DNA from: Arthrobacter sp. ISL-85
Lineage (GTDB): Bacteria; Actinomycetota; Actinomycetes; Actinomycetales; Micrococcaceae
Reading direction: 5' to 3'
Length of the DNA stretch: 64,000 nucleotides
Assembly: GCF_018613675.1 (NCBI RefSeq)
Contig: NZ_JAGGPQ010000001.1
Location: 62,001 to 126,000 of the forward strand
The notes below the pieces were generated by a model. It made no database searches. It was not told the origin of the DNA and saw only the letters and a program-made list of their open reading frames with translations. Numbering within the stretch: the stretch's first letter is position 1; each line of letters begins with the position of its first letter. The position numbers and the translations under genes were made by a program. Shown in pieces: positions 1-64,000 of this stretch.

Positions 1-1241
1 AGAATGTCGTTGATCAGGGCCAGCAGTGCCTCGCCGGCGCCCTTGACGCCGTCCGCGTACTGCTTCTGCGTCGGGTTAAGCGGGGTCTCCAGCAACAGCG
101 CGGTCAGCCCCACCACACCGTTCATGGGGGTGCGGATTTCATGGCTCATGGTGGCCAGGAACTCCGACTTCAACCGGCTGGACTCCATGGCGGCTTCGCG
201 CGCCGCCTCCAGTTCCTTGGTGCGGACGGCCACCTCATCCTCCAGCCCGGTGGTCAGGGTCATGTTCTCCAGGATGATCAGCACCTGCCGGACCATCACG
301 AATACCAGGACGGCCGCGCCCACCACCAGCATGAAGGGGTTCAGTTCCGACAGGTGGGGGCCGGCGAATATCAGCACCGCCACCAGCAGCGGCGTGTACG
401 GCAGCAGCTCCAGCGCCAGGGTGTAGCCCGTCCGGTCGGGCCCGGCGCCTTCCTGGTACGGTGCCAGCGGCGCGAGGGCCACCAGGAGGAAGGCGACGAT
501 CCAGCCCAACGCGAGGGGAGAGCCTGTGGTGCCCGTGACGCCGTCGAACGTTAACCGCACGTAGGTGCTGTCCGTCACGGCCAGTACCAGCAGCCCGCCC
601 CCGAAGCACAGCCATGGCAGCCGTTCGCCCGACTGCCGGCGCATGGCCAGGACCAGGACAAGGGAGGTGATCACCAGGTCCACCACGGGGTAGCCCATCC
701 CGGTGAGCCGGACCAGCGGATCCCCTTGGGCATCGAACGCGGCGCCCAGTACCGTGTACCAGCTGACCACCAGGACGGAGCCGGCGATCACTGCCGCGTC
801 CATCACCGCCCGGTACAGCGCCACATGGCTGCCGCCGCGCCGCCTGAACGCAAACAGGGCGACGACGGCGGGCACCGAGTATCCGAGGAACAAGGCGTCC
901 GCCAGGGAGGGGAACGGGTAGACATGGTTATTGGCCAGGCCGAAGTAGGCGTAGACGGCCTGTCCGGCAGCCCAAATGAAGGCCGCCGCCGACATAAAAG
1001 TCCAGGCCCTGGCATTGGCGCCTCCTTTGCGCGCCGCCCGGGCACAGCTCACGCCAGCCAGCAGCGACGCTGCCAGAATCACGAAGTCACCGGTCACCAG
1101 CGCAGCCGGAGTTCCGCTGTTGACCCCGAGAAAGAGGCCGAGCGCGGCCAGACCGATGACTGTCAGCACGGCCATCCACTTCACGGGCGCTGTGTTTCGG
1201 CTGCCGGCGGGCCGGCCCTGCAGGAGACCAGTCTGAGACAC
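1..1241 (-). CDS. Membrane sensor histidine kinase, N-terminal part (cut by window edge)
   Basis: Only the first 413 codons lie in the window; the ATP-binding domain is beyond base 1. Residues 1 to about 335 are strongly hydrophobic with roughly eight membrane-spanning segments and no recognisable extracellular ligand domain. A short charged coiled linker ([13 protein letters not shown]) follows, then a HisKA dimerisation domain with the H-box [11 protein letters not shown], whose phospho-acceptor is His367. This H-box type is common in hybrid kinases, so a receiver domain could follow. I chose the GTG at 1241 because GGGGAGGG stands six bases upstream and the frame runs unbroken into the H-box. 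An ATG slightly upstream is in another frame. The gene diverges from bioY; no partner regulator is visible. Ligand and output are unknown. Confidence 0.85.
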
Positions 1242-1330
1242 GCGTAACCCTCCCCATAGCTGCGCCCTGAACCCAAGGACGCCCGGAAAAACCGGGCGCT
1301 TGAGCCCACCCGAGACCTGGGTGGAGACGC
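1242..1330 (-). promoter_or_regulatory. Candidate structured mRNA leader that could hide the ribosome-binding site of the kinase
   Basis: Read on the minus strand, 1330 to 1242 can fold into a three-way junction. A closing stem pairs GCGTCTCC (1330-1323) with GGAG-GGTT-ACGC (1253-1242), with GGTT bulged. It encloses a hairpin CACCC/GGGTG (1323-1307) and a long hairpin in which GCTCAAG-CGCCCGG pairs with CCGGGCG-TC-CTTGGGT around a TTTTT loop (1305-1271). The 3' strand of the closing stem contains the Shine-Dalgarno sequence and abuts the GTG, so folding would hide the start site. I read this by eye; it matches no riboswitch consensus I know. Confidence 0.35.
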
Positions 1331-1688
1331 AGTTTCATGATAGGCCCCACCAAGGCGAAAGGGCCGGGATCCGGTCCAGCCCGTCCCGCCCCCTTCGGGT
1401 GTGGCCTACCAAATGGCAAGGGACCACGTAGTCCAAGCAAGGGCGCAGCTGCTCTGACTTCCGGACTTCGGGAAAACCACCAAGGATGACGGCCGGAACA
1501 GCGCCTTTTGCGGGCACGCCACCGCCTGCTTTAAAAGTCCGATAATTGCGATCCTGTCAGCGTCTGCAAGGCAGATCGCTGGTTTGTGGCAATTGATCCA
1601 TAGATCGCCGGCGCAGTCGTGGCTTCGCTACAAAATGACCGTAGACAGGGCTCTGTAGCCTTCTTCGAAGGACCCGACCACCATCCAC
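1331..1688. other. Divergent intergenic region between the kinase gene and bioY
   Basis: This non-coding stretch of about 360 bp must carry the kinase promoter and the bioY promoter. I see several GC-rich short inverted repeats on the kinase side and a more AT-rich part around 1530-1670, but no convincing -35/-10 pair. Neither the BioQ-type TGAAC-N3-GTTCA operator nor a BirA-type operator is visible. Confidence 0.4.
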
Positions 1689-1698
1689 AGGAGGAAGC

Positions 1699-2340
1699 AT
1701 GAGCCACCAAAAAACCTCGACCTCGGCACCGCGCCGCCCGGCCCAGAACAGCCCCCGCACCCCGCGTCCATTGTGGGATGCGCAGTCGCTGGCCCTTATC
1801 TCCGTGTTCGCCGCGTTGGTCGCAGCCTCGGCGATCGTCCCAGGCATTCCCGTCGGCGGCTTCGGGGTGCCTATCACGCTGCAGACCCTCGCCATCATGG
1901 TGACAGGCCTCGTCCTGGGCGGATCACGTGCCGCCGCAGCGGTGGCACTCTACCTACTCCTTGCGTTCGCCGGGCTGCCCATCTTCTCGGGCGGCCGGGC
2001 TGGCCTGGCCGTCCTCGCCGGCGGATCCGCCGGATACATCGTGGGGTTCCTCTTCGCCGCTCTGCTCGTTGGCATTGCCGCCGAGCAAATTATCCGGCGC
2101 CTCCCCGCCAAGCGGCGTGGCCTTTGGTTCTTCCTCGCCGCGGTCGTGGTCACCGTGGTCGCATCGCACCTGCTCGGCGTGCTCGGCATGATGGTCAACC
2201 TCAAGTTGTCATGGCAGGCTGCCTTCACCAGTGACCTCATCTTCTACCCGGGCGATATCCTGAAGGACGCCGTGGCATCCGCTGCCGCGGTGGCCGCTCA
2301 CAGGGCCTTCCCTGACATCCTCGTGCGACGCGTGAAGTAA
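1699..2340 (+). CDS. bioY: Biotin transporter S component BioY
   Basis: BioY is the membrane subunit that captures biotin in energy-coupling-factor transporters. The 213-residue length is normal. After a hydrophilic N-terminus of about 25 residues come six hydrophobic segments, the family signature VGGFGVPITLQTLAIMVTG at about 52-70, and a C-terminal DILKDAVASA motif. A strong AGGAGG lies five bases before the ATG. No bioM/bioN ATPase or T component lies nearby, so it either works alone, as some BioY proteins do, or shares an ECF module encoded elsewhere. The next gene begins 19 bases downstream and may be co-transcribed. A small perfect hairpin (CCTTC-TTC-GAAGG) lies in the 5' region. Confidence 0.93.
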   Translation: MSHQKTSTSAPRRPAQNSPRTPRPLWDAQSLALISVFAALVAASAIVPGIPVGGFGVPITLQTLAIMVTGLVLGGSRAAAAVALYLLLAFAGLPIFSGGRAGLAVLAGGSAGYIVGFLFAALLVGIAAEQIIRRLPAKRRGLWFFLAAVVVTVVASHLLGVLGMMVNLKLSWQAAFTSDLIFYPGDILKDAVASAAAVAAHRAFPDILVRRVK

Positions 2341-2359
2341 GCGAGGCCGGAGCATGGCT

Positions 2360-2671
2360 ATGAGGATCTTCGGGAAAACCGTAGACGACCAAACCCGCTG
2401 CATTCACTATCACACCGACGTCGATGTGATAGCCATAAAGTTCAAGTGCTGTCTTCGGTACTATCCCTGCCATCTCTGTCACGAGGAGGAGGCAGGCCAC
2501 CCGGCCCAAACATGGCCACGGAACGAGTGGGCAGAGCCAGCAGTTCTGTGCGGAGTATGCAAACGCGAGATGTCCATCCACGCTTATCTGGCAACCACCT
2601 CCTGCCCTAACTGCGCCGCTCGTCTGAACGAACGGTGTGCCGCCCACGCACGTTTTTACTTTCAGACCTGA
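2360..2671 (+). CDS. CHY-type zinc finger protein
   Basis: A protein of about 103 residues built almost entirely of the zf-CHY fold. The cysteine/histidine ligands appear in family order: RCxHY at the start, KFKCC, YYPCHLCHEEEAGH, VLCGVCKREM, then SCPNCAARLNERCAAH. In eukaryotes this fold occurs in ubiquitin ligases; in bacteria it stands alone and its role is not established. An ATG at 2354 is in frame, but GGAG at 2349-2352 sits only one base from it and seven bases from the ATG at 2360, so I prefer 2360. The gene is visibly less GC-rich than its neighbours. The 287 bp after it hold nothing I can support. Confidence 0.85.
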   Translation: MRIFGKTVDDQTRCIHYHTDVDVIAIKFKCCLRYYPCHLCHEEEAGHPAQTWPRNEWAEPAVLCGVCKREMSIHAYLATTSCPNCAARLNERCAAHARFYFQT

Positions 2672-2958
2672 AGGGAACCTCTCCAATGATTCCCCGCGAA
2701 GGACGACGCCAGCGCACAGCGGCTTTGCAGTGGCACCCCCGGCATGGCGGCAGTGTGCCTGCCTTAGCGCAGCCAAACCACAAGAGCTCTTGCCTCCATT
2801 TGCGCCTGAAAAGAAGCATACGGGTTGCCTTTGAGAAGCTCTACGGGACTGCGTCCACGAGTCGCCTAATCTGCTTCTGCTCGTTCTGCTGCAAAGCCGA
2901 TATCGACCTTATGTAAAGCTGCTGGGGAGAAGGGGCAGGGAGATCCCTCCGCGGCCGG

Positions 2959-3300
2959 TCAGGAAAGGTTGTGGATTGCCCCTGCCCAGCGCGGACCGGA
3001 GACGGCCCGGCGGACCGCCCGGGCGCGGGTGTGAAAGTCGATCCTGGGGACCCGCAGGGAGTCGGCGGCTGGAGCGCCCGGGTCAGCGTGAGCTCGCTGC
3101 TCAATCTCATTGATGGTTGTTGTGCAGCGGTCGGTGATCAGTCCCATGCCGGCGTATTCGCGGACGGCGGCGATGCCTGCCACGGCGCCGGTCTTGGTGG
3201 TAAAGGGCCTGGACACGGCCATGACGGTGCCGTCCGGTGCTGTCAGGCGGAACCTGAAGGCTGATTCTGCGTCGATAAACAGTTCGAACATTCCTGCCAT
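2959..3300 (-). CDS. DUF1508 (YegP-like) family protein
   Basis: A 113-residue protein. Residues 4 to about 55 match the DUF1508 unit, a small beta-alpha domain: FELFIDAESAFRFRL, DGTVMAVS, then TKTGAVAGIAAVREYA. One unit is present; many relatives have two. The C-terminal half is Arg/Ala-rich and not conserved in any way I recognise. The frame stays open upstream to 3474, but AAAGGA lies six bases before the ATG at 3300 and the DUF1508 fold begins there. It diverges from the small HTH gene at 3621, with twin palindromes between them. Function of the family is not known. Confidence 0.75.
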   Translation of the reverse strand: MAGMFELFIDAESAFRFRLTAPDGTVMAVSRPFTTKTGAVAGIAAVREYAGMGLITDRCTTTINEIEQRAHADPGAPAADSLRVPRIDFHTRARAVRRAVSGPRWAGAIHNLS

Positions 3301-3559
3301 TGCGATCCTTTCGGTCTGCGGGACCCTTGAGGCTGCGTCTTTGCCGCCAGCAGGCGCGAGGCATCGTTGCCTGCGCGTTTCGTGGTGTATCCCGCTCCAA
3401 ATTTTCATCAATTCAGCATGCGTTCCCCGAGTCTTCCGCAGGGACGCCTGCCGGCGCAAGGCTTTGCCTGGCATCCGGCCGAAGTGATCCGCGGCTCTCG
3501 AGTCCGGTCAAGCCACTTCTCCGCGGAGTTCGCGACTTGCCATCGGTGCCCTCCCGGTT

Positions 3560-3603
3560 GTCAACATACGTTGACTACTTCCCTGCTGTCAACTAACGTT
3601 GAC
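3560..3603. promoter_or_regulatory. Two tandem palindromic operators GTCAAC-N4-GTTGAC
   Basis: Two perfect inverted repeats, GTCAACATACGTTGAC (3560-3575) and GTCAACTAACGTTGAC (3588-3603), stand 28 bp apart start to start, so they fall on nearly the same helical face. They lie in the 305-bp divergent gap between the DUF1508 gene and the small HTH gene and end 17 bp before the HTH start codon. A regulator bound there would block its transcription. The obvious candidate is the HTH protein itself, but this is inference. The rest of the gap (3301-3559) shows nothing else. Confidence 0.6.
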
Positions 3604-3620
3604 GCATGGAGGTGGAACGG

Positions 3621-3821
3621 ATGAAAACACTGGTTGCAGCCATGGACGGCAAGGGACCGGCCGAGGCCCTGCAGGCCGTGGCCGAGCTGCAAAAGGAAGT
3701 TGGGCGGACGGAAGCGTCCCTGGTCAGAAAAGCCCGGCAAGCCGGCCTCTCCTGGGAAGCGATCGCACTGTGCCTGGGCGTGAGCAAACAAGCCGTCCAT
3801 CGTAAGTATGGCAAGCGATAA
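3621..3821 (+). CDS. Small helix-turn-helix protein
   Basis: A 66-residue protein: an N-terminal amphipathic helix (AEALQAVAELQKEV) and a C-terminal HTH (SWEAIALCLGVSKQAVHRKYG) resembling the DNA-contacting helix pair of sigma-factor region 4. There is no ligand or effector domain. An ATG at 3606 is in frame, but GGAGG at 3608-3612 is placed correctly only for the ATG at 3621. The second palindrome upstream overlaps the expected promoter, so auto-regulation is likely. A second HTH protein with the same C-terminal design is encoded at 4293. Similar small HTH proteins are common in Arthrobacter; their targets are not known to me. Confidence 0.65.
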   Translation: MKTLVAAMDGKGPAEALQAVAELQKEVGRTEASLVRKARQAGLSWEAIALCLGVSKQAVHRKYGKR

Positions 3822-4292
3822 GAGCTCACTCTGGATCTCGCGGAGCAGACGCAACAGCGGGTCGAGCACTCCCTGTCTGAAGCCGCAAGCTAGTTGGCTG
3901 ATAGCCGACGTTCTGTAAAGCTGTCGCCTAACTGCACCGGCAGCGTGCCGCAGGCATGTCGAAGTCTGCCCAGCAATCCCTGGCACCTTTCCTACGTTTT
4001 GCCTGAGCTCCTTCCTGTGCACAGTTACATACTTCGGCTGCGGAACAACCAGCGCGCCACTTTCCTGAGGCCATCTATTGATCGTGGAAGGCACCTTCCG
4101 TTTGGCGTCAACTTCCGGATTCCTCGTCTGCCGGGTCCCGGACCCGTGCTCACTGCGGCGAGGATCGAGTACAAGGTACTCGGGCGCTTCCACCCGCAGT
4201 GCCTTGTACTGGTATCTGTACTAAACCTGCCCGAATACGGCTGGGGACGCCGCCGCTGCAGAGGCAAGTCAGCTTGAAGGAGAACGGTCAGA
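3822..4292. other. 471-bp gap of lower GC with a short palindrome
   Basis: No open frame here looks like protein. The stretch is less GC-rich than the rest of the window. It contains a perfect inverted repeat GAGTAC-AAG-GTACTC at 4167-4181, followed by the related string GTACTGGTATCTGTAC at 4206-4221, about 70-110 bp before the next start codon. These could be operator sites for the HTH gene at 4293. Confidence 0.4.
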
Positions 4293-4787
4293 ATGGGCCC
4301 TCGCGAAGCGCAATCCCCCGACTTCCGAGTCGGAGAGCCCGTCTACGAGCCGACGCAGTACGAAGCCGGAGGGCGGTTGAGGCCGCGCCCATGGCCTGTT
4401 GGCCCTACTGAGAGCTACGGGAAAGTGGACTTTGATGACGGCGAGGGAAAGGCTGTCCTCACCATCTACGTACAGCACGGACCCGAAGAAGGTTACGTCC
4501 TGCACATCGAGCAACTAGCCGCGCCGCTGCGGGTGGATGGTACGCTTCTTCGCCTGAGCCCGGCGCCGCACGTTGCCAGGGACACTGCGGACATCCGCCG
4601 GATCACCGCTGCCCGTACGGCTGCCGCGAGGGCCGAAGCCGAGCTAGACGCCGCCGTCAGCGCCGCTCGCGCGAACGGAGACTCCTGGGAGTCTATCGGC
4701 GCAGTCCTCGGCATGTCCGCTCGAACTGCGCGGGAGCGATTCGGCCACACACCGCGGCGACCGCGAAATCGGCCGTCGACGAGGTGA
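4293..4787 (+). CDS. HTH-domain protein of 164 residues
   Basis: The N-terminal ~90 residues are a hydrophilic domain I do not recognise, with beta-rich stretches around VDFDDGEGKAVLTIYVQHG. Residues ~105-155 form an Ala/Glu-rich helix (ARTAAARAEAELDAAVSAA) leading into an HTH, DSWESIGAVLGMSARTAR. The helix-plus-HTH arrangement repeats that of the 66-residue protein at 3621, so the two are probably paralogues, this one with an extra front domain. AAGGAG lies ten bases before the ATG. A 24-codon GTG frame overlaps its stop by four bases; I do not count that as a gene. No partner or target can be named. Confidence 0.6.
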   Translation: MGPREAQSPDFRVGEPVYEPTQYEAGGRLRPRPWPVGPTESYGKVDFDDGEGKAVLTIYVQHGPEEGYVLHIEQLAAPLRVDGTLLRLSPAPHVARDTADIRRITAARTAAARAEAELDAAVSAARANGDSWESIGAVLGMSARTARERFGHTPRRPRNRPSTR

Positions 4788-4891
4788 CGAGCGTTCGCTG
4801 GATTGCCGACCTGCAGGAGGACCAGTTGCGCGACCGATGGTGGGTATCGGACTCTTAGGCTACCGCCCGCGAAGCTTCGGTGAGAAGGCCC

Positions 4892-5872
4892 CTAACGAAA
4901 CCCGGGGTTAGGTGACACGGCCAGGTTAAATACGTCCTTAAGCATCGCCAGTGCCGCCCCTTTCGGGCTGGAGCGGCCGCCCTGCACGGTGATGTCCCCG
5001 GCCTCCGGGCAGGAGAAGACCATCGCCTTCTCCGGGCCAGCAAGAGAGTAAAGCGGGTCAGCCGGTGCCACTGCTTCCAAGCGCACCGTCACCACCATCG
5101 GCCGGTCCAGCGATGCGCCTGCGACGGCGCGGAGGCGCAGCCCCTTCCGGGCCGCGGCCAACGCCCTGATGGACGTGGAGGAGTCGATCGGCTCCGTCTT
5201 CACCGTAATCCGGGAGACATCCCAGTCCCACAGCAGCCCGGAAATCAACCGGACCTTCGTGGCCGCATCCGAGCCGGACAGGTCCGCGGACGGGTCTGCC
5301 TCGGCGATGTCTCGGCGTTGCGCCTCCAACACCGCTGACTCCAACGAGGCTCCGCGGGAGAGCTGGTCCAGGACGAAGTTCGACGTGCCGTTGGGGCAGG
5401 CCCGCAGTGCGTTGCAGCCCATTCCACGCAATGCCACGCGGGCCAGGTCGGCGGTGGGAAGCGCAGCGCCGGTGGCCCCGGAAATGCGGATGCGGCTCCG
5501 GCCTTCCTCCGCAGCACGTTCAAGTGCGCGCCACTGGCTGAGGACGTGGCTCTTGGTTGCTGTCACCACATCCACCCCACTCCGCAGGGCTGCAACCGCC
5601 TCCCGCAGGACACGCCCATGAGCCTCGGGCGAGGAGGGCAGGGCCTGGACCAGGACAGCGGCGCCGGCCCGGTCCAGCGTCTCCTCAATGCGCCCGATCG
5701 GCTCCCACAAGAAACGCTCCGGCACCTCGTTGGCGGGCGCAAGGAAAACTTCAGTTCCGCGACCCCGGACGGCAGCTATCTGCAACAACGCATCGTGTTC
5801 CCGGACAGCATCGACAAAGGCCTGCCCCACAGCACCGAAGCCGGACAGAACCAGCCGCACGGGTTCCACCAA
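4892..5872 (-). CDS. Homoserine dehydrogenase-like NAD(P)-dependent enzyme, short form
   Basis: Homoserine dehydrogenases reduce aspartate semialdehyde to homoserine. The 326 residues show an N-terminal nucleotide-binding loop GFGAVG (11-16), the conserved NGTSN (161-165) and EADPSADLSGSDAATK (191-206), whose Asp and final Lys occupy the catalytic positions of the family. There is no C-terminal ACT domain, so no threonine feedback site. The biosynthetic hom gene normally sits with thrC and thrB; here the partner is an alarmone synthetase gene ending seven bases before this start. A paralogue acting on another semialdehyde is possible. The Thr-to-Ser change in NGTSN (usually NGTTN) is conservative. 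Confidence 0.75.
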   Translation of the reverse strand: MVEPVRLVLSGFGAVGQAFVDAVREHDALLQIAAVRGRGTEVFLAPANEVPERFLWEPIGRIEETLDRAGAAVLVQALPSSPEAHGRVLREAVAALRSGVDVVTATKSHVLSQWRALERAAEEGRSRIRISGATGAALPTADLARVALRGMGCNALRACPNGTSNFVLDQLSRGASLESAVLEAQRRDIAEADPSADLSGSDAATKVRLISGLLWDWDVSRITVKTEPIDSSTSIRALAAARKGLRLRAVAGASLDRPMVVTVRLEAVAPADPLYSLAGPEKAMVFSCPEAGDITVQGGRSSPKGAALAMLKDVFNLAVSPNPGFR

Positions 5873-5878
5873 GCGCCC

Positions 5879-6985
5879 CTACTTCTTCGTCATCCGGTAC
5901 CGCTCGATCTGCCGCAGCCGCCGCAGGAGGCTGTCGCGCCGCGGGTGCGGAACGGCGTCGGCCTCTTCTGCGGTGAGGTCGATGTGTTTGGTGCCGTACT
6001 GCCAGAGGAGCAGATCGTCCAGGAGCCTGTCAGGGCCGGGGGAGTAGCGGTGGTCCAGGGCCCGGCGGACCTCGGTGATCCGGTTGGCGCTGAGCAGCCC
6101 GGCCAGCTGCATGGTCTGGTTGAGCCCGTGCGCGGCGAGCAGCTCGGCGGCCCAGCCCCAGTCGTCGTCCACCTTGCGGTCCACATGCGGGAGCAGCGTG
6201 CGCCAGACGTCGCGGATGCGGTTGGGCGTGAGCGGGGCGGCTCCCTCGCCGTCCATGTCCCAAAAGCTGCGGACCTCCTCGTAGCTTTCGTGCAGGTCCG
6301 AGAAGGCAGTTTCCACAGTCTCCAGCATGGCCGCGGTGGCGGTAAACTGCCGGTCGAAGTGCGGCGTCCACGCGCGGGGGTCCTCTGCCTTGAACCGGAT
6401 GTCGTGCTCGATCTCGCTCCACGCGTGCGCAAAAATGGTGCGGATCTGACACTCGAAGAAGTAGCTGCCGTTCGGCTGCAGGTCCGGGTTGAAGACCTGC
6501 TGGTACTCCTTGACGGCCTCATTCTGGATGGTCCGCAGGATCAGGTGGCGGCTGGAATACCCGTAGGTGCCGGACTCGATGGAACCAATGTCCTTTTCCC
6601 TGTCGCCGCGGCAGTCGAAAAGCTGCCGCTGGCGCTTGATGATGTTGGCCACGGCGGCATTCTCGGCCGGCAGCTTGGTGATGACGCGGATGCCCACCAT
6701 GTCGTTGAGGGTGCGGAACGGGTCCGGAAACTTCAGGAGCCTCCGGCCGCCCGGCTCAAGCGGCTCCTCGGTGCGCGAGATCTTCTCCTTGAAGGATTCC
6801 ACCGTCTTGGTCCGGCCCGTGACAAACAGCGGCGTGACCTCGCTGTCCTTCAGCATGTCCCGCAGGACCAGCAAGACATCCCGGGTAACCAGCTTCAGGG
6901 CAGGCCGGACGCGCTCATAGATCTCCACGTTGTGCTGCACCGACTCACGCAGCGGCTCGTCCAGGCTTTCCCAGTTACTCGGCAT
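5879..6985 (-). CDS. RelA/SpoT-domain protein, probable (p)ppGpp synthetase
   Basis: Residues ~30-200 carry the RelA/SpoT nucleotidyltransferase signatures in order: GRTKTVESFKEKI (57-69), DMVGIRVITKL (95-105), YGYSSRHLI (141-149) and ECQIRTIFAHAWSEIEHD (178-195). Such enzymes transfer pyrophosphate from ATP to GDP or GTP. There is no HD hydrolase domain in front and no TGS or ACT region behind, so it is not the bifunctional Rel; at 368 residues it exceeds small alarmone synthetases (about 210-260). The extra ~165 C-terminal residues form a helical, Trp-rich domain I do not recognise. It is the first gene of a two-gene unit with the homoserine dehydrogenase-like gene. Confidence 0.82.
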   Translation of the reverse strand: MPSNWESLDEPLRESVQHNVEIYERVRPALKLVTRDVLLVLRDMLKDSEVTPLFVTGRTKTVESFKEKISRTEEPLEPGGRRLLKFPDPFRTLNDMVGIRVITKLPAENAAVANIIKRQRQLFDCRGDREKDIGSIESGTYGYSSRHLILRTIQNEAVKEYQQVFNPDLQPNGSYFFECQIRTIFAHAWSEIEHDIRFKAEDPRAWTPHFDRQFTATAAMLETVETAFSDLHESYEEVRSFWDMDGEGAAPLTPNRIRDVWRTLLPHVDRKVDDDWGWAAELLAAHGLNQTMQLAGLLSANRITEVRRALDHRYSPGPDRLLDDLLLWQYGTKHIDLTAEEADAVPHPRRDSLLRRLRQIERYRMTKK

Positions 6986-7134
6986 AACCCCAGCTTACGG
7001 CCGGGGTCCGACAGAACGACGGCGTGGCGGGGCCAGCCTCCGGAGGTGCGTTTCGCCGCTGCCCCGCCGCCAAGTCCCACGGCCGGGGCAGGACGGGGGA
7101 CGGGAAAGGGGGTACCGAAGGGGGCACCCAAGTG

Positions 7135-7163
7135 TTGACACGCCGTACAGGCAGACCTAGATT
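7135..7163 (+). promoter_or_regulatory. Housekeeping-type promoter for the secreted aminopeptidase
   Basis: TTGACA (7135-7140) and TAGATT (7158-7163) are separated by 17 bp, close to the sigma-70 consensus. The expected start of transcription, near 7170, gives a leader of about 140 bases before the ATG at 7310. The remainder of the divergent gap (6986-7309) is GC-rich and shows nothing further. Confidence 0.55.
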
Positions 7164-7309
7164 TCTTCCCATCGTTGGGGGAGCAGCGGCCGAAGGGCCG
7201 CCGGTACCGGTCTGGTCGCCGTGAAGGCACACGACATCTTGTATCCCACGGCGTGAGCGGAAACGCGCAAGCGGGACTGCCCGGCGCCTGCACCCTCCAG
7301 GACTTCCCC

Positions 7310-8812
7310 ATGAACAACCTGACGAAGGCGCGCCGCATTGCCGCGGCGGCAATGGCGCTGATGACGGCCTGCGCAGCCGGGATCACCTCAGCACAGGCGG
7401 CACCCCAAGGCGACCCGGCACCCCAGGGCGAGCCGGCGCGCTATGGGCCCGGCGCTCCGGGAAGCGGTGATCCCTACTTCCCTTCCGCGGGCAATGGCGG
7501 GTACGACGTCCTGCACTATGACCTCGACCTCCGCTACTCGCCGCCGTCGGACCCGGCCGTGCCCGCCGGGAAGCTCACGGCGGAGGCAACCATCACCCTC
7601 CGCGCCACCCAGAACCTGGACGCCCTCAACTTCGACCTCCGCGGACTCGCGGTGACCGCGGTGGACGTGGACGGCAAGGACGTCAACCACGGTGCAGGCC
7701 CCTCTGACTGGACGCAGGTGCAGGACGATGCCAGCCGCACTTGGGAGCTCACCGTGGGCCTGAGGCCGAAACTGAAGGCAGGCCAGAAGGCCGCCATCAC
7801 CATCGACTACGGCGGCACCACCGGGCGGCCGGAAGACACCACGGGGGCGCTGTACGGATGGGTGACCACCGCTGACGGGGCCATGGTGGTCAGCGAGCCC
7901 GACGGTGCGCCCACCTGGTATCCGGTAAATGACGACCCCGAGGACAAAGCCACGTACTCCTTCCACATCACCGTCCCGGAAGGAAAAACCGCGGTGGCCA
8001 ACGGCCTGCCCGGCGGCAAACCGGAAACCAAGGCCGGCTGGACAACGTGGACCTGGGAAGCGCGGGATCCGATGGCCAGCTACCTGGCCACGGCAAGCAT
8101 CGGTGACTTCACCCTGTCCTACGGCAAAGGACCTCACGGCCTGCCGATCATTAACGCGGTGGACCGCGGCGTGACCGGCCCGGCGCTGGAGAAAACCAAC
8201 GCGGCCCTCGCGCTGCAGCCGCAGATGATCGCATTCCTGTCGGACCTGTTCGGGCCTTACCCGTTCGAGGCTTTCGGCGCGATCGTGGACGATGATTCGG
8301 TGGACTACGCGCTGGAAACGCAAACCCGGCCGGTCTACTCGGAGGTTGCGGACGAGGACACTGTTGTCCACGAACTGGGGCACCAGTGGTTCGGCAACAG
8401 CGTCAGTCCGGCGGACTGGAAGGACATCTGGCTCAACGAGGGCTGGGCAACCTACATTCAGTGGCTGTGGGCCGAGCACCAGGGCAAGTCGACAGTGGCG
8501 AAGCAGTTCACGGACACGGTGGCGGACCTGGACAGCAAGAACCTCTGGGGACTGAACATCGCGGACCCCGGACGGGACAACCTGTTCGCGGAGCAGGTTT
8601 ACCACCGCGGCGCCGCCGCACTCCATGCCCTTCGCGCCAAGATCGGGGACCAGGCGTTCTTCGCGGGTGCCAAGGAATGGCTGGACCGCTACAGCAACTC
8701 CTCGGCAACAACGGAAGATTTTGAAAACGTGATGGAGGAGGCCTCCGGCCGGCAGCTTGACGCGTTCTTCAATGACTGGCTGCGGGAAGGTGACCGGCCG
8801 GCGATGCCTTAG
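7310..8812 (+). CDS. Secreted M1-family zinc aminopeptidase
   Basis: M1 peptidases remove N-terminal amino acids using one zinc ion. The 500-residue product has a classic signal peptide (basic MNNLTKARR, a hydrophobic core, cleavage near TSAQA-AP), a Gly/Pro-rich spacer, an N-terminal beta domain and the catalytic motif HELGH (His354, Glu355, His358) with the third ligand Glu377 in LNEGWATY, the correct 18-residue spacing. It lacks the large helical C-terminal domain of PepN, so it is a short form. The frame extends upstream to 7175, but the signal peptide begins at 7310 with AGGA upstream. Its last 44 bases overlap the end of the convergent LacI gene. It probably digests external peptides. 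Confidence 0.9.
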   Translation: MNNLTKARRIAAAAMALMTACAAGITSAQAAPQGDPAPQGEPARYGPGAPGSGDPYFPSAGNGGYDVLHYDLDLRYSPPSDPAVPAGKLTAEATITLRATQNLDALNFDLRGLAVTAVDVDGKDVNHGAGPSDWTQVQDDASRTWELTVGLRPKLKAGQKAAITIDYGGTTGRPEDTTGALYGWVTTADGAMVVSEPDGAPTWYPVNDDPEDKATYSFHITVPEGKTAVANGLPGGKPETKAGWTTWTWEARDPMASYLATASIGDFTLSYGKGPHGLPIINAVDRGVTGPALEKTNAALALQPQMIAFLSDLFGPYPFEAFGAIVDDDSVDYALETQTRPVYSEVADEDTVVHELGHQWFGNSVSPADWKDIWLNEGWATYIQWLWAEHQGKSTVAKQFTDTVADLDSKNLWGLNIADPGRDNLFAEQVYHRGAAALHALRAKIGDQAFFAGAKEWLDRYSNSSATTEDFENVMEEASGRQLDAFFNDWLREGDRPAMP

Positions 8813-9833
8813 TGGAGCCGCGCACCACCAGCGACGTCTCCAGGGTGACGCCACCGGGCCCCAGGGACTTGCCCTCCATCAGCCGGCGCAGCTGCTCCCC
8901 GGCCTTCTGTCCCAGGGCGGTGGCAGGCAGGTGCACACTGGTCAGGCCGGGATTGCTCGTGGCCGAATAGGGCAGGTCGTCGAACCCGGCCACCGCCAGC
9001 TCCTCCGGGATCCGGACCCCTGCCACCCGCGCCTCCTGCAGCACGCCGTAGGCGTGCGTGTCGGTGGCGCAGGCGACGGCGGTTACGCCGGCGCGCTGCC
9101 AGTCCGGCCAGGCCCAGGCGAACGAGGCCGCCGCGGCGCCCACGTCGATGGTGGTGCTGATAATGCGCTTGGGACTTACTGTGATGCCTCGGGAGGCAGC
9201 CTCCTCCAGGAACGCGGCGCGCCGGACCGCGAAGGTTTCGGTGCCGGTCACGCTGTCCACATAGGCGGCTTCCTTGTGCCCGGCGTCAGCCAGGTGCGCC
9301 GCGAGCTGGCGTGCCCCGCTGGCCACGTCCAGGTTTACGGACGGTGCGTAGGATTCCAGCCCCGGCGCATCAAGCAGGACAAGGGGCGACGGCGACGCCA
9401 GGTCTTCGAGGAATCCGGCGTTGGGTGCATCCACCAGCAGCCCCGCGGGCCGCAGGGACATCAGCCGCCGGACGTCGTCGGCCTCCGGAAACTCACCGGC
9501 CTCGGTGACGGAAAGCAGCAGCTGGTACTGCGGGCCCAGCGATTCCCGCACGCCGGCGATCACCTTGGCGAAGAACGGGTTGGAGATGTCCGGCGCCACC
9601 AGGATCACGATCGAGCTGACGCCCTTGGCCAGGGAGCTGCCGATCCCGTCCACCACGTAGCCGAGCTCGGCGATGGCCTCCCGCACCCGGGCAATGTTGT
9701 CCTTGGCCACGCGGCCCGCGGTCTTCCCGTTGGCCACCAGCGATACGGTGGCCACCGAAACGCCGGCCCGTGCGGCCACCATCGCCGCCGTCACCCGCCG
9801 CGGCCGCTGCGGCACCTGCTCCCCGGAATCCAT
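8769..9833 (-). CDS. LacI-family repressor of the ribonucleoside operon
   Basis: 354 residues: an N-terminal HTH and hinge (VTAAMVAARAGVSVATVSL) and a periplasmic-binding-protein-like sensor domain with typical landmarks (DISNPFFAKVIAGV, AGFDDLPYS, TSVHLPATALGQKA). I chose the ATG at 9833 because the HTH starts just after it; the upstream extension to 9917 is Gly/Arg-rich and unlike any LacI N-terminus. The gene diverges from the nucleoside hydrolase gene, and two LacI-type half-palindromes lie between them, so it probably represses both directions. The inducer is likely a nucleoside or ribose, inferred from the operon. A long frame on the opposite strand is a shadow. Confidence 0.88.
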   Translation of the reverse strand: MDSGEQVPQRPRRVTAAMVAARAGVSVATVSLVANGKTAGRVAKDNIARVREAIAELGYVVDGIGSSLAKGVSSIVILVAPDISNPFFAKVIAGVRESLGPQYQLLLSVTEAGEFPEADDVRRLMSLRPAGLLVDAPNAGFLEDLASPSPLVLLDAPGLESYAPSVNLDVASGARQLAAHLADAGHKEAAYVDSVTGTETFAVRRAAFLEEAASRGITVSPKRIISTTIDVGAAAASFAWAWPDWQRAGVTAVACATDTHAYGVLQEARVAGVRIPEELAVAGFDDLPYSATSNPGLTSVHLPATALGQKAGEQLRRLMEGKSLGPGGVTLETSLVVRGSTKASPAGHLPAASH

Positions 9834-9925
9834 ACTTTGATCGTAGTAGGCCCCGGGGCCACGCCGTTCCGGCTGCGAAGTGACGGCGGACCCGCACGCG
9901 CCCGGCTTCCGGCCCAATCAAGGCA

Positions 9926-9972
9926 TCAAGCGTTTGACGTGCGGCGATGTGCACCGGACGTTAAGCGTTTGA
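9926..9972. promoter_or_regulatory. Two LacI-type operators between the repressor and the nucleoside operon
   Basis: TCAAGCGTTTGA (9926-9937) and TTAAGCGTTTGA (9961-9972), each followed by CGT, are near-palindromes around a central CG, the usual form of LacI-family sites. They are 35 bp apart in the divergent gap, in an arrangement that allows joint control of both genes. Confidence 0.6.
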
Positions 9973-10059
9973 CGTAGACCACAAAACCCTGCCATGATCA
10001 CTCCCGGAATACTGAAACCCCTGCCTTCCCGGCAGGCCCCAATGACGTGGAGCACCATC

Positions 10060-11148
10060 GTGGAACCCAATCCCCAAAAGAGTCAGCCCGAACCCAGGAA
10101 GATCATCCTGGACTGCGATCCCGGCCACGATGACGCCGTGGCCCTCCTGCTCGCACACGGCAACCCGGACATCGAACTGCTGGCCGTCACCACGGTGGTA
10201 GGCAACCAGACCCTCGAAAAAGTCACCCGCAACGCCCTGGCCGTCGGCACCATCACCGGCATCACCGGCGTCCCCTTCGCCGCCGGCTGCCCCCGCCCAC
10301 TGGTCCGCAGCATCGAAACCGCACCGGACATCCACGGCGAGTCGGGGATGGACGGCCCCGCCCTTCCCCAGTCCACCATCGAACTGGACCCGCGCCACGC
10401 CGTCGACCTCATCATCGACACCGTCATGGCGCACGAGCCCGGCACCGTCACGCTCGTCCCCACCGCAGGCCTAACCAACATCGCCATGGCTGCCCGCAAG
10501 GAACCGCGCATCGTGGAACGCGTCAAGGAAGTGGTCCTCATGGGCGGCGGCTACCATGTGGGCAACTGGAGCGCCGTGGCCGAGTTCAACATCATCATCG
10601 ACCCCGAGGCCGCGCACATCGTTTTCAACGAGAAATGGCCCGTGGTCATGGTGGGCCTGGACCTCACCCACCAGGCCCTGGCCACCCCGGACGTGGTGGA
10701 AAGGATCGCCGCCATAGGCACCGGCCCCGCGAAGTTCGTCACCGAGTTGATGGACTTCTTCGCCCACACCTACAAGGACGCCCAGGGCTTCGACTACCCG
10801 CCCGTCCACGACCCCTGCGCCGTGGCCTACGTGATCGATCCCAGCATCGTGAGCACCCGCAAGGTGCCCGTGAACATCGAATTGCAGGGCACCCTGACCC
10901 TCGGCATGACCGTGGCCGACTTCCGCGCCCCCGCGCCTGACGACTGCCACACCAGCGTTGCCGTGGACCTGGATCATGCACGGTTCTGGGAGCTGGTCAC
11001 CGACGCGCTGGTCCGCATTGGCGAGCCGGGCAGCAATGCCAAAGCGGACGACGGCGGCAGGCACCAAGGTGCAGGCCTCACCCAGGGCAACGCGTCCGAC
11101 GTCGAACTTAACGACGGCGCCGCCCTCACCACCGGAGGGGTCAAGTAA
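10060..11148 (+). CDS. Inosine/uridine-type nucleoside hydrolase
   Basis: The enzyme splits ribonucleosides into base and ribose. The N-terminal calcium-binding signature DCDPGHDDA (residues 18-26 from this start) is intact, and later landmarks (LVPTAGLTNIAMA, VVLMGGG, EFNIIIDPEAA, DPCAVAYVID) follow in family order. The frame is open from 9994, but GGAG at 10049-10052 sits seven bases before the GTG at 10060 and the fold begins 13 residues later, so I prefer that start; the ATGs at 9994 and 10042 are alternatives. The last ~40 residues are polar and outside the fold. The next gene, a transporter, starts directly after its stop codon. Confidence 0.88.
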   Translation: MEPNPQKSQPEPRKIILDCDPGHDDAVALLLAHGNPDIELLAVTTVVGNQTLEKVTRNALAVGTITGITGVPFAAGCPRPLVRSIETAPDIHGESGMDGPALPQSTIELDPRHAVDLIIDTVMAHEPGTVTLVPTAGLTNIAMAARKEPRIVERVKEVVLMGGGYHVGNWSAVAEFNIIIDPEAAHIVFNEKWPVVMVGLDLTHQALATPDVVERIAAIGTGPAKFVTELMDFFAHTYKDAQGFDYPPVHDPCAVAYVIDPSIVSTRKVPVNIELQGTLTLGMTVADFRAPAPDDCHTSVAVDLDHARFWELVTDALVRIGEPGSNAKADDGGRHQGAGLTQGNASDVELNDGAALTTGGVK

Positions 11149-12579
11149 ATGGCCACCGCAACCCTGACTGAAACCAAGACCGGCCGCGGCAACATCGCCG
11201 CCCTTATGACCGCACTGCTGGCTGCCTGCGTGGCGTTCCAGCTCAACGCCTCCATGCTCAGCCCCGCCCTGGTGACCATGGGCCAGGAGCTCAAGGCGGA
11301 CCAGGCACTGATCGGACTCTCCCAAACCTGGTTCTTCACCGCGGCCGCCTTGTTCTCCCTGTTCCTGCCGCGCCTGAGCGACATCATTGGCCGCAAGAAG
11401 GTCCTGGTGGGCATGATGCTGCTCATGGCCGTGGGCTCCGTCATCGCGGCGCTCGCCCCGGACATCACGTGGCTCTTCGTGGGCCGCATCATCCAGGGCA
11501 TCAGCGGACCCACCGTCCCGCTCTGCCTGATCATGTTGCGCTCCGCCGTCAGCAACCCCCGCAAGTACGGGACACTGATGGGCCTCATTACTGCCGTCAA
11601 CGGCGGCGTTGCCGGCGTCGACTCCTTCGTGGGCGGCTACTTCGCCGAGCACTTCGGCTTCCGCAGCATCTTCTGGCTGATGGTGGTCCTGGCCCTCGCG
11701 GCCACCGCCCTCATCATGTTCCTGGCCACCGAGAGCAAGCCCGCCGCCGGAACCCGGATGGACTGGCTGGGCGTGTTCTTCATCGTCGTCGCCGTCGGCG
11801 CGCTGCTGACCGCCCTGAACGAGGCCGCCAAACTGGTGGCCGGCTTCTCCGCCGGCACCCTGATGCTGAGCCTTGCGCTGGTCCTCGTATCCGCCGTCGC
11901 GTTCTTTGCCTTCTGGCGCACCGAACAGCGTGCCGCCCGGCCCATGGTGGAAACCGTGCACCTGCGCCAGCGCGCCACCTGGGCACCGCTGCTGACCACC
12001 ACGCTGACCATGACCGGCATCTTCGCCGTCATCAACGGCATCGTGCCCGCGTATGTGCAGGCCGCGAGCCCCGGCTTCGGCGTCGGCCCCACCGAGATGT
12101 CACTGATGATCCTCACCCCGTACGCGCTCCTTGGCTGGCTGGTGGGCCCGCTCAGCGGCAGGCTCGCGCCCGTGTTGGGCTACACCAAGGTGCTGCGGAT
12201 CGGCCTCCTGGGCAGCATCGCAGCTTTGGCCGTCATCGCGTTCCTGGGCCTGCACAGCCTGCCCATGATGATTGCCGGAACGGTCTTGCTGGGCATCATG
12301 TACGCCGGTACGGTCAACATCATGCTCAATGGACTCGGCGTTGTCCTCTCGCCCGCCGGCAACCCCGGCTTCCTCCCCGGCATGAACGCCGGCGCCTTCA
12401 ACCTGGGCGCAGGCCTGAGTTTCCTCATCCTGCCGGCCGTGCTGGTGGCGACGTCCGCGCTCGGCGATGCGGCCGCGTCGTACCTGACCGTCGTGGTGGT
12501 CGGCCTGGCCCTGACCGTGGCCGCGTTCGCCGCGTCGCTGCTGATCCCCAAGCCGGTCGAGGCTGAGGTGGCCCCGTGA
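11149..12579 (+). CDS. MFS transporter, probable nucleoside importer
   Basis: A 476-residue permease with 12-14 hydrophobic segments and the MFS motif A (SDIIGRKKV, 77-85) in the first cytoplasmic loop. The central loop and extra segments resemble the DHA2-type branch of the superfamily, whose best known members export drugs. Its location, with no gap between the nucleoside hydrolase stop and this ATG and a 4-base overlap with the ribokinase behind it, argues for uptake of ribonucleosides instead. That assignment rests on context only; no substrate-binding residues can be read from the sequence. Confidence 0.8.
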   Translation: MATATLTETKTGRGNIAALMTALLAACVAFQLNASMLSPALVTMGQELKADQALIGLSQTWFFTAAALFSLFLPRLSDIIGRKKVLVGMMLLMAVGSVIAALAPDITWLFVGRIIQGISGPTVPLCLIMLRSAVSNPRKYGTLMGLITAVNGGVAGVDSFVGGYFAEHFGFRSIFWLMVVLALAATALIMFLATESKPAAGTRMDWLGVFFIVVAVGALLTALNEAAKLVAGFSAGTLMLSLALVLVSAVAFFAFWRTEQRAARPMVETVHLRQRATWAPLLTTTLTMTGIFAVINGIVPAYVQAASPGFGVGPTEMSLMILTPYALLGWLVGPLSGRLAPVLGYTKVLRIGLLGSIAALAVIAFLGLHSLPMMIAGTVLLGIMYAGTVNIMLNGLGVVLSPAGNPGFLPGMNAGAFNLGAGLSFLILPAVLVATSALGDAAASYLTVVVVGLALTVAAFAASLLIPKPVEAEVAP

Positions 12580-13541
12580 CTGGCCCGGGCCTGGGGCAGC
12601 CAGGCCGGATCGTCGTCGTCGGCTCCCTCAATGCCGACCTCACTATCTACTGCGAACGCCTCCCGCAGCCCGGCGAGACGGTCCAGGGCAACGGGTTCGC
12701 CGTGAATCCCGGGGGCAAGAGCGCCAACCAGGCCGTGGCCGCGGCCCGCTTGGGCGGGCACGTCAGCCTGGTGGGTGCCGTGGGGGAGGACGCCAACGGC
12801 AACATGCTTCAAGCCTCGGTGGCCGGGGCAGGTGTGGACGTCAGCCATGTGCGCACGTCCAGCGAGCCCACCGGTGTTGCCGTGATTTCCGTGGACGCGC
12901 GCGGCGAGAACACCATCATCATCTCGGCCGGCGCCAACGGCACTTTGTCGCCTGCGGACGTGGCCGGCGCTGCGGATGTTTTGGACGGCGCTGCCGTGGT
13001 GAGCCTCTGCCTCGAGGTCAGCATGGACACGGTGCTGGCGGCCGCGCAGGCAGGGCACGACGCCGGCGCAACAGTCTTGCTGAACCTGTCACCTTATGCG
13101 GAGATTCCGTCAGCCCTGGCTGGGTTGGCGGACGTCCTGCTGGTCAATGCGCACGAGGCCGCACTGTTCCTGGGTTCTTCGGTCCCCGGCGCCGACGCTG
13201 CTGCCGCGGACTGGGACGCTGTGCGCTCGCGGTTTGCCGGCCACGGGATCCGGCAGGTCCTGGTGACGCTGGGTTCGCAGGGCTCTGTGGTGCTGGATTC
13301 GCTCGCTTCGCCCGATGCCCGGGTGACCCGCGTCCAGCCCACCACGGTTGCGGCTGTTGACACCACCGGCGCCGGCGACGCCTTCACCGGAGCGGTGGCC
13401 GTTCGGCTGGCGGCGGGCGACGCGCTGGCCGAGGCCGCCGCGTTCGCCTCCGTTGCCGCGGCAATGGCCACTACCCGCAAGGGGACCCAGGCCGCGTACC
13501 CGGAAGCGGCCGACGTCGAACGCCGCCTGGGCAAGGCCTAA
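12576..13541 (+). CDS. rbsK: Ribokinase
   Basis: A PfkB-family sugar kinase that would phosphorylate the ribose freed by the nucleoside hydrolase. The 321 residues carry the family marks NADLTIYCERLPQPGETV, NPGGKSANQAVAAARLG (44-60), and the C-terminal DTTGAGDAF (262-270) with catalytic Asp268. The GTG start overlaps the transporter stop by four bases (GTGA), a translational coupling. It completes a uptake, cleavage and phosphorylation pathway. A palindromic repeat begins 16 bases after the stop codon. Confidence 0.9.
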   Translation: MTGPGLGQPGRIVVVGSLNADLTIYCERLPQPGETVQGNGFAVNPGGKSANQAVAAARLGGHVSLVGAVGEDANGNMLQASVAGAGVDVSHVRTSSEPTGVAVISVDARGENTIIISAGANGTLSPADVAGAADVLDGAAVVSLCLEVSMDTVLAAAQAGHDAGATVLLNLSPYAEIPSALAGLADVLLVNAHEAALFLGSSVPGADAAAADWDAVRSRFAGHGIRQVLVTLGSQGSVVLDSLASPDARVTRVQPTTVAAVDTTGAGDAFTGAVAVRLAAGDALAEAAAFASVAAAMATTRKGTQAAYPEAADVERRLGKA

Positions 13542-13556
13542 ACCCCGCTCCAAACC

Positions 13557-13618
13557 CATCGATTGCTGAGTAACTGCCGTTTTCGTGCTCCAAAACGGCA
13601 GCTACTCAGCAGTCGATG
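13557..13618. repeat. Palindromic repeat, copy A
   Basis: A 62-bp nearly perfect inverted repeat after the ribokinase gene. The left arm starts ATCGATTGCTGAGTAACTG and continues CCGTTTT; the right arm reads CAAAACGGCAG then CTACTCAGCAGTCGAT. It shares its 10-bp ends and the GCCGTTTT...CAAAA core with copies B and C but has a different, still complementary, middle stem. It could end transcription of both convergent genes. Confidence 0.75.
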
Positions 13619-13680
13619 AGGGTTAACGGAGCTTGCGAGGCGAGGGAGCCGGTGGGGAGCAGTCGATGAGGGTTAGCGGA
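13608..13680 (+). repeat. 23-bp direct repeat at the end of copy A and of the SDR gene
   Basis: AGCAGTCGATGAGGGTTA(A/G) followed by CGGA occurs at 13608-13630 and again at 13658-13680 with one mismatch, 27 bp apart. The first copy includes the right tip of palindrome A. The second contains the stop codon and the last codon of the convergent SDR gene, so the repeat has formed that protein's end. It looks like a local duplication. Confidence 0.65.
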
Positions 13681-14413
13681 GCGCGTCCAGGGTGACGCCG
13701 GTGTGTTCCGCGAGCTGGGCCAGCAGGGCATCCTGGAACTGGGGATCCCTCGCCGCACGGTGGGGGGTTTGCCGCTGCTGGTGGTACCAGTAGCCGCCGC
13801 TGGTCAGTGCCTCGGGGTCATCGCTGGTGGCCAGCCATTCCTGGGTGCGGTGGCCCAGTTCCAGGCTGTCAGGGGCTGACCGGCCGCCCATCCGGGTAGG
13901 CACCCAGCCGGGGTCGACGGCGTTGCTGGCGACGTTCGGCACCAACCGGGCCACGGCTGCCGACAGCGCTGTGATGTGCAGCTTGGTGGTTGAGTATGAA
14001 GCCGTCGTCGTGCGTCCTGCCCAGTCCAGTCCGTCCAGGCCGGTGTCACCGCCCCGGTGCATCCCGCTGCTCAGGTAGATGAGCCGGCGGGGTCCGGGGA
14101 TGAGTGCTGTCAGCAGGTAGGGCGCCACGACGTTCACGGGCAGCAGCGAGGCACCGTTCAGGACGCCGGCGTTGTGGACCACGGCGTCGATCCCGCCGAT
14201 TCCGCTGACGTCCTCCGCAATCCGCCGGACCTCGTCGGACACGGCGAGATCCCCCGTAACGCACTGCGCCCCGCGGTCCAGCAGGTGCTGGACCGCGGGG
14301 ACGCGCTGGGCGGACCGCGCATGGACGACCACCTCGTGGCCCTCCCGCAGCAATGTATCTGCCGTTGCCAGGCCAAGTCCGTCGGTGGATCCGGTGATGA
14401 AGACGCGTGCCAT
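13673..14413 (-). CDS. Short-chain dehydrogenase/reductase
   Basis: A 246-residue Rossmann-fold oxidoreductase. The NAD(P)-binding motif is GSTDGLG (8-14), NAG appears in VVHNAGVLNGA, and the active-site pair is YSTTK preceded by a serine in YLSSGM. The ATG at 14413 has GGAGGG seven bases upstream; an earlier in-frame start (14446) has none. Relatives act on sugars, ketones or alcohols, and the substrate cannot be told. The gene is flanked by palindrome A at its 3' end and by a surface-protein gene upstream, which starts about 80 bp away on the same strand. Confidence 0.82.
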   Translation of the reverse strand: MARVFITGSTDGLGLATADTLLREGHEVVVHARSAQRVPAVQHLLDRGAQCVTGDLAVSDEVRRIAEDVSGIGGIDAVVHNAGVLNGASLLPVNVVAPYLLTALIPGPRRLIYLSSGMHRGGDTGLDGLDWAGRTTTASYSTTKLHITALSAAVARLVPNVASNAVDPGWVPTRMGGRSAPDSLELGHRTQEWLATSDDPEALTSGGYWYHQQRQTPHRAARDPQFQDALLAQLAEHTGVTLDALR

Positions 14414-14492
14414 GCTGGGCCCTCCCTGATTAGTGGTTCTAACCAAACGCTACTCCGCAGCCCCTGTTGGCCAGCGGCGCGCCGGGACGGGA

Positions 14493-14837
14493 TCAGCCGC
14501 GCTTCCGGCCCAGGATCAGCGCCAGTAGTCCCCCGAAGACCAGAAACAGCAGGCCCACCACCAGCAGCCCGGTGTTGACGCCCGTGGTGGCCAGCGTCTC
14601 GGGGGCGGAGGCGCTGGCCACTGCCGGCACAGCATCCCTGGCTGATGTCGCGGCGTGGGTGCCCTGTGCGGGGGCGAGGTCGGTGGAAATCGTGTTCGCG
14701 GCCGTTACCTGGGTGACGGGCGGCAGCCCATCACTACCCGCTGTGGTGCCAGCGGCGTTGGCGGCTGCGCCACTTGAGACCAGAAGGCCGCCTGCGATCA
14801 CGGCAGTGAGCAGGCGTCGACGGACATTGCGCATCAT
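14493..14837 (-). CDS. Small sortase-anchored surface protein (LAxTG type)
   Basis: 114 residues in three parts: a signal peptide (MMRNVRRRLL, a hydrophobic core, cleavage near ANAA), a Thr/Ala-rich segment of about 50 residues with no fold I recognise, and a C-terminal sorting signal made of LATTG (82-86), a membrane segment (89-109) and the basic tail RKRG. LAxTG is the motif used by class E sortases of actinobacteria, so the protein is probably linked to the cell wall. No sortase gene is in the window. The Pro/Ala-rich secreted protein encoded just upstream on the same strand may be its partner. Confidence 0.78.
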   Translation of the reverse strand: MMRNVRRRLLTAVIAGGLLVSSGAAANAAGTTAGSDGLPPVTQVTAANTISTDLAPAQGTHAATSARDAVPAVASASAPETLATTGVNTGLLVVGLLFLVFGGLLALILGRKRG

Positions 14838-14923
14838 TTTGAATTCTCCTGAAAGTTGGATCGGGCCTACTGCTTTAGCCCGGAATTGGCTCGTTCCGCG
14901 TCTGGACGCGGAGGGGGCCTCAA

Positions 14924-15784
14924 CTAGTCAGGAGATGATCCGGGGCCAAAGGACACCGGCGCGGGGGCAGCGGGCAAACCACCACGGATGGTGGCCGCGC
15001 CGGTCGCAGGGATCTGCAGGTTTTGGGCGCCGATCCACGCGGGCATGGCGGGGCCATTGCCTCCGGACACGCAGCTTCCGCCGGTGGCACCAGGCATCCC
15101 GGACAGTGGATCAGACGGCCTGGGGAACGGCGGGTTGTGCGCATCCGTCCCGGCTGGCAGCGGCACTAGGGCAGCCTGCTTCATTTGCGGGGCGCACGCC
15201 GTGCCGTGGTTGTGCAACATGTCGTGGAGGGGCCTGGCGTCATGGAGGGGGATGGCGGGAGCGGGTGCAGCGCCGGGGTTCGCTACCTCCAGTCCGGCCG
15301 TCCGGGCAGGTGCGGCATCCTCCACCTGGGGCACGTCAGCAACGGCAGGCTGGGGAGGCGCCGCCGTCCCGGGTGCGGGTGCAGCGGGTGCAACGGGCAC
15401 TGGCGAAGGCGCGGCGCTGACGACCGGTTCAAGGACCGGGGAAAGTGGTCCAAGGACCGCGCCGGCCACCGGGACAACGGTCCCCACTGTTCCGCTGATA
15501 ACGCCGTCCACAGTGCTAACGGCCGGTGCCACCACTGCCGCCACGGCGGTCACCGGTCCGCCACTTGGTCCTGCCTTCACTGGTGCCGGGATGTCAGCGG
15601 CCTGATGGGTGACGGAGGTGGTGGCCGAGCCCAACACGGACGGAGCGGCACCCAAAAGCGGTTCGCTGGGGCCGGAGGCATCAGCGGATGCACCTCCGGC
15701 TGACAAGGCGATCCACGATGCAGTTGCCGCCAGGGCGAGCAGAAGGGGGCGGAGAAACGCCCAGACAGTGAGTTTTGACTTCAC
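14924..15784 (-). CDS. Secreted Pro/Ala-rich protein
   Basis: 286 residues. The GTG at 15784 follows GGGGAGG by eight bases and begins a clear signal peptide (VKSKLTVWAFLRPLLLALAA, cleavage near GGASA). The mature part is low-complexity: Ala/Val/Pro-rich to residue ~190, then a less repetitive C-terminal region with His residues (HDARPLHDMLHNHG) and three Cys. No known domain, sorting signal or membrane anchor is present. The frame stays open to 16417 upstream, but that part overlaps the cyclodeaminase gene and reads as a shadow. It is followed after 86 bp by the LAxTG protein gene, and both are probably surface components. Confidence 0.65.
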   Translation of the reverse strand: MKSKLTVWAFLRPLLLALAATASWIALSAGGASADASGPSEPLLGAAPSVLGSATTSVTHQAADIPAPVKAGPSGGPVTAVAAVVAPAVSTVDGVISGTVGTVVPVAGAVLGPLSPVLEPVVSAAPSPVPVAPAAPAPGTAAPPQPAVADVPQVEDAAPARTAGLEVANPGAAPAPAIPLHDARPLHDMLHNHGTACAPQMKQAALVPLPAGTDAHNPPFPRPSDPLSGMPGATGGSCVSGGNGPAMPAWIGAQNLQIPATGAATIRGGLPAAPAPVSFGPGSSPD

Positions 15785-15902
15785 GCCGTACGCCTCCCCG
15801 GGGTCCCCTGCAAACAATGCTGCCCACCATAAGCACAGCCATGCGGCAGAGTCCAACGCCTGACCAGCGGAAATACGGGCATACAGTCCCACGGTGGGGT
15901 AC

Positions 15903-16574
15903 TCAGGCGGTGTCCGTCGGGGCGGCGCGGTGGTCGATGTCCGCGGCCAGGGCGTCAATGCGGTCCATGGCTTCGCTGAGTTTCTCGACGGCGGCCCAAA
16001 GGTCCGGCTGCTGTTCACGGACCTGTTCCAGGCTGGTCCCGGCGGAGCGGAGGGACCCGAGGTCAAAGCTGACATTGGTGCGGGCACCGGCCACGGCGGC
16101 GCGGAGGGCACCGAACGCGACGACGACGTCCGCAACCAGGGACCGGTTGCCGTTGGTTGCCAGCCAGGCGAGGTCGTCGATTGCCTCGATGGCCCGCTCG
16201 CCAAGGACAGCAGAGGATGCCGCGGCTTCCAGTGATGCGCGGCGGATTTCCTCGTCCCGCTCCGGGCCCCGCTCCAGCCGGAAGGCGGCACCGAATGCCT
16301 TGGAAGCGGACGCATCGTCATCCGCCAGGCGCAGGGCTTCCTTTCGCAGCGCCTGCGCCCGCTCCCGTATCCTGGCCGCCTCCCCGCCGTCGTCCTCTTC
16401 ACCGCTGTAGCCGGCAACCATCGACGTCAGCGACGCCGCCACTGCCAGCATCAGGCCAGTTCCCGCGCCTCCGCCCGGCGACCCGGTGGACTCCGCCAAC
16501 GCGCGCGTCCACTCCTCTACTGTCGATTCCTGGGTGGTCACTTCAGCCTCTTCCATGCCAGGAACCGTGCCCAT
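15903..16574 (-). CDS. Formiminotransferase-cyclodeaminase family protein
   Basis: 223 residues matching the all-helical cyclodeaminase/cyclohydrolase domain, which in folate metabolism converts formimino-tetrahydrofolate to methenyl-tetrahydrofolate. The signature is STGSPGGGAGTGLMLAVAAS (about 29-48), followed by long helices rich in Ala, Glu and Arg. It stands alone, without the formiminotransferase domain or histidine-degradation neighbours, as in many actinobacteria and thermophiles. The start is uncertain: the ATG at 16574 or a second at 16556, with no good ribosome-binding site for either. Confidence 0.78.
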   Translation of the reverse strand: MGTVPGMEEAEVTTQESTVEEWTRALAESTGSPGGGAGTGLMLAVAASLTSMVAGYSGEEDDGGEAARIRERAQALRKEALRLADDDASASKAFGAAFRLERGPERDEEIRRASLEAAASSAVLGERAIEAIDDLAWLATNGNRSLVADVVVAFGALRAAVAGARTNVSFDLGSLRSAGTSLEQVREQQPDLWAAVEKLSEAMDRIDALAADIDHRAAPTDTA

Positions 16575-16702
16575 CAGCCAGCGACGCTAAACGGCGGGAG
16601 GGCGACGGTCTCATGCGCTGCACACTCTGGCCCAGTTTTCGAGACGCGAACGCCGGAAACCAGCGGCGCCGCCGCCGATTGCAGGAGCTAAAGTGGGCCA
16701 GT

Positions 16703-17500
16703 GTGACGCAGCGCCACCGCTATGACTACGGCCCGGACCCCAGCCAGTGGGGCGAGCTCTTCCTGCCAGATCTTCCGCCAGGCGGGAAACACCGGGGCGT
16801 CGTGGTGGTGATCCACGGCGGCTACTGGCGCTCCACCTACGGCGCGGAACTGGGGGAGCCGCTGGCGAAGGACCTTGCGGAGCATGGCATGGCCGCCTGG
16901 AACCTGGAGTACCGCCGTGCCGGCAATGGCGGGGGATGGCCCGGCACCTTCCAGGACATCCTGGCCGGCATCGACAAGCTTGCCGCGCTCGCGGAACCGC
17001 ACTCGCTGGACCTGGGCAAGGTGGTGGCGCTGGGGCACTCGGCCGGCGGGCATCTGGCGGTGTGGGCCGCGGGCCGGGACCGGTTGGATCGCCTAGGGGC
17101 GGCGGAGGGCAGCCAGATGGAGATAAGGGACGACGGCGTCCGGCTCACCGGGGTGGTCAGCCAGTCCGGGGTGCTCAACCTGGCCGAGGCCGAAAGGCTG
17201 GGCCTCAGCAGTGGCGCCGTGGGCAACCTGCTGGGCGGACCGTCGTCGGACTTCCCTGGGCGTCACCGCATGGCCGACCCCATGGGGGCCCTGCCCTTGG
17301 AGGTCCCCGTCTTTGCAGTCCATGCCACAGAGGACACCGATGTTCCGCTGAGCATGTCCACCACGTACGTGGAAGCCAGCCGTTTGGGGCCGGTCCCCGC
17401 GCAGCTGGTCACGGTACCGGGCGACCATTTCGCGCTGATCGATCCCGCCGCGGAGGCCTGCGTGACATGCCGGGAACTGGTGGGCACACTGCTCCGATGA
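16703..17500 (+). CDS. Alpha/beta hydrolase of the kynurenine formamidase type
   Basis: A 265-residue esterase/amidase. It has the oxyanion-hole motif HGGYW (38-42), the nucleophile Ser113 in GHSAGGH, a likely acid in EDTDVP (Asp211 or Asp213) and His242 in GDHFALID. The HGGYW form is typical of arylformamidases that cleave N-formylkynurenine, but related enzymes hydrolyse other small esters, and no tryptophan-degradation genes are nearby. Longer in-frame starts exist upstream (16613 and 16157); the family fold begins shortly after 16703. The next gene, a sugar kinase, starts 36 bases on. Confidence 0.75.
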   Translation: MTQRHRYDYGPDPSQWGELFLPDLPPGGKHRGVVVVIHGGYWRSTYGAELGEPLAKDLAEHGMAAWNLEYRRAGNGGGWPGTFQDILAGIDKLAALAEPHSLDLGKVVALGHSAGGHLAVWAAGRDRLDRLGAAEGSQMEIRDDGVRLTGVVSQSGVLNLAEAERLGLSSGAVGNLLGGPSSDFPGRHRMADPMGALPLEVPVFAVHATEDTDVPLSMSTTYVEASRLGPVPAQLVTVPGDHFALIDPAAEACVTCRELVGTLLR

Positions 17501-17536
17501 CACGAACTGCTGGCGCCGGCCTCTTTCTGGCAGAGT

Positions 17537-18487
17537 ATGACCATGCTCACAGTGATCGGCGAAGGCCTAGTTGACGTTGTCCAGCGCGCTTCCGGAATCG
17601 AGGCCCACGTGGGCGGAAGCCCCCTGAACGTCGCCGTGGGCCTGGCCCGGCTGGACCACCCCGTGCAGTTCATTGGCCGTTACGGTCGGGACGCGTACGG
17701 GGACTCCGTCGCCGCGCACCTGCGCGCCAGTTCCGTCATGCTGCCGCTGCCGCCGGACGAGCTGCCCACCAGCGTGGCCACCGCACTGATTGACGACGAC
17801 GGCGCCGCCACCTACACGTTCGACCTCGCCTGGGAGCTGCCGCACCTGGCGGACCGGCTCGGCTTCATGCTGCAAGGCACCACCCTGCTGCACACCGGGT
17901 CCATTGCCACGATGCTGATGCCCGGTGCCACCGAGGTGCTGGCCGCCGTCGAATACGCCCACCCGTCCGCCACCATCAGCTTCGATCCCAACTGCCGGCC
18001 CAGCATCATTGCCGACGTGGACTTCGCCCGGCGGCAGGCGGAAAAGTTTGTTACGCTCGCGGACGTGGTCAAGGCGTCGGACGAGGACCTGGCCTGGCTG
18101 TACCCGGGACAGGACGTGCTGGACTCCGCCCGCAAATGGCTCGCGCTGGGTGGCGAGGAAGGCCCGGCGATGGTGGTGGTCACCCGCGGCGCGGACGGGC
18201 CCAGGGGTGTGTGCCGGGCCGGTGAAGCATCCGTGCCCGCACCAAAGGTGGATGTTGCGGACACCGTGGGCGCCGGGGACTCGTTCATGGCGGCACTGCT
18301 GTCCGGCCTGGTGGACCGGGACCTGGACGGTGCCCAGAACCGGCAGGAGTTGCGCGACCTTCCTGTTGAGGGCCTGACGGAACTCCTGGCGCACGCTGCC
18401 CGGGCTGCTGCCGTCACGGTGTCCCGCCCCGGCGCCAATCCGCCGACGCGGGAGGAGCTGCACGGGGCCGAGGCCACGGAGGGTTAG
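17537..18487 (+). CDS. PfkB-family sugar kinase, probable fructokinase
   Basis: 316 residues with GEGLVDVV at the N-terminus, AHVGGSPLNVAVGLARL (23-39) and the C-terminal DTVGAGDSF with catalytic Asp248. These forms, particularly GGSPLNVAVGLARLG-like, are typical of bacterial fructokinases, which make fructose 6-phosphate from ATP and fructose. No transport or sucrose gene is beside it, so specificity is not proven. Two ATGs lie six bases apart (17537, 17543) with no strong ribosome-binding site. Palindrome B begins six bases after the stop codon. Confidence 0.82.
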   Translation: MTMLTVIGEGLVDVVQRASGIEAHVGGSPLNVAVGLARLDHPVQFIGRYGRDAYGDSVAAHLRASSVMLPLPPDELPTSVATALIDDDGAATYTFDLAWELPHLADRLGFMLQGTTLLHTGSIATMLMPGATEVLAAVEYAHPSATISFDPNCRPSIIADVDFARRQAEKFVTLADVVKASDEDLAWLYPGQDVLDSARKWLALGGEEGPAMVVVTRGADGPRGVCRAGEASVPAPKVDVADTVGAGDSFMAALLSGLVDRDLDGAQNRQELRDLPVEGLTELLAHAARAAAVTVSRPGANPPTREELHGAEATEG

Positions 18488-18492
18488 GGCGA

Positions 18493-18552
18493 ATCGATTG
18501 CTCCGCAGATGCCGTTTTGCGGGCCCAAAAGGACATCTACGGAGCAGTCGAT
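18493..18552. repeat. Palindromic repeat, copy B
   Basis: A 60-bp imperfect inverted repeat just behind the sugar kinase gene. The outer arms are ATCGATTGCTCCG and CGGAGCAGTCGAT; the inner part is GCCGTTTTGCGGGCCCAAAA. It is identical to copy C over its first 44 bp and differs from copy A mainly in the paired middle of the stem. It may act as a terminator. Confidence 0.75.
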
Positions 18553-18640
18553 GGCGTTGAGGCTGGACTAGCCCTTGCGGGGTTCCGCCCGTTTCGGAAA
18601 GACGCCACCAGCACCATTGGGCCATCGGTTGTTCCTCCGG

Positions 18641-19657
18641 CTAAAGCTGCGGGACGCAGGGCCCGCTACCCAGCAGGGCCAGTCCGGCGCGGTCGCCCGC
18701 AGCGAAGTCCCTCACGCCCATGTTTTCCGCATACATCAGTTGAGTCGGATCATTGACGTGGTCCAGGCCCAGCACATGTCCGAGTTCGTGCATGATGATG
18801 GCGCGCACCTCCGCCGCACCGTCAGGGCGGCTGGCGATGATGCCGGAAAGATCAGGGGCATCAAGACGTACCTGGCCGGCTTCGAGGACCAGCGGCTGCC
18901 CGGCGGTTTGCGCGTAGCTACTCCCGCCAAGGCCGGCAACATTTCCCGCAAGCCCCGGAGTTTCGGCCGGCGTTGACCAGGCGATCAGCACAGGCGCCCA
19001 CCGCTTTCCGTAGCGGTCCGGCTGGAAAGCTGACCGGTCATCTGATGGCGCTTCCGTAGTGGGCCCGTCATAGACAAACTGCAGGCCGGAGGCTTGGGAA
19101 ACTGCTTCTACTGCTTCCCGGAGCAGGACATCTCCGCCGGGCAAGGCGTTATCCGGGCGTACAACGTAGTGGACCGGGCGGCACGGGTCGTACGCGACCA
19201 GCCGCTGGCCCTCTTTCGGCGACTCCTGCAACACAAAGGCGCTGGAGCCCGTGCTTGCGGGTGGTGTGCCCAAAGGTGCGGCGGATGCCTCATACCCAGG
19301 GGGCGGCATTTTCGCCCCGGGCAGGTAGGGGGCTGCGGCAGGAAGAACCACCCGGTCGAAGAGCGACGGCGTGAAGTACAAACAGACCACCAGGGCTATA
19401 CCGAGGACGGTGCGTAATTGGACGGACCGTTTGGGCCTGAGGCTTTGTCTTCGGGTTCTACTCCGGAACTTGTTTCTACGGGAGTGAGAGGACTCCGTGC
19501 CTCGCCATGGTGAAGGGGTCTCCACCTTGCCGAAGGCCTCGTCGATGGCCCATTGCGGGATTCGTCCGCTGGCGGAACGCCGGACTTTTGGCGGGGCGAA
19601 ACCACCATGCCGGTCCTGCCGCGAATTACTGCCATTCCCGAAACCGTCCACCGGCAT
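18641..19657 (-). CDS. Membrane-tethered matrixin-like metalloprotease
   Basis: A 338-residue zinc protease. A basic cytoplasmic N-terminus of ~80 residues is followed by one membrane segment (about 83-98) and an extracellular part that ends with the metzincin motif HELGHVLGLDH (His290, Glu291, His294, His300) and a Met-turn in QLMY (Met308). This is the peptidase M10A layout, with no haemopexin or repeat domain. The ATG at 19657 has AGGA seven bases upstream; a TTG at 19687 is an alternative. Substrate unknown. The gene is bracketed by the directly repeated palindromes B and C, which suggests it may have been moved or duplicated as a unit. Confidence 0.82.
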   Translation of the reverse strand: MPVDGFGNGSNSRQDRHGGFAPPKVRRSASGRIPQWAIDEAFGKVETPSPWRGTESSHSRRNKFRSRTRRQSLRPKRSVQLRTVLGIALVVCLYFTPSLFDRVVLPAAAPYLPGAKMPPPGYEASAAPLGTPPASTGSSAFVLQESPKEGQRLVAYDPCRPVHYVVRPDNALPGGDVLLREAVEAVSQASGLQFVYDGPTTEAPSDDRSAFQPDRYGKRWAPVLIAWSTPAETPGLAGNVAGLGGSSYAQTAGQPLVLEAGQVRLDAPDLSGIIASRPDGAAEVRAIIMHELGHVLGLDHVNDPTQLMYAENMGVRDFAAGDRAGLALLGSGPCVPQL

Positions 19658-19768
19658 CCCCCAATCCTGCCGCCCGCCGCCGGGCAACCCTTCCAGCCTA
19701 GGGGCGGGCCGCCCGGCCTTGGCGCGGGAAAGGCGCAGGATTTAAGCAAGAAAGGGACCCTGCACCAA

Positions 19769-19827
19769 ATCGATTGCTCCGCAGATGCCGTTTTGCGGGC
19801 CCAAAAGGACATTTACGGAGCAATGAA
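19769..19827. repeat. Palindromic repeat, copy C
   Basis: A 59-bp copy of the palindrome family placed six bases after the stop codon of the substrate-binding protein gene (minus strand). It repeats copy B exactly for 44 bp, then diverges in the right arm (ATTTACGGAGCAATGAAT), so its outer stem is imperfect. It lies about 110 bp upstream of the metalloprotease start. Confidence 0.75.
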
Positions 19828-19832
19828 TAGGG

Positions 19833-21011
19833 TTACTCCTTGCCGAGTCCGGCCGCCGAGGTCTTCCCGTTGGACACGCTGTTGAGGGCCCGCAGGTCGA
19901 AGATGCCGTTGATATCGGCCTGCTTGGTGGTGCCGGCAGTGACGCCATCAGCCAGGAGCTTCTGGTAGGTTCCGGCGAGCGGGTCCACGGTGAACACGAT
20001 GTTCTTCAGGGAGCGGTCAATGACGTCGGGCTTGAGCTCAGCGCCGGCGGCTTCTTTCAGGGCGGCATTGATTACTGCGGCCTTGTCACCGGCAGAGGCA
20101 TTGTTCAGCCACTCAACCGACTTTACGTGGCCCTTTAGCAGGGCCTTGACGGTGCCCGGGTGGTCGGCGGCGAACTTCTGGTTCACGATCAGGATAGTGG
20201 TGGGGAACTCACCCGGCTTGCCGGACAAGGAGCCGTCCCACAGATCCTTTTCGTCCACCAGGACCTTCGCGCCCGCGTTCAAGACCAGGCATGACGCCCA
20301 TGGCTCAGGCAACCACGCGCCGTCGAGCTTTCCGTCCTGGAACAACTTGAGCGTCTGCGCGTTCTCGGTGGGATTGATGGCGACGTCGCCGCTGCCGTCC
20401 ACATTGGTCTTGTAACCCTGGGCCGAGAGCCAGGCGCGGAGGGCGACGTCCTGCGTGCCGCCCAGTTGGGGCGAGGCCAGGGTCTTGCCTTTGAGGTCTG
20501 CGGCGGAGCTGATCTCGGGCTTGACCACCAGCTGGGCGCCACCCGCGGCAGCGCCGGCGATGATGTTGACGGATTCGCCCTGGCTCTTCACGAACGAGTT
20601 GATGGCCGGGTTCGGCCCGATGTAGGTGGCATCGATGGCACCGGCGTTGAGGGCTTCAATGGCGGCAGGGCCGGCATTGAAGACCTGGGTGCTGAGTTTG
20701 GTGCTGCCGAGTTCGTCGGCGATGAAGCCCTTGCTGACCCCTACCAGGGCAGGCGCATGTGTCACGTTCCCGAAGTAGCCCAGCTTCAGCTCCGCGGCCG
20801 GGTTGCCGGCCGGAGACACCTCGGCGGCCGGTGCCTTGCTGCCGTTGTTGATCGCGGAGGCGACGGCGGCGCCACCGCCAATGAGGGCAAGGAGTGCGGC
20901 AGTGATGCCGATCTTCAGGCCAAGCGGCCGTTTGGGCTTGGTCGATTGGCCCGCAACAATGCGGGTGGAGCCTTGCTGGTTTTGCGGACTCTTGTCCTGG
21001 GGGCTTGCCAT
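19833..21011 (-). CDS. Substrate-binding protein of the SsuA/TauA/NitT type, no adjacent ABC genes
   Basis: 392 residues. The mature fold (LKLGYFGNVTHAPALVGVSKG, AGAIDATYIGPNPAI, GGTQDVALRAWL, GAWLPEPWA) is that of binding proteins for aliphatic sulfonates, taurine or nitrate. Export depends on an uncleaved-looking hydrophobic segment at ~34-52; there is no lipobox cysteine, which is unusual for this class in Gram-positives. AAAGGA lies before the ATG at 21011; a longer frame to 21074 has no such site. The permease and ATPase genes that usually follow are missing: palindrome C and the metalloprotease gene come next. It may serve a transporter encoded elsewhere. Confidence 0.85.
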   Translation of the reverse strand: MASPQDKSPQNQQGSTRIVAGQSTKPKRPLGLKIGITAALLALIGGGAAVASAINNGSKAPAAEVSPAGNPAAELKLGYFGNVTHAPALVGVSKGFIADELGSTKLSTQVFNAGPAAIEALNAGAIDATYIGPNPAINSFVKSQGESVNIIAGAAAGGAQLVVKPEISSAADLKGKTLASPQLGGTQDVALRAWLSAQGYKTNVDGSGDVAINPTENAQTLKLFQDGKLDGAWLPEPWASCLVLNAGAKVLVDEKDLWDGSLSGKPGEFPTTILIVNQKFAADHPGTVKALLKGHVKSVEWLNNASAGDKAAVINAALKEAAGAELKPDVIDRSLKNIVFTVDPLAGTYQKLLADGVTAGTTKQADINGIFDLRALNSVSNGKTSAAGLGKE

Positions 21012-21089
21012 GGGGAAATCCTTTGCTGGGGCGGATGCTGAGACGAGATTACGGAGCACCCAGCAGCCCCACAATCAATCCTGTAGCAG

Positions 21090-21149
21090 GCGTTCACGCG
21101 GCGACGCGAACGCTCAACGCGACGTAGCGTGGCGTCAAAAAACGTCGCG
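21090..21149. promoter_or_regulatory. Two inverted repeats upstream of the binding-protein gene
   Basis: GCGTTC and GAACGC bracket ACGCGGCGACGC at 21090-21113, and CGCGACGT (21118-21125) pairs with ACGTCGCG (21142-21149). Both lie 80-140 bp before the start codon of the substrate-binding protein and could be operators or part of a short structured RNA. I cannot name a regulator. Confidence 0.35.
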
Positions 21150-21207
21150 CGAGGTCCCAATGCGGACGTGGCAACGGCCATGAATGCCATCAGTGGGTGC
21201 GGGCCCT

Positions 21208-21233
21208 GATTTGACTGCTGCTTTGGTGGGTAT
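21208..21233 (+). promoter_or_regulatory. Possible stress-sigma promoter for the small membrane peptide
   Basis: GATTT (21208-21212) and GGGTAT (21228-21233) stand 15 bp apart. GTTT-N14-16-GGGTAT is the form used by SigB/SigF-type general-stress sigma factors, here with one change in the -35. The leader to the ATG would be about 37 bases. Confidence 0.4.
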
Positions 21234-21277
21234 ATTCACGGCATGGGGATTTTTGAAAACCAATCAAGGAGATACTC

Positions 21278-21424
21278 ATGTTGCTTTGGATCGCCATTAT
21301 CATCGCCGTTCTCTGGCTTCTTGGACTGCTAGCAAACATCGGCGGCGGCCTCATCCACATTCTTTTGGTTGTCGCAGTGATCGTCCTCATCATCCACTTC
21401 GTCCGTGGCAGGTCCCGCGTCTAG
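21278..21424 (+). CDS. Lmo0937-type small membrane protein
   Basis: A 48-residue peptide made of two hydrophobic segments separated by GLLANIGGGLIHI and closed by a basic tail, FVRGRSRV. This is the layout of the Lmo0937/DUF5670 family, small inner-membrane proteins often found with stress genes; their function is not known. AAGGAG lies seven bases before the ATG, which makes the call secure despite the small size. A GGGTAT-type promoter upstream hints at general-stress control. It is followed by a strong hairpin and faces the umuC gene. Confidence 0.8.
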   Translation: MLLWIAIIIAVLWLLGLLANIGGGLIHILLVVAVIVLIIHFVRGRSRV

Positions 21425-21437
21425 GCGCCTACAGTCA

Positions 21438-21469
21438 TCCCGCCGCTGGCCGCAGGGCCGGCGGCGGGA
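21438..21469. terminator. GC-rich hairpin between convergent genes
   Basis: TCCCGCCGC-t-GGCC-gcag-GGCC-g-GCGGCGGGA forms a 13-bp stem around a 4-base loop, 14 bp after the small membrane protein gene and 11 bp before the end of umuC. There is no T-run on either side; in actinobacteria such stems can still end transcripts in both directions. Confidence 0.65.
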
Positions 21470-21479
21470 TTCCTGGGCT

Positions 21480-22778
21480 TCATGCCGCCTTGACCAGGGG
21501 AAGTTCGTCCCAGTGCGTGGTGTACCGGGGCGAGCGCATGTCCCGTTTCATGGTCCAGTCCAGGCCGGACCTGATGCCGCCGTGCCCCAGTCCGATTGAG
21601 CTCCGCCCGAACCGTCGACTCACCTCCTCCAGGAGGGGTCCGATGCCACGCTCCTCATGCCGGTTTTCGAACGGCTCCAGGGGAGGCTGGTTGCCCGTGG
21701 GCCGCAGGTCGGTGAGCAGCAGGCCTGCCTTGGCGTACTTGAGTCCCTCCCGGATGTTGGGCAGAAGTGCGTGCGCCGCCCTGGTCAGCAGAACGGGATC
21801 CGCCGTGGGCATGGGCAACGGAACGCACACCGAGGGATAGGCCTGTTCGTGCTGCCTGAAGGGGGAAGTGGCAGCGAACGCTGTCAGGACTTTGGCCTGC
21901 AGTCCATGTTTTGAGAGGCGGGCACTGGCCTGCTGCCCGTAAATGCTGAAGACCTCCCGCAGGCCGGCTGCTGTTGTTACCGGGGTAGCGAAGGAGCGGG
22001 AAAAGATCAGCTGGTCGCGGCCGATGCGCTCCTCCTCCATGGGGATGCAGGGGGTCCCGCGCAGTTCAAGGACGGTGCGCATCAACACCACCGAGAACTT
22101 GTCCCTGATCATCACCGGATCCGCATTGACCAGGTCCTGAACGGTGAAGATTCCCAGCACATTGAGCCGCTTTGTCAGCCGCCCGGCGATGCCCCAGATC
22201 TCGTCCACGGGCAACCGCACCAACAGTGCCGCCCGCACGTCGGCCGGGACCGATTCCCACAGGCAGACGCCATTAAAGGCGGGATTGTTCTTGGCCCACT
22301 TGTTGCACAATTTTGCCAAGGTCTTGGTCGGGGCGACACCCACGCACACGGGAACCCCCACGTGCCGCCGCACCGCAGCCTTCATCCGGTGGCCCAAGGC
22401 CAGGAGCTGGTCGGGACTGCCTTTGACGCCCAGGAATGCCTCGTCGATGCTGTACACCTCCAGCCAGGCCGAGTACCTGGCCAGCAGTTCCATTACACGC
22501 GAGCTGATGTCCCCGTAGAGCTCGTAATTGCTGGACTTTGCCACCAGGCCCCATTCCTTGGCACGCGGCGCCAGCTTGAACCAGGGCTCGCCGGTGGCGA
22601 TGCCCAGTGCTTTCGCCTCCGGGGAGCGGGTCACCGCGCAGCCGTCATTGTTGGACAGCACCACCAGCGGGCGCCCTTCAAGCGAGGGGTCGAACGCCCG
22701 CTCCGCGGAGGCATAGAAACAGTTGACGTCCACGTGCGCAATCTGCGGCATCCGCCGCATGGGGACGGTCTTAGGCAC
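21480..22778 (-). CDS. umuC: Y-family DNA polymerase UmuC (Pol V catalytic subunit)
   Basis: This error-prone polymerase copies damaged DNA. The palm motif HVDVNCFYASAER supplies the first metal-binding Asp and YSIDEAFL the second acidic pair; the C-terminal domain ends with WTMKRDMRSPRYTTHW, typical of UmuC and not of DinB. Length is about 432 residues. The start is uncertain: the GTG at 22778 lies eight bases after the umuD stop and three bases after GAGGAGG; the ATG at 22760 is farther away, and the frame is open to 22805. It is translated together with umuD from an SOS-controlled promoter. Confidence 0.92.
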   Translation of the reverse strand: MPKTVPMRRMPQIAHVDVNCFYASAERAFDPSLEGRPLVVLSNNDGCAVTRSPEAKALGIATGEPWFKLAPRAKEWGLVAKSSNYELYGDISSRVMELLARYSAWLEVYSIDEAFLGVKGSPDQLLALGHRMKAAVRRHVGVPVCVGVAPTKTLAKLCNKWAKNNPAFNGVCLWESVPADVRAALLVRLPVDEIWGIAGRLTKRLNVLGIFTVQDLVNADPVMIRDKFSVVLMRTVLELRGTPCIPMEEERIGRDQLIFSRSFATPVTTAAGLREVFSIYGQQASARLSKHGLQAKVLTAFAATSPFRQHEQAYPSVCVPLPMPTADPVLLTRAAHALLPNIREGLKYAKAGLLLTDLRPTGNQPPLEPFENRHEERGIGPLLEEVSRRFGRSSIGLGHGGIRSGLDWTMKRDMRSPRYTTHWDELPLVKAA

Positions 22779-22786
22779 AGCCCTCC

Positions 22787-23218
22787 TCAAACGTGGTGCA
22801 GGCACCTGGTGGCAACGCCCCAGATGGTCAGCTCGGCCAGGGCAGGGACGTGGATGTCCCGGTACTTCGGGTTCTCCGCCTGCAGCACCACCCCGGTGCG
22901 GGTGATGCGCAGGCGCTTGACGGTGAGCTCCCCGTCCAGCACTGCAATCACCACGGACCCGTCCTTCGGCTCGAGCGCCCGGTTCACGATCAGTTCGTCG
23001 CCGTCGCTGATTCCGGCGCCCTCCATGGAATCCCCCGTCACCCTGACGACGAAGGTGCTGGTGATGTCCTTGATCAGGTGCGCGTTCAGGTCGATCCGGC
23101 CGTCAAAGTAGTCCTGGGCCGGCGAGGGAAAACCCGCCGCGACGGCTACGGGCGAGATCAGCACCGAAAACAAGGAGGCGCCCGCATCTATCACGCGGGG
23201 ACCGACAATAACGCCCAC
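22787..23218 (-). CDS. umuD: UmuD, SOS-activated LexA-like self-cleaving subunit
   Basis: UmuD is cut by itself on RecA filaments and then activates UmuC. The 143 residues show the cleavage site Ala28-Gly29 (AVAAGFPSPAQDY), the nucleophile Ser64 in GDSMEGAGI and the general base Lys101 in LTVKRL, all in expected spacing. The GTG start at 23218 follows AAAGGTG; the LexA box ends 13 bp upstream of it. Its stop codon and the umuC start are within eight bases, as expected for a two-gene operon. Confidence 0.93.
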   Translation of the reverse strand: MGVIVGPRVIDAGASLFSVLISPVAVAAGFPSPAQDYFDGRIDLNAHLIKDITSTFVVRVTGDSMEGAGISDGDELIVNRALEPKDGSVVIAVLDGELTVKRLRITRTGVVLQAENPKYRDIHVPALAELTIWGVATRCLHHV

Positions 23219-23231
23219 AACACACCTTTAT

Positions 23232-23247
23232 TCGAAAATATGTTCGA
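23232..23247 (-). promoter_or_regulatory. LexA (SOS) box of umuDC
   Basis: Read on the minus strand the site is TCGAACATATTTTCGA, one base from the actinobacterial LexA consensus TCGAAC-N4-GTTCGA. It lies 13 bp before the umuD start codon, so LexA would cover the promoter until DNA damage triggers its cleavage. Confidence 0.85.
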
Positions 23248-23334
23248 TAGATTCAGTGTAGTCCCAAGGACCGACTACGGGCAGGACCGGGCCCGGGTCG
23301 AGGCGGCGGCCAACCGCCCACGTAGACTTGCAGG

Positions 23335-24153
23335 ATGCGGTTGGTAGCAAGCGATATTGACGGAACGATCCTGGGGCACGACGGAAAAATCAGTGACCGC
23401 ACCATCCGTGCCTTCCACGCCTGCCGGGATGCCGGCATCGAGCTGGTGTTCGTGACTGGCCGCCCGCCCCGCTGGCTGCACCCGCTCGAGGAACAGCTGG
23501 GCCACACCGGGCGGGTCATCTGCTCCAACGGCGCAGTGGTCTGGGACCTCGAGGCGGACCGCCTTGTCTCCGCCCGCACCCTCGCCATCGATACCGTCCT
23601 GGAAGCCCGCCGCATCATCAAGGCGCTCCGCCCGGCGGCGCTGTTTGCCGCGGAAACGCTCACCGGCTTCCACCTGGAACCGGGCTTCATCGAAAACGAA
23701 TCCAGCGAGTTGCTCGCCGAATTCACCCCGGCACCGCTGCGGGACACACTCACGGACCACGACTCGGTGGTCAAATTCCTCGCAATCGTCCGCGACGGCA
23801 CTCCCGACGACTTCCTCGCCGAGGTGGCGCCGGCCGTCGAACACCTGGCGGCCACCACGCACTCCTCACCCGGCGTGGCCATGCTGGAACTGTCCCTTCC
23901 CGGCGTGAACAAGGCAGTCACCCTCGCTGAATACGCGGCCGCCCTGGGCATCGCCGCCGCCGACGTGGTGGCCTTCGGCGACATGCCCAACGACATCGAG
24001 ATGCTCCGTTGGGCGGGTCACGGCTATGCGATGGCCAGCGGCCACCCCGAAGCGATCCGGGCGGCAGGGCAGCAGGCGCCGCATTTTGACGACGACGGCG
24101 TGGCCCAGGTTCTGGAGGCCAGGCTCGCCGCCCTCGGCGTCCAGTTTTCCTGA
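23335..24153 (+). CDS. Cof-type HAD-superfamily phosphatase
   Basis: 272 residues of the HAD IIB (Cof) class, which dephosphorylate sugar phosphates and cofactors. Motif I is ASDIDGT with Asp7 as nucleophile and Asp9 as acid/base, motif II is the threonine in VFVTGRPP, and motifs III/IV are Lys in the GVNKAVTLAEYA segment and GDMPNDIEML. The large C2 cap between them is present. It diverges from umuD but shares no obvious function; the LexA box lies 88 bp upstream and might influence it. The true substrate cannot be read from sequence. Confidence 0.85.
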   Translation: MRLVASDIDGTILGHDGKISDRTIRAFHACRDAGIELVFVTGRPPRWLHPLEEQLGHTGRVICSNGAVVWDLEADRLVSARTLAIDTVLEARRIIKALRPAALFAAETLTGFHLEPGFIENESSELLAEFTPAPLRDTLTDHDSVVKFLAIVRDGTPDDFLAEVAPAVEHLAATTHSSPGVAMLELSLPGVNKAVTLAEYAAALGIAAADVVAFGDMPNDIEMLRWAGHGYAMASGHPEAIRAAGQQAPHFDDDGVAQVLEARLAALGVQFS

Positions 24154-24277
24154 CCCCCGTCCCTGTTGGATCCGGCACCGCCATTTTCACAGCTTCCGCT
24201 CACCTGGCGTTTACCTTCCCGCCGTAGCGTTAAGCGTGGAGAGCAGGCACCCTCCCGCCGGCTCAAAGGGGGCAACG

Positions 24278-24541
24278 ATGGCAAAGAATGTCAGGCAGCA
24301 CGCGGCCGATGCGCCGCTGCGCAAAGCAACGCCCGCTCCGCACTGGAAGCAGCTGCGCCAGGGCGACCGGGTCCGGGTTCTCTTCTCACCGGGGTTTGAG
24401 GCAGGCGGCGTGGTGGATACCATCACGCCGGACCATAGCGCGGTGTGGGTGCACCTCGACGGCGGCCGCGGCCGGACCCTGCTGCACTGCGGTGACGGAG
24501 TGGACATCGTTGCCCGCGGGGAGACCGGCTGCCAGGACTAA
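24278..24541 (+). CDS. Small conserved-looking protein of unknown function
   Basis: An 87-residue protein with AAAGGGGG before its ATG. The first 25 residues are basic and Ala-rich. The rest looks like one small beta-barrel: QGDRVRVLF, AGGVVDTITPDHSAVWVHL, GRGRTLLHCGDGVDIV, a pattern like KOW/SH3-type folds with the RV-N-G-V spacing. I do not recognise a family. It lies between the HAD phosphatase gene and the phosphodiesterase gene on the same strand, with 38 bp to the latter. Confidence 0.55.
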   Translation: MAKNVRQHAADAPLRKATPAPHWKQLRQGDRVRVLFSPGFEAGGVVDTITPDHSAVWVHLDGGRGRTLLHCGDGVDIVARGETGCQD

Positions 24542-24579
24542 CGGCGGCCTGGAGCGTCTCCGGGCGGTACGCTCGCTGT

Positions 24580-25398
24580 GTGAGCTTGCCTTTCTTTGAG
24601 CACCCTGACGGCGCCGGCCGGCACCTTCCCATCGGCATGGCCCACCGCGGGTTCTCTGCCGAGGGCCTGGAGAACTCCATGGCCGCATTCCGCGCCGGCG
24701 TCGAACTCGGCTTCCGCTACCTCGAGACGGATGTGCACACCACAGCCGACGGCGTGCTGCTGCTCTTCCATGATGAAACCCTGGACCGGGTCACGGACGG
24801 CAAGGGCCGGGTTGCGGAACTGCCGGCCGCGGAGGTGGCCAAGGCCAGGATCAACGGCCGCGAGCCCATACCCACGTTCGACGAACTGGTCACCCAGCTT
24901 CCCGAAGCGCGGCTGAACCTCGACGTAAAGGACTGGGGCTCGGTGCACAGCACGGCCGCCGCGATCGAGCGGCACCAGGTTCATCACCGGGTGCTGGTTA
25001 CGAGCTTTTCGGACCGCCGGCGGCGGGCGGTGCTGAAGCTGCTCAGCCGGCCGGTTGCCTCCTCTGCGGGTGTGGGCTCAACTGCCCTCTTCACCTTGCT
25101 GGGCCCTGTGGTTCCGCGCCCGGTATTCCACCGGCTGATGCGCAGGGTGCTCCGGGACGTGCACGCGCTACAGGTACCCGTCGGGTATGGCCGGGTACCT
25201 GTCGTCACCGCCGGCTTCATCCGGCGGGCGCATGGCCTTGGCCTGGTGGTCCATGTGTGGACCATCAACGATGCCGACGAAATGCACCGGCTCCTCCGCC
25301 TGGGCGTGGACGGCATCGTGACGGACAGGGCGGACCTGCTCCGCGGCGTGCTGCGGGCCCGCGGCCAGTGGCCGGACAGGACCGGGCTGGCCGATTGA
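24580..25398 (+). CDS. Glycerophosphodiester phosphodiesterase
   Basis: A cytoplasmic GDPD (no signal peptide) of 272 residues that would release glycerol 3-phosphate from phospholipid head-group diesters. The TIM-barrel active site is complete: AHRGFSAEGLENS with the catalytic His, ETDVHTTADGVLLLFHD with metal-binding Glu/Asp and the second His, then LNLDVK and a closing VWTINDADEMHRL followed by GVDGIVTDRAD. The start is a GTG. Related proteins are often called UgpQ, but no glycerophosphodiester importer lies nearby. Confidence 0.9.
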   Translation: MSLPFFEHPDGAGRHLPIGMAHRGFSAEGLENSMAAFRAGVELGFRYLETDVHTTADGVLLLFHDETLDRVTDGKGRVAELPAAEVAKARINGREPIPTFDELVTQLPEARLNLDVKDWGSVHSTAAAIERHQVHHRVLVTSFSDRRRRAVLKLLSRPVASSAGVGSTALFTLLGPVVPRPVFHRLMRRVLRDVHALQVPVGYGRVPVVTAGFIRRAHGLGLVVHVWTINDADEMHRLLRLGVDGIVTDRADLLRGVLRARGQWPDRTGLAD

Positions 25399-25417
25399 CC
25401 GCCCGGTGCGGCTCTGA

Positions 25418-25771
25418 CTAGCCCCGGTCTGTTTCGGTGGGCGCCGTGGCATCCCCTGCCAGGCCGCCGTCGTCCGTCGCGTCGTTCTGCTCCCGGTCCC
25501 TGTGCGCCCTGTCGTTGTCCGTTCCGTCGACGTCCCCGCCCAGGGGACTGTTGGAGACCGGGGCCGGTGCAGGCCCGGTTTTGGGCCCGGGCGCCTTCTG
25601 CTTCTCCGCCTCCATCGCGTTTGACCCTTCGCTCAGGGACGAGTGCACTTCCACGTCGTCGTTGGGATCCGCGGGGTCCGGCACGTCCGTTTTCTCCGTC
25701 GGCCTGGATGTTCCGGCCAGGTCCTCCATGGCATTTTCTGCTGCCTTGCCGATGCTGTCGCCGATTCCCAT
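25418..25771 (-). CDS. Small acidic, probably disordered protein
   Basis: 117 residues. The first 20 (MGIGDSIGKAAENAMEDLAG) form an amphipathic helix reminiscent of CsbD-like stress proteins; the remainder is rich in Asp, Pro, Asn, Glu and Ala and is likely disordered. AGGAG lies eight bases before the ATG. It diverges from another small acidic gene at 25906; the 134-bp gap holds a CATGCTTAC element like those near other stress-type genes here. No function can be assigned. Confidence 0.6.
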   Translation of the reverse strand: MGIGDSIGKAAENAMEDLAGTSRPTEKTDVPDPADPNDDVEVHSSLSEGSNAMEAEKQKAPGPKTGPAPAPVSNSPLGGDVDGTDNDRAHRDREQNDATDDGGLAGDATAPTETDRG

Positions 25772-25905
25772 GTGACTGCTCCTTCCGACGTTGCATGCCG
25801 GCCGCCCCAGCGGCGTACCGGCCCTACTCCTCCAGAATTATCAGCATGCTTACAATTAGTCCAGTGCTGGGGAAACGAACCGCAGCCGGAAAGGAAGGAA
25901 AGGCA

Positions 25906-26142
25906 ATGAGCACTTACCATCCGGAAAATGACCCCGCGAACCCCGACCGTCCGGGGAAGGAAGACGTGGGCGCCGCGCAGGCCCACCTGGGGGAGCAGCG
26001 CAGCAGGGAGTCGGCCGGTTCGCCGAACCCGGATCCGGCGGAAGGGAACATCACCGGCCTGGAACCGGGCGGGGGAGTACCGCCAGGAGAGACACCACCG
26101 GCGGAGGACCAGATGAGCCGGGACCAGGGCCACTCCGAATAG
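25906..26142 (+). CDS. Small acidic protein with a DUF6480-like motif
   Basis: 78 residues, Pro/Gly/Glu-rich, with no predicted fold in the first half. The segment NITGLEPGGGVPPGETPPAE (about 48-67) closely resembles the conserved core of DUF6480 proteins, short actinobacterial proteins of unknown role often near stress genes. The ATG follows AAGGAAGGAAAGG. A strong terminator-like hairpin begins six bases after the stop codon. Confidence 0.68.
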   Translation: MSTYHPENDPANPDRPGKEDVGAAQAHLGEQRSRESAGSPNPDPAEGNITGLEPGGGVPPGETPPAEDQMSRDQGHSE

Positions 26143-26148
26143 GACGTC

Positions 26149-26185
26149 CAGCGGGGCGGCGCGCGTTCTGCCCGCCGCCCCGCTG
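26149..26185. terminator. Perfect 13-bp hairpin between convergent genes
   Basis: CAGCGGGGCGGCG (26149-26161) pairs perfectly with CGCCGCCCCGCTG (26173-26185) around an 11-base loop. It lies between the small acidic gene and the EAL-domain gene, whose ends face each other, and could terminate both. Confidence 0.75.
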
Positions 26186-26199
26186 CCTGCGTCAGGTTC

Positions 26200-27264
26200 T
26201 CAGGAAGATTCCGTGCCCCGGGGGATGGCGCGCGACTCGCCCGGGCCCGCCAGATGGCGTTCCAACCCGTCCATGTCGAGGCGCGTGTTCCAGTTGGCCC
26301 AATCCTTGGGCCGCACGGACGGCCGGCCCAGCAGGTACCCCTGGCCGGCGCTGATGCCCAGTTCGGTGAGGACCTTGAGCTCACCCACGGTTTCGATGCC
26401 CTCGGCCACCAGGGTGATGCCGATCTGGTCGGTAAAGTCCACCAGGCAGGCTGCCAGCGCCCGCTGCAGGCCGTCTTTGTCGACGTCGCCGATCACGTTG
26501 CGGCCCACCTTGAGGAAGTCGGGCCGCAGGTGGATCATGCGGCTGAGTGCCCCGGCGCCGGTGTGCGTGTCATCGACGGCGATGCGCAGCCCTCTTTCCC
26601 GCAACGGATTGATCGCGGAAAGGAACTGCAGGTATTCCTCTTCCGGAATGTCCTCGGTGAGTTCGAGCACCACCCGGTGGATGGGCAGTTCAATGTGGTC
26701 GAACAGCTCCGGCAGCCGCGGGTCCATGCAGGACGTGGGCGAGATATTGAGGGACACATAGAGGTTTTCCGGCAGGTCCCGGGCTGCTGCTGCCGCGGAT
26801 CCCAGCGCCGAGAACTCAAGGTTGGCGCCCAGGCCGACTGCCGCGGCCTCGGCAAACCACAGTTCGGCGGCCGCGCCGTCATCGCTGACGAAGCGGGAGA
26901 GCGCTTCGGCGCCCACCACGGTTTTTCCTTCCAGGCCGTAGATAGGCTGGAACGCGGTCATCAGCATCTTGTTTTCGAGCAGGGCGCTGATCCGGGAAGT
27001 GCTGCGGATGGCATCCAGCTGCTCCGCGAGCTGCGGCGGAAGCGCTGGCGGCGTGAGGCGCATTTCCCTGGCGGTTTCCAGTGTTTCCACCATGTTGGCG
27101 TCGCTGCGCCGCGTCTCAAGGAGATACTCCAGCAAGGCCCGTTCCGGCACGCCGGGATTCTCATCGAGGCTGTCGCTCAGCCGCTGCCGGACGGCGGTCC
27201 CCGCGGGATCCGTATCCGCCAGCACGGCGGCGATAATTCCCCATGCCTGTACCCGAACCGACAT
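26200..27264 (-). CDS. EAL-domain protein (c-di-GMP phosphodiesterase or sensor)
   Basis: 354 residues. An N-terminal region of ~95 residues with no known domain precedes a single EAL domain. Catalytic-type residues are largely kept: Glu120 in GAEALSRF, the Asn of SLNIS, Glu in VLELTED, the Asp pair of VDDTHTGAG, Lys in DFLKV, AEGIE and GQGYLLGRP. The usual DDFGTG and KIDRSF motifs are altered (DDTHTG, KVGRNV), so activity is uncertain. The ATG at 27264 is preferred over a TTG two codons upstream. It lies 170 bp behind a GGDEF-EAL gene on the same strand. Confidence 0.82.
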   Translation of the reverse strand: MSVRVQAWGIIAAVLADTDPAGTAVRQRLSDSLDENPGVPERALLEYLLETRRSDANMVETLETAREMRLTPPALPPQLAEQLDAIRSTSRISALLENKMLMTAFQPIYGLEGKTVVGAEALSRFVSDDGAAAELWFAEAAAVGLGANLEFSALGSAAAAARDLPENLYVSLNISPTSCMDPRLPELFDHIELPIHRVVLELTEDIPEEEYLQFLSAINPLRERGLRIAVDDTHTGAGALSRMIHLRPDFLKVGRNVIGDVDKDGLQRALAACLVDFTDQIGITLVAEGIETVGELKVLTELGISAGQGYLLGRPSVRPKDWANWNTRLDMDGLERHLAGPGESRAIPRGTESS

Positions 27265-27434
27265 TAGCAACGCCCCCAGTTGACGAAGTAATGACCCGAT
27301 GGCCCAATAATGTTCAAATGTCCAAACGCCTTATAAAATAACGGTGCTGCCGACCTGAATTCCAAGGCGGCGAAAAACCAGACACCGCACGCTGATCGTA
27401 TAACGGCGGCCGGAAAAGTGCAGTAGTTTTTGCG

Positions 27435-28985
27435 TTACTGGTTAGCGCTTTCCTGCTGGTCAGCCAGCAGTTGCGGAATTTGGTCCCCGGGAACGGGCCG
27501 GCTGAAGTAGTAACCCTGGGCGCTCCTGCAGCCCAGGCTGCGCAGGATGTCCGCCTGCTCCGCCGTTTCAACGCCCTCCCACACCGCCTCCAGCCCGCAC
27601 GCGCGCACCAGTTGCAGGACCGCCGCCACCAGCGCGGGCTGGTTGGGGTCGCTCTCCAGCCCGGTGATCAGAGAACGGTCCACCTTGACCCGGTCCACCG
27701 GCAGCCGGCGGAGGTAGCTGATGGACGAGTAGCCAGTGCCGAAGTCATCGATTTCGATGCCCACGCCCAGGCCGCGGAGGCCGCCCAGCGAATACCGGTC
27801 CAGCTCATTGCCTTTGACGATTGCCACTTCGGTCAGTTCCAGGACAACCTGTTCAGGCTTGACGCCGGTCTCCTTGAGTGTGTTGCGGACGTCCTCGATG
27901 AACTGCAGGCTTTGCAGGTCCGTGGCGGAGATGTTGATGCGCACGGAGAACCTGCTGTCCACCAGGCCGGCATCAATCCAGGCCCGCAGCTGCTTCACGG
28001 CGGTCCTGAGTACCCAGAGGCCCAGTTCCGAGATCAGGCCCGCCTCTTCGGCCAGGGGAATGAACTCATCCGGCATGATGAAGCCGCGGGTGGGGTGGTT
28101 CCACCGGACCAGCGCCTCCACACCCTCGATCCGTCCGGTGCCAAGCTCTACAACCGGCTGGTAGTGCAGCGTCAGCGCACCGTCCTTGATGGCGGCCCGC
28201 AGGTCATCCACCAACTGGCTGCGAAGCCGGCGCACCAGCAGCAGGGCGGGCTCGAACCGGTGCAGCTTGTTCCGCCCTTCGGCTTTGGAGGCATACATGG
28301 CGACGTCCGCCTCCATCATCATGTCCTCCGGGCTCTGGCCCCCGCTGCCCACGCTGAGCCCGATGCTGGCGCCACAGCGCACACTTCGGCCGGGGAGCTC
28401 AATGGGTTCATTAAGGGACGCCAGGATGCGGTGCGCCACAATGGCCGCCTGGTCCGCCGATGCGGCAGGCATGACAATGGCGAATTCGTCACCGCCCAGG
28501 CGGGCTACGACGTCGGAGGCGCGCACCGCGGCCCGGAGCCGTTCGCCCACGGTCACCAGGACCTGGTCGCCGGCCGTGTGCCCCAGGCTGTCGTTGATCG
28601 ATTTGAATGCGTCCAGGTCCATCAACAGGATGGCCGGCCCTTCTTCCGTCCGCTCGCCGTCTGCCGAGGCACGGGCTTCCAGGGCGGCGTGAAGGGCCTC
28701 GAGCAGCGCTGACCGGTTGGCCAGTCCCGTCAGCGGGTCCTGCATGGCCATCTTCTGCATCTCGAGGTGCGCCTCGTGAAGGAGCTGGGTCCGGACCTGC
28801 ACCCGCTGCTCCAATTCCTCGTAGATGACCTGCAGGTCCTCCGCCAGCAGATTGGTGCCCATGATGATCGCATCGAGCTCATCCCGGGCCGGTGACACCT
28901 CTATCCGGGAGGCAAGGTCACCGGAGGCAAGCCGGACAATGCCTTCCAGCAGCTGGGAGAGCCGGGGATCGTCATCGGAAAACAT
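27435..28985 (-). CDS. GGDEF-EAL protein (c-di-GMP turnover) with a HAMP-like front
   Basis: 516 residues, soluble. Residues ~8-60 look like a HAMP-type signal helix (LLEGIVRLASGDLASRI) and coiled coil. The diguanylate cyclase domain is complete: RLGGDEF (162-168) with an I-site RASD (155-158) at the correct distance for product inhibition. The EAL domain has EAL at 290-292, RINIS, VLELTEV, EIDDFGTGYSS, VKVDRSL and EGVET, all catalytic residues intact. It can therefore both make and break c-di-GMP. It follows the histidine kinase gene by 20 bp, so the two probably act in one circuit. Confidence 0.92.
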   Translation of the reverse strand: MFSDDDPRLSQLLEGIVRLASGDLASRIEVSPARDELDAIIMGTNLLAEDLQVIYEELEQRVQVRTQLLHEAHLEMQKMAMQDPLTGLANRSALLEALHAALEARASADGERTEEGPAILLMDLDAFKSINDSLGHTAGDQVLVTVGERLRAAVRASDVVARLGGDEFAIVMPAASADQAAIVAHRILASLNEPIELPGRSVRCGASIGLSVGSGGQSPEDMMMEADVAMYASKAEGRNKLHRFEPALLLVRRLRSQLVDDLRAAIKDGALTLHYQPVVELGTGRIEGVEALVRWNHPTRGFIMPDEFIPLAEEAGLISELGLWVLRTAVKQLRAWIDAGLVDSRFSVRINISATDLQSLQFIEDVRNTLKETGVKPEQVVLELTEVAIVKGNELDRYSLGGLRGLGVGIEIDDFGTGYSSISYLRRLPVDRVKVDRSLITGLESDPNQPALVAAVLQLVRACGLEAVWEGVETAEQADILRSLGCRSAQGYYFSRPVPGDQIPQLLADQQESANQ

Positions 28986-29005
28986 GGCCAGTCCTCCTTC
29001 GGCGC

Positions 29006-30649
29006 CTAGTTGGCCTGGGCGCGGTCGGTGCCGAGGGGAAGGCTGACGGTGACGGTAGTCCCCGTACCCAGCGTGGAAGCGACGTCAATCCGGCCACCGT
29101 GGCGGTCCACGATGTCTTTGGAGATGGCAAGGCCCAGCCCTGTTCCGGGGATGGCGCCGTTCATCGCGTTGGAGGCCCGGTAGAACCTGGTGAACACGTG
29201 GTTGATTTCGTCGTCAGAAATGCCGATGCCGGTATCGGCGATCCGCACGGTGGCCCACTTGGATCCATCCGACGCGGCGTGGGATTCGCTGCCCACCTCG
29301 ATCCGGCCGCCGCTGGGCGTGAACTTGATGGCGTTGGAGACGAGGTTGGTGAAGACCTGCTGCAGCTGCACCTCATCGGCCAGGATCTCCGGATCCTCCG
29401 GAACAGGGTCCACCTCGATGGTGACGTTCTGCAGCGTGGCCAGCGGGCGGAGCGCCGAGGCCACCAGGTCCAGGGTGTGTCCCAGCCGCACCGGCGAGAG
29501 CTGCATTTCGGTGGTGTCCAGGCCGCCACGGGAGACGCTCAGCATGTCCTCGATCAGCGTCCGGAGGCGTTCGGTATTGCGGACCACGATGTCCAGCATC
29601 TGGTGGACCTCCTTGGACACCGGGTGCTCGGTGCTCTCCTGGATCATGTCCAGGTACGCCATGATCGAAGTCAACGGCGTCCGCAGTTCGTGGTTAACCG
29701 TGGCCAGGAAGTCCGTCTTCGCCTTGTCCAGTTCCCGCAGCTGCTTCACCACCTGCTGCTGGCTGCTGATCAGGTGGCTTTGGATAAGCCCGTAGGCTGC
29801 GTTGCCGGCCACGTGCTGGATCAGCCCCAGCTCCGCGCTGGACCAGGTCCGGGGCCCGTCCATCATGGCGACCCAGATGATGCCCAGGGAGGAGTTGCCT
29901 TCGCCGATGGGCACGGCCAGTGTGGAGGCCGCGCCGGCGATGGCACGGGAGGGCTTTTCGTCCGCCCGCGCCTCAGTTTCATTTCCGTCCGCAGACAGCG
30001 TCTCCGTGCCCGCCCAAAGCGCGTCCGCCGTGGCCCGTGCCTCGTCCTCACCGGGAAGGGCGTCCCGGGGCAGTTCCGCCAGGCCTTCCCGGTGCCAAGC
30101 CGCCGTGATCACCGGGACGCGGTGGTCCTCGAAGGTGGACAGGACAACATGGTCGGCCTTGAAAGTGCGGCCGAAGCCGGAGACGACGTGGTTGGCGATT
30201 TCCTGTGGATCATTGGTGGCGCGCACCGCAGCGGAAACCTCGCGCAGTTGCTCGCGGAGCCCTTCCGCCTCCTGCCGCGAGGAGCGTCGCCGGGCCACCT
30301 GCTCGATGAGGACCGTGGCGCGGTGCACCAGCTCTTTGGGCTCCGGCGGTTTGGTGATGCAGTCGTGGACACCGTGCGGGTTGGCCGCGGCAATTTCCTG
30401 CGGGTTGTCCAGGTCCACCATGACCAGGACAGGGGCCGCGGACCGGGCAGGGGACAGAAGCGCGTCCGCGACTATGACGGAGGGCTGGCCCGCGTCCAGC
30501 AGCGCGGCAAGTGCGGTGGCGTCCATGGCTTCAAGGACGCCGTACCCGGCGTCGCGCAGTGCCTGGGCGTTGCGGGCCAGCCGGCCGGCGTCAGGATCGG
30601 CGACGACGGCGGTGCGGGCCAGGCGCACGTCACTCGGCACAGCCGTCAC
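29006..30649 (-). CDS. Histidine kinase with N-terminal receiver and GAF domains
   Basis: 547 residues without membrane segments. In order: a receiver-like domain (acidic DPD near 18-20, likely phospho-acceptor Asp62, Lys100 in ITKPPEP), a helical linker, a GAF domain (~140-290), HisKA with FLATVNHELRTPLTS (His320) and an HATPase domain with N, G1 (DTGIGIS) and G2 (GTGLGLAI) boxes. The GTG at 30649 follows GGAGGAAGGG; an ATG ten codons upstream lacks a site. The next gene, 20 bp on, makes the GGDEF-EAL protein, so the kinase may tune c-di-GMP levels. The signal could be cytoplasmic and bind the GAF domain. Confidence 0.87.
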   Translation of the reverse strand: MTAVPSDVRLARTAVVADPDAGRLARNAQALRDAGYGVLEAMDATALAALLDAGQPSVIVADALLSPARSAAPVLVMVDLDNPQEIAAANPHGVHDCITKPPEPKELVHRATVLIEQVARRRSSRQEAEGLREQLREVSAAVRATNDPQEIANHVVSGFGRTFKADHVVLSTFEDHRVPVITAAWHREGLAELPRDALPGEDEARATADALWAGTETLSADGNETEARADEKPSRAIAGAASTLAVPIGEGNSSLGIIWVAMMDGPRTWSSAELGLIQHVAGNAAYGLIQSHLISSQQQVVKQLRELDKAKTDFLATVNHELRTPLTSIMAYLDMIQESTEHPVSKEVHQMLDIVVRNTERLRTLIEDMLSVSRGGLDTTEMQLSPVRLGHTLDLVASALRPLATLQNVTIEVDPVPEDPEILADEVQLQQVFTNLVSNAIKFTPSGGRIEVGSESHAASDGSKWATVRIADTGIGISDDEINHVFTRFYRASNAMNGAIPGTGLGLAISKDIVDRHGGRIDVASTLGTGTTVTVSLPLGTDRAQAN

Positions 30650-30819
30650 AGTGCTTCCCTTCCTCCCAGTTGAGTACATTCTAGGGGGACGGGGGCTGCA
30701 CAGGGCCAGAGCGCCCGGACCAGCGGTTCCACCGGTCCATTACCGCCGCCGCGGGTGTGGCGCGCCGTAATGTAGCAGGAGCTGCGCCGGTTGCCGTGGA
30801 TGGAACATATATTTGACCC

Positions 30820-31644
30820 GTGTCCTCCCCAACGAAGTCGCCGCGGTCCATCCTGCAGAAGTACCTGATGATCCCTAAGCTCGTCAGGATGTCGCGGGGT
30901 GCGCCGAAGGACCGGCACAAGGCGTGGGATACGTACTGGGCGGGCATCACAGCCACGGGCCCCGGCGGTGAGGTCCTCTGGGATTCAGGCAGCGACCATG
31001 AATTCCTGGGCTACAAGGACAGTCTCCTGCGCTACCTGGACCCCGCGCTTCCTGTGGTGGATGCCGGCTGTGGCCACGGCAGTTTCACCCGTGCGCTCGC
31101 CGGCGTCTTTCCCAAGGTGGTTGGCGTGGACGTCTCACCGCACGCTGTTGCCCGGGCCCGGGCGGAATCCGCAGGAAGCGGCAACACTGCGTTCGAAGCC
31201 CGTGACATGACTGCGGAGGGCGCGGGCGCAGCCCTGGCAGAGTCCGTCAACGCGGATGTCGACGGGGCCAACGTCTTCATCCGCGGTGTCCTGCATGTTC
31301 TTGCCCCGGCGCACCAGATCGCACTCGTCGAAAACCTCCGGCTCCTGGCTGGGCGCCGCGGCACCGTGTTCATGGCGGAAACCAACTTCCAGGGGAACCC
31401 GGTGGAGTATGTGTCCCACCTCGGGGCAAGCACCCGGGGCATTCCGGTGCCGTTGGAACTGGCCATCCGCGGACTGCCCATGCCGGGGCACTTCGGCCCC
31501 GAAGAGCGCGAACGGGCGTTCCCGGCGTCGGCCTGGGAACTCCTTGAAGATGGCCACACGGCCATCGAAACCAACCCGGTGACCGGCGTGCCCGGCCAGG
31601 ACAGGGTGCCTGGATACTATGCCGTGGTCCGGCCGCGCCGATAG
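30820..31644 (+). CDS. SAM-dependent methyltransferase
   Basis: A 274-residue class I methyltransferase: motif I VVDAGCGHGSFT, the acidic end of strand 2 in VVGVDVSPHAVARA, and FEARDMTAE before a long C-terminal region. A basic N-terminus of ~35 residues precedes the fold. The GTG start has no strong ribosome-binding site. It diverges from the kinase gene with a 170-bp gap. The substrate cannot be told; no obvious pathway genes lie beside it. Confidence 0.78.
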   Translation: MSSPTKSPRSILQKYLMIPKLVRMSRGAPKDRHKAWDTYWAGITATGPGGEVLWDSGSDHEFLGYKDSLLRYLDPALPVVDAGCGHGSFTRALAGVFPKVVGVDVSPHAVARARAESAGSGNTAFEARDMTAEGAGAALAESVNADVDGANVFIRGVLHVLAPAHQIALVENLRLLAGRRGTVFMAETNFQGNPVEYVSHLGASTRGIPVPLELAIRGLPMPGHFGPEERERAFPASAWELLEDGHTAIETNPVTGVPGQDRVPGYYAVVRPRR

Positions 31645-31751
31645 CCTGGCGTCCAGGCAATTCATCAGCCCTGCGGGCTTGTCCGATTCCCGCAGGAGGT
31701 CCGCAGAATACCCGCTCTCCCCTTGACAGGCGGCCGGATCCGGAGGCTCCA

Positions 31752-31769
31752 TAGTAAGTAGACTTACTA
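31752..31769. promoter_or_regulatory. 18-bp palindrome upstream of a stress-type gene
   Basis: TAGTAAGTAGACTTACTA is a perfect inverted repeat around AG, 26 bp before the GTG of the next gene, a place where a repressor could block transcription. Weaker versions occur near 25846 and 36507, each upstream of other stress-type genes. No regulator can be named. Confidence 0.45.
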
Positions 31770-31795
31770 GTTGGCTGAGGGAAAGGAAGGCCGTC

Positions 31796-32245
31796 GTGGC
31801 AGAGGACAAAGGCAGCAAGACCCGCAAAGCGGACGAAGCCAGGGACGAAGAGGACCTGGGCGCCGGGCCCGAAGGCGGGAAGATCCGGCGTGGACCCGAG
31901 TCCTCGAAATCCCTGAAGTACTCGCAGGAGGTCACTTCAACGGACGACGAGCCGGAACGCGAAGGCCGCAGCCTGGCCACCACCCACCACGAAGTCATCA
32001 GGCAGTGGGCGGAGGAGCGTGACGGCGTGCCCGCCACCGTGGAGGGCACGGAACACGGCGACCATCTCGGAGTGCTCCGGATCGACTTTGGTGGCAAGGA
32101 CGACAAGCTCCGCCACGTCAGCTGGGAGGAATGGTTCGGCACCTTCGACTCCCGGAAACTGAACTTCATCTATCAGGAACAGCGCAGCGACGGCACCCAA
32201 TCCAACTTCTTCCGGTTGGAAAACCCCAACCGGGAAGACGCCTAA
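31796..32245 (+). CDS. Conserved actinobacterial protein of unknown function
   Basis: 149 residues: an acidic, basic-patched disordered front of ~60 residues, then a compact domain containing TTHHEVIRQWAEERDGVP, TVEGTEHGDHLGVLRIDF and WEEWFGTFDSRKLNFIYQE. I know this domain from many actinobacteria and proteobacteria, where it is sometimes labelled a glucan branching enzyme without any supporting motif. There is no glycosyl hydrolase site here. The start is a GTG after GGAAAGGAAGG. The palindrome just upstream points to specific control. The following genes run in the same direction. Confidence 0.7.
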   Translation: MAEDKGSKTRKADEARDEEDLGAGPEGGKIRRGPESSKSLKYSQEVTSTDDEPEREGRSLATTHHEVIRQWAEERDGVPATVEGTEHGDHLGVLRIDFGGKDDKLRHVSWEEWFGTFDSRKLNFIYQEQRSDGTQSNFFRLENPNREDA

Positions 32246-32335
32246 GCCGCACCGCGCCCCAAGCGTTCGGCCGGCGCCGGATCATCCTCCGGTGCCGCTG
32301 CACCGACCGCCGGCGCAAGACCCACAGGAACCATT

Positions 32336-32782
32336 ATGAGCAACCTCATTCCGTCCGGCGCACTCCGCCGGATGCTGCTGCCCCCCACCTATGGACGGCA
32401 CATCACCTCCGCTACCGAATTCACCATCCTGTCCGTGGAGGTGTGGGCCTCCGGGCTGGTGGTCAACATCCACCTCCCTTCGGATGACACCCCCGAGCCC
32501 CGGCTTACGCTCCAGGACCACTTCGGGACTGAATACACCCTGCAGGAATCTGCCAGCGTCGGCAGCCGCAACCTGCAGGTGTTCACCCCGTCGGTTCCGC
32601 CGGGCACCAGGAGCCTGACCATCAGGTCGGCAGACGATGGGGACGGACGGCCCGTGGTGACCTTCGCGGTGCCCCTCATGGCCGTGCCGGAAGCCCAGCC
32701 AGACCCCAAGGCAGCAGGCCGGGAGGCCTCCACTGCCGCCGCCGACGATTCCTATCAGCCCGATCTCCGCCGCCCCGCTTGA
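32336..32782 (+). CDS. Hypothetical protein, probable beta-sandwich
   Basis: 148 residues, start supported by AGGA six bases before the ATG. Alternating hydrophobic strands (FTILSVEVWASGLVVNIHL, RLTLQDHFGTEYTL, TRSLTIRSADD, VVTFAVPL) suggest an immunoglobulin-like or other beta-sandwich; the last 30 residues are disordered. There is no signal peptide. It ends 18 bp before an SDR gene and may be co-transcribed with it. I do not recognise a family. Confidence 0.55.
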   Translation: MSNLIPSGALRRMLLPPTYGRHITSATEFTILSVEVWASGLVVNIHLPSDDTPEPRLTLQDHFGTEYTLQESASVGSRNLQVFTPSVPPGTRSLTIRSADDGDGRPVVTFAVPLMAVPEAQPDPKAAGREASTAAADDSYQPDLRRPA

Positions 32783-32800
32783 CCTACCGAAAGGCCCGTT

Positions 32801-33610
32801 ATGCCGGACACCAGCAACTTCATGCCCACTACCGCCATCGTCACCGCCTCCGACTCGGGGATCGGCAAGGCCACCGCCGTTGCGCTGGCCCGCGCCGGGA
32901 TGGATATTGGCGTCACCTGGCATTCGGACAAGGCGGGCGCCGAGGAGACGACCGCGGAGATCCGCGGCCTGGGACGCAAGGCGGTGGTCCGGCAGCTGGA
33001 CACCACCGAACTCCACGCCGCGGCGGCCGTCATCGATGACCTCGCGGGGGAGCTGGGCGGGCTGGACGTCTTCGTGAACAACGCGGGGACGGGGGCCAGC
33101 ACAAAGTTCCTGGACATGGACATCGACGAATGGATGAAAATCCTGGACACGAACCTCAACGGTGCCTTCGTCTGCCTGCAGGCAGCGGCACGGCGCATGG
33201 TCAAAGCCGGCAGGGGCGGCCGGCTGGTGGTGGTATCCAGCGTGCACGAGTTCCAGCCCCGCGTGGGCTCGTCCGCCTACGATGCCTCCAAGCACGGCCT
33301 GGGCGGGCTCGTGAAGACGCTGGCCCTGGAATTGGGGCAGTACGGCATCACGGCGAACACGGTGGCCCCCGGCGAGATCGCCACGCCCATGACGGGGCAG
33401 GAGGACCAGGATCCGACGACGACGGAGCGGCCTGGGGTGCCGCTGGGACGGCCGGGCCACGCACGGGAGATCGCCGATGTGATTGCCTTCCTTGCCTCGC
33501 CCGCCTCAAGCTATGTGACGGGTGCCGCCTGGGTGGTTGACGGCGGGATGCTGCAGATGGGCCCGCAGGCGGGCTCGCACCTCACCAGCAACGACTGGCG
33601 GGAGGGGTAG
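32801..33610 (+). CDS. Short-chain dehydrogenase/reductase
   Basis: 269 residues. NAD(P) is bound by VTASDSGIGKA, in place of the usual TGxxxGIG; the structural NNAGTG is present, and the active site has Ser in VVSSVHEF with YDASK four turns later. The C-terminus ends in the usual VDGGMLQMG. Relatives include glucose/ribitol-type and 3-oxoacyl reductases. AAAGG precedes the ATG. The substrate is not evident. Confidence 0.82.
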   Translation: MPDTSNFMPTTAIVTASDSGIGKATAVALARAGMDIGVTWHSDKAGAEETTAEIRGLGRKAVVRQLDTTELHAAAAVIDDLAGELGGLDVFVNNAGTGASTKFLDMDIDEWMKILDTNLNGAFVCLQAAARRMVKAGRGGRLVVVSSVHEFQPRVGSSAYDASKHGLGGLVKTLALELGQYGITANTVAPGEIATPMTGQEDQDPTTTERPGVPLGRPGHAREIADVIAFLASPASSYVTGAAWVVDGGMLQMGPQAGSHLTSNDWREG

Positions 33611-33657
33611 GCCGGCCTTCGCCGGATTGCCTCGGTGCAGCAGTCCGCATGCCGGAT

Positions 33658-33675
33658 TTGGCAAGCGCTTGCCAA
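33658..33675. promoter_or_regulatory. Perfect LacI-type operator before glycerate kinase
   Basis: TTGGCAAGCGCTTGCCAA is an 18-bp perfect palindrome with a central GCGC, the hallmark of LacI-family sites. It ends 24 bp before the glycerate kinase ATG. No LacI gene is next to it; the one at 8769 has different sites (TNAAGCGTTTGA), so the regulator is probably encoded outside the window. Confidence 0.65.
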
Positions 33676-33699
33676 CGCCTTGCTGGCATGATGGAGCGC

Positions 33700-34824
33700 A
33701 TGCGCATTCTTATCGCTCCGGACAAGTTCAAGGGGTCCCTGACGGCAGCTGAGGCCGCCGCTTCCATTGCTGAAGGGGCGCTTCGGGTGTACCCGGACGC
33801 TGTGGCCACCCAGTTTCCCATCGCGGACGGCGGGGAGGGCACCCTGGAGGCGGCGGTGGCGGCAGGCTACGAAGAGCGGCTGAACGCCGTGGTGGGTCCG
33901 ATCCTTGCGCCGCTCGGGGCGGCCTGGGCAATCCATAAGGCCGGCGACGGCAAGGTCACGGCAGTGATAGAAACGGCCCAGGCGTCCGGCCTGGCCGACA
34001 TGGAACCAACGCCCGCGAATGCACTGCGCGCCCACAGCTACGGTTGCGGCCAGCTCATTGCCGCGGCCCTTGATGCCGGTGCCACCGAGATCGTCCTGGG
34101 CCTTGGTGGTTCGGCCATGACGGACGGCGGCAGCGGCGCCCTGCGCGCACTGGGCCTGAAGCCCCTGGATTCCGCGGGGAACGTGGTGCCCCTTGGCGGC
34201 AGTTCGCTGGCCGACATCGTAACGCTGGACATGGCCGGGCTGGACCCACGGCTGTCCGCAACCACGTTCCGCATCGCCGTCGATGTCCGCAACCCGCTGT
34301 ATGGGACCTCGGGCGCCGCGCACGTTTTTGGCCCGCAAAAAGGCGCGGACCAAGACAGCGTTGAAATGCTCGACGCCGGGCTGCGCAACTGGGCGTCAGT
34401 CCTGCGGGAAGCAACGGGCCGGGACGTGAACGTCCCAGGGGCGGGCGCCGCCGGTGGCTTCCCGGCGTCGTTCCTTGCCTTCACCGGCGCCACGCTGGAG
34501 GGTGGCTTCGCGCTGGTGGCCGGGCTGACCGGCCTGGCCGGGCAGCTGGACCAGGCGGACCTGGTGATCACCGGTGAAGGGTCCATGGACTCGCAGTCGC
34601 TGACCGGCAAGGCGCCGATCGCGCTCGCGGACGCGGCGCGGGAACGCGGCATTCCGGTCATTGTGGTGGCAGGCAGGATCCAGGTGACCTTCGAGGACCT
34701 TGCCGCGCACGGAGTGGTGGCCGCCGCGCAGCTGCTGGACGTGGCATCCAGCCCGGAAGATGCGGTGGCGAACGCCGGCAAGTACCTGGCCTGGGCAACA
34801 AGCCAGGTACTTGAAGGGGCCTAA
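33700..34824 (+). CDS. Glycerate kinase (GarK/GlxK family)
   Basis: Phosphorylates glycerate using ATP, feeding glycolysis from glyoxylate or aldarate breakdown. The 374-residue protein begins with the family's MRILIAPDKFKGSLTA and contains IADGGEGTLEA, LGLGGSAMTDGGSGALRALG, FGPQKGA and TGEGSMDSQSL in order. Three ATGs (33688, 33691, 33700) compete; I prefer 33700 because family members begin there, although GGAG is close to it. A perfect LacI-type operator lies just upstream. No glyoxylate carboligase or tartronate reductase gene accompanies it. Its last four bases overlap the end of the convergent gene. Confidence 0.88.
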   Translation: MRILIAPDKFKGSLTAAEAAASIAEGALRVYPDAVATQFPIADGGEGTLEAAVAAGYEERLNAVVGPILAPLGAAWAIHKAGDGKVTAVIETAQASGLADMEPTPANALRAHSYGCGQLIAAALDAGATEIVLGLGGSAMTDGGSGALRALGLKPLDSAGNVVPLGGSSLADIVTLDMAGLDPRLSATTFRIAVDVRNPLYGTSGAAHVFGPQKGADQDSVEMLDAGLRNWASVLREATGRDVNVPGAGAAGGFPASFLAFTGATLEGGFALVAGLTGLAGQLDQADLVITGEGSMDSQSLTGKAPIALADAARERGIPVIVVAGRIQVTFEDLAAHGVVAAAQLLDVASSPEDAVANAGKYLAWATSQVLEGA

Positions 34825-35171
34825 CCCACGATCGTAGTGTTGCGGCGGCGCCGGACGATCAGGATGGCAATTACCACCAGGACGGCCACGCCCGCGATCA
34901 CCCACGGGGTGTAGTTCAGGCGCGTGGATTCACTCTGGGCCGACTCGCCTGTCCCGGGGTTCGCGGGGCCAGTGGACGCGGTATCGCCGGGAGAAGGCGT
35001 GGGAGAAACTGCTGCCGCCCACGCCCCTCCGGAGGATCCCGAGGCCAGCTGTGCCGGGGCGGCCTGGGCGGCCTCCGGCGCAGGTGCCGCTGCCACTGCC
35101 GCGCCCGCAGGAAGGGCCGGGGCAGCCAGGAGCAGCAGGGCCAGCAGGGTGGTTCGCACGAAGGTTCGCAT
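34821..35171 (-). CDS. Small secreted membrane-anchored protein
   Basis: 116 residues: a signal peptide (MRTFVRTTLLALLLLAAPAL, cleavage near AGA), an Ala/Pro/Ser-rich spacer of ~65 residues and a C-terminal membrane helix (WVIAGVAVLVVIAILIV) with a basic RRRRN tail. It looks like a sortase substrate but has no LPxTG or LAxTG motif before the helix, so it is probably only membrane-anchored. AGGAG stands eight bases before the ATG. It is the last of three same-strand genes (36405, 35880, 35171) for membrane proteins. Confidence 0.65.
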   Translation of the reverse strand: MRTFVRTTLLALLLLAAPALPAGAAVAAAPAPEAAQAAPAQLASGSSGGAWAAAVSPTPSPGDTASTGPANPGTGESAQSESTRLNYTPWVIAGVAVLVVIAILIVRRRRNTTIVG

Positions 35172-35217
35172 ACAGTCTCTCCTCTTGGGTGGGGCTGGTG
35201 GGATTGTTTTGGCGCCC

Positions 35218-35880
35218 TCAGGCGCCGGTTTCGTAGTGGGGTTCGGCAACGGGCTTCGATTCCGGGGACCCCTTTTCCCGGAGGTAGACCGACGCCCCCA
35301 CCAGGACCCCGACGGCCAGGAACTCGCTTTGCCAGTTTTGGAAGGACTCGAACCAGAAGCGGCTGCTGCCCAGGTACTGCAGGAAAGTGATGGCGGGCTG
35401 TCCATGGCTTTGCTGGTCCTGGTTGTAGTCGTCCACGCCGCCGGCGGCGTGGAGGAGGAACGAGGCAAGGAACAGCACGAAGAACAGGATCGACAGGGAG
35501 TGCTCGTACACCTTGAGCGTCACCCCACCGCGCCGGATGGGCCAGGGCGTGGCGCTGCTGATACGCGCTTCCCTTGGGTCTTGGTCCTGTGGGGCGTTCT
35601 TGCCCATGGGCTTGGACTCGGATGAACCTTTCTGGAACAGGAACACCGTGAGGACCACGTACATGGCCATCTGCAGGAACTCCGATTCCCAGTTCTCGAA
35701 GGTGGCTTCCACGAACGCGCCGGTTCCCAGGAATTGAAGCACAGAGACAGCAGGCTCACCGTGGGCCTGCTGGTCTTCACTGTAGGACGCGGCACCGGAG
35801 AGGACCATTCCGACAAAAAATGCCAGGAACAGACCCAGGTTGGCTGCCAGCAGTCCATGTTCCTTAACCCATTTGCGCAT
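35218..35880 (-). CDS. DUF6766 family membrane protein with internal duplication
   Basis: 220 residues and four hydrophobic segments. The protein is two copies of one module: HGLLAANLGLFLAFFVGM...YSEDQQAHGEP...FENWESEFLQMAMYVV and EHSLSILFFVLFLASFLLH...YNQDQQSHGQP...FQNWQSEFLAVGVLV, each closed by a Lys/Ser-rich GSSESKP or GSPESKP. DUF6766 proteins are common in soil bacteria and often sit with stress genes; their function is unknown. It starts three bases after the stop of the DUF6328 gene, so the two are certainly co-transcribed. Confidence 0.8.
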   Translation of the reverse strand: MRKWVKEHGLLAANLGLFLAFFVGMVLSGAASYSEDQQAHGEPAVSVLQFLGTGAFVEATFENWESEFLQMAMYVVLTVFLFQKGSSESKPMGKNAPQDQDPREARISSATPWPIRRGGVTLKVYEHSLSILFFVLFLASFLLHAAGGVDDYNQDQQSHGQPAITFLQYLGSSRFWFESFQNWQSEFLAVGVLVGASVYLREKGSPESKPVAEPHYETGA

Positions 35881-35883
35881 GTT

Positions 35884-36405
35884 TTACTCCTTCTCCGATG
35901 CGGGCGGCAGGATTTTGCCGGTGGCCCGTCTGTTCAGCCGAAGCGGGACGAACACCAGCATGACCACCATGACGCCCAGCAATGCGCCGCCGGCCGTCAC
36001 CCCGGCAGGCCGGCCGATGGCAACATCGAACACCAGGGCGGCGGTTCCGGCGCTCAGCAGGGCGATGCCGCCAAGGGCAATCTTGGTGATGGTGTCGGCG
36101 CTGGAAACAAGGGTTTCCTTGAGCCGTTTGCGGAAGAGCCGCCGGTGGACGCTGACCGGGAGGAGGATGAAAGCGGTGGTCAGGGCGGCGATCACCACGT
36201 TGGTGAGGTAGAGGCCAACCTCCCAGTCATCCAGCTTTTCAAACCGCTGCTGGAACGGCAGGGTCAGCAGGAAACCAGCCAGGATCTGCACGCCGGTCTG
36301 GAGCACCCGGAGCTCCTGCAGGAGTTCCGCCCAGTTGCGGTCCAGCTGCTCCTCGCGGGTCTCGTTCCGTCCCGTGCGGCCGGTGTAGTCCTCAACTTCG
36401 GACAT
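35884..36405 (-). CDS. DUF6328 family membrane protein
   Basis: 173 residues with four membrane segments. The family signature is visible: WAELLQELRVLQTGVQILAG followed by FLLTLPFQQRF and later LLPVSVHRRLFR. Such proteins are sometimes labelled sodium:proton antiporter-like, without evidence. The first ~20 residues are charged. It heads a run of DUF6328, DUF6766 and a small anchored protein. It diverges from a stress-type SDR gene, and the 220-bp gap between them contains an AT-rich AAGTTTACT element. Confidence 0.78.
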   Translation of the reverse strand: MSEVEDYTGRTGRNETREEQLDRNWAELLQELRVLQTGVQILAGFLLTLPFQQRFEKLDDWEVGLYLTNVVIAALTTAFILLPVSVHRRLFRKRLKETLVSSADTITKIALGGIALLSAGTAALVFDVAIGRPAGVTAGGALLGVMVVMLVFVPLRLNRRATGKILPPASEKE

Positions 36406-36625
36406 CGGCGCTCCTTCCTCTGCGGCGGCGGTCCAGGTCTTCTTTCTATTCCTCCCCTACCCAGAAACAAGGCAGGCCGTTGCGTCCGCTACAACATTTG
36501 ATAAGTTTACTGATTATTACCCGAAGTGGTGGACTTGGTCCTTCGCCCGGGATAGCTTCGGAGGGCAGGAGCGCTGCAGGGCTCTTCGATTCGACACAAG
36601 TCAACCGACACCAGGCAGGCGGACT

Positions 36626-37525
36626 ATGAGCGACACCGACAAGCAGACAGACCAGCCAAAGGATCCGCGCGGCGGCTACCACTCGGGTCCCTTCCCTGAG
36701 CAGGAACAAAAGCAGCCCGGGCTCACGGCACCAATGAATCCCAAACCGGACCACGGGGAGCTCAGCTACGGAGGGCACGGCAAACTCGAGGGCAAGGCAG
36801 CACTCATCACGGGCGGCGACTCCGGGATCGGAAAAGCTGCAGCCATTGCCTTCGCCCGGGAAGGGGCCGACGTCGCCATCTCCTACCTTCCGGAGGAGGA
36901 AGACGACGCGCAGGACACCGCGGAGTGGATCCGGAAGGCCGGACGCCGTGTCCTCCTGTTTCCAGGCGACGGACGTGAAGAGGAGTTCAGCACCCGCATC
37001 GTGGAGGACGCCGTATCCGAGTTCGGGCGGCTCGATGTCCTGGTGCTGAACGCGGCATACCAGAAGAACCGGGAGAGCCTGGAAACTCTTCCCACCGAGG
37101 AGTTCGACAGGGTTTTCCGCACCAACCTTTACTCCTTGCTGTGGTCCGCACGGGCAGCCGTGCCGCACCTGAAGGCCGGGGCCTCGATCATCACCACGGC
37201 CTCCATCCAGGCCTTCAACCCCTCACCCGGGCTGATCGACTACGCCATGACCAAGGCGGCGCAGGTGGCCTTCACCAAAGCCCTGGCCCAGGAGCTCGGC
37301 CCTAAGGGGATCCGCGTCAACGCGGTGGCTCCCGGGCCCATCTGGACGCCCCTGATTCCCGCCACCGAGTGGCCGGACAAGCTGCCGTCCTTCGGGCAGG
37401 ACACACCGCTGGAACGCGCGGGGCAACCGGCGGAACTCGCCGCTGCCTACGTGCTGCTCGCATCCGAGGACGGCTCCTACATTTCCGGTGCTGTCCTGCC
37501 CGTCACAGGCGGCAAGGGGCTCTAG
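36626..37525 (+). CDS. General-stress-type short-chain dehydrogenase (YdaD/YhdF-like)
   Basis: 299 residues. A polar N-terminal extension of ~55 residues (PPxxQ-type: PFPEQEQKQPGLTAPMNPKP) precedes the Rossmann fold, exactly as in Bacillus YdaD/YhdF general-stress oxidoreductases. TGGDSGIGKA binds the nucleotide, LNAAYQ replaces NNAG, and the active site has Ser in TTASIQAF and YAMTK. VLPVTGGKGL closes the protein. The physiological substrate of this group is not known. A small acidic protein gene follows 74 bp downstream. Confidence 0.84.
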   Translation: MSDTDKQTDQPKDPRGGYHSGPFPEQEQKQPGLTAPMNPKPDHGELSYGGHGKLEGKAALITGGDSGIGKAAAIAFAREGADVAISYLPEEEDDAQDTAEWIRKAGRRVLLFPGDGREEEFSTRIVEDAVSEFGRLDVLVLNAAYQKNRESLETLPTEEFDRVFRTNLYSLLWSARAAVPHLKAGASIITTASIQAFNPSPGLIDYAMTKAAQVAFTKALAQELGPKGIRVNAVAPGPIWTPLIPATEWPDKLPSFGQDTPLERAGQPAELAAAYVLLASEDGSYISGAVLPVTGGKGL

Positions 37526-37599
37526 GCAGTACTGGACGGTACTACGGGGGCAGCATCCACAAGACCAGCAACATTGGCAAACGCACAACAGGAGGAAGC

Positions 37600-37962
37600 A
37601 TGACGCAGGAAAACCAGCAGACTGAGCCCGAGTCAGCCCCGGGCGGCTACGGCACGCCCACTGCCGAGCAGGAGGCGGCCGGCACGCAGGGCGGCCAGGG
37701 CCAGCAGTCCGGCGATGCCTCTTCGGCGGGTTCGGACACCAACGAACCGCAGTCCGGAACAAGCCAGGACCCTGTCCCGCACGATATGGACCTGCCCTCC
37801 AGCGCTGCAGAGATCGATGAGTCGAACGATGACTCTCAGGGCTCGGCCCCGGTCTCCTCGGAGTCGGGCCAGGAAGCCACGGGCATCCCGGACGGCAGCG
37901 GAAACAACCTTCCGCAGGAGGAATCGCCCAACGACGACGACGAGAGCTTCGACGCCGGATAA
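37600..37962 (+). CDS. Acidic disordered protein
   Basis: 120 residues composed mainly of Gln, Glu, Ser, Gly, Asp and Pro, with almost no hydrophobic residues, so it should be unfolded and very soluble. AGGAGG sits four bases before the ATG, a very strong site, which supports real translation. It has the hydrophilin-like composition of proteins that protect cells from drying or osmotic stress, which is only a compositional argument. It follows the stress-type SDR gene and is closed by a strong hairpin. Confidence 0.62.
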   Translation: MTQENQQTEPESAPGGYGTPTAEQEAAGTQGGQGQQSGDASSAGSDTNEPQSGTSQDPVPHDMDLPSSAAEIDESNDDSQGSAPVSSESGQEATGIPDGSGNNLPQEESPNDDDESFDAG

Positions 37963-37977
37963 GACACCCTGCCCGGT

Positions 37978-38022
37978 GGGCCCCCGTTCCTGCTGCCCAT
38001 CCGGCAGCGGAAGCGGGGGCCC
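37978..38022 (+). terminator. Long GC-rich terminator hairpin
   Basis: GGGCCCCCG-TTCC-TGCTGCC (37978-37997) pairs with GGCAGC-GGAA-G-CGGGGGCCC (38003-38022), giving a stem of about 19 bp around a 5-base loop, 15 bp after the acidic protein gene. No T-run follows. Confidence 0.75.
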
Positions 38023-38210
38023 TTGCCGTTCCGGCCGGCGTCTCGCCCGGCTCCTCTCCCGCTCGCACCTCCGAAGAGCCGGTGCCAGCGGCGCAGGCAT
38101 ACATCCGGCCCGGCTGGGTAAGGAAAGGGGACACCACATCCGCCGGCAGGCAGCAAAGGGCAGGCCCGTGCCGCCCGCCGGTACCAATTGCGACCCCAGG
38201 AAGGTGGACC

Positions 38211-39089
38211 GTGGGCAGGAGATCTTCGGAGCAGTGGGGGCGGCGCCTGGACCGGCCGGACAAGGCGGTGGTGGACATCCTGGTGCCCACCTGCAACCGG
38301 CCGGCCGAGCTGGCCGTCACCCTCGCCGGACTCGCCGCACAGCAGGAACCCGCGTTCGCCGTCGTGGTCAGCGACCAGTCAGCGGGCCAGCCCGCGTGGG
38401 AACATCCCGCGGCGGCAGCGATGGTGCGGGTGCTCGAAGCGCAAGGCCGGCCCGTCACGCTGCTGCGCCACCTTCCGCGCCGTGGGCTCGCCGAACACCG
38501 GCAGTTCCTGCTGGACCAGTCCACTGCGGAGCAATGCCTCTTCCTGGACGACGACGTCTGGCTGGAGCCCGGTGCCCTGGAGCTGCTGAGCCGGTCCCTG
38601 GATGAACTCCAGTGCGGTTTTGTGGGGATGGCACCGCAGGGGCTGTCCTTTTTGGACGACCGCAGGCCTGAGCAGACGGCAACTTTCAAGGCGTGGGACG
38701 GGCCGGTGACACCCGAACGGATCCGTCCGGGCGGCGCCGAATTCGAGCGGTGGCCGCTGCACAGTGCCGCCAACCTCAGCCACGTCAGCGCCGAACTCGA
38801 CCTGCGGCCCGGCCAGTGGGTGCCCTATCACGTGGCGTGGCTGGGCGGCTGCGCGCTGTACCGCCGGGAGTTGTTGAACGACGCCGGCGGGTTCCGTTTC
38901 TGGAACATCCTTCCTGCAGGCCACGCCGGCGAGGATGTTGTGGCCCAGTGGCAGGTGATGGAACGGTTTGGCGGGGCGGGCATCCTGCCCTCCGGCGCGG
39001 TCCACCTCGAATCACCCACTACGGTCACGGACCGGCAGGTGGAGGCGTACGACGTAGTCCTCGACCGGGAGTCCGCCCAGGCACCCTGA
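38211..39089 (+). CDS. Family 2 glycosyltransferase
   Basis: 292 residues with the GT-A fold: VDILVPTCNRPAELAVTLAG at the start, the donor-binding region DQSAGQPAW, and the metal-binding DxD in FLDDDVWLEPG. There are no membrane segments. The GTG at 38211 has AGGAAGG upstream and lies about 18 residues before the fold; the frame continues upstream without a better start. It is a lone glycosyltransferase, facing the sugar-catabolic operon tail to tail with 13 bp between. Donor and acceptor are unknown. Confidence 0.78.
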   Translation: MGRRSSEQWGRRLDRPDKAVVDILVPTCNRPAELAVTLAGLAAQQEPAFAVVVSDQSAGQPAWEHPAAAAMVRVLEAQGRPVTLLRHLPRRGLAEHRQFLLDQSTAEQCLFLDDDVWLEPGALELLSRSLDELQCGFVGMAPQGLSFLDDRRPEQTATFKAWDGPVTPERIRPGGAEFERWPLHSAANLSHVSAELDLRPGQWVPYHVAWLGGCALYRRELLNDAGGFRFWNILPAGHAGEDVVAQWQVMERFGGAGILPSGAVHLESPTTVTDRQVEAYDVVLDRESAQAP

Positions 39090-39102
39090 CGGGTGGGAAG
39101 CC

Positions 39103-39996
39103 TCAGTCCGCGCCGCGGGGCACTCCCGGGACGTCCAGCGGGTACGCCACATAGGCGAAGCGGTTGGACTCCGGCGACCAGCTGTTGACGTTCAGGGTGC
39201 CTTGGCCGCCGAATACCGGCCAGGTGTGCAGCGGAGCCGCCCAGTCGCTGGTGGAAACAAGGACGACGTCGACCGGCAGGTCCGCGGGGTGGCCTTGGGT
39301 TCCAGCCGGGAAGCGGAGGTAGGAGGCCAGGCGGCCGTCGGGTGAGAGGTGCGGGAACCAGTCCACACTGCCGCTCTCCACCAGCCGCTCGAACTGGCCG
39401 CCGTCGGGACGGACGCGGGCCAGTTGGGCGTGGCCGCGAACGGTGCTGAAGGATTCGGTGTTGAGGTACAGCCACGCTCCATCGGGCGAGTACTCCGGTC
39501 CGTCACAGTGGCCGCCGCCCACGTCCACGCCTTCGGGCGGACCGCCGGCCGCCGGGATGGTCCGGAGCCGCCCTGGCCGGCTGAAGTCACCCGCAGCGAT
39601 ATCGACGTACGCCAGCCGGCCGCCGTCGGGGCTGACACCGTGCAGGAAGTGCGAAGAGCCGTCGTCGTCAGTGATCCTGGTGGCCTGGCCGCCCGCAAGG
39701 GGCACGCGGTAGATATGTCCGTCCTCGCCTGACAGGAAGATGCCGCTGCCGTCCGGGTCCAGGACGTGGTCGTTGTTCAGGTCCGGGACGCGGGTCAGTG
39801 GAACCTCCGTCAGGCAACTGCCCGCCAGGTCGAACCGCCACAACCTGCCATCGCCGTTGAGGATCAGCGCCCGGCCGTCGCGCGTCCAGTTGGGTGCTTC
39901 AAGGAGCATATTCTCCGTGGAGTATGCGAGCTCGTGTTTCCCCGAGGCTGAGGCGACCCAGACTTCGCAGCGCTGCCCCGGCCGAAGCCTGCGCAC
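39103..39996 (-). CDS. TolB-like (PD40) beta-propeller protein, last gene of the sugar operon
   Basis: 297 residues that form repeated propeller blades of the PD40/WD40-like type: APNWTRDGRALILNG, HVLDPDGSGIFLSG, LHGVSPDGGRLAYVD, GPEYSPDGAWLYLNT, FPHLSPDGRLASYLR, VNSWSPESNRFAYVA. No signal peptide or protease domain is present, so it is a cytoplasmic propeller. The GTG at 39996 is five bases after the stop of the upstream isomerase gene and has AAGGA before it. Similar propellers accompany sugar operons in actinobacteria and could be lyases or lactonase-like enzymes; the role here is not known. Confidence 0.75.
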   Translation of the reverse strand: MRRLRPGQRCEVWVASASGKHELAYSTENMLLEAPNWTRDGRALILNGDGRLWRFDLAGSCLTEVPLTRVPDLNNDHVLDPDGSGIFLSGEDGHIYRVPLAGGQATRITDDDGSSHFLHGVSPDGGRLAYVDIAAGDFSRPGRLRTIPAAGGPPEGVDVGGGHCDGPEYSPDGAWLYLNTESFSTVRGHAQLARVRPDGGQFERLVESGSVDWFPHLSPDGRLASYLRFPAGTQGHPADLPVDVVLVSTSDWAAPLHTWPVFGGQGTLNVNSWSPESNRFAYVAYPLDVPGVPRGAD

Positions 39997-40001
39997 CCGG
40001 C

Positions 40002-41003
40002 TCAGTCCTTGCTGCTGAAGGCGGCGTCGAAGCTGGTTTGGGAGGCTGGGAAGTCGTATTTCTTGAGGGCTGCGAGGGCTTCGGGGGCGCCGTGGAGGCG
40101 GTCCATGCCGGCGTCTTCCCATTCGATGCTGATGGGGCCTTCGTAGCCGATGGCGGTGAGGGCGCGGAAGGAGGCTTCCCAGGGGACGTCGCCGCGGCCG
40201 GCGGAGACGAAGTCCCAGCCGCGGCGGGGGTCGCCCCAGGGCAGGTGGGAGCCCATGACGGTGTTGCGTCCGGTTTGGCGGATCTTGGTGTCCTTGCAGT
40301 CCACGTGGTAGATCCGGTCCTTGAAGTCCCAGATGAAGGAGACGGGGTCGATGCCTTGCCACATCATGTGGGAGGGGTCCCAGTTCAGGCCGAAGGCTTC
40401 GCGGTGGCCGATCGCTTCTAGGGTGCGGACGGTGGTCCAGTAGTCGTAGGCGATCTCGGACGGGTGGACTTCGTGGGCGAACCGGACTCCTTGTTGGTCG
40501 AAGACGTCCAGGATGGGGTTCCAGCGGTCGGCGAAGTCCTGGTAGCCGGCGTCGATGACTTTTTCGGGGACGGGCGGGAACATGGCCACGTACTGCCAAA
40601 TGGAGGAGCCGGTGAAGCCGACGACGGTGTCCACGCCGAGTGCCTTGGCGAGCCGGGCGGTGTGCTTCATTTCCTCGGCGGCCCTTTGACGGACGCCTTC
40701 GGGGTCGCCGTCGCCCCAAACTTTGGATCCGACGATGGCTTGGTGGCGGAAGTCGATGGGGTCATCGCAGACGGCCTGGCCCTTGAGGTGGTTGGAGATG
40801 GCCCAGACCTTCAGGTTGTACTTGTCCAGGATTGCAAGCTTGGAGTCGACGTAGCCGGATTCGTCCCAGCGCCAGGCGTCCAGGTGGTCCCCGGAGACAG
40901 CGATCTCGAGGCCGTCGTAGCCCCAGCCTGAAGCGAGCCGGGCCACTTCTTCGAAGGGCAGGTCGGCCCATTGGCCGGTGAACAGGGTGAACGGACGGGG
41001 CAT
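40002..41003 (-). CDS. Xylose isomerase-like TIM-barrel enzyme (sugar phosphate isomerase/epimerase family)
   Basis: 333 residues. The fold and metal-site residues are those of the AP_endonuc_2 family: YDGLEIAVSGDHLDAWRW, FAHEVHPSEIAYD with the first Glu, LNWDPSHMMWQG, HVDCKDTKI and SIEWEDAGMD with the last Glu. Members act as epimerases, dehydratases or lyases on keto-sugars. AAGGAG precedes the ATG. It lies 53 bp behind one Gfo/Idh/MocA gene, and the operon holds a second TIM-barrel enzyme at 43404. In levoglucosan-type pathways two such proteins carry out elimination and hydration of the 3-keto sugar. Confidence 0.85.
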   Translation of the reverse strand: MPRPFTLFTGQWADLPFEEVARLASGWGYDGLEIAVSGDHLDAWRWDESGYVDSKLAILDKYNLKVWAISNHLKGQAVCDDPIDFRHQAIVGSKVWGDGDPEGVRQRAAEEMKHTARLAKALGVDTVVGFTGSSIWQYVAMFPPVPEKVIDAGYQDFADRWNPILDVFDQQGVRFAHEVHPSEIAYDYWTTVRTLEAIGHREAFGLNWDPSHMMWQGIDPVSFIWDFKDRIYHVDCKDTKIRQTGRNTVMGSHLPWGDPRRGWDFVSAGRGDVPWEASFRALTAIGYEGPISIEWEDAGMDRLHGAPEALAALKKYDFPASQTSFDAAFSSKD

Positions 41004-41056
41004 TCGGGGGCTCCTTGGCTAAGGCTGGACTGGCGGGCGCTGCTGCAGGGGCGGCG

Positions 41057-42223
41057 CTAGTGGCGGACGACGGTGAGGGTGCTCTTGTTGGCGGCGGATT
41101 CCTCCACGGCGTCCAGGACGTACTGGACGTTCAGGCCTTCTTCGAACGACGGCGAGGGCTGGGTTCCGTCCTTGATGGCCAGGAGGAAGTCGCGTACCTG
41201 GTGGGTGAAAGTGTGTTCCCAGCCGATGATGTGGCCCTGGGGCCACCATGCGTCGAGGTAGGGGTGCTCGGGTTCGTTGACCAGGATGCGGCGGAAGCCC
41301 TGTTCCCGGACGGGGAGGGTGGCGTCCAGGAAGCCGAGTTCGTTGAGGTTTTCCAGGTCGAACAGGAGGCTTCCCTTGTCGCCGTAGACCTCGATCTGGA
41401 GGCTGTTTTTCCTGCCGGTGGCCACCCGGGAGACCTCCACTGAGGCGATGGCCCCGGAGGTGAGGGAGAGTGTGGCCCAGGCGGCGTCGTCGACCGTTAC
41501 ATCCTCGGTGCCCTCCTGTCCGGGGCGCTGGTTGACGAACGTGTTGAGCCGGCCGGAGACCTCGGTGACCTGGTCGCCGAGGAGGTACAGGACCTGGTCG
41601 ATGGCGTGGGAGGCGATGTCCCCGAGCGCGCCGGACCCGGCTGTTTCCTTCCGAAGCCGCCAGGTCATGGGGGCGTGGGCGTCGGCGAGCCAGTCCTGCA
41701 GGTAGGCGGCGCGGACGTGCCGGACCGTACCGAGCCGGCCTTCACTGATGAGTTCCTTCGCGAGGGCCAGGGCCGGGACGCGGCGGTAGTTGAACCCGAT
41801 CATCGACTGGATGCCTTTGGCCCGGGCCTTGGCCGCCGCGGCGGTCATGAGCTCGGCTTCGGCGAGGGTGTTGGCCAGGGGTTTTTCCACCAGGACGTGC
41901 TTTCCTGCCCCCAGGGCGGCGACGGCGATCTCGGCATGCATCCAGCCCGGGGCGCAGATGTCCACGATGTCGATGTCATCCCTGGTGATCACCTCACGCC
42001 AGTCCGTCGCCGACTCAGCCCAGCCGTACCGGGCCGCGGCCTCAGCCACCGCCGCGGCGTCCCGGCCCACGAGCACCTTCTGCTCAAAGGCCGGGACGTC
42101 GAAGAAACTGGCCACGTTCCGCCACGCGTTGGAATGGGCCTTGCCCATGAAGGCGTAACCGATGGCGGCCACCCCCAGCGGGCGGGACACCGGGGGCTCG
42201 GACGGGTGTGCGGATGCGGTCAT
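41057..42223 (-). CDS. Gfo/Idh/MocA oxidoreductase, levoglucosan dehydrogenase-like
   Basis: 388 residues: N-terminal NAD(P) fold (IGYAFMGKAHSNAWR), the EKPLA motif with the conserved catalytic Lys-Pro, and a C-terminal beta-sheet domain containing GSGALGDIASHAIDQVLYL with the active-site Asp/His. The FMGKAHS and YLQDW segments resemble, from memory, levoglucosan dehydrogenase of Pseudarthrobacter, an enzyme that oxidises C3 of an anhydrosugar. AGGA precedes the ATG. A 12-bp triple repeat lies just upstream. Likely reactions are oxidation of a glycoside at C3 or the reverse reduction of a keto-sugar. Confidence 0.86.
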   Translation of the reverse strand: MTASAHPSEPPVSRPLGVAAIGYAFMGKAHSNAWRNVASFFDVPAFEQKVLVGRDAAAVAEAAARYGWAESATDWREVITRDDIDIVDICAPGWMHAEIAVAALGAGKHVLVEKPLANTLAEAELMTAAAAKARAKGIQSMIGFNYRRVPALALAKELISEGRLGTVRHVRAAYLQDWLADAHAPMTWRLRKETAGSGALGDIASHAIDQVLYLLGDQVTEVSGRLNTFVNQRPGQEGTEDVTVDDAAWATLSLTSGAIASVEVSRVATGRKNSLQIEVYGDKGSLLFDLENLNELGFLDATLPVREQGFRRILVNEPEHPYLDAWWPQGHIIGWEHTFTHQVRDFLLAIKDGTQPSPSFEEGLNVQYVLDAVEESAANKSTLTVVRH

Positions 42224-42249
42224 GATGCGTTCCTGCGAACTTCCTGCTG

Positions 42250-42285
42250 GCTGGACTACGTGCTGGATTACTTGCTGGACTATAC
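42250..42285 (+). repeat. Three tandem 12-bp repeats
   Basis: GCTGGACTACGT, GCTGGATTACTT and GCTGGACTATAC follow one another without gaps, between two oxidoreductase genes. The last copy contains the stop codon of the gene at 42280. The tract may be only a slippage product. Confidence 0.65.
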
Positions 42286-43407
42286 GGTGGCAGTTTCCGG
42301 TGCCCAGTCCTCGGGGAGGGCGGGGGATGCCGGGGCCGAACTTTCAACGTTCACGAACGTGCCCGAATCGACGGACTCCGAGATGGAGACCATCGTGTCC
42401 AGCACGTGGTAGGCCAGTTCGCCGGTGGCCCGGTGGGTTGTTCCGGCGCGGAGGGAGCGTGCCATGTCCAGGACACCCATGCCGCGGCCGTTGGCGGGCC
42501 CCGTGGCTGGAACGGTGGTCCAGTCCTCGTCGCCGGCGCGCCAGAGCTTGATGTCGCCGGTGAAGTAGTTGGGGTCCGGCAGCGAGATGGTGGCTTCGGT
42601 GCCGGTGATTTCCACGAATCCCATCCGGGTCCGGGGGGACTCGAAGGAGAAGACACTGTGCGAGGAGGCGCCGGATTCGAACTGCGCCATCGCTGAAACA
42701 TGGGTGGGCACCTCGACGGTGAACTCCTGGCCCGCCTTGGGTCCGGAACCGATGACGCGCACGTCCTTGGCCTTGGAGCCGACGGCGGCCACCTTGCGGA
42801 TGGAGCCGAAGGCCTGGACCAGGGTGGTGAGGTAGTACGGGCCCATGTCGAACAGCGGGCCGGCGCCGTGCTGGAAGAGGAACGCGGGGTTGGGATGCCA
42901 GGATTCGGGGCCCGGTGTTTGGAACGTGGTCATCGCGGTCAGCGGAGTCCCGATGTCCCCGCGCTGGATCAGGCGCAGGGCGGTCTGGATTCCGGCGCCA
43001 AGGAAGGTGTCCGGGGCGCAGCCCAGGCGGATGCCGGCGGCATCGGCGGTTTTGAGCAGGCCCAGCCCGGATTCGCGGTCCAGGGAGAACGGCTTTTCCG
43101 TCCAGACGTGCTTGCCGGCGTTCACGGCGGCCGTGGCCACCTCCACGTGCGCGGCAGGAATGGTGAGGTTGACGATGATCTCGACGTCGGGGTGGTTCAG
43201 GGCCTTGTCCACCCCGCCCCACTCGGCGATGCCGTACTCCTTGGCGCGGGCCTCGGCAGCTTCCTCGAACAGGTCCGCGATGACGTGGACCTTCAGGTCC
43301 GGGAACGCCGTCAGATTGTCCAGGTACTGCTTGCTGATCACGCCGGCGCCGATGACGCCGACGCCCACCGGGCCGCTGCGGGACGGCTTGGTTACGGGGG
43401 TGTTCAC
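42280..43407 (-). CDS. Gfo/Idh/MocA oxidoreductase
   Basis: 375 residues of the same superfamily as its neighbour but only distantly alike. VGVGVIGAGVISKQYL binds the cofactor, WTEKPFSLD provides the catalytic Lys, and the C-terminal domain has GPLFDMGPYYLTTLVQ with the active-site Asp. This second branch (DMGPYY type) is common in plant-polysaccharide and inositol gene clusters of actinobacteria. Its ATG overlaps the stop of the TIM-barrel gene by four bases, so both are made together. It is a candidate reductase for the final step of a 3-keto-sugar pathway. Confidence 0.85.
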   Translation of the reverse strand: MNTPVTKPSRSGPVGVGVIGAGVISKQYLDNLTAFPDLKVHVIADLFEEAAEARAKEYGIAEWGGVDKALNHPDVEIIVNLTIPAAHVEVATAAVNAGKHVWTEKPFSLDRESGLGLLKTADAAGIRLGCAPDTFLGAGIQTALRLIQRGDIGTPLTAMTTFQTPGPESWHPNPAFLFQHGAGPLFDMGPYYLTTLVQAFGSIRKVAAVGSKAKDVRVIGSGPKAGQEFTVEVPTHVSAMAQFESGASSHSVFSFESPRTRMGFVEITGTEATISLPDPNYFTGDIKLWRAGDEDWTTVPATGPANGRGMGVLDMARSLRAGTTHRATGELAYHVLDTMVSISESVDSGTFVNVESSAPASPALPEDWAPETATV

Positions 43408-44156
43408 GCGTTGGCTCCTTCGGCTGCGGTGTTGCTGTTCAGGTAGGCGAGGGACTGGGCGATGCCCTCGAAGATGTCGCCGGCATAGTCGTCAAACTCC
43501 ACCACGCCCACTTCCAGGGACTTGGCAGCTGCGATGACGTCCATTACCGGGACCTTGCCTTGGCCTGCCGGCTGCTGGGCCTTGTTGTCCTTGTTCAGGG
43601 GGCCGTCCTTGATGTGGATGAACTTCACCCGGTCACCCAGGCGTTCCAGGAGTTCCACCGGGTCCTGGCCACCCACGGCCGCCCAGTAGGTGTCCACTTC
43701 CAAGGCCAGTTCGGGGTCCAGCAGGGACTCGAAGTACTCCAGGGCGGTGCGGCCCTCAATGGTGGACTCCAGTTCCCAGGCGTGGTTGTGGTAGCCGACG
43801 CGGATGCCGTACTCCGCACCCTTCCTGGCCGCCGCATTGAGCTTGGCGGCGGTGGCCTGGATATCTTCGGCCTTCTGCCAGTGCTCGGCGGGCAGGAACG
43901 GATCGATCACCGTGCTGATGCCCAGTTCCTTGGCCGCGGCGAAGATCTCGTCCTGGTCCTGGCTCATCAGGGGAGCGTGGCCGGACGGTGCGGTGAGGCC
44001 GTTCTCCTTCAGTGCGGCGCCAAGTTCCTTGGCCGTGGCCACGAAGTTGTACGGCTCCACCTGGGTGTAGCCGATCTCTGCCACCTTCTTGATGGTCCCC
44101 GGGAGGTCCTCGGAGATGGCGTTGCGGAGGGTGTAAAGCTGCAGTGAATAGGACAT
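43404..44156 (-). CDS. Xylose isomerase-like TIM-barrel enzyme
   Basis: 250 residues: MSYSLQLYTLRNAISED, IGYTQVEPYNF, VGYHNHAWELE with His and Glu, ALEVDTYWAAVGG, FIHIKDG and VVEFDDYAG with the last metal-binding residue. The ATG at 44156 has AAGGA six bases upstream; a TTG ten codons earlier is less likely. It is the first enzyme gene after the ABC permeases and overlaps the next oxidoreductase by four bases (ATGA). Together with the enzyme at 40002 it gives the operon two isomerase/lyase-type proteins, as in Lgd pathways (LgdB1 and LgdB2). Confidence 0.85.
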   Translation of the reverse strand: MSYSLQLYTLRNAISEDLPGTIKKVAEIGYTQVEPYNFVATAKELGAALKENGLTAPSGHAPLMSQDQDEIFAAAKELGISTVIDPFLPAEHWQKAEDIQATAAKLNAAARKGAEYGIRVGYHNHAWELESTIEGRTALEYFESLLDPELALEVDTYWAAVGGQDPVELLERLGDRVKFIHIKDGPLNKDNKAQQPAGQGKVPVMDVIAAAKSLEVGVVEFDDYAGDIFEGIAQSLAYLNSNTAAEGANA

Positions 44157-44210
44157 TGGTTTCCTTAGCGGTTCTGTAACGGTCAAGGGGGATTCGGTCA
44201 GCGGATTGGG

Positions 44211-45101
44211 TCAGCGGCCGGCCAGCGAGCCGCCGATGCCGCCCACGCTGAAATATTTGTTGAGGGTGGCGAAGACGATGACGGGCGGGAGCATCATGAC
44301 CACGGCCAGGGCCATCACGGAGGTCCAGTCCGTGGCGTTCTGCTGGAAGAAGGACTGCACGCCCATGGGGAGCGTGAAGATCTCGTTGGAACGAAGGAAC
44401 ACGATGGCTACCAGGTAGTCGTTCCAGGCCAGCAGGAAGGCGAAAATCGCTGTCGAGAGGACGCCGGGCAGGGAGTTCCGCAGGACCACCTTGGTAAAGG
44501 ACCCGAAGACGGAGCAGCCGTCGATCCAGGATGCTTCCTCAAGGCTGATGGGGATGGAGTCGAAATACGCCGCCATCATCCAGGTGGCCACCGTCATGGT
44601 GGACCCCACGTAGATGATGGTCAGGCCCAGGAGGTTGTCCACCAGGCCCATGCCGGCGAACAGGATGAACAGCGGCACCACCGAGGTGATGATGGGCAGG
44701 GACTGCATGACGAACAGCAGCAGCGAGTACCCGGAAACCGCCTTGCTGCGGCCTCGGGAGAGGACGTAGCCGGCCGGGGCTGCCACAGCCACGGAGACCA
44801 CCACGGTGGAAAGGGTGGTGACCAGGCTGTTCTTCAGCCAGGTGGCGGCCAGGGTTTTGGAAAAGACGTTGCCCAGGTTCTCGAAAGTCAGGCCGCTGGC
44901 CGTGCTGTTGGGCCCCGGAGTGAAGGCCAGCAGTACGGTGACCATGATGGGTACCAGGACGATCGCGGTGATGATGAGGATCGCGGCGAACCGCCACCAG
45001 CGTCCGCGCATGCCGGCTTCGGACAGGACCTTGCGCCTTATGCCGCCGTCGATGCCGAGAGCGGGGCCTGATTCGGGATGGGCGTGGAGGACTGCGCTCA
45101 T
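44211..45101 (-). CDS. ABC sugar importer permease, MalG type
   Basis: 296 residues, six membrane segments and the EAA loop SLEEASWIDGCSVFGSFTKVV, which contacts the ATPase, in the form typical of CUT1 carbohydrate importers. It ends with the usual short tail. Its ATG overlaps the stop codon of the MalF-type gene by one base. The operon, like many in actinobacteria, has no ATPase gene; such importers share a general MsiK-type ATPase encoded elsewhere. Confidence 0.9.
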   Translation of the reverse strand: MSAVLHAHPESGPALGIDGGIRRKVLSEAGMRGRWWRFAAILIITAIVLVPIMVTVLLAFTPGPNSTASGLTFENLGNVFSKTLAATWLKNSLVTTLSTVVVSVAVAAPAGYVLSRGRSKAVSGYSLLLFVMQSLPIITSVVPLFILFAGMGLVDNLLGLTIIYVGSTMTVATWMMAAYFDSIPISLEEASWIDGCSVFGSFTKVVLRNSLPGVLSTAIFAFLLAWNDYLVAIVFLRSNEIFTLPMGVQSFFQQNATDWTSVMALAVVMMLPPVIVFATLNKYFSVGGIGGSLAGR

Positions 45102-46063
45102 TATTCGACGCTCGACTTTCGGATCTGGCGGTACAGGATGACCGAGATGACCACCAGGGTCATGGTCATGAGGAAGGCGATGGCCACGCCGGGGCCGGTG
45201 GCGAAGTCCTGGAATACGGTCCGGTAGGCCAGGACCACCAGGGAGGTGGTGGCGTTGACCGGGCCACCGCCGGTGAGCAGGTAGATGGTGGGGAAGTCGT
45301 TGACGCAGAAGATGGTCATCAGGATCCAGCTGATGTAGGTGGAGCGGGCAATCAGCGGCAGGGTGATCTGGGTGAACTGCTGCCAGGGGCTGGCGCCGTC
45401 CATGCTGGCTGCCTCATAGACGGTGGTGTCCACTGAGGCCAGGGCGGCCGAGATCATCATCATCATGAACGGGAAGCTGACCCAGACTTTGAAGACCATC
45501 ACCGTAATGGACGCCAGGGTGGGGTCCGCCAGGAAGAGCGGGGTGCCAAGGCCCAGGTTCCGGAACAGCGACGGGATCAGGCTGTCGGGGGTGGCCACCA
45601 GCCAGTTCCATGCGGTGGAGGACACCACGATGGGCACTACCCACGGCAGGAGGAGGAGGACCTTGAAGGTGCCGCCGGCCGGGATCTTGGTGCGCAGGAG
45701 CAGGGCCAGGCCCAGGCCTACCAACCAGGATCCGAAAACGCCCACAATGGTGAACCACAGGGTGAACTGTGCTGCCTTCCAGAACGCCGGCGACGTCAGG
45801 ACGGTGGCAAAGTTCTGCGCGCCCACGAAGTTGCCGGTCTGGAGCAGGTCACCGTCATGCGTCGCCTGGATGGCGGCGTAGACCAGCGGGTAGCCGTGGA
45901 TCAGGACGAGCAGGACCACGGAAGGAAACAGGAGCCAGAAGAACGTCCTGGTGGCCTGGGCGGAGAGCTTGCTCTTGCGCTTGCCGGGGAGGGCACCGGA
46001 CCCGCCGGGGGCAACCCCGCGGCGGGCCCGGGCCAGGCCGGACTGGGTGGTGGTGCTGGACAT
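45101..46063 (-). CDS. ABC sugar importer permease, MalF type
   Basis: 320 residues with a basic N-terminal tail of ~35 residues and six membrane segments. The EAA loop is VYEAASMDGASPWQQFTQIT, followed by the typical TYISWILMTIFCVNDFPTIYLLTGGGP. It starts 12 bp after the gene for the binding protein. It pairs with the MalG-type permease to form the membrane channel of the importer. Confidence 0.9.
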   Translation of the reverse strand: MSSTTTQSGLARARRGVAPGGSGALPGKRKSKLSAQATRTFFWLLFPSVVLLVLIHGYPLVYAAIQATHDGDLLQTGNFVGAQNFATVLTSPAFWKAAQFTLWFTIVGVFGSWLVGLGLALLLRTKIPAGGTFKVLLLLPWVVPIVVSSTAWNWLVATPDSLIPSLFRNLGLGTPLFLADPTLASITVMVFKVWVSFPFMMMMISAALASVDTTVYEAASMDGASPWQQFTQITLPLIARSTYISWILMTIFCVNDFPTIYLLTGGGPVNATTSLVVLAYRTVFQDFATGPGVAIAFLMTMTLVVISVILYRQIRKSSVE

Positions 46064-46075
46064 GGCCGGTCCGTT

Positions 46076-47404
46076 CTACTTCTTCAGGACGGACTCGAGG
46101 CCGGACTGGAAGGTCTGCAGTGCCGTCTTGGCATCGGTCTTCCCGGTGATGATGCTCTGGCTGAACTGGTTCAATGCCTGGCCGCCGTCAAGGGCTGCGA
46201 GGTTGGCGTTCAGCGTGCTGCCCTGGGCGGCGAAGGTCTTGGCGATGGGCTGCCAGTCCTTGACGATCTTGACGTTGTTGGGGTCGTCGGCGAACTCCGG
46301 GATCTCGGTGATCGACTTGAAGACCGGCAGGGCGGACATGAGCTTCTTCTGCCACAGCTGCTTGAGCTGGCCCAGGTAGTACACCAGGAACTCCTCGGAT
46401 GCTTCCTGGGACGGGGTGTTGGTGTACATCATGATGTTGTTCGGGAACACGATGGTGGCCTTGTCGCCGTGCGGGCCCTTGATGGGATCAGCCACCAGCA
46501 GGTCGCCCGAGGTGTCTCCAACACGCTGCGGGACGTTCACCTGGAACAGGCCGTAGCCCGCCTTCCCGTCCTTCCACTGCGCCGACATGTTGTCCGTGGT
46601 GTAGCTGACCGCGGCCGGATCCACGATGCCGTTGGACACGAGTTCCAGGACGAACTCCATGGCCTCGACGTTGCGGTCGTTCATGAGGTCCAGCTGGCCG
46701 TCCTTGTTCCAGACACCGCCGCCATTGTTGACCATCATCATGATCATGGAGTGGTTGGCGTAGTTGTTGCCTGCGCCTGCACCGGTGGTGAAACCAAAGG
46801 CGCCCACCTTCTTCAGCGCCTTGCCCGCCTCGAGGAGGGACGGCCAGTCCGTGGGCAGGGCAACGTTCGCCTTCTCGAACAGGGACTTGCGGTACCAGAA
46901 GACGCGCATGTCCAGCTGCCACGGGACCGCCACGTAGCCCTTATCCGACTTGAACGGGTCCAGCACGCCGGGCAGGAAGTCGTTGAACTGGCCATTGGCC
47001 TTCAGCTTCTCGATCACCTTGTCCGCGTAGGCAATCTGGCCCTGCTGCTCGAACTGGAACGCCTGGAAGCCGCCGCCTGTGGAAACTGCCGGGCCTGTCT
47101 TGGAGGCGATCGCTGAGGAGAAGGTCTGGTAGAAGTTGTTCCACTGGATGATCTGGTAGGAAGCCTTGGCGCCGTTGGCGCCGGAGAACCCTTCCGCAAC
47201 GCTCTTGGCGGCGTCGTTGTAGGCCGGTGTTGCCCACGGCATGTCCCAGAACTTGATGGTCCCGCCGGCTCCACCTCCGCCGCCTCCCTGTGACGCCGAG
47301 CCGCCGCCGCAGGCCGCGAGGAGGGGCGCCGCTGCAGCTGCAGCCGTCAGGCCCAGGAAACCGCGCCGGGAGAAGGAGCGGCGCTGTTCGGAAGTTGCAT
47401 TCAT
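46076..47404 (-). CDS. Sugar-binding lipoprotein of the ABC importer, Tat-type signal
   Basis: 442 residues. The export signal combines a twin-arginine motif (FSRRGFLGL, Arg13-Arg14) with a lipobox LLAAC whose Cys32 would carry the lipid, so it is probably folded in the cytoplasm and then anchored outside the membrane. A Gly/Ser-rich spacer leads into the type-1 extracellular solute-binding fold (TIKFWDMPWATPAYND, VAVPWQLDMRVFWYRK, GQALNQFSQS). Its ATG at 47404 has AAAGGA upstream; longer frames are spurious. It determines the importer's substrate, which remains unknown. Confidence 0.9.
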   Translation of the reverse strand: MNATSEQRRSFSRRGFLGLTAAAAAAPLLAACGGGSASQGGGGGGAGGTIKFWDMPWATPAYNDAAKSVAEGFSGANGAKASYQIIQWNNFYQTFSSAIASKTGPAVSTGGGFQAFQFEQQGQIAYADKVIEKLKANGQFNDFLPGVLDPFKSDKGYVAVPWQLDMRVFWYRKSLFEKANVALPTDWPSLLEAGKALKKVGAFGFTTGAGAGNNYANHSMIMMMVNNGGGVWNKDGQLDLMNDRNVEAMEFVLELVSNGIVDPAAVSYTTDNMSAQWKDGKAGYGLFQVNVPQRVGDTSGDLLVADPIKGPHGDKATIVFPNNIMMYTNTPSQEASEEFLVYYLGQLKQLWQKKLMSALPVFKSITEIPEFADDPNNVKIVKDWQPIAKTFAAQGSTLNANLAALDGGQALNQFSQSIITGKTDAKTALQTFQSGLESVLKK

Positions 47405-47532
47405 GGTGATGTGTCCTTTCGGGACCGTCTTGCGCAGCGCGCCGTTGGTGCGGTCCTGCTCATCGTTGAGAGTGGAGGTGGGACTGGACTGTGCTGTTGG
47501 ACTGCTTGTTCGGTTGCGTATCGGTGGGCTGG

Positions 47533-48354
47533 TTATGTGGCGGCGAGGGTTGCGTAGAGGTCGGTCAGCCGGGCGAACCCGGCCAGGTCGTCCGGCTGGG
47601 TGCCGGCGCCAAGGTGATCCTTCAGGCGCCGCCACGCACACCGGTGGGCGGATTCGTAGAGGGTGGGCAGGAGAAGTTCGCCGTGGGCCCCGGTGACCCG
47701 GACTTCGGCCGGCCAGGCAGCGTCCGGGTCGGGCACCTGGACGGCCACCCCGCCGTCGGCCGTGTAGAGGCGGATGTCGACGCCGGCAGGCCTGGCGGTG
47801 GTGAGTACGCCCTGGGCGGTGAACGGGGCGCCGTTGGCGAGCCTGCCGGTGGCTGTATAGCCGGTGGCGCCGCTGCGGAGGACGCTGACACCGTGGAGCT
47901 GTCCGCTGACGGCCAGCACGGCGGCGAGGTGGCGGGCCAGAAGCCGCTGGGGGTCTGTGCCGGGGCTGGCGGTGGCAACGCTGTCCATCAGCGACGACGT
48001 GCCCAGGGCGCTGCGGACGGCGTCGCGGGCATCGGGATCGCCGCTTTCGCCAACGAGTGCAGGGTTGGAGGCCCAGTGGAGATCGAGGACGACGACGGCT
48101 TGGGCGGCCTCGGCGGCTGCCGCCAGTTGCGTGGTCGTCTCCGGGACGGGATCCACCACCAGGATGCCGCGTGAACCTGTTTCGACGGCCCGTGCCGCTT
48201 CCGTAGTCCAGCCTGCTTCGCCCGCGATGACGGCGACGTCGGCCTCCCGGCCCTCCGCTGCGGGGCCAAACGTTGCGGGCAGCGAAGCTACCGCCAGCGC
48301 CACCGCGCCTGCTTCCTCGGCCTGCGGCGTTGCTGTCACTGTGTACGCGCTCAT
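47533..48354 (-). CDS. Accessory protein of the sugar operon, function unknown
   Basis: 273 residues starting at an ATG that overlaps the stop of the third oxidoreductase gene by four bases (ATGA), so the two are translated as a pair. The first ~100 residues alternate hydrophobic strands and helices (ADVAVIAGEAGW, GILVVDPVPETTTQL, AVVVLDLHWASNPA) like a Rossmann-type half without a glycine-rich loop. The second half is beta-rich (SVLRSGATGYTATGRL, GVDIRLYTADGGVAVQV, EVRVTGAHGELLLP), similar to the C-terminal domain of Gfo/Idh/MocA proteins. It may be a degenerate oxidoreductase subunit. I cannot name a family. Confidence 0.6.
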   Translation of the reverse strand: MSAYTVTATPQAEEAGAVALAVASLPATFGPAAEGREADVAVIAGEAGWTTEAARAVETGSRGILVVDPVPETTTQLAAAAEAAQAVVVLDLHWASNPALVGESGDPDARDAVRSALGTSSLMDSVATASPGTDPQRLLARHLAAVLAVSGQLHGVSVLRSGATGYTATGRLANGAPFTAQGVLTTARPAGVDIRLYTADGGVAVQVPDPDAAWPAEVRVTGAHGELLLPTLYESAHRCAWRRLKDHLGAGTQPDDLAGFARLTDLYATLAAT

Positions 48355-49448
48355 GCGGTGGCTCCTGCCTTTTCCGTGTCGGCGAGGTGTCCTGCGGCAA
48401 CGTTCTGCACGGTGGCCTCCGAGATGGCCAGGGCAAAAGTGAGGTCGTCGATCAGGGCTTGGGCGGAGGGCGCCCGGCGGCCTCCGCTGGCCAGTTCCGC
48501 CAGTTCGCGCCACTCGCCCTCGTAGCCGTTGTGCCCGTACGGGCCAAAGGTAGTGGTCTCGCCGCCGCGGGAGAAGGTGGCCACGGCGGAGCCGGCCTGG
48601 ACGTAGGAGGGCGTGAAGTCGATGCGGAGCGCGGAATCATCGCCAATGGCCTCGAAGGTCCATTCGGGCTTCCACGTGCTGTTCATGACGGCACGCAGTT
48701 CGATGACACGGGTGGGGGTCCGGAGCGAGACGGCGTAACCGAACGGGCGGACATGCCGCGCCTGGAGTACTTCAACCGCGCCGAAGTCCGGAGTGAAGCG
48801 GCGCACCAGGGGCAGGTCGTGGATGGCCAGGCCCATGATCCCGCCCTGCATCATGGCCTTGATGACCTCGATGTCCGAGTAATCGGGCTTGGCCGGGGCA
48901 GGGCGGGTGATGATCTCGGTGGCGAAGTCTTCGAAGCGGGCGTTCGGCGGGAGGACGATGGAGGAGCGGATGGTGTGGACCTGCTCCGGAAGGTCGCCCC
49001 AGTGTTGTTCCGCCGCGAGCCAGCCGGGGTCGAACGTGTGCATGGCTCCGACCAGGATCGGCACCCCCGTCGCGGCACTGGCATCCGCGATCCGTGCCGC
49101 CTCTTCACCGTTCATCGCAAAGGGCTTTTCGCAGAGGACCGCCTTCTTGCCGGCCCTGCACGCAGCGATGACCTGGTCCGCGTGGAACTGGTGGGGACTG
49201 CAAACAGCCACGATGTCCACTGCGGGATCAGCCAGCAGGGCCTCCAGGCTGGTGCTGGATGCGGAACCAACACGCGAGGCCACTGAAGAAGCCACGGCCG
49301 GGTCCACGTCCATGATGTGCCGCACCTCCAGGATGTCCCGGAGGCGGGCCAGTGCCGGAAGGTGGATGGCCTGGGTGACGGGTCCGGCGCCGAGGATGCC
49401 GACGCCAAGGGGCCGGACTGCTGGCGCTGCGATGTGGGACAAGTTCAA
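48351..49448 (-). CDS. Gfo/Idh/MocA oxidoreductase, first gene of the sugar operon
   Basis: 365 residues: LGVGILGAGPVTQAIHLPAL for the cofactor, VAVCSPHQFH, CEKPFAMN with the catalytic Lys, and a C-terminal domain with GLAIHDLPLVRRF in place of the more usual GGxxxDxGxH. The start is a TTG at 49448, or a second TTG at 49442; GAGG in AAAGAGGTAA suits the latter slightly better. The gene faces the ROK repressor across a 189-bp gap that contains a palindrome, so its promoter is probably the one that repressor controls. Confidence 0.83.
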   Translation of the reverse strand: MNLSHIAAPAVRPLGVGILGAGPVTQAIHLPALARLRDILEVRHIMDVDPAVASSVASRVGSASSTSLEALLADPAVDIVAVCSPHQFHADQVIAACRAGKKAVLCEKPFAMNGEEAARIADASAATGVPILVGAMHTFDPGWLAAEQHWGDLPEQVHTIRSSIVLPPNARFEDFATEIITRPAPAKPDYSDIEVIKAMMQGGIMGLAIHDLPLVRRFTPDFGAVEVLQARHVRPFGYAVSLRTPTRVIELRAVMNSTWKPEWTFEAIGDDSALRIDFTPSYVQAGSAVATFSRGGETTTFGPYGHNGYEGEWRELAELASGGRRAPSAQALIDDLTFALAISEATVQNVAAGHLADTEKAGATA

Positions 49449-49547
49449 TTACCTCTTTGTAAACGGACTTTGAAGTACCGGAAGGATCACTACGGTGGAT
49501 GGTTGCCATCCGGTCCGCGGATGTGCCCCGAATCACAAGGTAGAACT

Positions 49548-49573
49548 ACTTTTGACGTGCGTCAAGCAAAAGT
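49548..49573. promoter_or_regulatory. Palindromic operator between the sugar operon and its ROK repressor
   Basis: A perfect 14-bp palindrome TTGACGTGCGTCAA (49552-49565) lies inside a wider symmetric frame, ACTTT...AAAGT (49548-49573). It stands about 100 bp before the operon start codon and 65 bp before the repressor start codon, the natural place for auto-control and operon control by the ROK protein. Confidence 0.6.
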
Positions 49574-49637
49574 TGTTTGTTGCGCGTCGTTCTTCTGCCG
49601 TGATGACAGCGGTAAGTAACAGTGTTATGACTTAGAC

Positions 49638-50855
49638 ATGACTCAAGCCACGGGTAAGCAGGCCCTAAAGGACGCTGACGTCGGCAGCCTGTCGCGGGCA
49701 GGGGACCTCTTCCAGCTGCTGCGGGACGGAAGAGCACGCACCCGCGCCGAGCTGGCCCTGAGTACAGGACTGGCCCGCTCCACCGTGGCCTCAAGGATCG
49801 ACGCCCTCATGCTGTCCGGCCTGGTAGGTCCGGCAGGGGAGGCGCTCTCCAGCGGCGGCAGGCCGCCGTCGCGCTTTGCCTTCAACCCGTCCGCCCGCCT
49901 GGTGCTGGCCGCTGATGTGGGAGCCACGCACGTCATCGTCGCGGTCACAGACCTCGGCGGGAAAATCCTCGCTGAACACCGGCTGGAGCAGCAGGTGGCC
50001 GCCGGGCCGGAGGCGGTGCTGGACCAAGTGGTGGCGCAGGGCAGGGAGCTCCTGGCCGCGGCGGGCCGGAGCGTAGCCGAACTGGCCGGGATCGGCATCG
50101 GACTGCCGGGTCCCGTGGAACATGACACCGGCAAGCCCGTCAAGCCGCCCATCATGCCCGGCTGGGACGGGTTCGACGTGGTCAGCTACGTCCAGCGGTC
50201 CCTGCCTGTGCACGTCCTGGTGGACAACGACGTGAACATCATGGCGTTGGGGGAGCAGTCCGCCCACTGGCCCGAGCACAACAACTTTTTCTTCGTGAAA
50301 GTGGCCACCGGCATCGGTTCCGGCATCATCAGCAATGGGGAACTGCAGCGCGGCGCCAACGGCACGGCAGGAGACCTTGGACATGTCCAGGTGGCGCGGG
50401 GCGCGGATGTCCTGTGTGCCTGTGGCAACTATGGGTGCCTTGAAGCGCTCGCGTCCGGTCCCGCCGTCGTGCGTTTCCTCCGTGACCAGGGACTGGAGGT
50501 GGCCAAGGGCGCCGACGTGCTCCGGCTCGCCGCCGACGGCAACCTGCAGGCCATCCAGGCGCTCCGCCAGGCCGGGCGGGACATCGGTGAGGTGCTGGCC
50601 ACCGTGGTCAACCTGCTCAACCCGTCGGTGATTGTGGTGGGCGGCAGCTTCGGCGAGACCGGGGAACACGTGGTGGCAGGCATCCGTGAGGTGGTGTACC
50701 GGCGCTCGCCGCCCCTGGCCACCTCGCACCTGCGCATCAACATCTCGCGGGCGGGCGCCCAGGCTGGCGTTCTCGGAGCAAGCCAACTGGTCACCCAGTA
50801 CGTCCTTTCACCGGCCATTATCGAGGCCACGCTCGCAGGCGCCATCGCCGGGTAG
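49638..50855 (+). CDS. ROK-family transcriptional repressor
   Basis: 405 residues. A winged HTH (RTRAELALSTGLARSTVASR) precedes a sugar-kinase-like ROK domain with VGATHVIVAVTDLGG, GIGLPGPVEH, LVDNDVNIMALGE and the zinc motif CACGNYGCLEA (CxCGxxGCxE). It lies back to back with the sugar operon and most likely represses it until an imported sugar or a product binds. A GC-rich hairpin begins at the stop codon. Confidence 0.9.
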   Translation: MTQATGKQALKDADVGSLSRAGDLFQLLRDGRARTRAELALSTGLARSTVASRIDALMLSGLVGPAGEALSSGGRPPSRFAFNPSARLVLAADVGATHVIVAVTDLGGKILAEHRLEQQVAAGPEAVLDQVVAQGRELLAAAGRSVAELAGIGIGLPGPVEHDTGKPVKPPIMPGWDGFDVVSYVQRSLPVHVLVDNDVNIMALGEQSAHWPEHNNFFFVKVATGIGSGIISNGELQRGANGTAGDLGHVQVARGADVLCACGNYGCLEALASGPAVVRFLRDQGLEVAKGADVLRLAADGNLQAIQALRQAGRDIGEVLATVVNLLNPSVIVVGGSFGETGEHVVAGIREVVYRRSPPLATSHLRINISRAGAQAGVLGASQLVTQYVLSPAIIEATLAGAIAG

Positions 50856-50876
50856 CGCCGCAGGATTCGCGGCGCT
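50854..50876. terminator. Hairpin at the convergent end of the ROK gene
   Basis: AGCGCCGC (50854-50861) pairs perfectly with GCGGCGCT (50869-50876) around the 7-base loop AGGATTC. It begins within the repressor stop codon and ends 15 bp before the end of the facing GH13 gene. Confidence 0.65.
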
Positions 50877-50891
50877 GCCCGGCGCCCGGCT

Positions 50892-53180
50892 TTAGGCTTC
50901 GGCCTCCGGCTCCGGCTCCGTCAGAAGCAGCGCGGTCCCGCCATAAGCGGGCAGTTCCAGGAAGAAGCTGTGCAGGTCGTCCACCTGCCCCACGGTCTCC
51001 CCGCTGAACAGGTCCTGGACGTTGGCGCCGGACGGCAGCTCGTTGGACTGGATGCTGCCGGCAATGTCCTGGCCGGAGAAGTTCAGGGCCGTCACCTGCA
51101 GGGCGCCGTCCTTCAGGCGGTTCACCAGCACCAGCGCGCCGCGGTTGGAAACGTCCGGAACGTCCAGCAGGGTCCCGGTGGCGATTCCGTTGTCCTCGCG
51201 CACCGCAAGGATCCGCTGCAGCCTGCGCGCGAACGAGTCCGGGTCCTTCAACTGCTCAGGCAGCGGCCCGTACAGGCTGCGGGCCCGGGGCATCCCGGCC
51301 GAGGACGTGGTGGCGTCCGGGCTGGTGCCCATGAGGTCGTGGGCGCCACGGTTGATCCAGCGCGTGTCCCCCTGCGAGGTGAGTTCCCGCACCCTGCTGC
51401 GGTCCAGGGCCAGGATGCCGGTGAGGTCCCAGCCGGAAAGGGCGAAGACGCCGGGCTGCAGCGCGTTGTACATCGCCAGGAGCAGGTGGACATCCCGGAT
51501 CTGGGCTTCCTGCTCCGGTGTGACGGCGTCCGGGTCCGCGATTCCCAGGGCGGCCATGATGAAGCTGACCGAGGTGCAGGCAATGCCGTTGGTGGTGAAG
51601 ACGGCGTTGTACGGTGCCTTTTCGCCCGTGAGCCGGTCCCGCAGGGTCTGCTGCACATTTTCAGCCAGCTGCGCGCCGGTGAGTTCCTCGCCGTTGAGTT
51701 CGAACATCTCGTCCCGGTGCCCGGCAGCGAAGTGCAGCAGCTCGTAGGTGAGTTCGTCATGGTTCTGCAGGGCGTGCACCAGCGAGGCCTGGTCAACCCC
51801 GATTTCCATGGAGAGGCGGAGGGTCAGCCGCAGGAACTCGGTATCTGCCGTGACCAGGGCGTAGTGGTAGGCCGGCCGGGTGATGAAGTCGTAGGAAAGG
51901 TCCGGGCCGGACTCCGAGGTTGCCTTGATGTCGTCAATGGTCAGGTTCAGCTCCTGGAAGGAGAACCCGCCCACCTTGCGGATCATGGAACCGATGAGCT
52001 GGTTGGCGGCCTCGGACAGCGGATGCCCTTCGGACCAGCCGGGCTGTTCCTCGGCGCTCTTTTCCACGCCCAGGAAGCCGTTGGCGTCCAGGCGCAGAGC
52101 ACCGGTGCCAAGGTCCACGAGAGAGTGCAGGGCATCGCCCACCACCAGCCGCATTCCCGCGAAGGTGGGGTCCAGCCAGTTGATGGAGGGCTGGCCGGCT
52201 TTGAAGTAATGCAGGTAGACCCAGCGGCGGGTCTTGCCGGTGGTGTCCACGATGGGCCGGGTGACGCTCCAGTTGGTTTCCTTCACGCCGGGCTCGTAGA
52301 AGATGACCCGCTGCAGCCGGCCGATGATGTAGCCGGCCTTCTGCAGCGCCTGCTCGGCGTCGGGGCTGAGGTTGACCGAGTCGGCGCCCTCGGGGACGTC
52401 CGGGAGCAGGTTCCAGTCCTCCTCCGGGATATCGATCATGTGGTAGATCCCGGGGTAGTCCCGGAAGTTCATCTCAGCCAGCCGGAAGTCGGCTCCCTTG
52501 CCGGTGTGGCCGGGGACGATGTCATCGATCACCGTGCCATCGTGCTCAGCGGCCACCTCACACATGCGGCGGAATTCGTCCTCCGTTCCGAAGACGGGAT
52601 CGATCGCCATGCTGATGCGGTCAAAGTGGCCGTCCACGCTTGGCGTGTGGGACCAGCCGCTGATGCCCCCGGCGAGCTTCACGGGCCCGGTATGGATCCC
52701 GCGGATTCCGATGTCGCGGAAAGCCTTCCACATTTCGGGGTCGCCCAGGGCGGAAAGGAACGACTGGCCGGTGGGGGTGATAAAGGACAGCGGGTAAGCG
52801 GTGAACCATACGGAGGCGCGTTCGACGGCGGCGCGCGGGTTGGGATGCGCATAAGAGTTCTGCCACATGCTGGCCTGGCCGGACAGCTGCCGCGCCAGCG
52901 TATTCGCATCTCCGAGCATGGCCTGGTTGCGCAGCCACTCCACATACGCTGCGTTCCGCCCGTCGAATTCGAAGGACGGCCGGCTGCCGACGAACTGCCG
53001 CCGGCGCGCGATGGGCCGCAGCGCCTTGGGCCGGGCAGCGAAGAACTGCTCGTCAAAAGTGACCTCCAGCTCCGGTGACGGCTCCGCAGTTCCCTCTTCC
53101 ACTTCCGCTTCCACTTCCGCATTGCCCGCGGCCGCTGCATCCGCTTCTGAAGTACGCTCGCTTGTGCCCGGCTCCCGCAT
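50892..53180 (-). CDS. Trehalose synthase-like GH13 glucosyltransferase
   Basis: 762 residues. The catalytic barrel resembles trehalose synthase (maltose alpha-glucosyltransferase): [43 protein letters not shown] with the nucleophile Asp, FSFQELNLT with the acid/base Glu and [13 protein letters not shown] with the transition-state Asp, a TreS hallmark. A beta-sandwich closes the protein. It is longer than ordinary TreS (about 570-600), with ~90 extra N-terminal acidic residues. GAGGAG lies five bases before the ATG at 53180. No maltokinase or GlgE gene accompanies it. It could interconvert maltose and trehalose or act on a related glucoside. Confidence 0.78.
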
Positions 53181-53457
53181 AAGCTCCTCTTTCCATTGCT
53201 CGTTCCCGTGCTGGCATGGATGCTCCAAGACCCCTTGCCCAAGGTCAGTTACCCCAGCCGGCAGGGAGTATTCGGTGTTCCCTCTCCCGATGCTACTGCG
53301 CAGCGGAGCCCGCGGAAGGGACACCGGCGCGCCGCCCCTCCGTTAGCCGCAGAATCCCCCTTTGTTTTGCCGGTATCCCCCATCAACGCGTCAAGGGGTC
53401 GTATTCTAAGAGCACGGGTTTTGCAGTGGGCCGGAGCGCTGATAGCAGGGCTGGAGC

Positions 53458-54342
53458 ATGGCCGCTGAACCCAAGGGGCAGGTTGGCTGGGGACCGCTTC
53501 CAGTAACCCCCGAGCCGGTCTTCGACAGCAAGGACGTCGAAGACTACCTCTGGGAAGTCACCCGCGACTTCATGACGGGCATCAAAGGTGAGCGCCGCAG
53601 CATCAGCTGGGCGGCCACCCTCTTTCGCCTGGGCAAGGCACGCACCCTTGCGGCCAGCACGGAGCAGGCACGCGAGGCCGACCGGGAGCAGTGCTCCTTT
53701 GCCGACGGGCCCGTCATGGAAGCCGTGCGCACCGGGGAATTCGTTCTGCTCCCGGACTTGGGCCGGGACCGCCGCTGGCCCGGATATTCCAGCGCCGCCG
53801 CCGTCCACGGCGTGCAGTCCCTGCTTTCTGTCCCCATCCTTACCGAAGGCGGGACCAGCGCTGCCATCAACCTCTACGCACCGACCCCGCACGCCTTCAC
53901 CAGTGACGACCTGGTGCGCAGCCAAAGCTACGCCCGCCAGGTGGCGCGCGCCCTACGCGTCGTGGTCCGGGTGGCTGAACGTGCGGAAACGACGGCTGGT
54001 CTCGCCGTCGTCCAAAGTTCCCTGGTCCTGGTGGACCTCGCGGTGCGCAGCCTCATGAACGAATACGGGCTTACCCGGGAGGGCGCGCTGCGGTTCCTGC
54101 AGACCCAGGCGCTGCACCACGAACTGGACCTCCGGGACGCGGCACTGAATGTCGTGGCCCCAAGCGGCATGAACCGCGGGGCCGGGCAGCCTTCGGGGCT
54201 GCGGCAGGAAACGTACGACGGCGTGGCGGAGCTTCCGCGGCCGTCGGCGGCGGGGCGGGACTTTCCAACCGGAACGTCGCCCCGGAAGGATGCTGCGCCG
54301 GGGAAGGAACCCCCGGCCGCCGCGGAAGGGAGGACGGCATGA
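53458..54342 (+). CDS. GAF and ANTAR domain protein
   Basis: 294 residues. Residues ~20-170 form a GAF sensor domain (FADGPVMEAVRTGEFVLLPDLG, LLSVPILTEGGTSAAINLY). Residues ~175-225 resemble the three-helix ANTAR domain, which binds RNA hairpins to prevent termination (VDLAVRSLMNEYGLTREGAL, LRFLQTQA), though several consensus residues differ. The C-terminal 70 residues are Pro/Gly-rich. In actinobacteria such GAF-ANTAR proteins are thought to respond to stress. Its stop overlaps the ATG of an SGNH hydrolase gene by four bases. Confidence 0.75.
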   Translation: MAAEPKGQVGWGPLPVTPEPVFDSKDVEDYLWEVTRDFMTGIKGERRSISWAATLFRLGKARTLAASTEQAREADREQCSFADGPVMEAVRTGEFVLLPDLGRDRRWPGYSSAAAVHGVQSLLSVPILTEGGTSAAINLYAPTPHAFTSDDLVRSQSYARQVARALRVVVRVAERAETTAGLAVVQSSLVLVDLAVRSLMNEYGLTREGALRFLQTQALHHELDLRDAALNVVAPSGMNRGAGQPSGLRQETYDGVAELPRPSAAGRDFPTGTSPRKDAAPGKEPPAAAEGRTA

Positions 54343-55247
54343 CCATCGAGAAACAGGAGCTGCGCTCCGTCGCGGACGCACCGGGCAGGCACCCCTGGCA
54401 CCGGTTCGTTGCCCTGGGGGACTCCTACACCGAAGGAATTGGCGACCCCGAGCCGAACAGCCTGGGCGGCCTCCGGGGCTGGGCCGACCGGGTGGCAGAG
54501 GAACTCGCCGACAGCCAGCCGGACTTCGCCTACGCCAACCTGGCCATCCGCGGCATGCTGCTGAAGCAGATCCTCGACGTCCAGCTGGCGCCGGCGCTGG
54601 CGCTGAAACCGGACCTGATCGCGATGTCCGGCGGCGGCAACGACATCGTGTTCCGCCACGGCGACCCGGACAAGCTGGCGGAAAAGATTGACGGGGCCGT
54701 CGGCATCCTGTCAGCCACCGGCGCCACTGTCCTGCTGTACGCAGGGCCGGACTGGGGCGACACACCGGTCTTTGGCAAGATCCGTGGGCGGGTTGCGATC
54801 TATAACGAGCACCTGCACAGGATCGGGGCGCGGCACCACGCCATCATGGTGGACCTGTGGTGCCTGCCTGAGCTACAGCACGCGGTGATGTGGGACCCGG
54901 ACCGGCTGCACCTTTCCCCGCTGGGCCATCACTCCGTGGCCGTCGCCACCCTCAACGCCCTTGGGGTGGAGCACGCGCTCAAGCCGTCCCAGCCGCGGCC
55001 GCTTCCGGCCCACGGGTGGACGCAGGCGCGGGCCGAGGACCTGGTCTGGGCACGGCAGTACTTTGTGCCGTGGGTCCTGAAGCGGCTGCTTCCCCACCAC
55101 GCCGACGACGAACTGGCGGCCAAGCGGCCCCAGCCCGGGCCGGTGTTTGGCCTTGGCCGTCCGGGGCCATTCCCGCCGGGCCACCCCATTGTGGGCGTAA
55201 ACCCCAACATCGCCGGAGGCCCCGCGCCGGAGGGGGAGGCAGCGTAG
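54339..55247 (+). CDS. SGNH/GDSL hydrolase
   Basis: 302 residues of a cytoplasmic GDSL-type esterase. The four blocks are present: ALGDSYTEG with the nucleophile Ser, the Gly of LAIRGMLL, SGGGNDIVF with the Asn, and DRLHLSPLGHH with the catalytic Asp and His. After the ~210-residue fold a Pro-rich tail of ~80 residues follows. Translation is coupled to the GAF-ANTAR protein (ATGA). The ester it cleaves is unknown. The convergent permease gene ends 12 bp away. Confidence 0.84.
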   Translation: MTIEKQELRSVADAPGRHPWHRFVALGDSYTEGIGDPEPNSLGGLRGWADRVAEELADSQPDFAYANLAIRGMLLKQILDVQLAPALALKPDLIAMSGGGNDIVFRHGDPDKLAEKIDGAVGILSATGATVLLYAGPDWGDTPVFGKIRGRVAIYNEHLHRIGARHHAIMVDLWCLPELQHAVMWDPDRLHLSPLGHHSVAVATLNALGVEHALKPSQPRPLPAHGWTQARAEDLVWARQYFVPWVLKRLLPHHADDELAAKRPQPGPVFGLGRPGPFPPGHPIVGVNPNIAGGPAPEGEAA

Positions 55248-55258
55248 CGGTCAGTGCC

Positions 55259-56611
55259 TCAGCGCTTCCTGGGGCCCCGCTTCGATGCTGCGTTCAGGGC
55301 CGACTTGACCGCCGGCGGCAGCCCGCCCTGCTCGGTTTCGGGTTCCGCGACCGTTCCCCGCGCCTTCGCTATGGCCTTCATGCCGTGGTAGATCACCAGC
55401 GCGGCAGCTGAACCCAGGGCGATGCCGGTGAACTTCAGGTCCCCGATGGTCCAGGTGTAGTCCGCGATGCCGATGATCAGGGCCACGGCAGCAGTGGTCA
55501 GATTGACCGGGTTGGAGAAGTTCACTTTGTTCTGCACCCAGATCTTCACACCGAGGATGCCGATCATGCCGTACAGCATGGTGGCCGCGCCGCCCAGCAC
55601 GCCCGCCGGGACGGTGGCGATGAGTTCGCCGAACTTCGGTGAGAAGCTGAGCACGATGGCGAACATGCCCGCAACCCAGTAGGCCGCCGTCGAGTACACC
55701 TTGGTGGCAGCCATGACGCCAATGTTCTCCGCGTAGGTGGTGGTGCCGGAGCCGCCGCCGAAACCGGCCAGGACGGTGGCGGCACCGTCAGCCAGCAGCG
55801 CGCGTCCGGAGACGCCGTCGAGGTTCTGCCCTGTCATGGCCGCAACCGACTTCACATGGCCGATGTTCTCCGCCACCAGCACCAGCACCACCGGGACAAA
55901 CAGGCCCAGGACGCCGATGTGGAATTCGGGGGTCTGGAAGTGCGGCAGGCCCACCCAGGCTGCGGCGTCCATCTTGTCGTACTTCACCTCGCCGCGGAGC
56001 ATGGCCACCAGGTATCCCACCACCACGCCCACCAGGATGCTGAGCCGGCCCACGATGCCGCGGAACAGGACGCTGACCAGGATGATGGTGACCAGCGTGA
56101 CCAGGGCGGTGATGGGTGCGGCGTCGAAGTTCTGCTTTGCGGCGGGGGCCAGGTTCAGGCCGATCAGCGCCACGATGGCACCGGTGACGATGGGTGGCAT
56201 CAGCCGGTTGATCCAGCCGGCGCCAAACTTCTGCACCACCGCACCCACCAGGGCCAGGGTGGTCCCGGCGAGGACCACGCCGCCCAGGGCGCCGGGGATC
56301 CCGAACTGTGCCTGTGAGGCGGTGATGGGAGCGATGAACGCAAAGCTCGAGCCAAGGTAGCTGGGTACCCGGCCCTTGGTGAGCACCAGGAACAGCAGCG
56401 TGCCGATCCCCGAGAAGAACAGCGTGGTGGCCGGCGGCATCCCGGTGATGATGGGTACCAGGAAGGTTGCGCCGAACATGGCCACCACGTGCTGCATGCC
56501 CACGCCAATGGTCAGGGGCCACGCCAACCGCTCATCAGGGGCCACCACTTGGCCCGGCTTGATGGTTTTGCCGGTGCCGTGCAGCTTCCATTTGATTCCG
56601 AGCATGCTCAT
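55259..56611 (-). CDS. Uracil/xanthine permease (NCS2 family)
   Basis: 450 residues with about 14 membrane segments. Family motifs: GMQHVVAMFGATFLVP in helix 1, the substrate-binding LVAENIGHVKSVAAMTG with the conserved Glu, GGGSGTTTYAENIG and NPVNLTT. This pattern is that of UraA/RutG-type carriers, which import uracil with protons. It diverges from a RutE-like reductase gene, so a role in taking up pyrimidines for degradation is plausible; xanthine cannot be ruled out. Confidence 0.88.
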   Translation of the reverse strand: MSMLGIKWKLHGTGKTIKPGQVVAPDERLAWPLTIGVGMQHVVAMFGATFLVPIITGMPPATTLFFSGIGTLLFLVLTKGRVPSYLGSSFAFIAPITASQAQFGIPGALGGVVLAGTTLALVGAVVQKFGAGWINRLMPPIVTGAIVALIGLNLAPAAKQNFDAAPITALVTLVTIILVSVLFRGIVGRLSILVGVVVGYLVAMLRGEVKYDKMDAAAWVGLPHFQTPEFHIGVLGLFVPVVLVLVAENIGHVKSVAAMTGQNLDGVSGRALLADGAATVLAGFGGGSGTTTYAENIGVMAATKVYSTAAYWVAGMFAIVLSFSPKFGELIATVPAGVLGGAATMLYGMIGILGVKIWVQNKVNFSNPVNLTTAAVALIIGIADYTWTIGDLKFTGIALGSAAALVIYHGMKAIAKARGTVAEPETEQGGLPPAVKSALNAASKRGPRKR

Positions 56612-56809
56612 GGGAAGGAATGCCTTTCAGGGGGTGCCGCGAGGGGGCGAAGATCAACTTGGTCAAGAATACCGCCAAGTTTTTACACCGCCCGCTGTGC
56701 TCAAGGTCACCCGGCGTCACGGGAAGAGGAGGAGAGCACTTGAAGTTGCAACTATGGAAAGCAACAGAGGCCACCGCTGCAGGCGGGCGGCGCAGCGAAA
56801 GGTAAGCCA

Positions 56810-57415
56810 ATGACCATTGCCCACGAAGAAGCGGTTATCGATCCGGCAGCCGTGGACGCGATCTTCGCCCAGGCCCGCACTGCCAACTCCTTCACCGGGG
56901 AGGTGACCGAGGAGCAGGCCCAGGCCATCTATGAGCTCACCAAGTTCGGCCCCACCGCCTTCAACTCCCAGCCGCTGCGCGTCACCTACGTTCGCTCCGA
57001 CGAGGCACGCGCCACCCTTGTGGACGCCCTGTCCCGCGGCAACCAGGCCAAAACAGCGTCTGCTCCGCTCGTGGCCATCCTCAGCTACGACACCGACTGG
57101 GCCGGCAAATGGGATAACTTCCTTCCCGGCTACAACGCCCCAAAGGCCATGTTCGACGCCGACCCGGCCCTTGCCGCCGCCACGGGCAACAACAACGCCC
57201 ACCTGCAGGCCGGCTACTTCATCCTGGCAGTCCGCTCCCTCGGTTTCGCCGCCGGCCCCATGACCGGCGCCAACTTCGACGCGATCGACGCCGCCTTCTT
57301 CCCGGCAGGCGACCAGAAGAGCTTCTTGGTGGTCAACATCGGCCAGCCCGGCGAGGAAGCCTGGGGCGAGGCCAAGCCCAAGTTTTCCTACGGCGAGGCC
57401 GTCCGCACCGTCTAA
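56810..57415 (+). CDS. RutE-like malonic semialdehyde reductase (nitroreductase family)
   Basis: 201 residues of the FMN-dependent nitroreductase fold in the HadB/RutE branch: ARTANSFTGEVTEEQ, LTKFGPTAFNSQPLR, GNNNAHLQAGYFILAVRSLG and AGPMTGANFDAIDAAFF. RutE-type enzymes reduce toxic malonic semialdehyde from uracil breakdown to 3-hydroxypropionate. AAAGG precedes the ATG. It faces the uracil-type permease gene, which fits, but rutA-D are absent. A complex repeat array starts four bases after the stop codon. Confidence 0.84.
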   Translation: MTIAHEEAVIDPAAVDAIFAQARTANSFTGEVTEEQAQAIYELTKFGPTAFNSQPLRVTYVRSDEARATLVDALSRGNQAKTASAPLVAILSYDTDWAGKWDNFLPGYNAPKAMFDADPALAAATGNNNAHLQAGYFILAVRSLGFAAGPMTGANFDAIDAAFFPAGDQKSFLVVNIGQPGEEAWGEAKPKFSYGEAVRTV

Positions 57416-57418
57416 CCC

Positions 57419-57602
57419 CCGCTCACGTTTGACGGTCTTTCATCAAACGCCCGCTCACGTTTGACGTTCTTTCTCTAAACGCCCGCTCACGTTTGACGTT
57501 CATTCTCTAAACGACCGCTCACCCTGGTGAGCGGGCGTTTGAGTTTTAGGCGTCAAATGTGAGCGGGCGTTTTGAATTTGGCTGCGAAAGATGAGCGGGC
57601 GT
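57419..57602. repeat. Array of 32-bp units around a perfect palindrome
   Basis: Three direct 32-bp units (57419-57450, 57451-57482, 57483-57514) start CCGCTCACGTTTGACG and end AAACGC or AAACGA. The perfect palindrome CCGCTCACCCTGGTGAGCGG (57515-57534) follows. Two inverted 32-bp units (57535-57566, 57567-57598) start GCGTTT and end GAGCGG, and a partial third begins at 57599. Unit 1 has its own GTTTGA/TCAAAC arms. There are no spacers between units. The transcript of either strand would form a large branched structure just behind the RutE-like gene. Confidence 0.8.
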
Positions 57603-57634
57603 CTGATGACGGGTGGCAGACTGGGGCCATGCCG

Positions 57635-58132
57635 ATGCGGAACCTGATATTCGTGGCGTTCTTGGAGCCGGTTGCCGACGGCCAGGTTTTCCTGCGGACG
57701 GAGTGGCCGCTGCACATCACGCTGGTGAGGTTCGACGCCGGCAGGCAAGACAGTGCGGACGTCACCGAACGCATCGCCGGGCTCGCTGACGCGCCGGCGG
57801 CCGCGGCGCTGGGAGCCGCGCTGACGGTAGGGGAGGACGCCGCCTTCGGCCGCAACGGTTCAGTGCCGGTCAACCTCATCCAGCCCCAGCCGGACCTTCA
57901 GGCCCTGCACGGGCAGTTGGTTGCCGCCGTCGACGCCCTGGGTGGCAGGATCCTTACGCCCGCCCACACCCTTGCCGGGTACCGCCCCCACGTCTCACAT
58001 CACGGTGACAAACGCCTCCACCCGGGCGACGCCGTCGTGCTTGACCGCGTCGCCCTGGTGGACATGGCTCCCGACGGCGACCACACCATCCGGCGCGTCC
58101 TCCGGCTCTGGAGCCGCGAAGGTGAAAGCTAG
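57635..58132 (+). CDS. 2'-5' RNA ligase / cyclic phosphodiesterase-type protein
   Basis: 165 residues of the 2H phosphoesterase superfamily. The two catalytic motifs are HITLVRF near residue 29 and [10 protein letters not shown] near 119 (HxT and HxS forms), with the expected spacing. Such enzymes open 2',3'-cyclic phosphates or join RNA ends. Among in-frame ATGs at 57572, 57629 and 57635, the first lies within the repeat array; GGGG at 57623-57626 is eight bases before 57635. Its stop overlaps the end of the convergent phosphoglucomutase gene by four bases. Confidence 0.78.
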
Positions 58133-59781
58133 GCGATGACGCTGTCCACCAGCGCCTTGGCCTCGGCCTGCACCTGCTTCAGGTGCTCCTCGCCCTTGAA
58201 GGACTCGGCGTAGATCTTGTACACGTCCTCGGTGCCGGAGGGGCGCGCGGCGAACCACGCGTTTTCGGTGACCACCTTCAGGCCGCCGATGGGCGCGCCG
58301 TTGCCCGGCGCCTCGGTGAGCTTGGCGGTGATCTCCTCGCCGGCCAGCGATGTGGCAGTGACGTCCGCGGCAGAGAGCTTGCCCAGCTTCGCCTTCTGCT
58401 CGCGCGTGGCGGCGGCGTCGATCCGTGCATAGACCGGGGCGCCGAACTGGTCCGTCAGGCCCTTGTACAGCTGGGACGGGGACTTGCCCGTGACCGCGGT
58501 GATCTCGGACGCCAGCAGGGCCAGCAGGATGCCGTCCTTATCAGTGGTCCACACGCTGCCGTCCAGCTTATTGAAAGATGCGCCCGCGGATTCCTCGCCG
58601 CCGAACGCACCTTCGCCGGAGAGCAGGCCGGGGACGAACCACTTGAAGCCAACGGGAACCTCAACGAGCTTGCGGCCCAGGCTCTGCGCCACGCGGTCGA
58701 TGATGGAGGAGGACACCAGGGTCTTGCCCACCACGGAGGACGGGTTCCAGCCGCTGCGGTTGCGGTAGAGGTAGTCGATGGCGACTGCCAGGTAGTGGTT
58801 GGGGTTCATCAGGCCGCCGTCCGGGGTGACGATGCCATGCCGGTCGGCGTCGGCGTCGTTGCCGGTGGCCACGTCGAAGGTGGCTCCGCCGGTGGACATG
58901 CGCTGGATCAGCGATGCCATGGCCGACGGCGACGAGCAGTCCATGCGGATCTTCTCGTCCCAGTCCAGCGTCATGAAGGCCCACTGCGGGTCCACGGTGG
59001 GGTTCACCACGGTGAGGTCCAGGTGGTGGCGCTCGGCGATCTCACCCCAGTAGTCCACGGAGGCGCCGCCCATTGGGTCGGCACCGATCCGGACGCCGGC
59101 GTCGCGGATGGCGTCCAGGTTCAGGACGGACGGAAGATCGTCCACGTAGCTGGAGAGGAAATCGAACTTGCCGGTGGTGTCCGCGGCCTGGGCATCCGCC
59201 AGCGGGATCCGCTTCACGCCGCGCAGGCCGTTTTCCAGCAGCTCATTGGCGCGGTTGGCGATCCAGCCCGTGGCGTCCGAGTCAGCGGGGCCGCCGTGCG
59301 GGGGGTTGTACTTGAAGCCGCCGTCGGCCGGCGGGTTGTGGCTCGGCGTCACCACGATGCCGTCCGCCTGGGGTGCCCCCGGCGCCGCCTTCCGGTTGTA
59401 GGTGAGGATGGCGTGGCTCAGTGCAGGGGTGGGGGTGTAGCCGTGCCGGGCGTCGACCAGGACCTGGACGCCGTTGGCGGCGAGCACCTCAAGGGCGGAG
59501 TTCTGCGCGGGTTCGCTCAGCGCGTGGGTGTCCTTGGCCAGGAACAGCGGGCCGGTAACGCCCTGCGCAGCCCGGTATTCAACGATGGCCTGGGTGATGG
59601 CCACGATGTGCTGCTCATTGAAGGACGCCTTGAGGCTGGAGCCCCTGTGCCCGGATGTCCCGAACACGACGCGCTGGCCGGGGTCCCCCAGGTCCGGTGC
59701 GATGTCGTAATACGCGTCAAGGAGCGCAGTGATGTCAACAAGGTCCTGGGGTTGGGCAACTGTACCCGCGCGGCTAGCCAT
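58129..59781 (-). CDS. pgm: Phosphoglucomutase (alpha-D-glucose phosphate-specific)
   Basis: Interconverts glucose 1-phosphate and glucose 6-phosphate. The 550 residues have [10 protein letters not shown] at the N-terminus, the phosphoserine loop [11 protein letters not shown], the metal loop NDADADRHG, the sugar-binding [23 protein letters not shown] and the phosphate-binding [15 protein letters not shown], exactly the Pgm class. The start at 59781 is an ATG with GGAG very close; the frame extends upstream to 59886 without a better site. It could feed glycogen and trehalose synthesis. Confidence 0.94.
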
Positions 59782-60021
59782 GGCTCCAGCATGCCAGAAC
59801 CTGGCAGGAGTCAAAACGACCCGCCCAAAATCCGGACGCTGTGACCTGCCGTGACGCTGCCAACCAAGTAGCCCACCTGAGTACACGGCCGCGAAAGTAC
59901 CTATATACCGCCCCTTCCGCCCCTGCTAATTTCAAGGAAATTCCACGAAAACAAACCGAAAGGAACGGACGACGGCGGCCCGCCGCCGTCGTCCTGTCCG
60001 GCAAGGAAACGGGGACGTCCA

Positions 60022-60942
60022 ATGGGGGCAGGAGACGGGGCAGCGGAGCAGTCAAGGCTTGCTGCCGAGCGCGTGGCAAGGCTGAAGCGCCGGCTGGACG
60101 AGGTCGAACATTCCACCAAGGCGTGGGATGCCGGAGCGGTGGGGGAGCGGTTGGTGGCTGACAAGCTCAGCGAGCTGGTTCCCCGCGGCTGGTACGTGCT
60201 CCACGATGTCCACTGGCCGGGCAGGCCGAAGGCTAACCTGGACCACGTCCTGGTGGGCCCGGGCGGCGTGGTGGTGGTGAATTCGAAGAACTGGACCGGC
60301 GAAGTTCGGGTGGCTTCCGGTGTGTTGTGGCAGGGCCGTTACGCGCGGACCCAGGCGGTGGAAGGTGCCCTGGCCCAGTGTGCTGCTGTTTCCTCGGTGC
60401 TGGCTCCGCCGCACCGCAGGCTGGTGCGTCCGCTCATCTGCATGGCCGCGCAGCCGGACCTTTTCGGGATAACAGACTCGGACGTCGCCGTCGCGGGCTC
60501 CGAGCGGGTGGTCGGGGCCATCGAAGCGCTGCCGGCAGTGCTCGAACAGCAGGCAGTGGTGGGACTGTACGAGCAGCTGGGCCGGCAACTCACGCATGAG
60601 CAGGAACCCGGCATCACGGCCCTGCGCAACGTGCGCCCGGGAACCGTGGTGCGCCCGGCGGGAGCCCTGCCTCCGGCCGGTCCCGCGGCTACCCCGGGAG
60701 GCAAAACCGGATCCGCCGAAGATGCAGCCAGGTCCCGCAGTGCATCCCGGCACCCCGCCGGCCGTGCCCTGCCGCCACGGGACATCCAGGCGGGGCAGCA
60801 TACGGCTGCACCGGCCGGCCATTGGCGCCACGGCCGGAGCACCAAGGCACAGCCACACGGCGGCACCAGCGGAGGCAAGCTGGCGCTGCTGGCCGCCTTC
60901 GTTATTTTTGCCGTCTATATCCTGCCCTACTTGGCCCGCTAG
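60022..60942 (+). CDS. NERD-domain protein with C-terminal membrane anchor
   Basis: 306 residues. Residues ~35-150 are a NERD (nuclease-related) domain: GERLVADKLSELV, NLDHVLVGPGGVVVVNSKNW with the conserved Asp and Lys of a PD-(D/E)xK-like core, and a helical end. A long Ala/Pro/Arg-rich linker follows and the protein ends in one membrane helix (LALLAAFVIFAVYILPYL). The first ~30 residues form a charged coiled coil. Family function is uncertain; some NERD proteins relate to defence or to DNA processing. Its end overlaps the convergent LysR gene by 41 bp. Confidence 0.78.
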   Translation: MGAGDGAAEQSRLAAERVARLKRRLDEVEHSTKAWDAGAVGERLVADKLSELVPRGWYVLHDVHWPGRPKANLDHVLVGPGGVVVVNSKNWTGEVRVASGVLWQGRYARTQAVEGALAQCAAVSSVLAPPHRRLVRPLICMAAQPDLFGITDSDVAVAGSERVVGAIEALPAVLEQQAVVGLYEQLGRQLTHEQEPGITALRNVRPGTVVRPAGALPPAGPAATPGGKTGSAEDAARSRSASRHPAGRALPPRDIQAGQHTAAPAGHWRHGRSTKAQPHGGTSGGKLALLAAFVIFAVYILPYLAR

Positions 60943-61828
60943 CCTCCCGCCCGTCCCCGGACCGCAGCTGGTCCACGGCGGCCGCGCGGACGGCAGCTGA
61001 GAACCGGTTGAGCCGGTCTGAATCGAGCGCCCAGGCCTGCCAGTACAGGGCCACGTCCTGGTGGGCATCCTCCTCCAGCCGGACCAGCGTGCCGCCGGCC
61101 AGCTCACCGCTGAGCTGAAGCTCCGGAATCATTCCCCAGCCCAGTCCGGCTCTGACTGCCGCGAGGAATCCCTGGGAAGAGGGCACGGTGTGCGTGGCCG
61201 GAAGCTCCGGCACCCGCTTGGCAGTGAGAACGTCCTGCTGAAGGGTGTCCTTCGTATTGAATTTCAGGACCGGCATTGCTGCCCAGTCCACGCCGCCCGG
61301 CCCGGAGAAGCGCCGGCGCAGCCCTGGAGTGGCCACCGGAATGTAGCGCATGGACCCGAGCAACTCCACGCGGCATCCGCTCACCGGGACGGGGTCGGAG
61401 GTCACTGCGCCCATCACGGCTCCGTCGCGGAGAAGCTGGCTGCTGTAGCCCTGGTCCTCAATGTGCAGGTCGAGGGCGGAATCCTCCCAGCCGGCGGCCT
61501 GGTGCAGAACGGGGGTAAACCAGGTGGCCAGCGAATCCGCGTTAACGGCCACGGGCAGGTGGGCCCGCGAGCTCGATCCGGTTCCCAGTGCTGCCGCAGT
61601 CTCAGCGTCCAGCACCTGCACCTGGCGGGCCATCCGCAGCAGCAGCGCGCCGGCGTCGGTGGCGGTGCAGGGCAGCCGGCGGCGCACCAGGACCTGGCCC
61701 ACGGACGTTTCCAGCGCCTTGATGCGCTGGCTCACCGCTGAGGGCGTGATCCGGAGCAGGTCGGCCGCCGCCTCAAACGTTCCTTCATCGATGACTGCGA
61801 CGAGGGCTTTCAGGTGCTCAAGGTTCAT
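60902..61828 (-). CDS. LysR-family regulator, LysG/ArgP type
   Basis: 308 residues: N-terminal HTH (FEAAADLLRITPSAVSQRIKALE) and an effector-binding domain in the ArgP/LysG branch (LPVAVNADSLATWFTPVL, QGFLAAVRAGLGWGMIPELQL). This branch senses lysine or arginine and switches on a LysE-type exporter. The lysE-type gene lies divergently, 70 bp away, which strongly supports the pairing. The ATG follows a short AT-rich control region. Confidence 0.88.
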   Translation of the reverse strand: MNLEHLKALVAVIDEGTFEAAADLLRITPSAVSQRIKALETSVGQVLVRRRLPCTATDAGALLLRMARQVQVLDAETAAALGTGSSSRAHLPVAVNADSLATWFTPVLHQAAGWEDSALDLHIEDQGYSSQLLRDGAVMGAVTSDPVPVSGCRVELLGSMRYIPVATPGLRRRFSGPGGVDWAAMPVLKFNTKDTLQQDVLTAKRVPELPATHTVPSSQGFLAAVRAGLGWGMIPELQLSGELAGGTLVRLEEDAHQDVALYWQAWALDSDRLNRFSAAVRAAAVDQLRSGDGREASGPSRAGYRRQK

Positions 61829-61862
61829 GAAGGTATTCTAATGAAGGCCAAGAATCCTTTAT

Positions 61863-61892
61863 TTGTCTACAGGCACCTCGCGATCCTATGGT
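61863..61892 (+). promoter_or_regulatory. Possible leaderless promoter of the LysE-type gene
   Basis: TTGTCT (61863-61868) and TATGGT (61887-61892) stand 18 bp apart. The -10 ends six bases before the ATG at 61899, so the mRNA would begin at or next to the start codon, and no Shine-Dalgarno sequence is present. The LysG/ArgP-type regulator would bind just upstream. Confidence 0.4.
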
Positions 61893-61898
61893 CATGGC

Positions 61899-62495
61899 AT
61901 GTGGACCGCGGGAATAACGGGAATGCTGACCGGGCTGGCGCTGATCGTGGCGATCGGCGCCCAGAATGCCTTTGTGCTGCGCCAGGGCATCCGCCGGGAA
62001 CACATCGGGGTGGTGGTGGCTGTCTGCATGGCCGGCGATGCCCTGCTGATCGTGGCCGGAACCGCGGGGATCGGAGCGCTGGTCACCCAATTCCCTGGCG
62101 TGCTGGAAGTGCTGCGCTGGGCCGGTGCCGCCTACCTGCTGTGGTTCGCGGTGCGGTCCTTCCTGGCAGCGGTGAAACCTTCAGCGCTGGAGGAGCAGGC
62201 ATCCAGGTCCAGGAACTCGGTCATCGCAACCACGGCGGCACTGACCTTCCTCAACCCCCACGTCTACCTTGACACCGTGGTGCTGCTGGGCAGCCTTGCC
62301 AACCAGCAAGGTCCCGGCCTGCGTTGGACTTTTGCCGGCGGGGCGGTGACCGGAAGCGTCCTGTGGTTCTCTGCGCTGGGCTATGGGGCGAGGACGCTGG
62401 CAGGAGTGCTCACCAGCCCCCGAACCTGGCGTTGGATTGACGCCTCCATCGGCGTGCTGATGGTAATTTTGGCCATCCGCCTGGTCCTGCACTGA
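61899..62495 (+). CDS. lysE: LysE-family basic amino acid exporter
   Basis: 198 residues, six membrane segments: MLTGLALIVAIGAQNAFVLR with the family's GAQNAFVLRQG, and later FLNPHVYLDTVVLLG with the conserved Asn-Pro and Asp. This is the LysE exporter for lysine and arginine, which protects cells from excess when peptides are degraded. The ATG at 61899 is chosen since the fold begins there; a TTG at 61863 is upstream. It is paired with the divergent LysG-like regulator. Confidence 0.88.
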   Translation: MWTAGITGMLTGLALIVAIGAQNAFVLRQGIRREHIGVVVAVCMAGDALLIVAGTAGIGALVTQFPGVLEVLRWAGAAYLLWFAVRSFLAAVKPSALEEQASRSRNSVIATTAALTFLNPHVYLDTVVLLGSLANQQGPGLRWTFAGGAVTGSVLWFSALGYGARTLAGVLTSPRTWRWIDASIGVLMVILAIRLVLH

Positions 62496-62529
62496 AGTAG
62501 GCTGTAGCCAGATTCGCAGGGGAGAAACC

Positions 62530-63054
62530 ATGAGCAACCAGCCATCCCAGGGGCCCGATTACCAGCGTCCCGAAAACCAGCAAAGCGGTTCGCCCTGGCC
62601 CGGGTACCAGCCGCCGGCCCAGTTCGGGCAAGGAGCCGCATACGGCCGGCCCCAATACGGGCAGTCGCCGTACGCCCAAGCCCAGTACAACCAGCCGCAG
62701 TACGACCGAGCCCAGTACCACCAGCCGCAGTACGGCCAGCCCCAGTACAACCCAGGCCAGTATTTCGGCCAGCCGTCCTACTACGGCGGAACTGTGGAAC
62801 CGAAGACCCTGAGCATCGCCAGCATGGTCTGCGGCATCGCCTCGGTCATCATGGGCTGGCTGTTGCTCCCCCAGTTCGCCGCCATCATCACCGGCCACCT
62901 GGCCCTCCGGCGTGAGCCCTCCGGTAAAGGGATGTCCATTACCGGCCTGGTGCTGGGCTACCTCTGCCTGCTGGGGTATGGGGCCATTTGGCTGCTGTTC
63001 ATCATCGGGCTGGCTGTCGCCGGCACCGCCGGGTCGAATACCGGCACCTTCTAG
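62530..63054 (+). CDS. DUF4190 membrane protein with Tyr/Gln-rich repeats
   Basis: 174 residues. The first 88 are low-complexity with a repeated PQY or AQY unit (QYNQPQYDRAQYHQPQYGQP), a prion-like composition; then a DUF4190 domain with two membrane helices: LSIASMVCGIASVIMGWLLL, ITGHLALRRE, GMSITGLVLGYLCLLGYG. The GHLAL/GxGxAITGLVLGY pattern is the family signature. Repeat-rich cytoplasmic tails like this occur in many actinobacterial membrane proteins and may recruit partners. GGGGAG precedes the ATG. Confidence 0.8.
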   Translation: MSNQPSQGPDYQRPENQQSGSPWPGYQPPAQFGQGAAYGRPQYGQSPYAQAQYNQPQYDRAQYHQPQYGQPQYNPGQYFGQPSYYGGTVEPKTLSIASMVCGIASVIMGWLLLPQFAAIITGHLALRREPSGKGMSITGLVLGYLCLLGYGAIWLLFIIGLAVAGTAGSNTGTF

Positions 63055-63270
63055 CCCCGCTGACCCGGGACATGACGCGACGGCAGCCCTGCACTTGCTG
63101 GAACGCGCCACCTGCGCCCGGGCCGCCGTCGTGTTTACCGAAACAGCGCGTCTTACCCTTCATGCCAGCGGCAGCACATTTCGGGTGCCGGCAACACCGC
63201 CACGCGGCTGCTGCTGTCCGGGAAGCCAGACAGTCCGGTGTGGCCCGGTGACTCGAAGTGTATGCGGCTC

Positions 63271-63969
63271 CTAGCGGAGCAGTTCCACGTCCGAGACAAG
63301 CTCGATATGCGCCAGCATGGCCTTCGCGGCTGCTTTCGCGTCCTGCGCGCGGATGGCAGCGGCGATCTTGCGGTGCGAGGCCAGGGACTGCTCCGGCCGG
63401 CCGGGCTGGCCCAGCGATTCCATCCGCGTTTCCAGGATCATCTCGGCAATGAACGCCATCAGCTGCGCCAGTACAGCTGAATGGGCTGCGGCGGTGATGG
63501 CCTGGTGGAACAGCTCGTCGCCATGGCTGCCGCGGTCGCCGTCGTTGATCTCCTTCGCCATGATGTTAAGGGCGTTGTCGATGGCGGCCAGGTCCTGATC
63601 CGTCCGGCGTTCCGCGGCAAGGGATGCAAGCTTCACTTCCAGGGTGCTGCGGGCTTCGACGATTTCCGGCAGCCGGCTCTGGTGTTCGCGCAGGCCCTTG
63701 ATTACCGAGGCCACGCTGGGCCGCCGCGCCAGGACGGCGCCGGTGCCATGCTGCACATCGATCACGCCAAGCACCTCCAGCGCCACCAGGGCCTGGGCCA
63801 GGGTGGCACGGGAAACACCCAGCCGCTCGGCAAGATCGCGTTCCGCAGGCAGGAGGTCCCCGGGGCGGAGCTGGGCGGACTCGATGTAGGCAAGGATCTG
63901 CTCCACCAGCTGTTCATAGAGCCGAGGCCGCGAGACCCGCTCCAAGCCCTGACGTGCTGTCTTCTCCAC
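63271..63969 (-). CDS. GntR-family regulator, FadR/FCD subfamily
   Basis: 232 residues: a winged HTH (LRPGDLLPAERDLAERLGVSR) and an all-helical FCD effector domain with the metal-binding His residues in DELFHQAI, SHRKI and AHIELV. FCD regulators usually sense organic acids such as lactate, gluconate or fatty-acyl compounds. The GTG start follows GGGAGGG. The gene or operon it controls is probably beyond the right edge. The 216 bp between it and the DUF4190 gene hold nothing recognisable. Confidence 0.86.
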   Translation of the reverse strand: MEKTARQGLERVSRPRLYEQLVEQILAYIESAQLRPGDLLPAERDLAERLGVSRATLAQALVALEVLGVIDVQHGTGAVLARRPSVASVIKGLREHQSRLPEIVEARSTLEVKLASLAAERRTDQDLAAIDNALNIMAKEINDGDRGSHGDELFHQAITAAAHSAVLAQLMAFIAEMILETRMESLGQPGRPEQSLASHRKIAAAIRAQDAKAAAKAMLAHIELVSDVELLR

Positions 63970-64000
63970 AAAGCCCTCCCTTGGACGTACCGGACCAGAA

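Follow-up and report, generated by a model that had tools for sequence, protein, structure and literature searches.

A dispersed 3′-end array element built of 32-bp units in Arthrobacter sp. ISL-85, in its genus and in another genus of that family

The window, a stretch of 64,000 nt from the genome of Arthrobacter sp. ISL-85, contains behind a nitroreductase-family gene one copy of a dispersed 3′-end element of its own genus and of a second genus in the same family. The element is built of 12-bp heads at a 32-bp step, and the head word is mostly common to one genome and different between species. We tentatively read it, at somewhat less than an even chance, as a two-layer DNA element, in which phased sites for a putative co-evolving host DNA-binding protein would be combined with a core hairpin that would end transcripts.

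The heads of the window array read ACGCCCGCTCAC and were counted with at most one mismatch over the eight fixed positions of the 12-bp head. They form two arms that face inward around a 28-bp core (Table 1). The pattern CCGCTCA-N(15,25)-AAACG gave five matches in the window, compared with a mean of 0.11 and a maximum of 2 in 100 shuffles, which bears out the three direct (57419, 57451, 57483) and two inverted (57536-57566, 57568-57598) 32-bp units reported in the first-pass annotation. Other parts of that description changed. The centre, taken for a perfect palindrome, reads CCGCTCAC-CCTG-GTGAGCGG, with perfect 8-bp arms and, between them, a CCTG that is not self-complementary. A start four bases past the stop codon had been given; CCGCTCA starts at 57419, but the first head already opens with the final A of the stop codon (57413-57415). 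The sequence near 24197, TTCCGCTCACCTGGCGTTT, proposed as a broken copy of the centre, was not counted as a relative because it has neither an ACGC head nor a 32-bp partner. A lone head, ACGCCTGCTCAC, likewise without a 32-bp partner, lies at position 14806 on the minus strand.

The plus strand of the array is predicted to fold with −114.2 kcal/mol (z = −9.31). A scan of the window array for T-run terminators called none at the core and one at 57443-57464. Compared with Rfam, the region 57200-57800 reached 36.3 bits at best, with a cut-off of 101.7, and all other models stayed below their own gathering thresholds. The mechanically called open reading frame of the downstream RNA ligase gene begins at a TTG inside the array (57572-57629); translation more likely starts at the ATG at 57629.

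Table 1 Coordinates of the window array, its neighbouring genes and related features at other loci (L, locus)
Feature	Position	Strand	Details
Whole array	57415-57602	.	Four + heads, 28-bp core, three - heads; 32-bp step within each arm
Head 1	57415-57426	+	ACCCCCGCTCAC, one mismatch; first A is the final base of the stop codon
Head 2	57447-57458	+	ACGCCCGCTCAC
Head 3	57479-57490	+	ACGCCCGCTCAC
Core hairpin	57511-57538	.	+ head ACGACCGCTCAC (57511-57522), CCTG, - head (57527-57538); head-to-head distance 16
Inverted head 2	57559-57570	-	ACGCCCGCTCAC read on -
Inverted head 3	57591-57602	-	ACGCCCGCTCAT read on -, one mismatch
Nitroreductase-family gene	56810-57415	+	Pfam PF00881; ORF; stop codon adjoins array
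2′-5′ RNA ligase superfamily gene	57629-58132	+	Pfam PF13563; gene model; behind array
Intragenic three-head arrays	L215 1501-1576; L256 1520-1595; L044 8543-8618		M20 (two species), E2; frame kept
60-bp hairpin loci	L184, L186, L188, L191, L193, L195, L197-L199, L204, L206, L207		

In the ISL-85 genome we found about 20 arrays, mostly between called genes, and further arrays in relatives; the element is a dispersed palindromic repeat, and the repeat family suggested in the first pass is therefore more than a single copy in the genus. An array either combines n forward with m reverse heads around a core or has a single arm only. The 10-mer CGCCCGCTCA occurs 86 times in this genome and its reversed control 20 times. 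Among the copies listed, 17 stand alone and the rest lie in or beside arrays; because these lone copies are no more numerous than in the reversed control, single sites are not enriched. All nine inverted CCGC pairs that the exact pattern detected in this genome are inside arrays.

Two ACGC-NNNN-TCAC heads 32 bp apart were present in 36 of 295 genomes of the family: in 19 of 24 from the own genus, in 15 of 22 from the second genus and, with one match each, in 2 of 249 from thirty other genera. The reversed control yielded one match among the matches listed. Within 150 genomes of the genus, CCGC pairs were detected in 49 and CCCA pairs in 25, a few of them being chance matches. A scan of contigs returned at least 114 stretches, many of them single matches in unrelated taxa; the array-bearing stretches among the matches listed with titles came from Arthrobacter, Pseudarthrobacter or Paenarthrobacter. 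Phage and plasmid records gave no match to the window array, with the window dialect as the query. Eight tandem matches on viral contigs were not counted: seven have two differing words per pair and the eighth lies in a 16-bp repeat. We found no publication on this repeat in the literature covered by our searches on intergenic, palindromic, tandem or interspersed repeats of Arthrobacter or Pseudarthrobacter; the RepRanger paper, in its accessible part, gives putative REP counts for one Arthrobacter species (PMC12306157).

The inner four bases of ACGC-NNNN-TCAC vary by species, with CCGC, CCCA, TCTC, GTCC and others in use. When the word was left open in the search, 35 of 41 head pairs in genome G000 were purely CCGC, and 37 of 49 in G056 purely TCTC. 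We also counted exact heads in the fetched arrays, most of which had been found via the 32-bp pattern (those of G000 and several other genomes via CCGC). Here, TCTC made up 73 of 92 heads in G056, 66 of 102 in G125 and all 30 in G058, while GTCC or TTCC accounted for 24 of 25 in G002 and CCGC or GCGC for 93 of 99 in G052. Purity is incomplete: words are mixed in G052, G106 and G125, and CCCA arrays exist in the ISL-85 genome.

The spacing of the heads is strict. In 177 arrays, 450 of 473 same-strand neighbouring heads are exactly 32 bp apart, or 273 of 296 if the one ascertained step per array is subtracted. In the gene-anchored sample, which was not picked by spacing, 32 of 34 steps measure 32 bp and two measure 33 bp, and an even sampling of 800 kb of G052 gave eight pairs of exact heads close together on one strand, seven of them 32 bp apart. 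The step is kept although the centres between the heads differ widely. All plus heads precede all minus heads in 97 of the 102 two-sided arrays; the other 75 of the 177 arrays lack an inverted arm. In the gene-anchored sample, all 24 pairs of inverted neighbours face inward, and nine of them are single hairpins. The consensus of 419 units reads (A/G)-ACGC-N-C-(G/T)-C-TCAC, behind which come a T-rich step, a stretch resembling G-C-G-G and, near position 24, an A/T-rich part, with G nearly missing at positions 14, 16, 24 and 25; strong conservation is limited to 12 of the 32 bp per unit. These spacing rules favour the protein-binding array that had been among the earlier suggestions, with the binding protein itself as a putative component.

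The distance between the inverted neighbours at the core (n = 102) is 14-19 bp in 25 cases, 24-26 bp in 49, 31-36 bp in 10 and at least 46 bp in 18, several of the latter enclosing degenerate units or another hairpin. The class means are 16.0, 25.0, 34.8 and 46.8, the last being the single-hairpin form, and a linear fit gives 10.2 ± 0.5 bp per class. Among the 75 cores listed with an open pattern, lengths of 27-30 bp occur 27 times, of 35-38 bp 34 times and of 45-48 bp 14 times, with none of 31-34 or 39-44 bp; the fetched arrays put few cores in these valleys, two of 31 bp and one of 43 bp. Valley lengths were found for none of the 75 listed cores but for 63 of 168 generic hairpins of the fetched loci (p = 1e-12, or 2e-8 with the 37-bp class counted once), a comparison that is indicative only, since the generic hairpins were measured differently, by their outermost arms, and this measure blurs the classes because stems extend beyond the heads. 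Measured in this way, 98 head-bearing hairpins show no clean length classes. When core lengths were scanned for a period, the peak fell at 9.25-9.5 bp and not at 10.5 bp, so that the match to the helical repeat is only rough. The quantisation also reflects fewer independent events than the counts, since the cores of the 37-bp class and those of the single-hairpin class are each alike, probably through one descent. The inner arms of the 37-bp core are complementary to each other in several species (TTTC..GAAA, for example). At L047 (about 2805-3020), L174 (about 2300-2640) and L311, a different strong hairpin inside the array, for example AGCGAACCCTCCTGC...GCAGGAGGGTTCGCT, replaces the usual core, as if units had been added around a pre-existing terminator.

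Growth by duplication of units, proposed in the first pass, agrees with the sequences of the centres. In adjacent units on the same strand, the 20-bp centres agree on average at 78% of positions (177 pairs), compared with 50% between different arrays of one genome (0.497; 2019 sampled pairs) and 40% between different genomes; because neighbours are so much more alike than units of different arrays, units multiply by local duplication. The centres of the two arms within one array are 44% alike (0.441; 184 pairs), below the 50% for other arrays, so a long RNA or cruciform rod is not visibly kept beyond the heads and the core. Of the RNA structure suggested earlier, the heads and the core hence stand, and a giant RNA hairpin was rejected because the outer arm centres are not mutually complementary.

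Arrays are placed at gene ends. We assigned neighbouring genes with a simple codon-usage caller, excluded the orthologue set from the counts and took array-free gaps of at least 60 bp at the same loci as controls. The 77 two-sided arrays with callable neighbours are located in ++ (26), +- (29), -- (19) and -+ (3) gaps. Divergent gaps hold 3 of these 77 arrays but make up 42 of 130 control gaps (p = 4e-7), and convergent gaps are in excess, with 29 of 77 compared with 23 of 130 (p = 0.002). One-armed arrays lie behind a same-strand gene in 49 of 66 cases, compared with 58 of 130 control gaps (p = 8e-5), and the median distance from the same-strand stop codon to the first head is 12 bp (n = 55). 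At L174 and L263 the arrays overlap the end of a called gene. Between codirectional genes, two-sided arrays have more antisense than sense heads in 13 cases, equal numbers in 18 and fewer in 14. Because antisense heads equal sense heads here, the mirrored layout belongs to the element itself.

Three arrays are intragenic, in the M20 peptidase genes of G125 and of G056 and in the dihydrolipoamide acyltransferase (E2) gene of the ISL-85 genome. Each has exactly three heads (96 bp, a multiple of three) and no inverted core, with one mismatched head in two of the three. The M20 array falls into a stretch of ~50 residues (roughly 148-199 of the L215 protein) for which the two solved relatives shown have a bridge of 4-9 residues, and the L256 protein has a similar unaligned stretch. 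This suggests that units can enter genes and grow there if the frame is kept. At several loci, close pairs of arrays enclose ordinary-looking genes, for example ones whose sequence suggests a VOC-like or an Lrp/AsnC-like protein or a TetR-like regulator; a mobile gene between arrays was rejected.

The 3′ slot of the nitroreductase gene was surveyed in the best 30 of the 145 genomes that matched the nitroreductase orthologue. In these 30 species the slot contains arrays or cores with CCGC, CCCA, TCTC, or GCGC with CCGC, a relic (G133) or, in 12 of the species, a lone 60-bp hairpin whose head is ATGC-NNNN-TCAC and which has a GATGCYCTATCACTTATGGTCCC-like arm with its mirror. The heads of this hairpin are 46-47 bp apart in the nine species where both were found. 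On a one-gene tree, with 7 of 27 inner branches strongly supported and one label given to mixed or relic slots, the slot type changes at least 13 times, and arrays and hairpins switch at least 8 times. At L204 (G126) and L205 (G122), the motif GGTTGAGCCTGTCGAAAC or GGTCGAGCCTGCCGGAAC stands immediately before the hairpin or array and looks like another dispersed repeat. About 40 bp past the nitroreductase stop codon at L209 (G068), a TCTC unit is followed by unrelated sequence that resembles an inserted element.

In the two-layer element that we favour, the heads would be contact sites for one sequence-specific host DNA-binding protein along one face of the helix; the 32-bp step corresponds to about three turns of the double helix. 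A change in the specificity of this binder would carry the genome-wide word along. The core hairpin would end transcripts arriving from either side, and heads and core together may mark and seal the ends of transcription units. The arms would lengthen and shorten through duplication and loss of 32-bp units. The model is favoured by the strict step, the core length classes, the inward polarity, the placement at gene ends, the dialects and the unlike arm centres. Several observations speak against it, among them the mixed words of some genomes, the few cores in the length valleys, the probable single descent of two core classes and the period peak below 10.5 bp. Equal numbers of antisense and sense heads between codirectional genes are not required by simple termination of the upstream gene, and the window core has no called T-run terminator.

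The main rival to this two-layer element is somewhat unlikely in our view. It regards the arrays as selfish repeats, REP- or MITE-like, that a putative transposase would mobilise in trans; gene ends would be harmless sites for their insertion, and the word would be the recognition end of the subfamily that expanded last. The turnover of the nitroreductase slot, the three intragenic arrays and identical units at distant loci in G106 and in G126 argue for such repeats. However, the Y1 transposase (RAYT, PF01797) that the first pass had named as a possible partner was missing from all 42 genomes searched, of which 21 contain CCGC arrays and the other 21 have no CCGC tandem pair; 5 of 14 control genomes were positive. 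The restriction of strong conservation to 12 bp, with centres only about half alike between the arrays of one genome, is unlike recent copies, and inert copies are not expected to keep a strict 32-bp step and stepped core lengths. Bidirectional intrinsic terminators that act as RNA only, with outer units adding stem pairs or stabilising the 3′ end and repeats arising by replication slippage, appear unlikely. The 3′-end position and the strand rule point to them, as do the strong fold of the window array, the complementary inner arms of the 37-bp core in several species and the intragenic arrays, which are tandem units without a core. Yet the outer arm centres are not complementary, the one-armed arrays offer no inverted partner, a T-tract terminator was not called at the window core, and the genome-wide word, the exact step and the gaps in core length would be left unexplained by RNA alone.

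Some readings extend to the chromosome as a whole. In a test of two chromosomes, on which core genes may themselves be denser toward the origin, the 24 strict arrays of G052 all lie within the first 0.742 of the distance from dnaA to the far point (KS p = 0.027) and the 43 listed for G106 within the first 0.727 (KS p = 2.9e-6), which leaves the outer 26-27% free of them. In 400-kb samples of G052 from the terminus and the origin side, hairpins (52 vs 40) and convergent gaps (23 vs 20) are as frequent near the terminus as near the origin. Both results favour marker sites on a chromosome scale, like those of SlmA or Noc or of nucleoid organisers, that would be kept off the terminus. But the samples hold few arrays (strict 0 vs 3; relaxed pairs 6 vs 8), and all relaxed pairs on the terminus side belong to one two-sided variant-head array at 2.008 Mb, ~0.75 of the way and just inside the far quarter; we judge such marker sites very unlikely. 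A previously undescribed chromosome-marking system, in which a fast-changing putative binder would read a 12-bp word every three turns in inward arrays that lie at gene 3′ ends and are sparser toward the terminus, and in which word and protein would co-evolve into species dialects, seems unlikely. Dialect-bearing DNA uptake signals like those of Neisseriaceae would share the 12-bp words in a fixed frame, the dialects and the inverted pairs at gene ends, but the excess of the 10-mer in the ISL-85 genome does not extend to its lone copies, and we give this reading hardly any credence.

Palindromic repeats are common at gene ends, and REP elements and BIMEs of the GTAG/RAYT type are short dispersed extragenic palindromes, often at 3′ ends, that occur as inverted pairs or clusters and have species-specific subfamilies. 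The array family is also short, dispersed, mostly extragenic, palindromic and located at 3′ ends. It differs from them in that RAYT was absent from the genomes searched and GTAG from the consensus of the 419 units, and in its exact 32-bp tandem step, inward heads and stepped cores; the alternating orientation of BIMEs was rejected given the uniform order of plus and minus heads. CGTC-tagged REPs, according to the accessible part of their description, have no dedicated transposase, are predominantly head-to-head dimers with stems of 8-9 bp and loops of 4-5 bases, and occur in five phyla without Actinobacteria (2013, PMC3733652). The arrays are like them in their head-to-head pairs and in having no RAYT in the genomes searched; their unit has G at position 32 in ~43% of cases, giving GCGTC on the reverse strand. 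In contrast to the stems given in that part of the description, array head stems are 12 bp and often longer, and 32-bp tandem units are absent from it (PMC3733652). A CRISPR array appears unlikely, as the similarity of neighbouring centres and the restricted conservation of the unit do not follow a pattern of identical repeats and unrelated spacers.

DNA uptake sequences are present in high copy number. Those of Neisseriaceae are, in the accessible part of the source, short words with species dialects (PMC3630211). The heads described here differ in being clustered in arrays, with no enrichment of single sites. Noc sites are excluded from the terminus. Binding sites of Noc and SlmA are scattered and sequence-specific, those of SlmA being more abundant near the origin, according to the accessible parts of two sources (PMC4331003, PMC4117426). 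The array sites, in contrast, are tandem, phased and at gene ends, and their binder is putative. Bidirectional intrinsic terminators place a hairpin behind convergent genes; the arrays differ from these in their tandem 32-bp units, their genome-wide word and a window core at which no T-tract was called. The accessible descriptions of REP families mention neither a strict 32-bp phase nor a single inward polarity, stepped cores or a head word that is common to a genome and differs from species to species. If the element were only a selfish repeat, it would still have a clear growth unit and no known transposase. If instead a protein reads the word, the arrays would represent a natural co-evolution of binding site and binder over dozens of loci in culturable soil bacteria, and the genome-wide homogenisation of repeat words would become directly testable.
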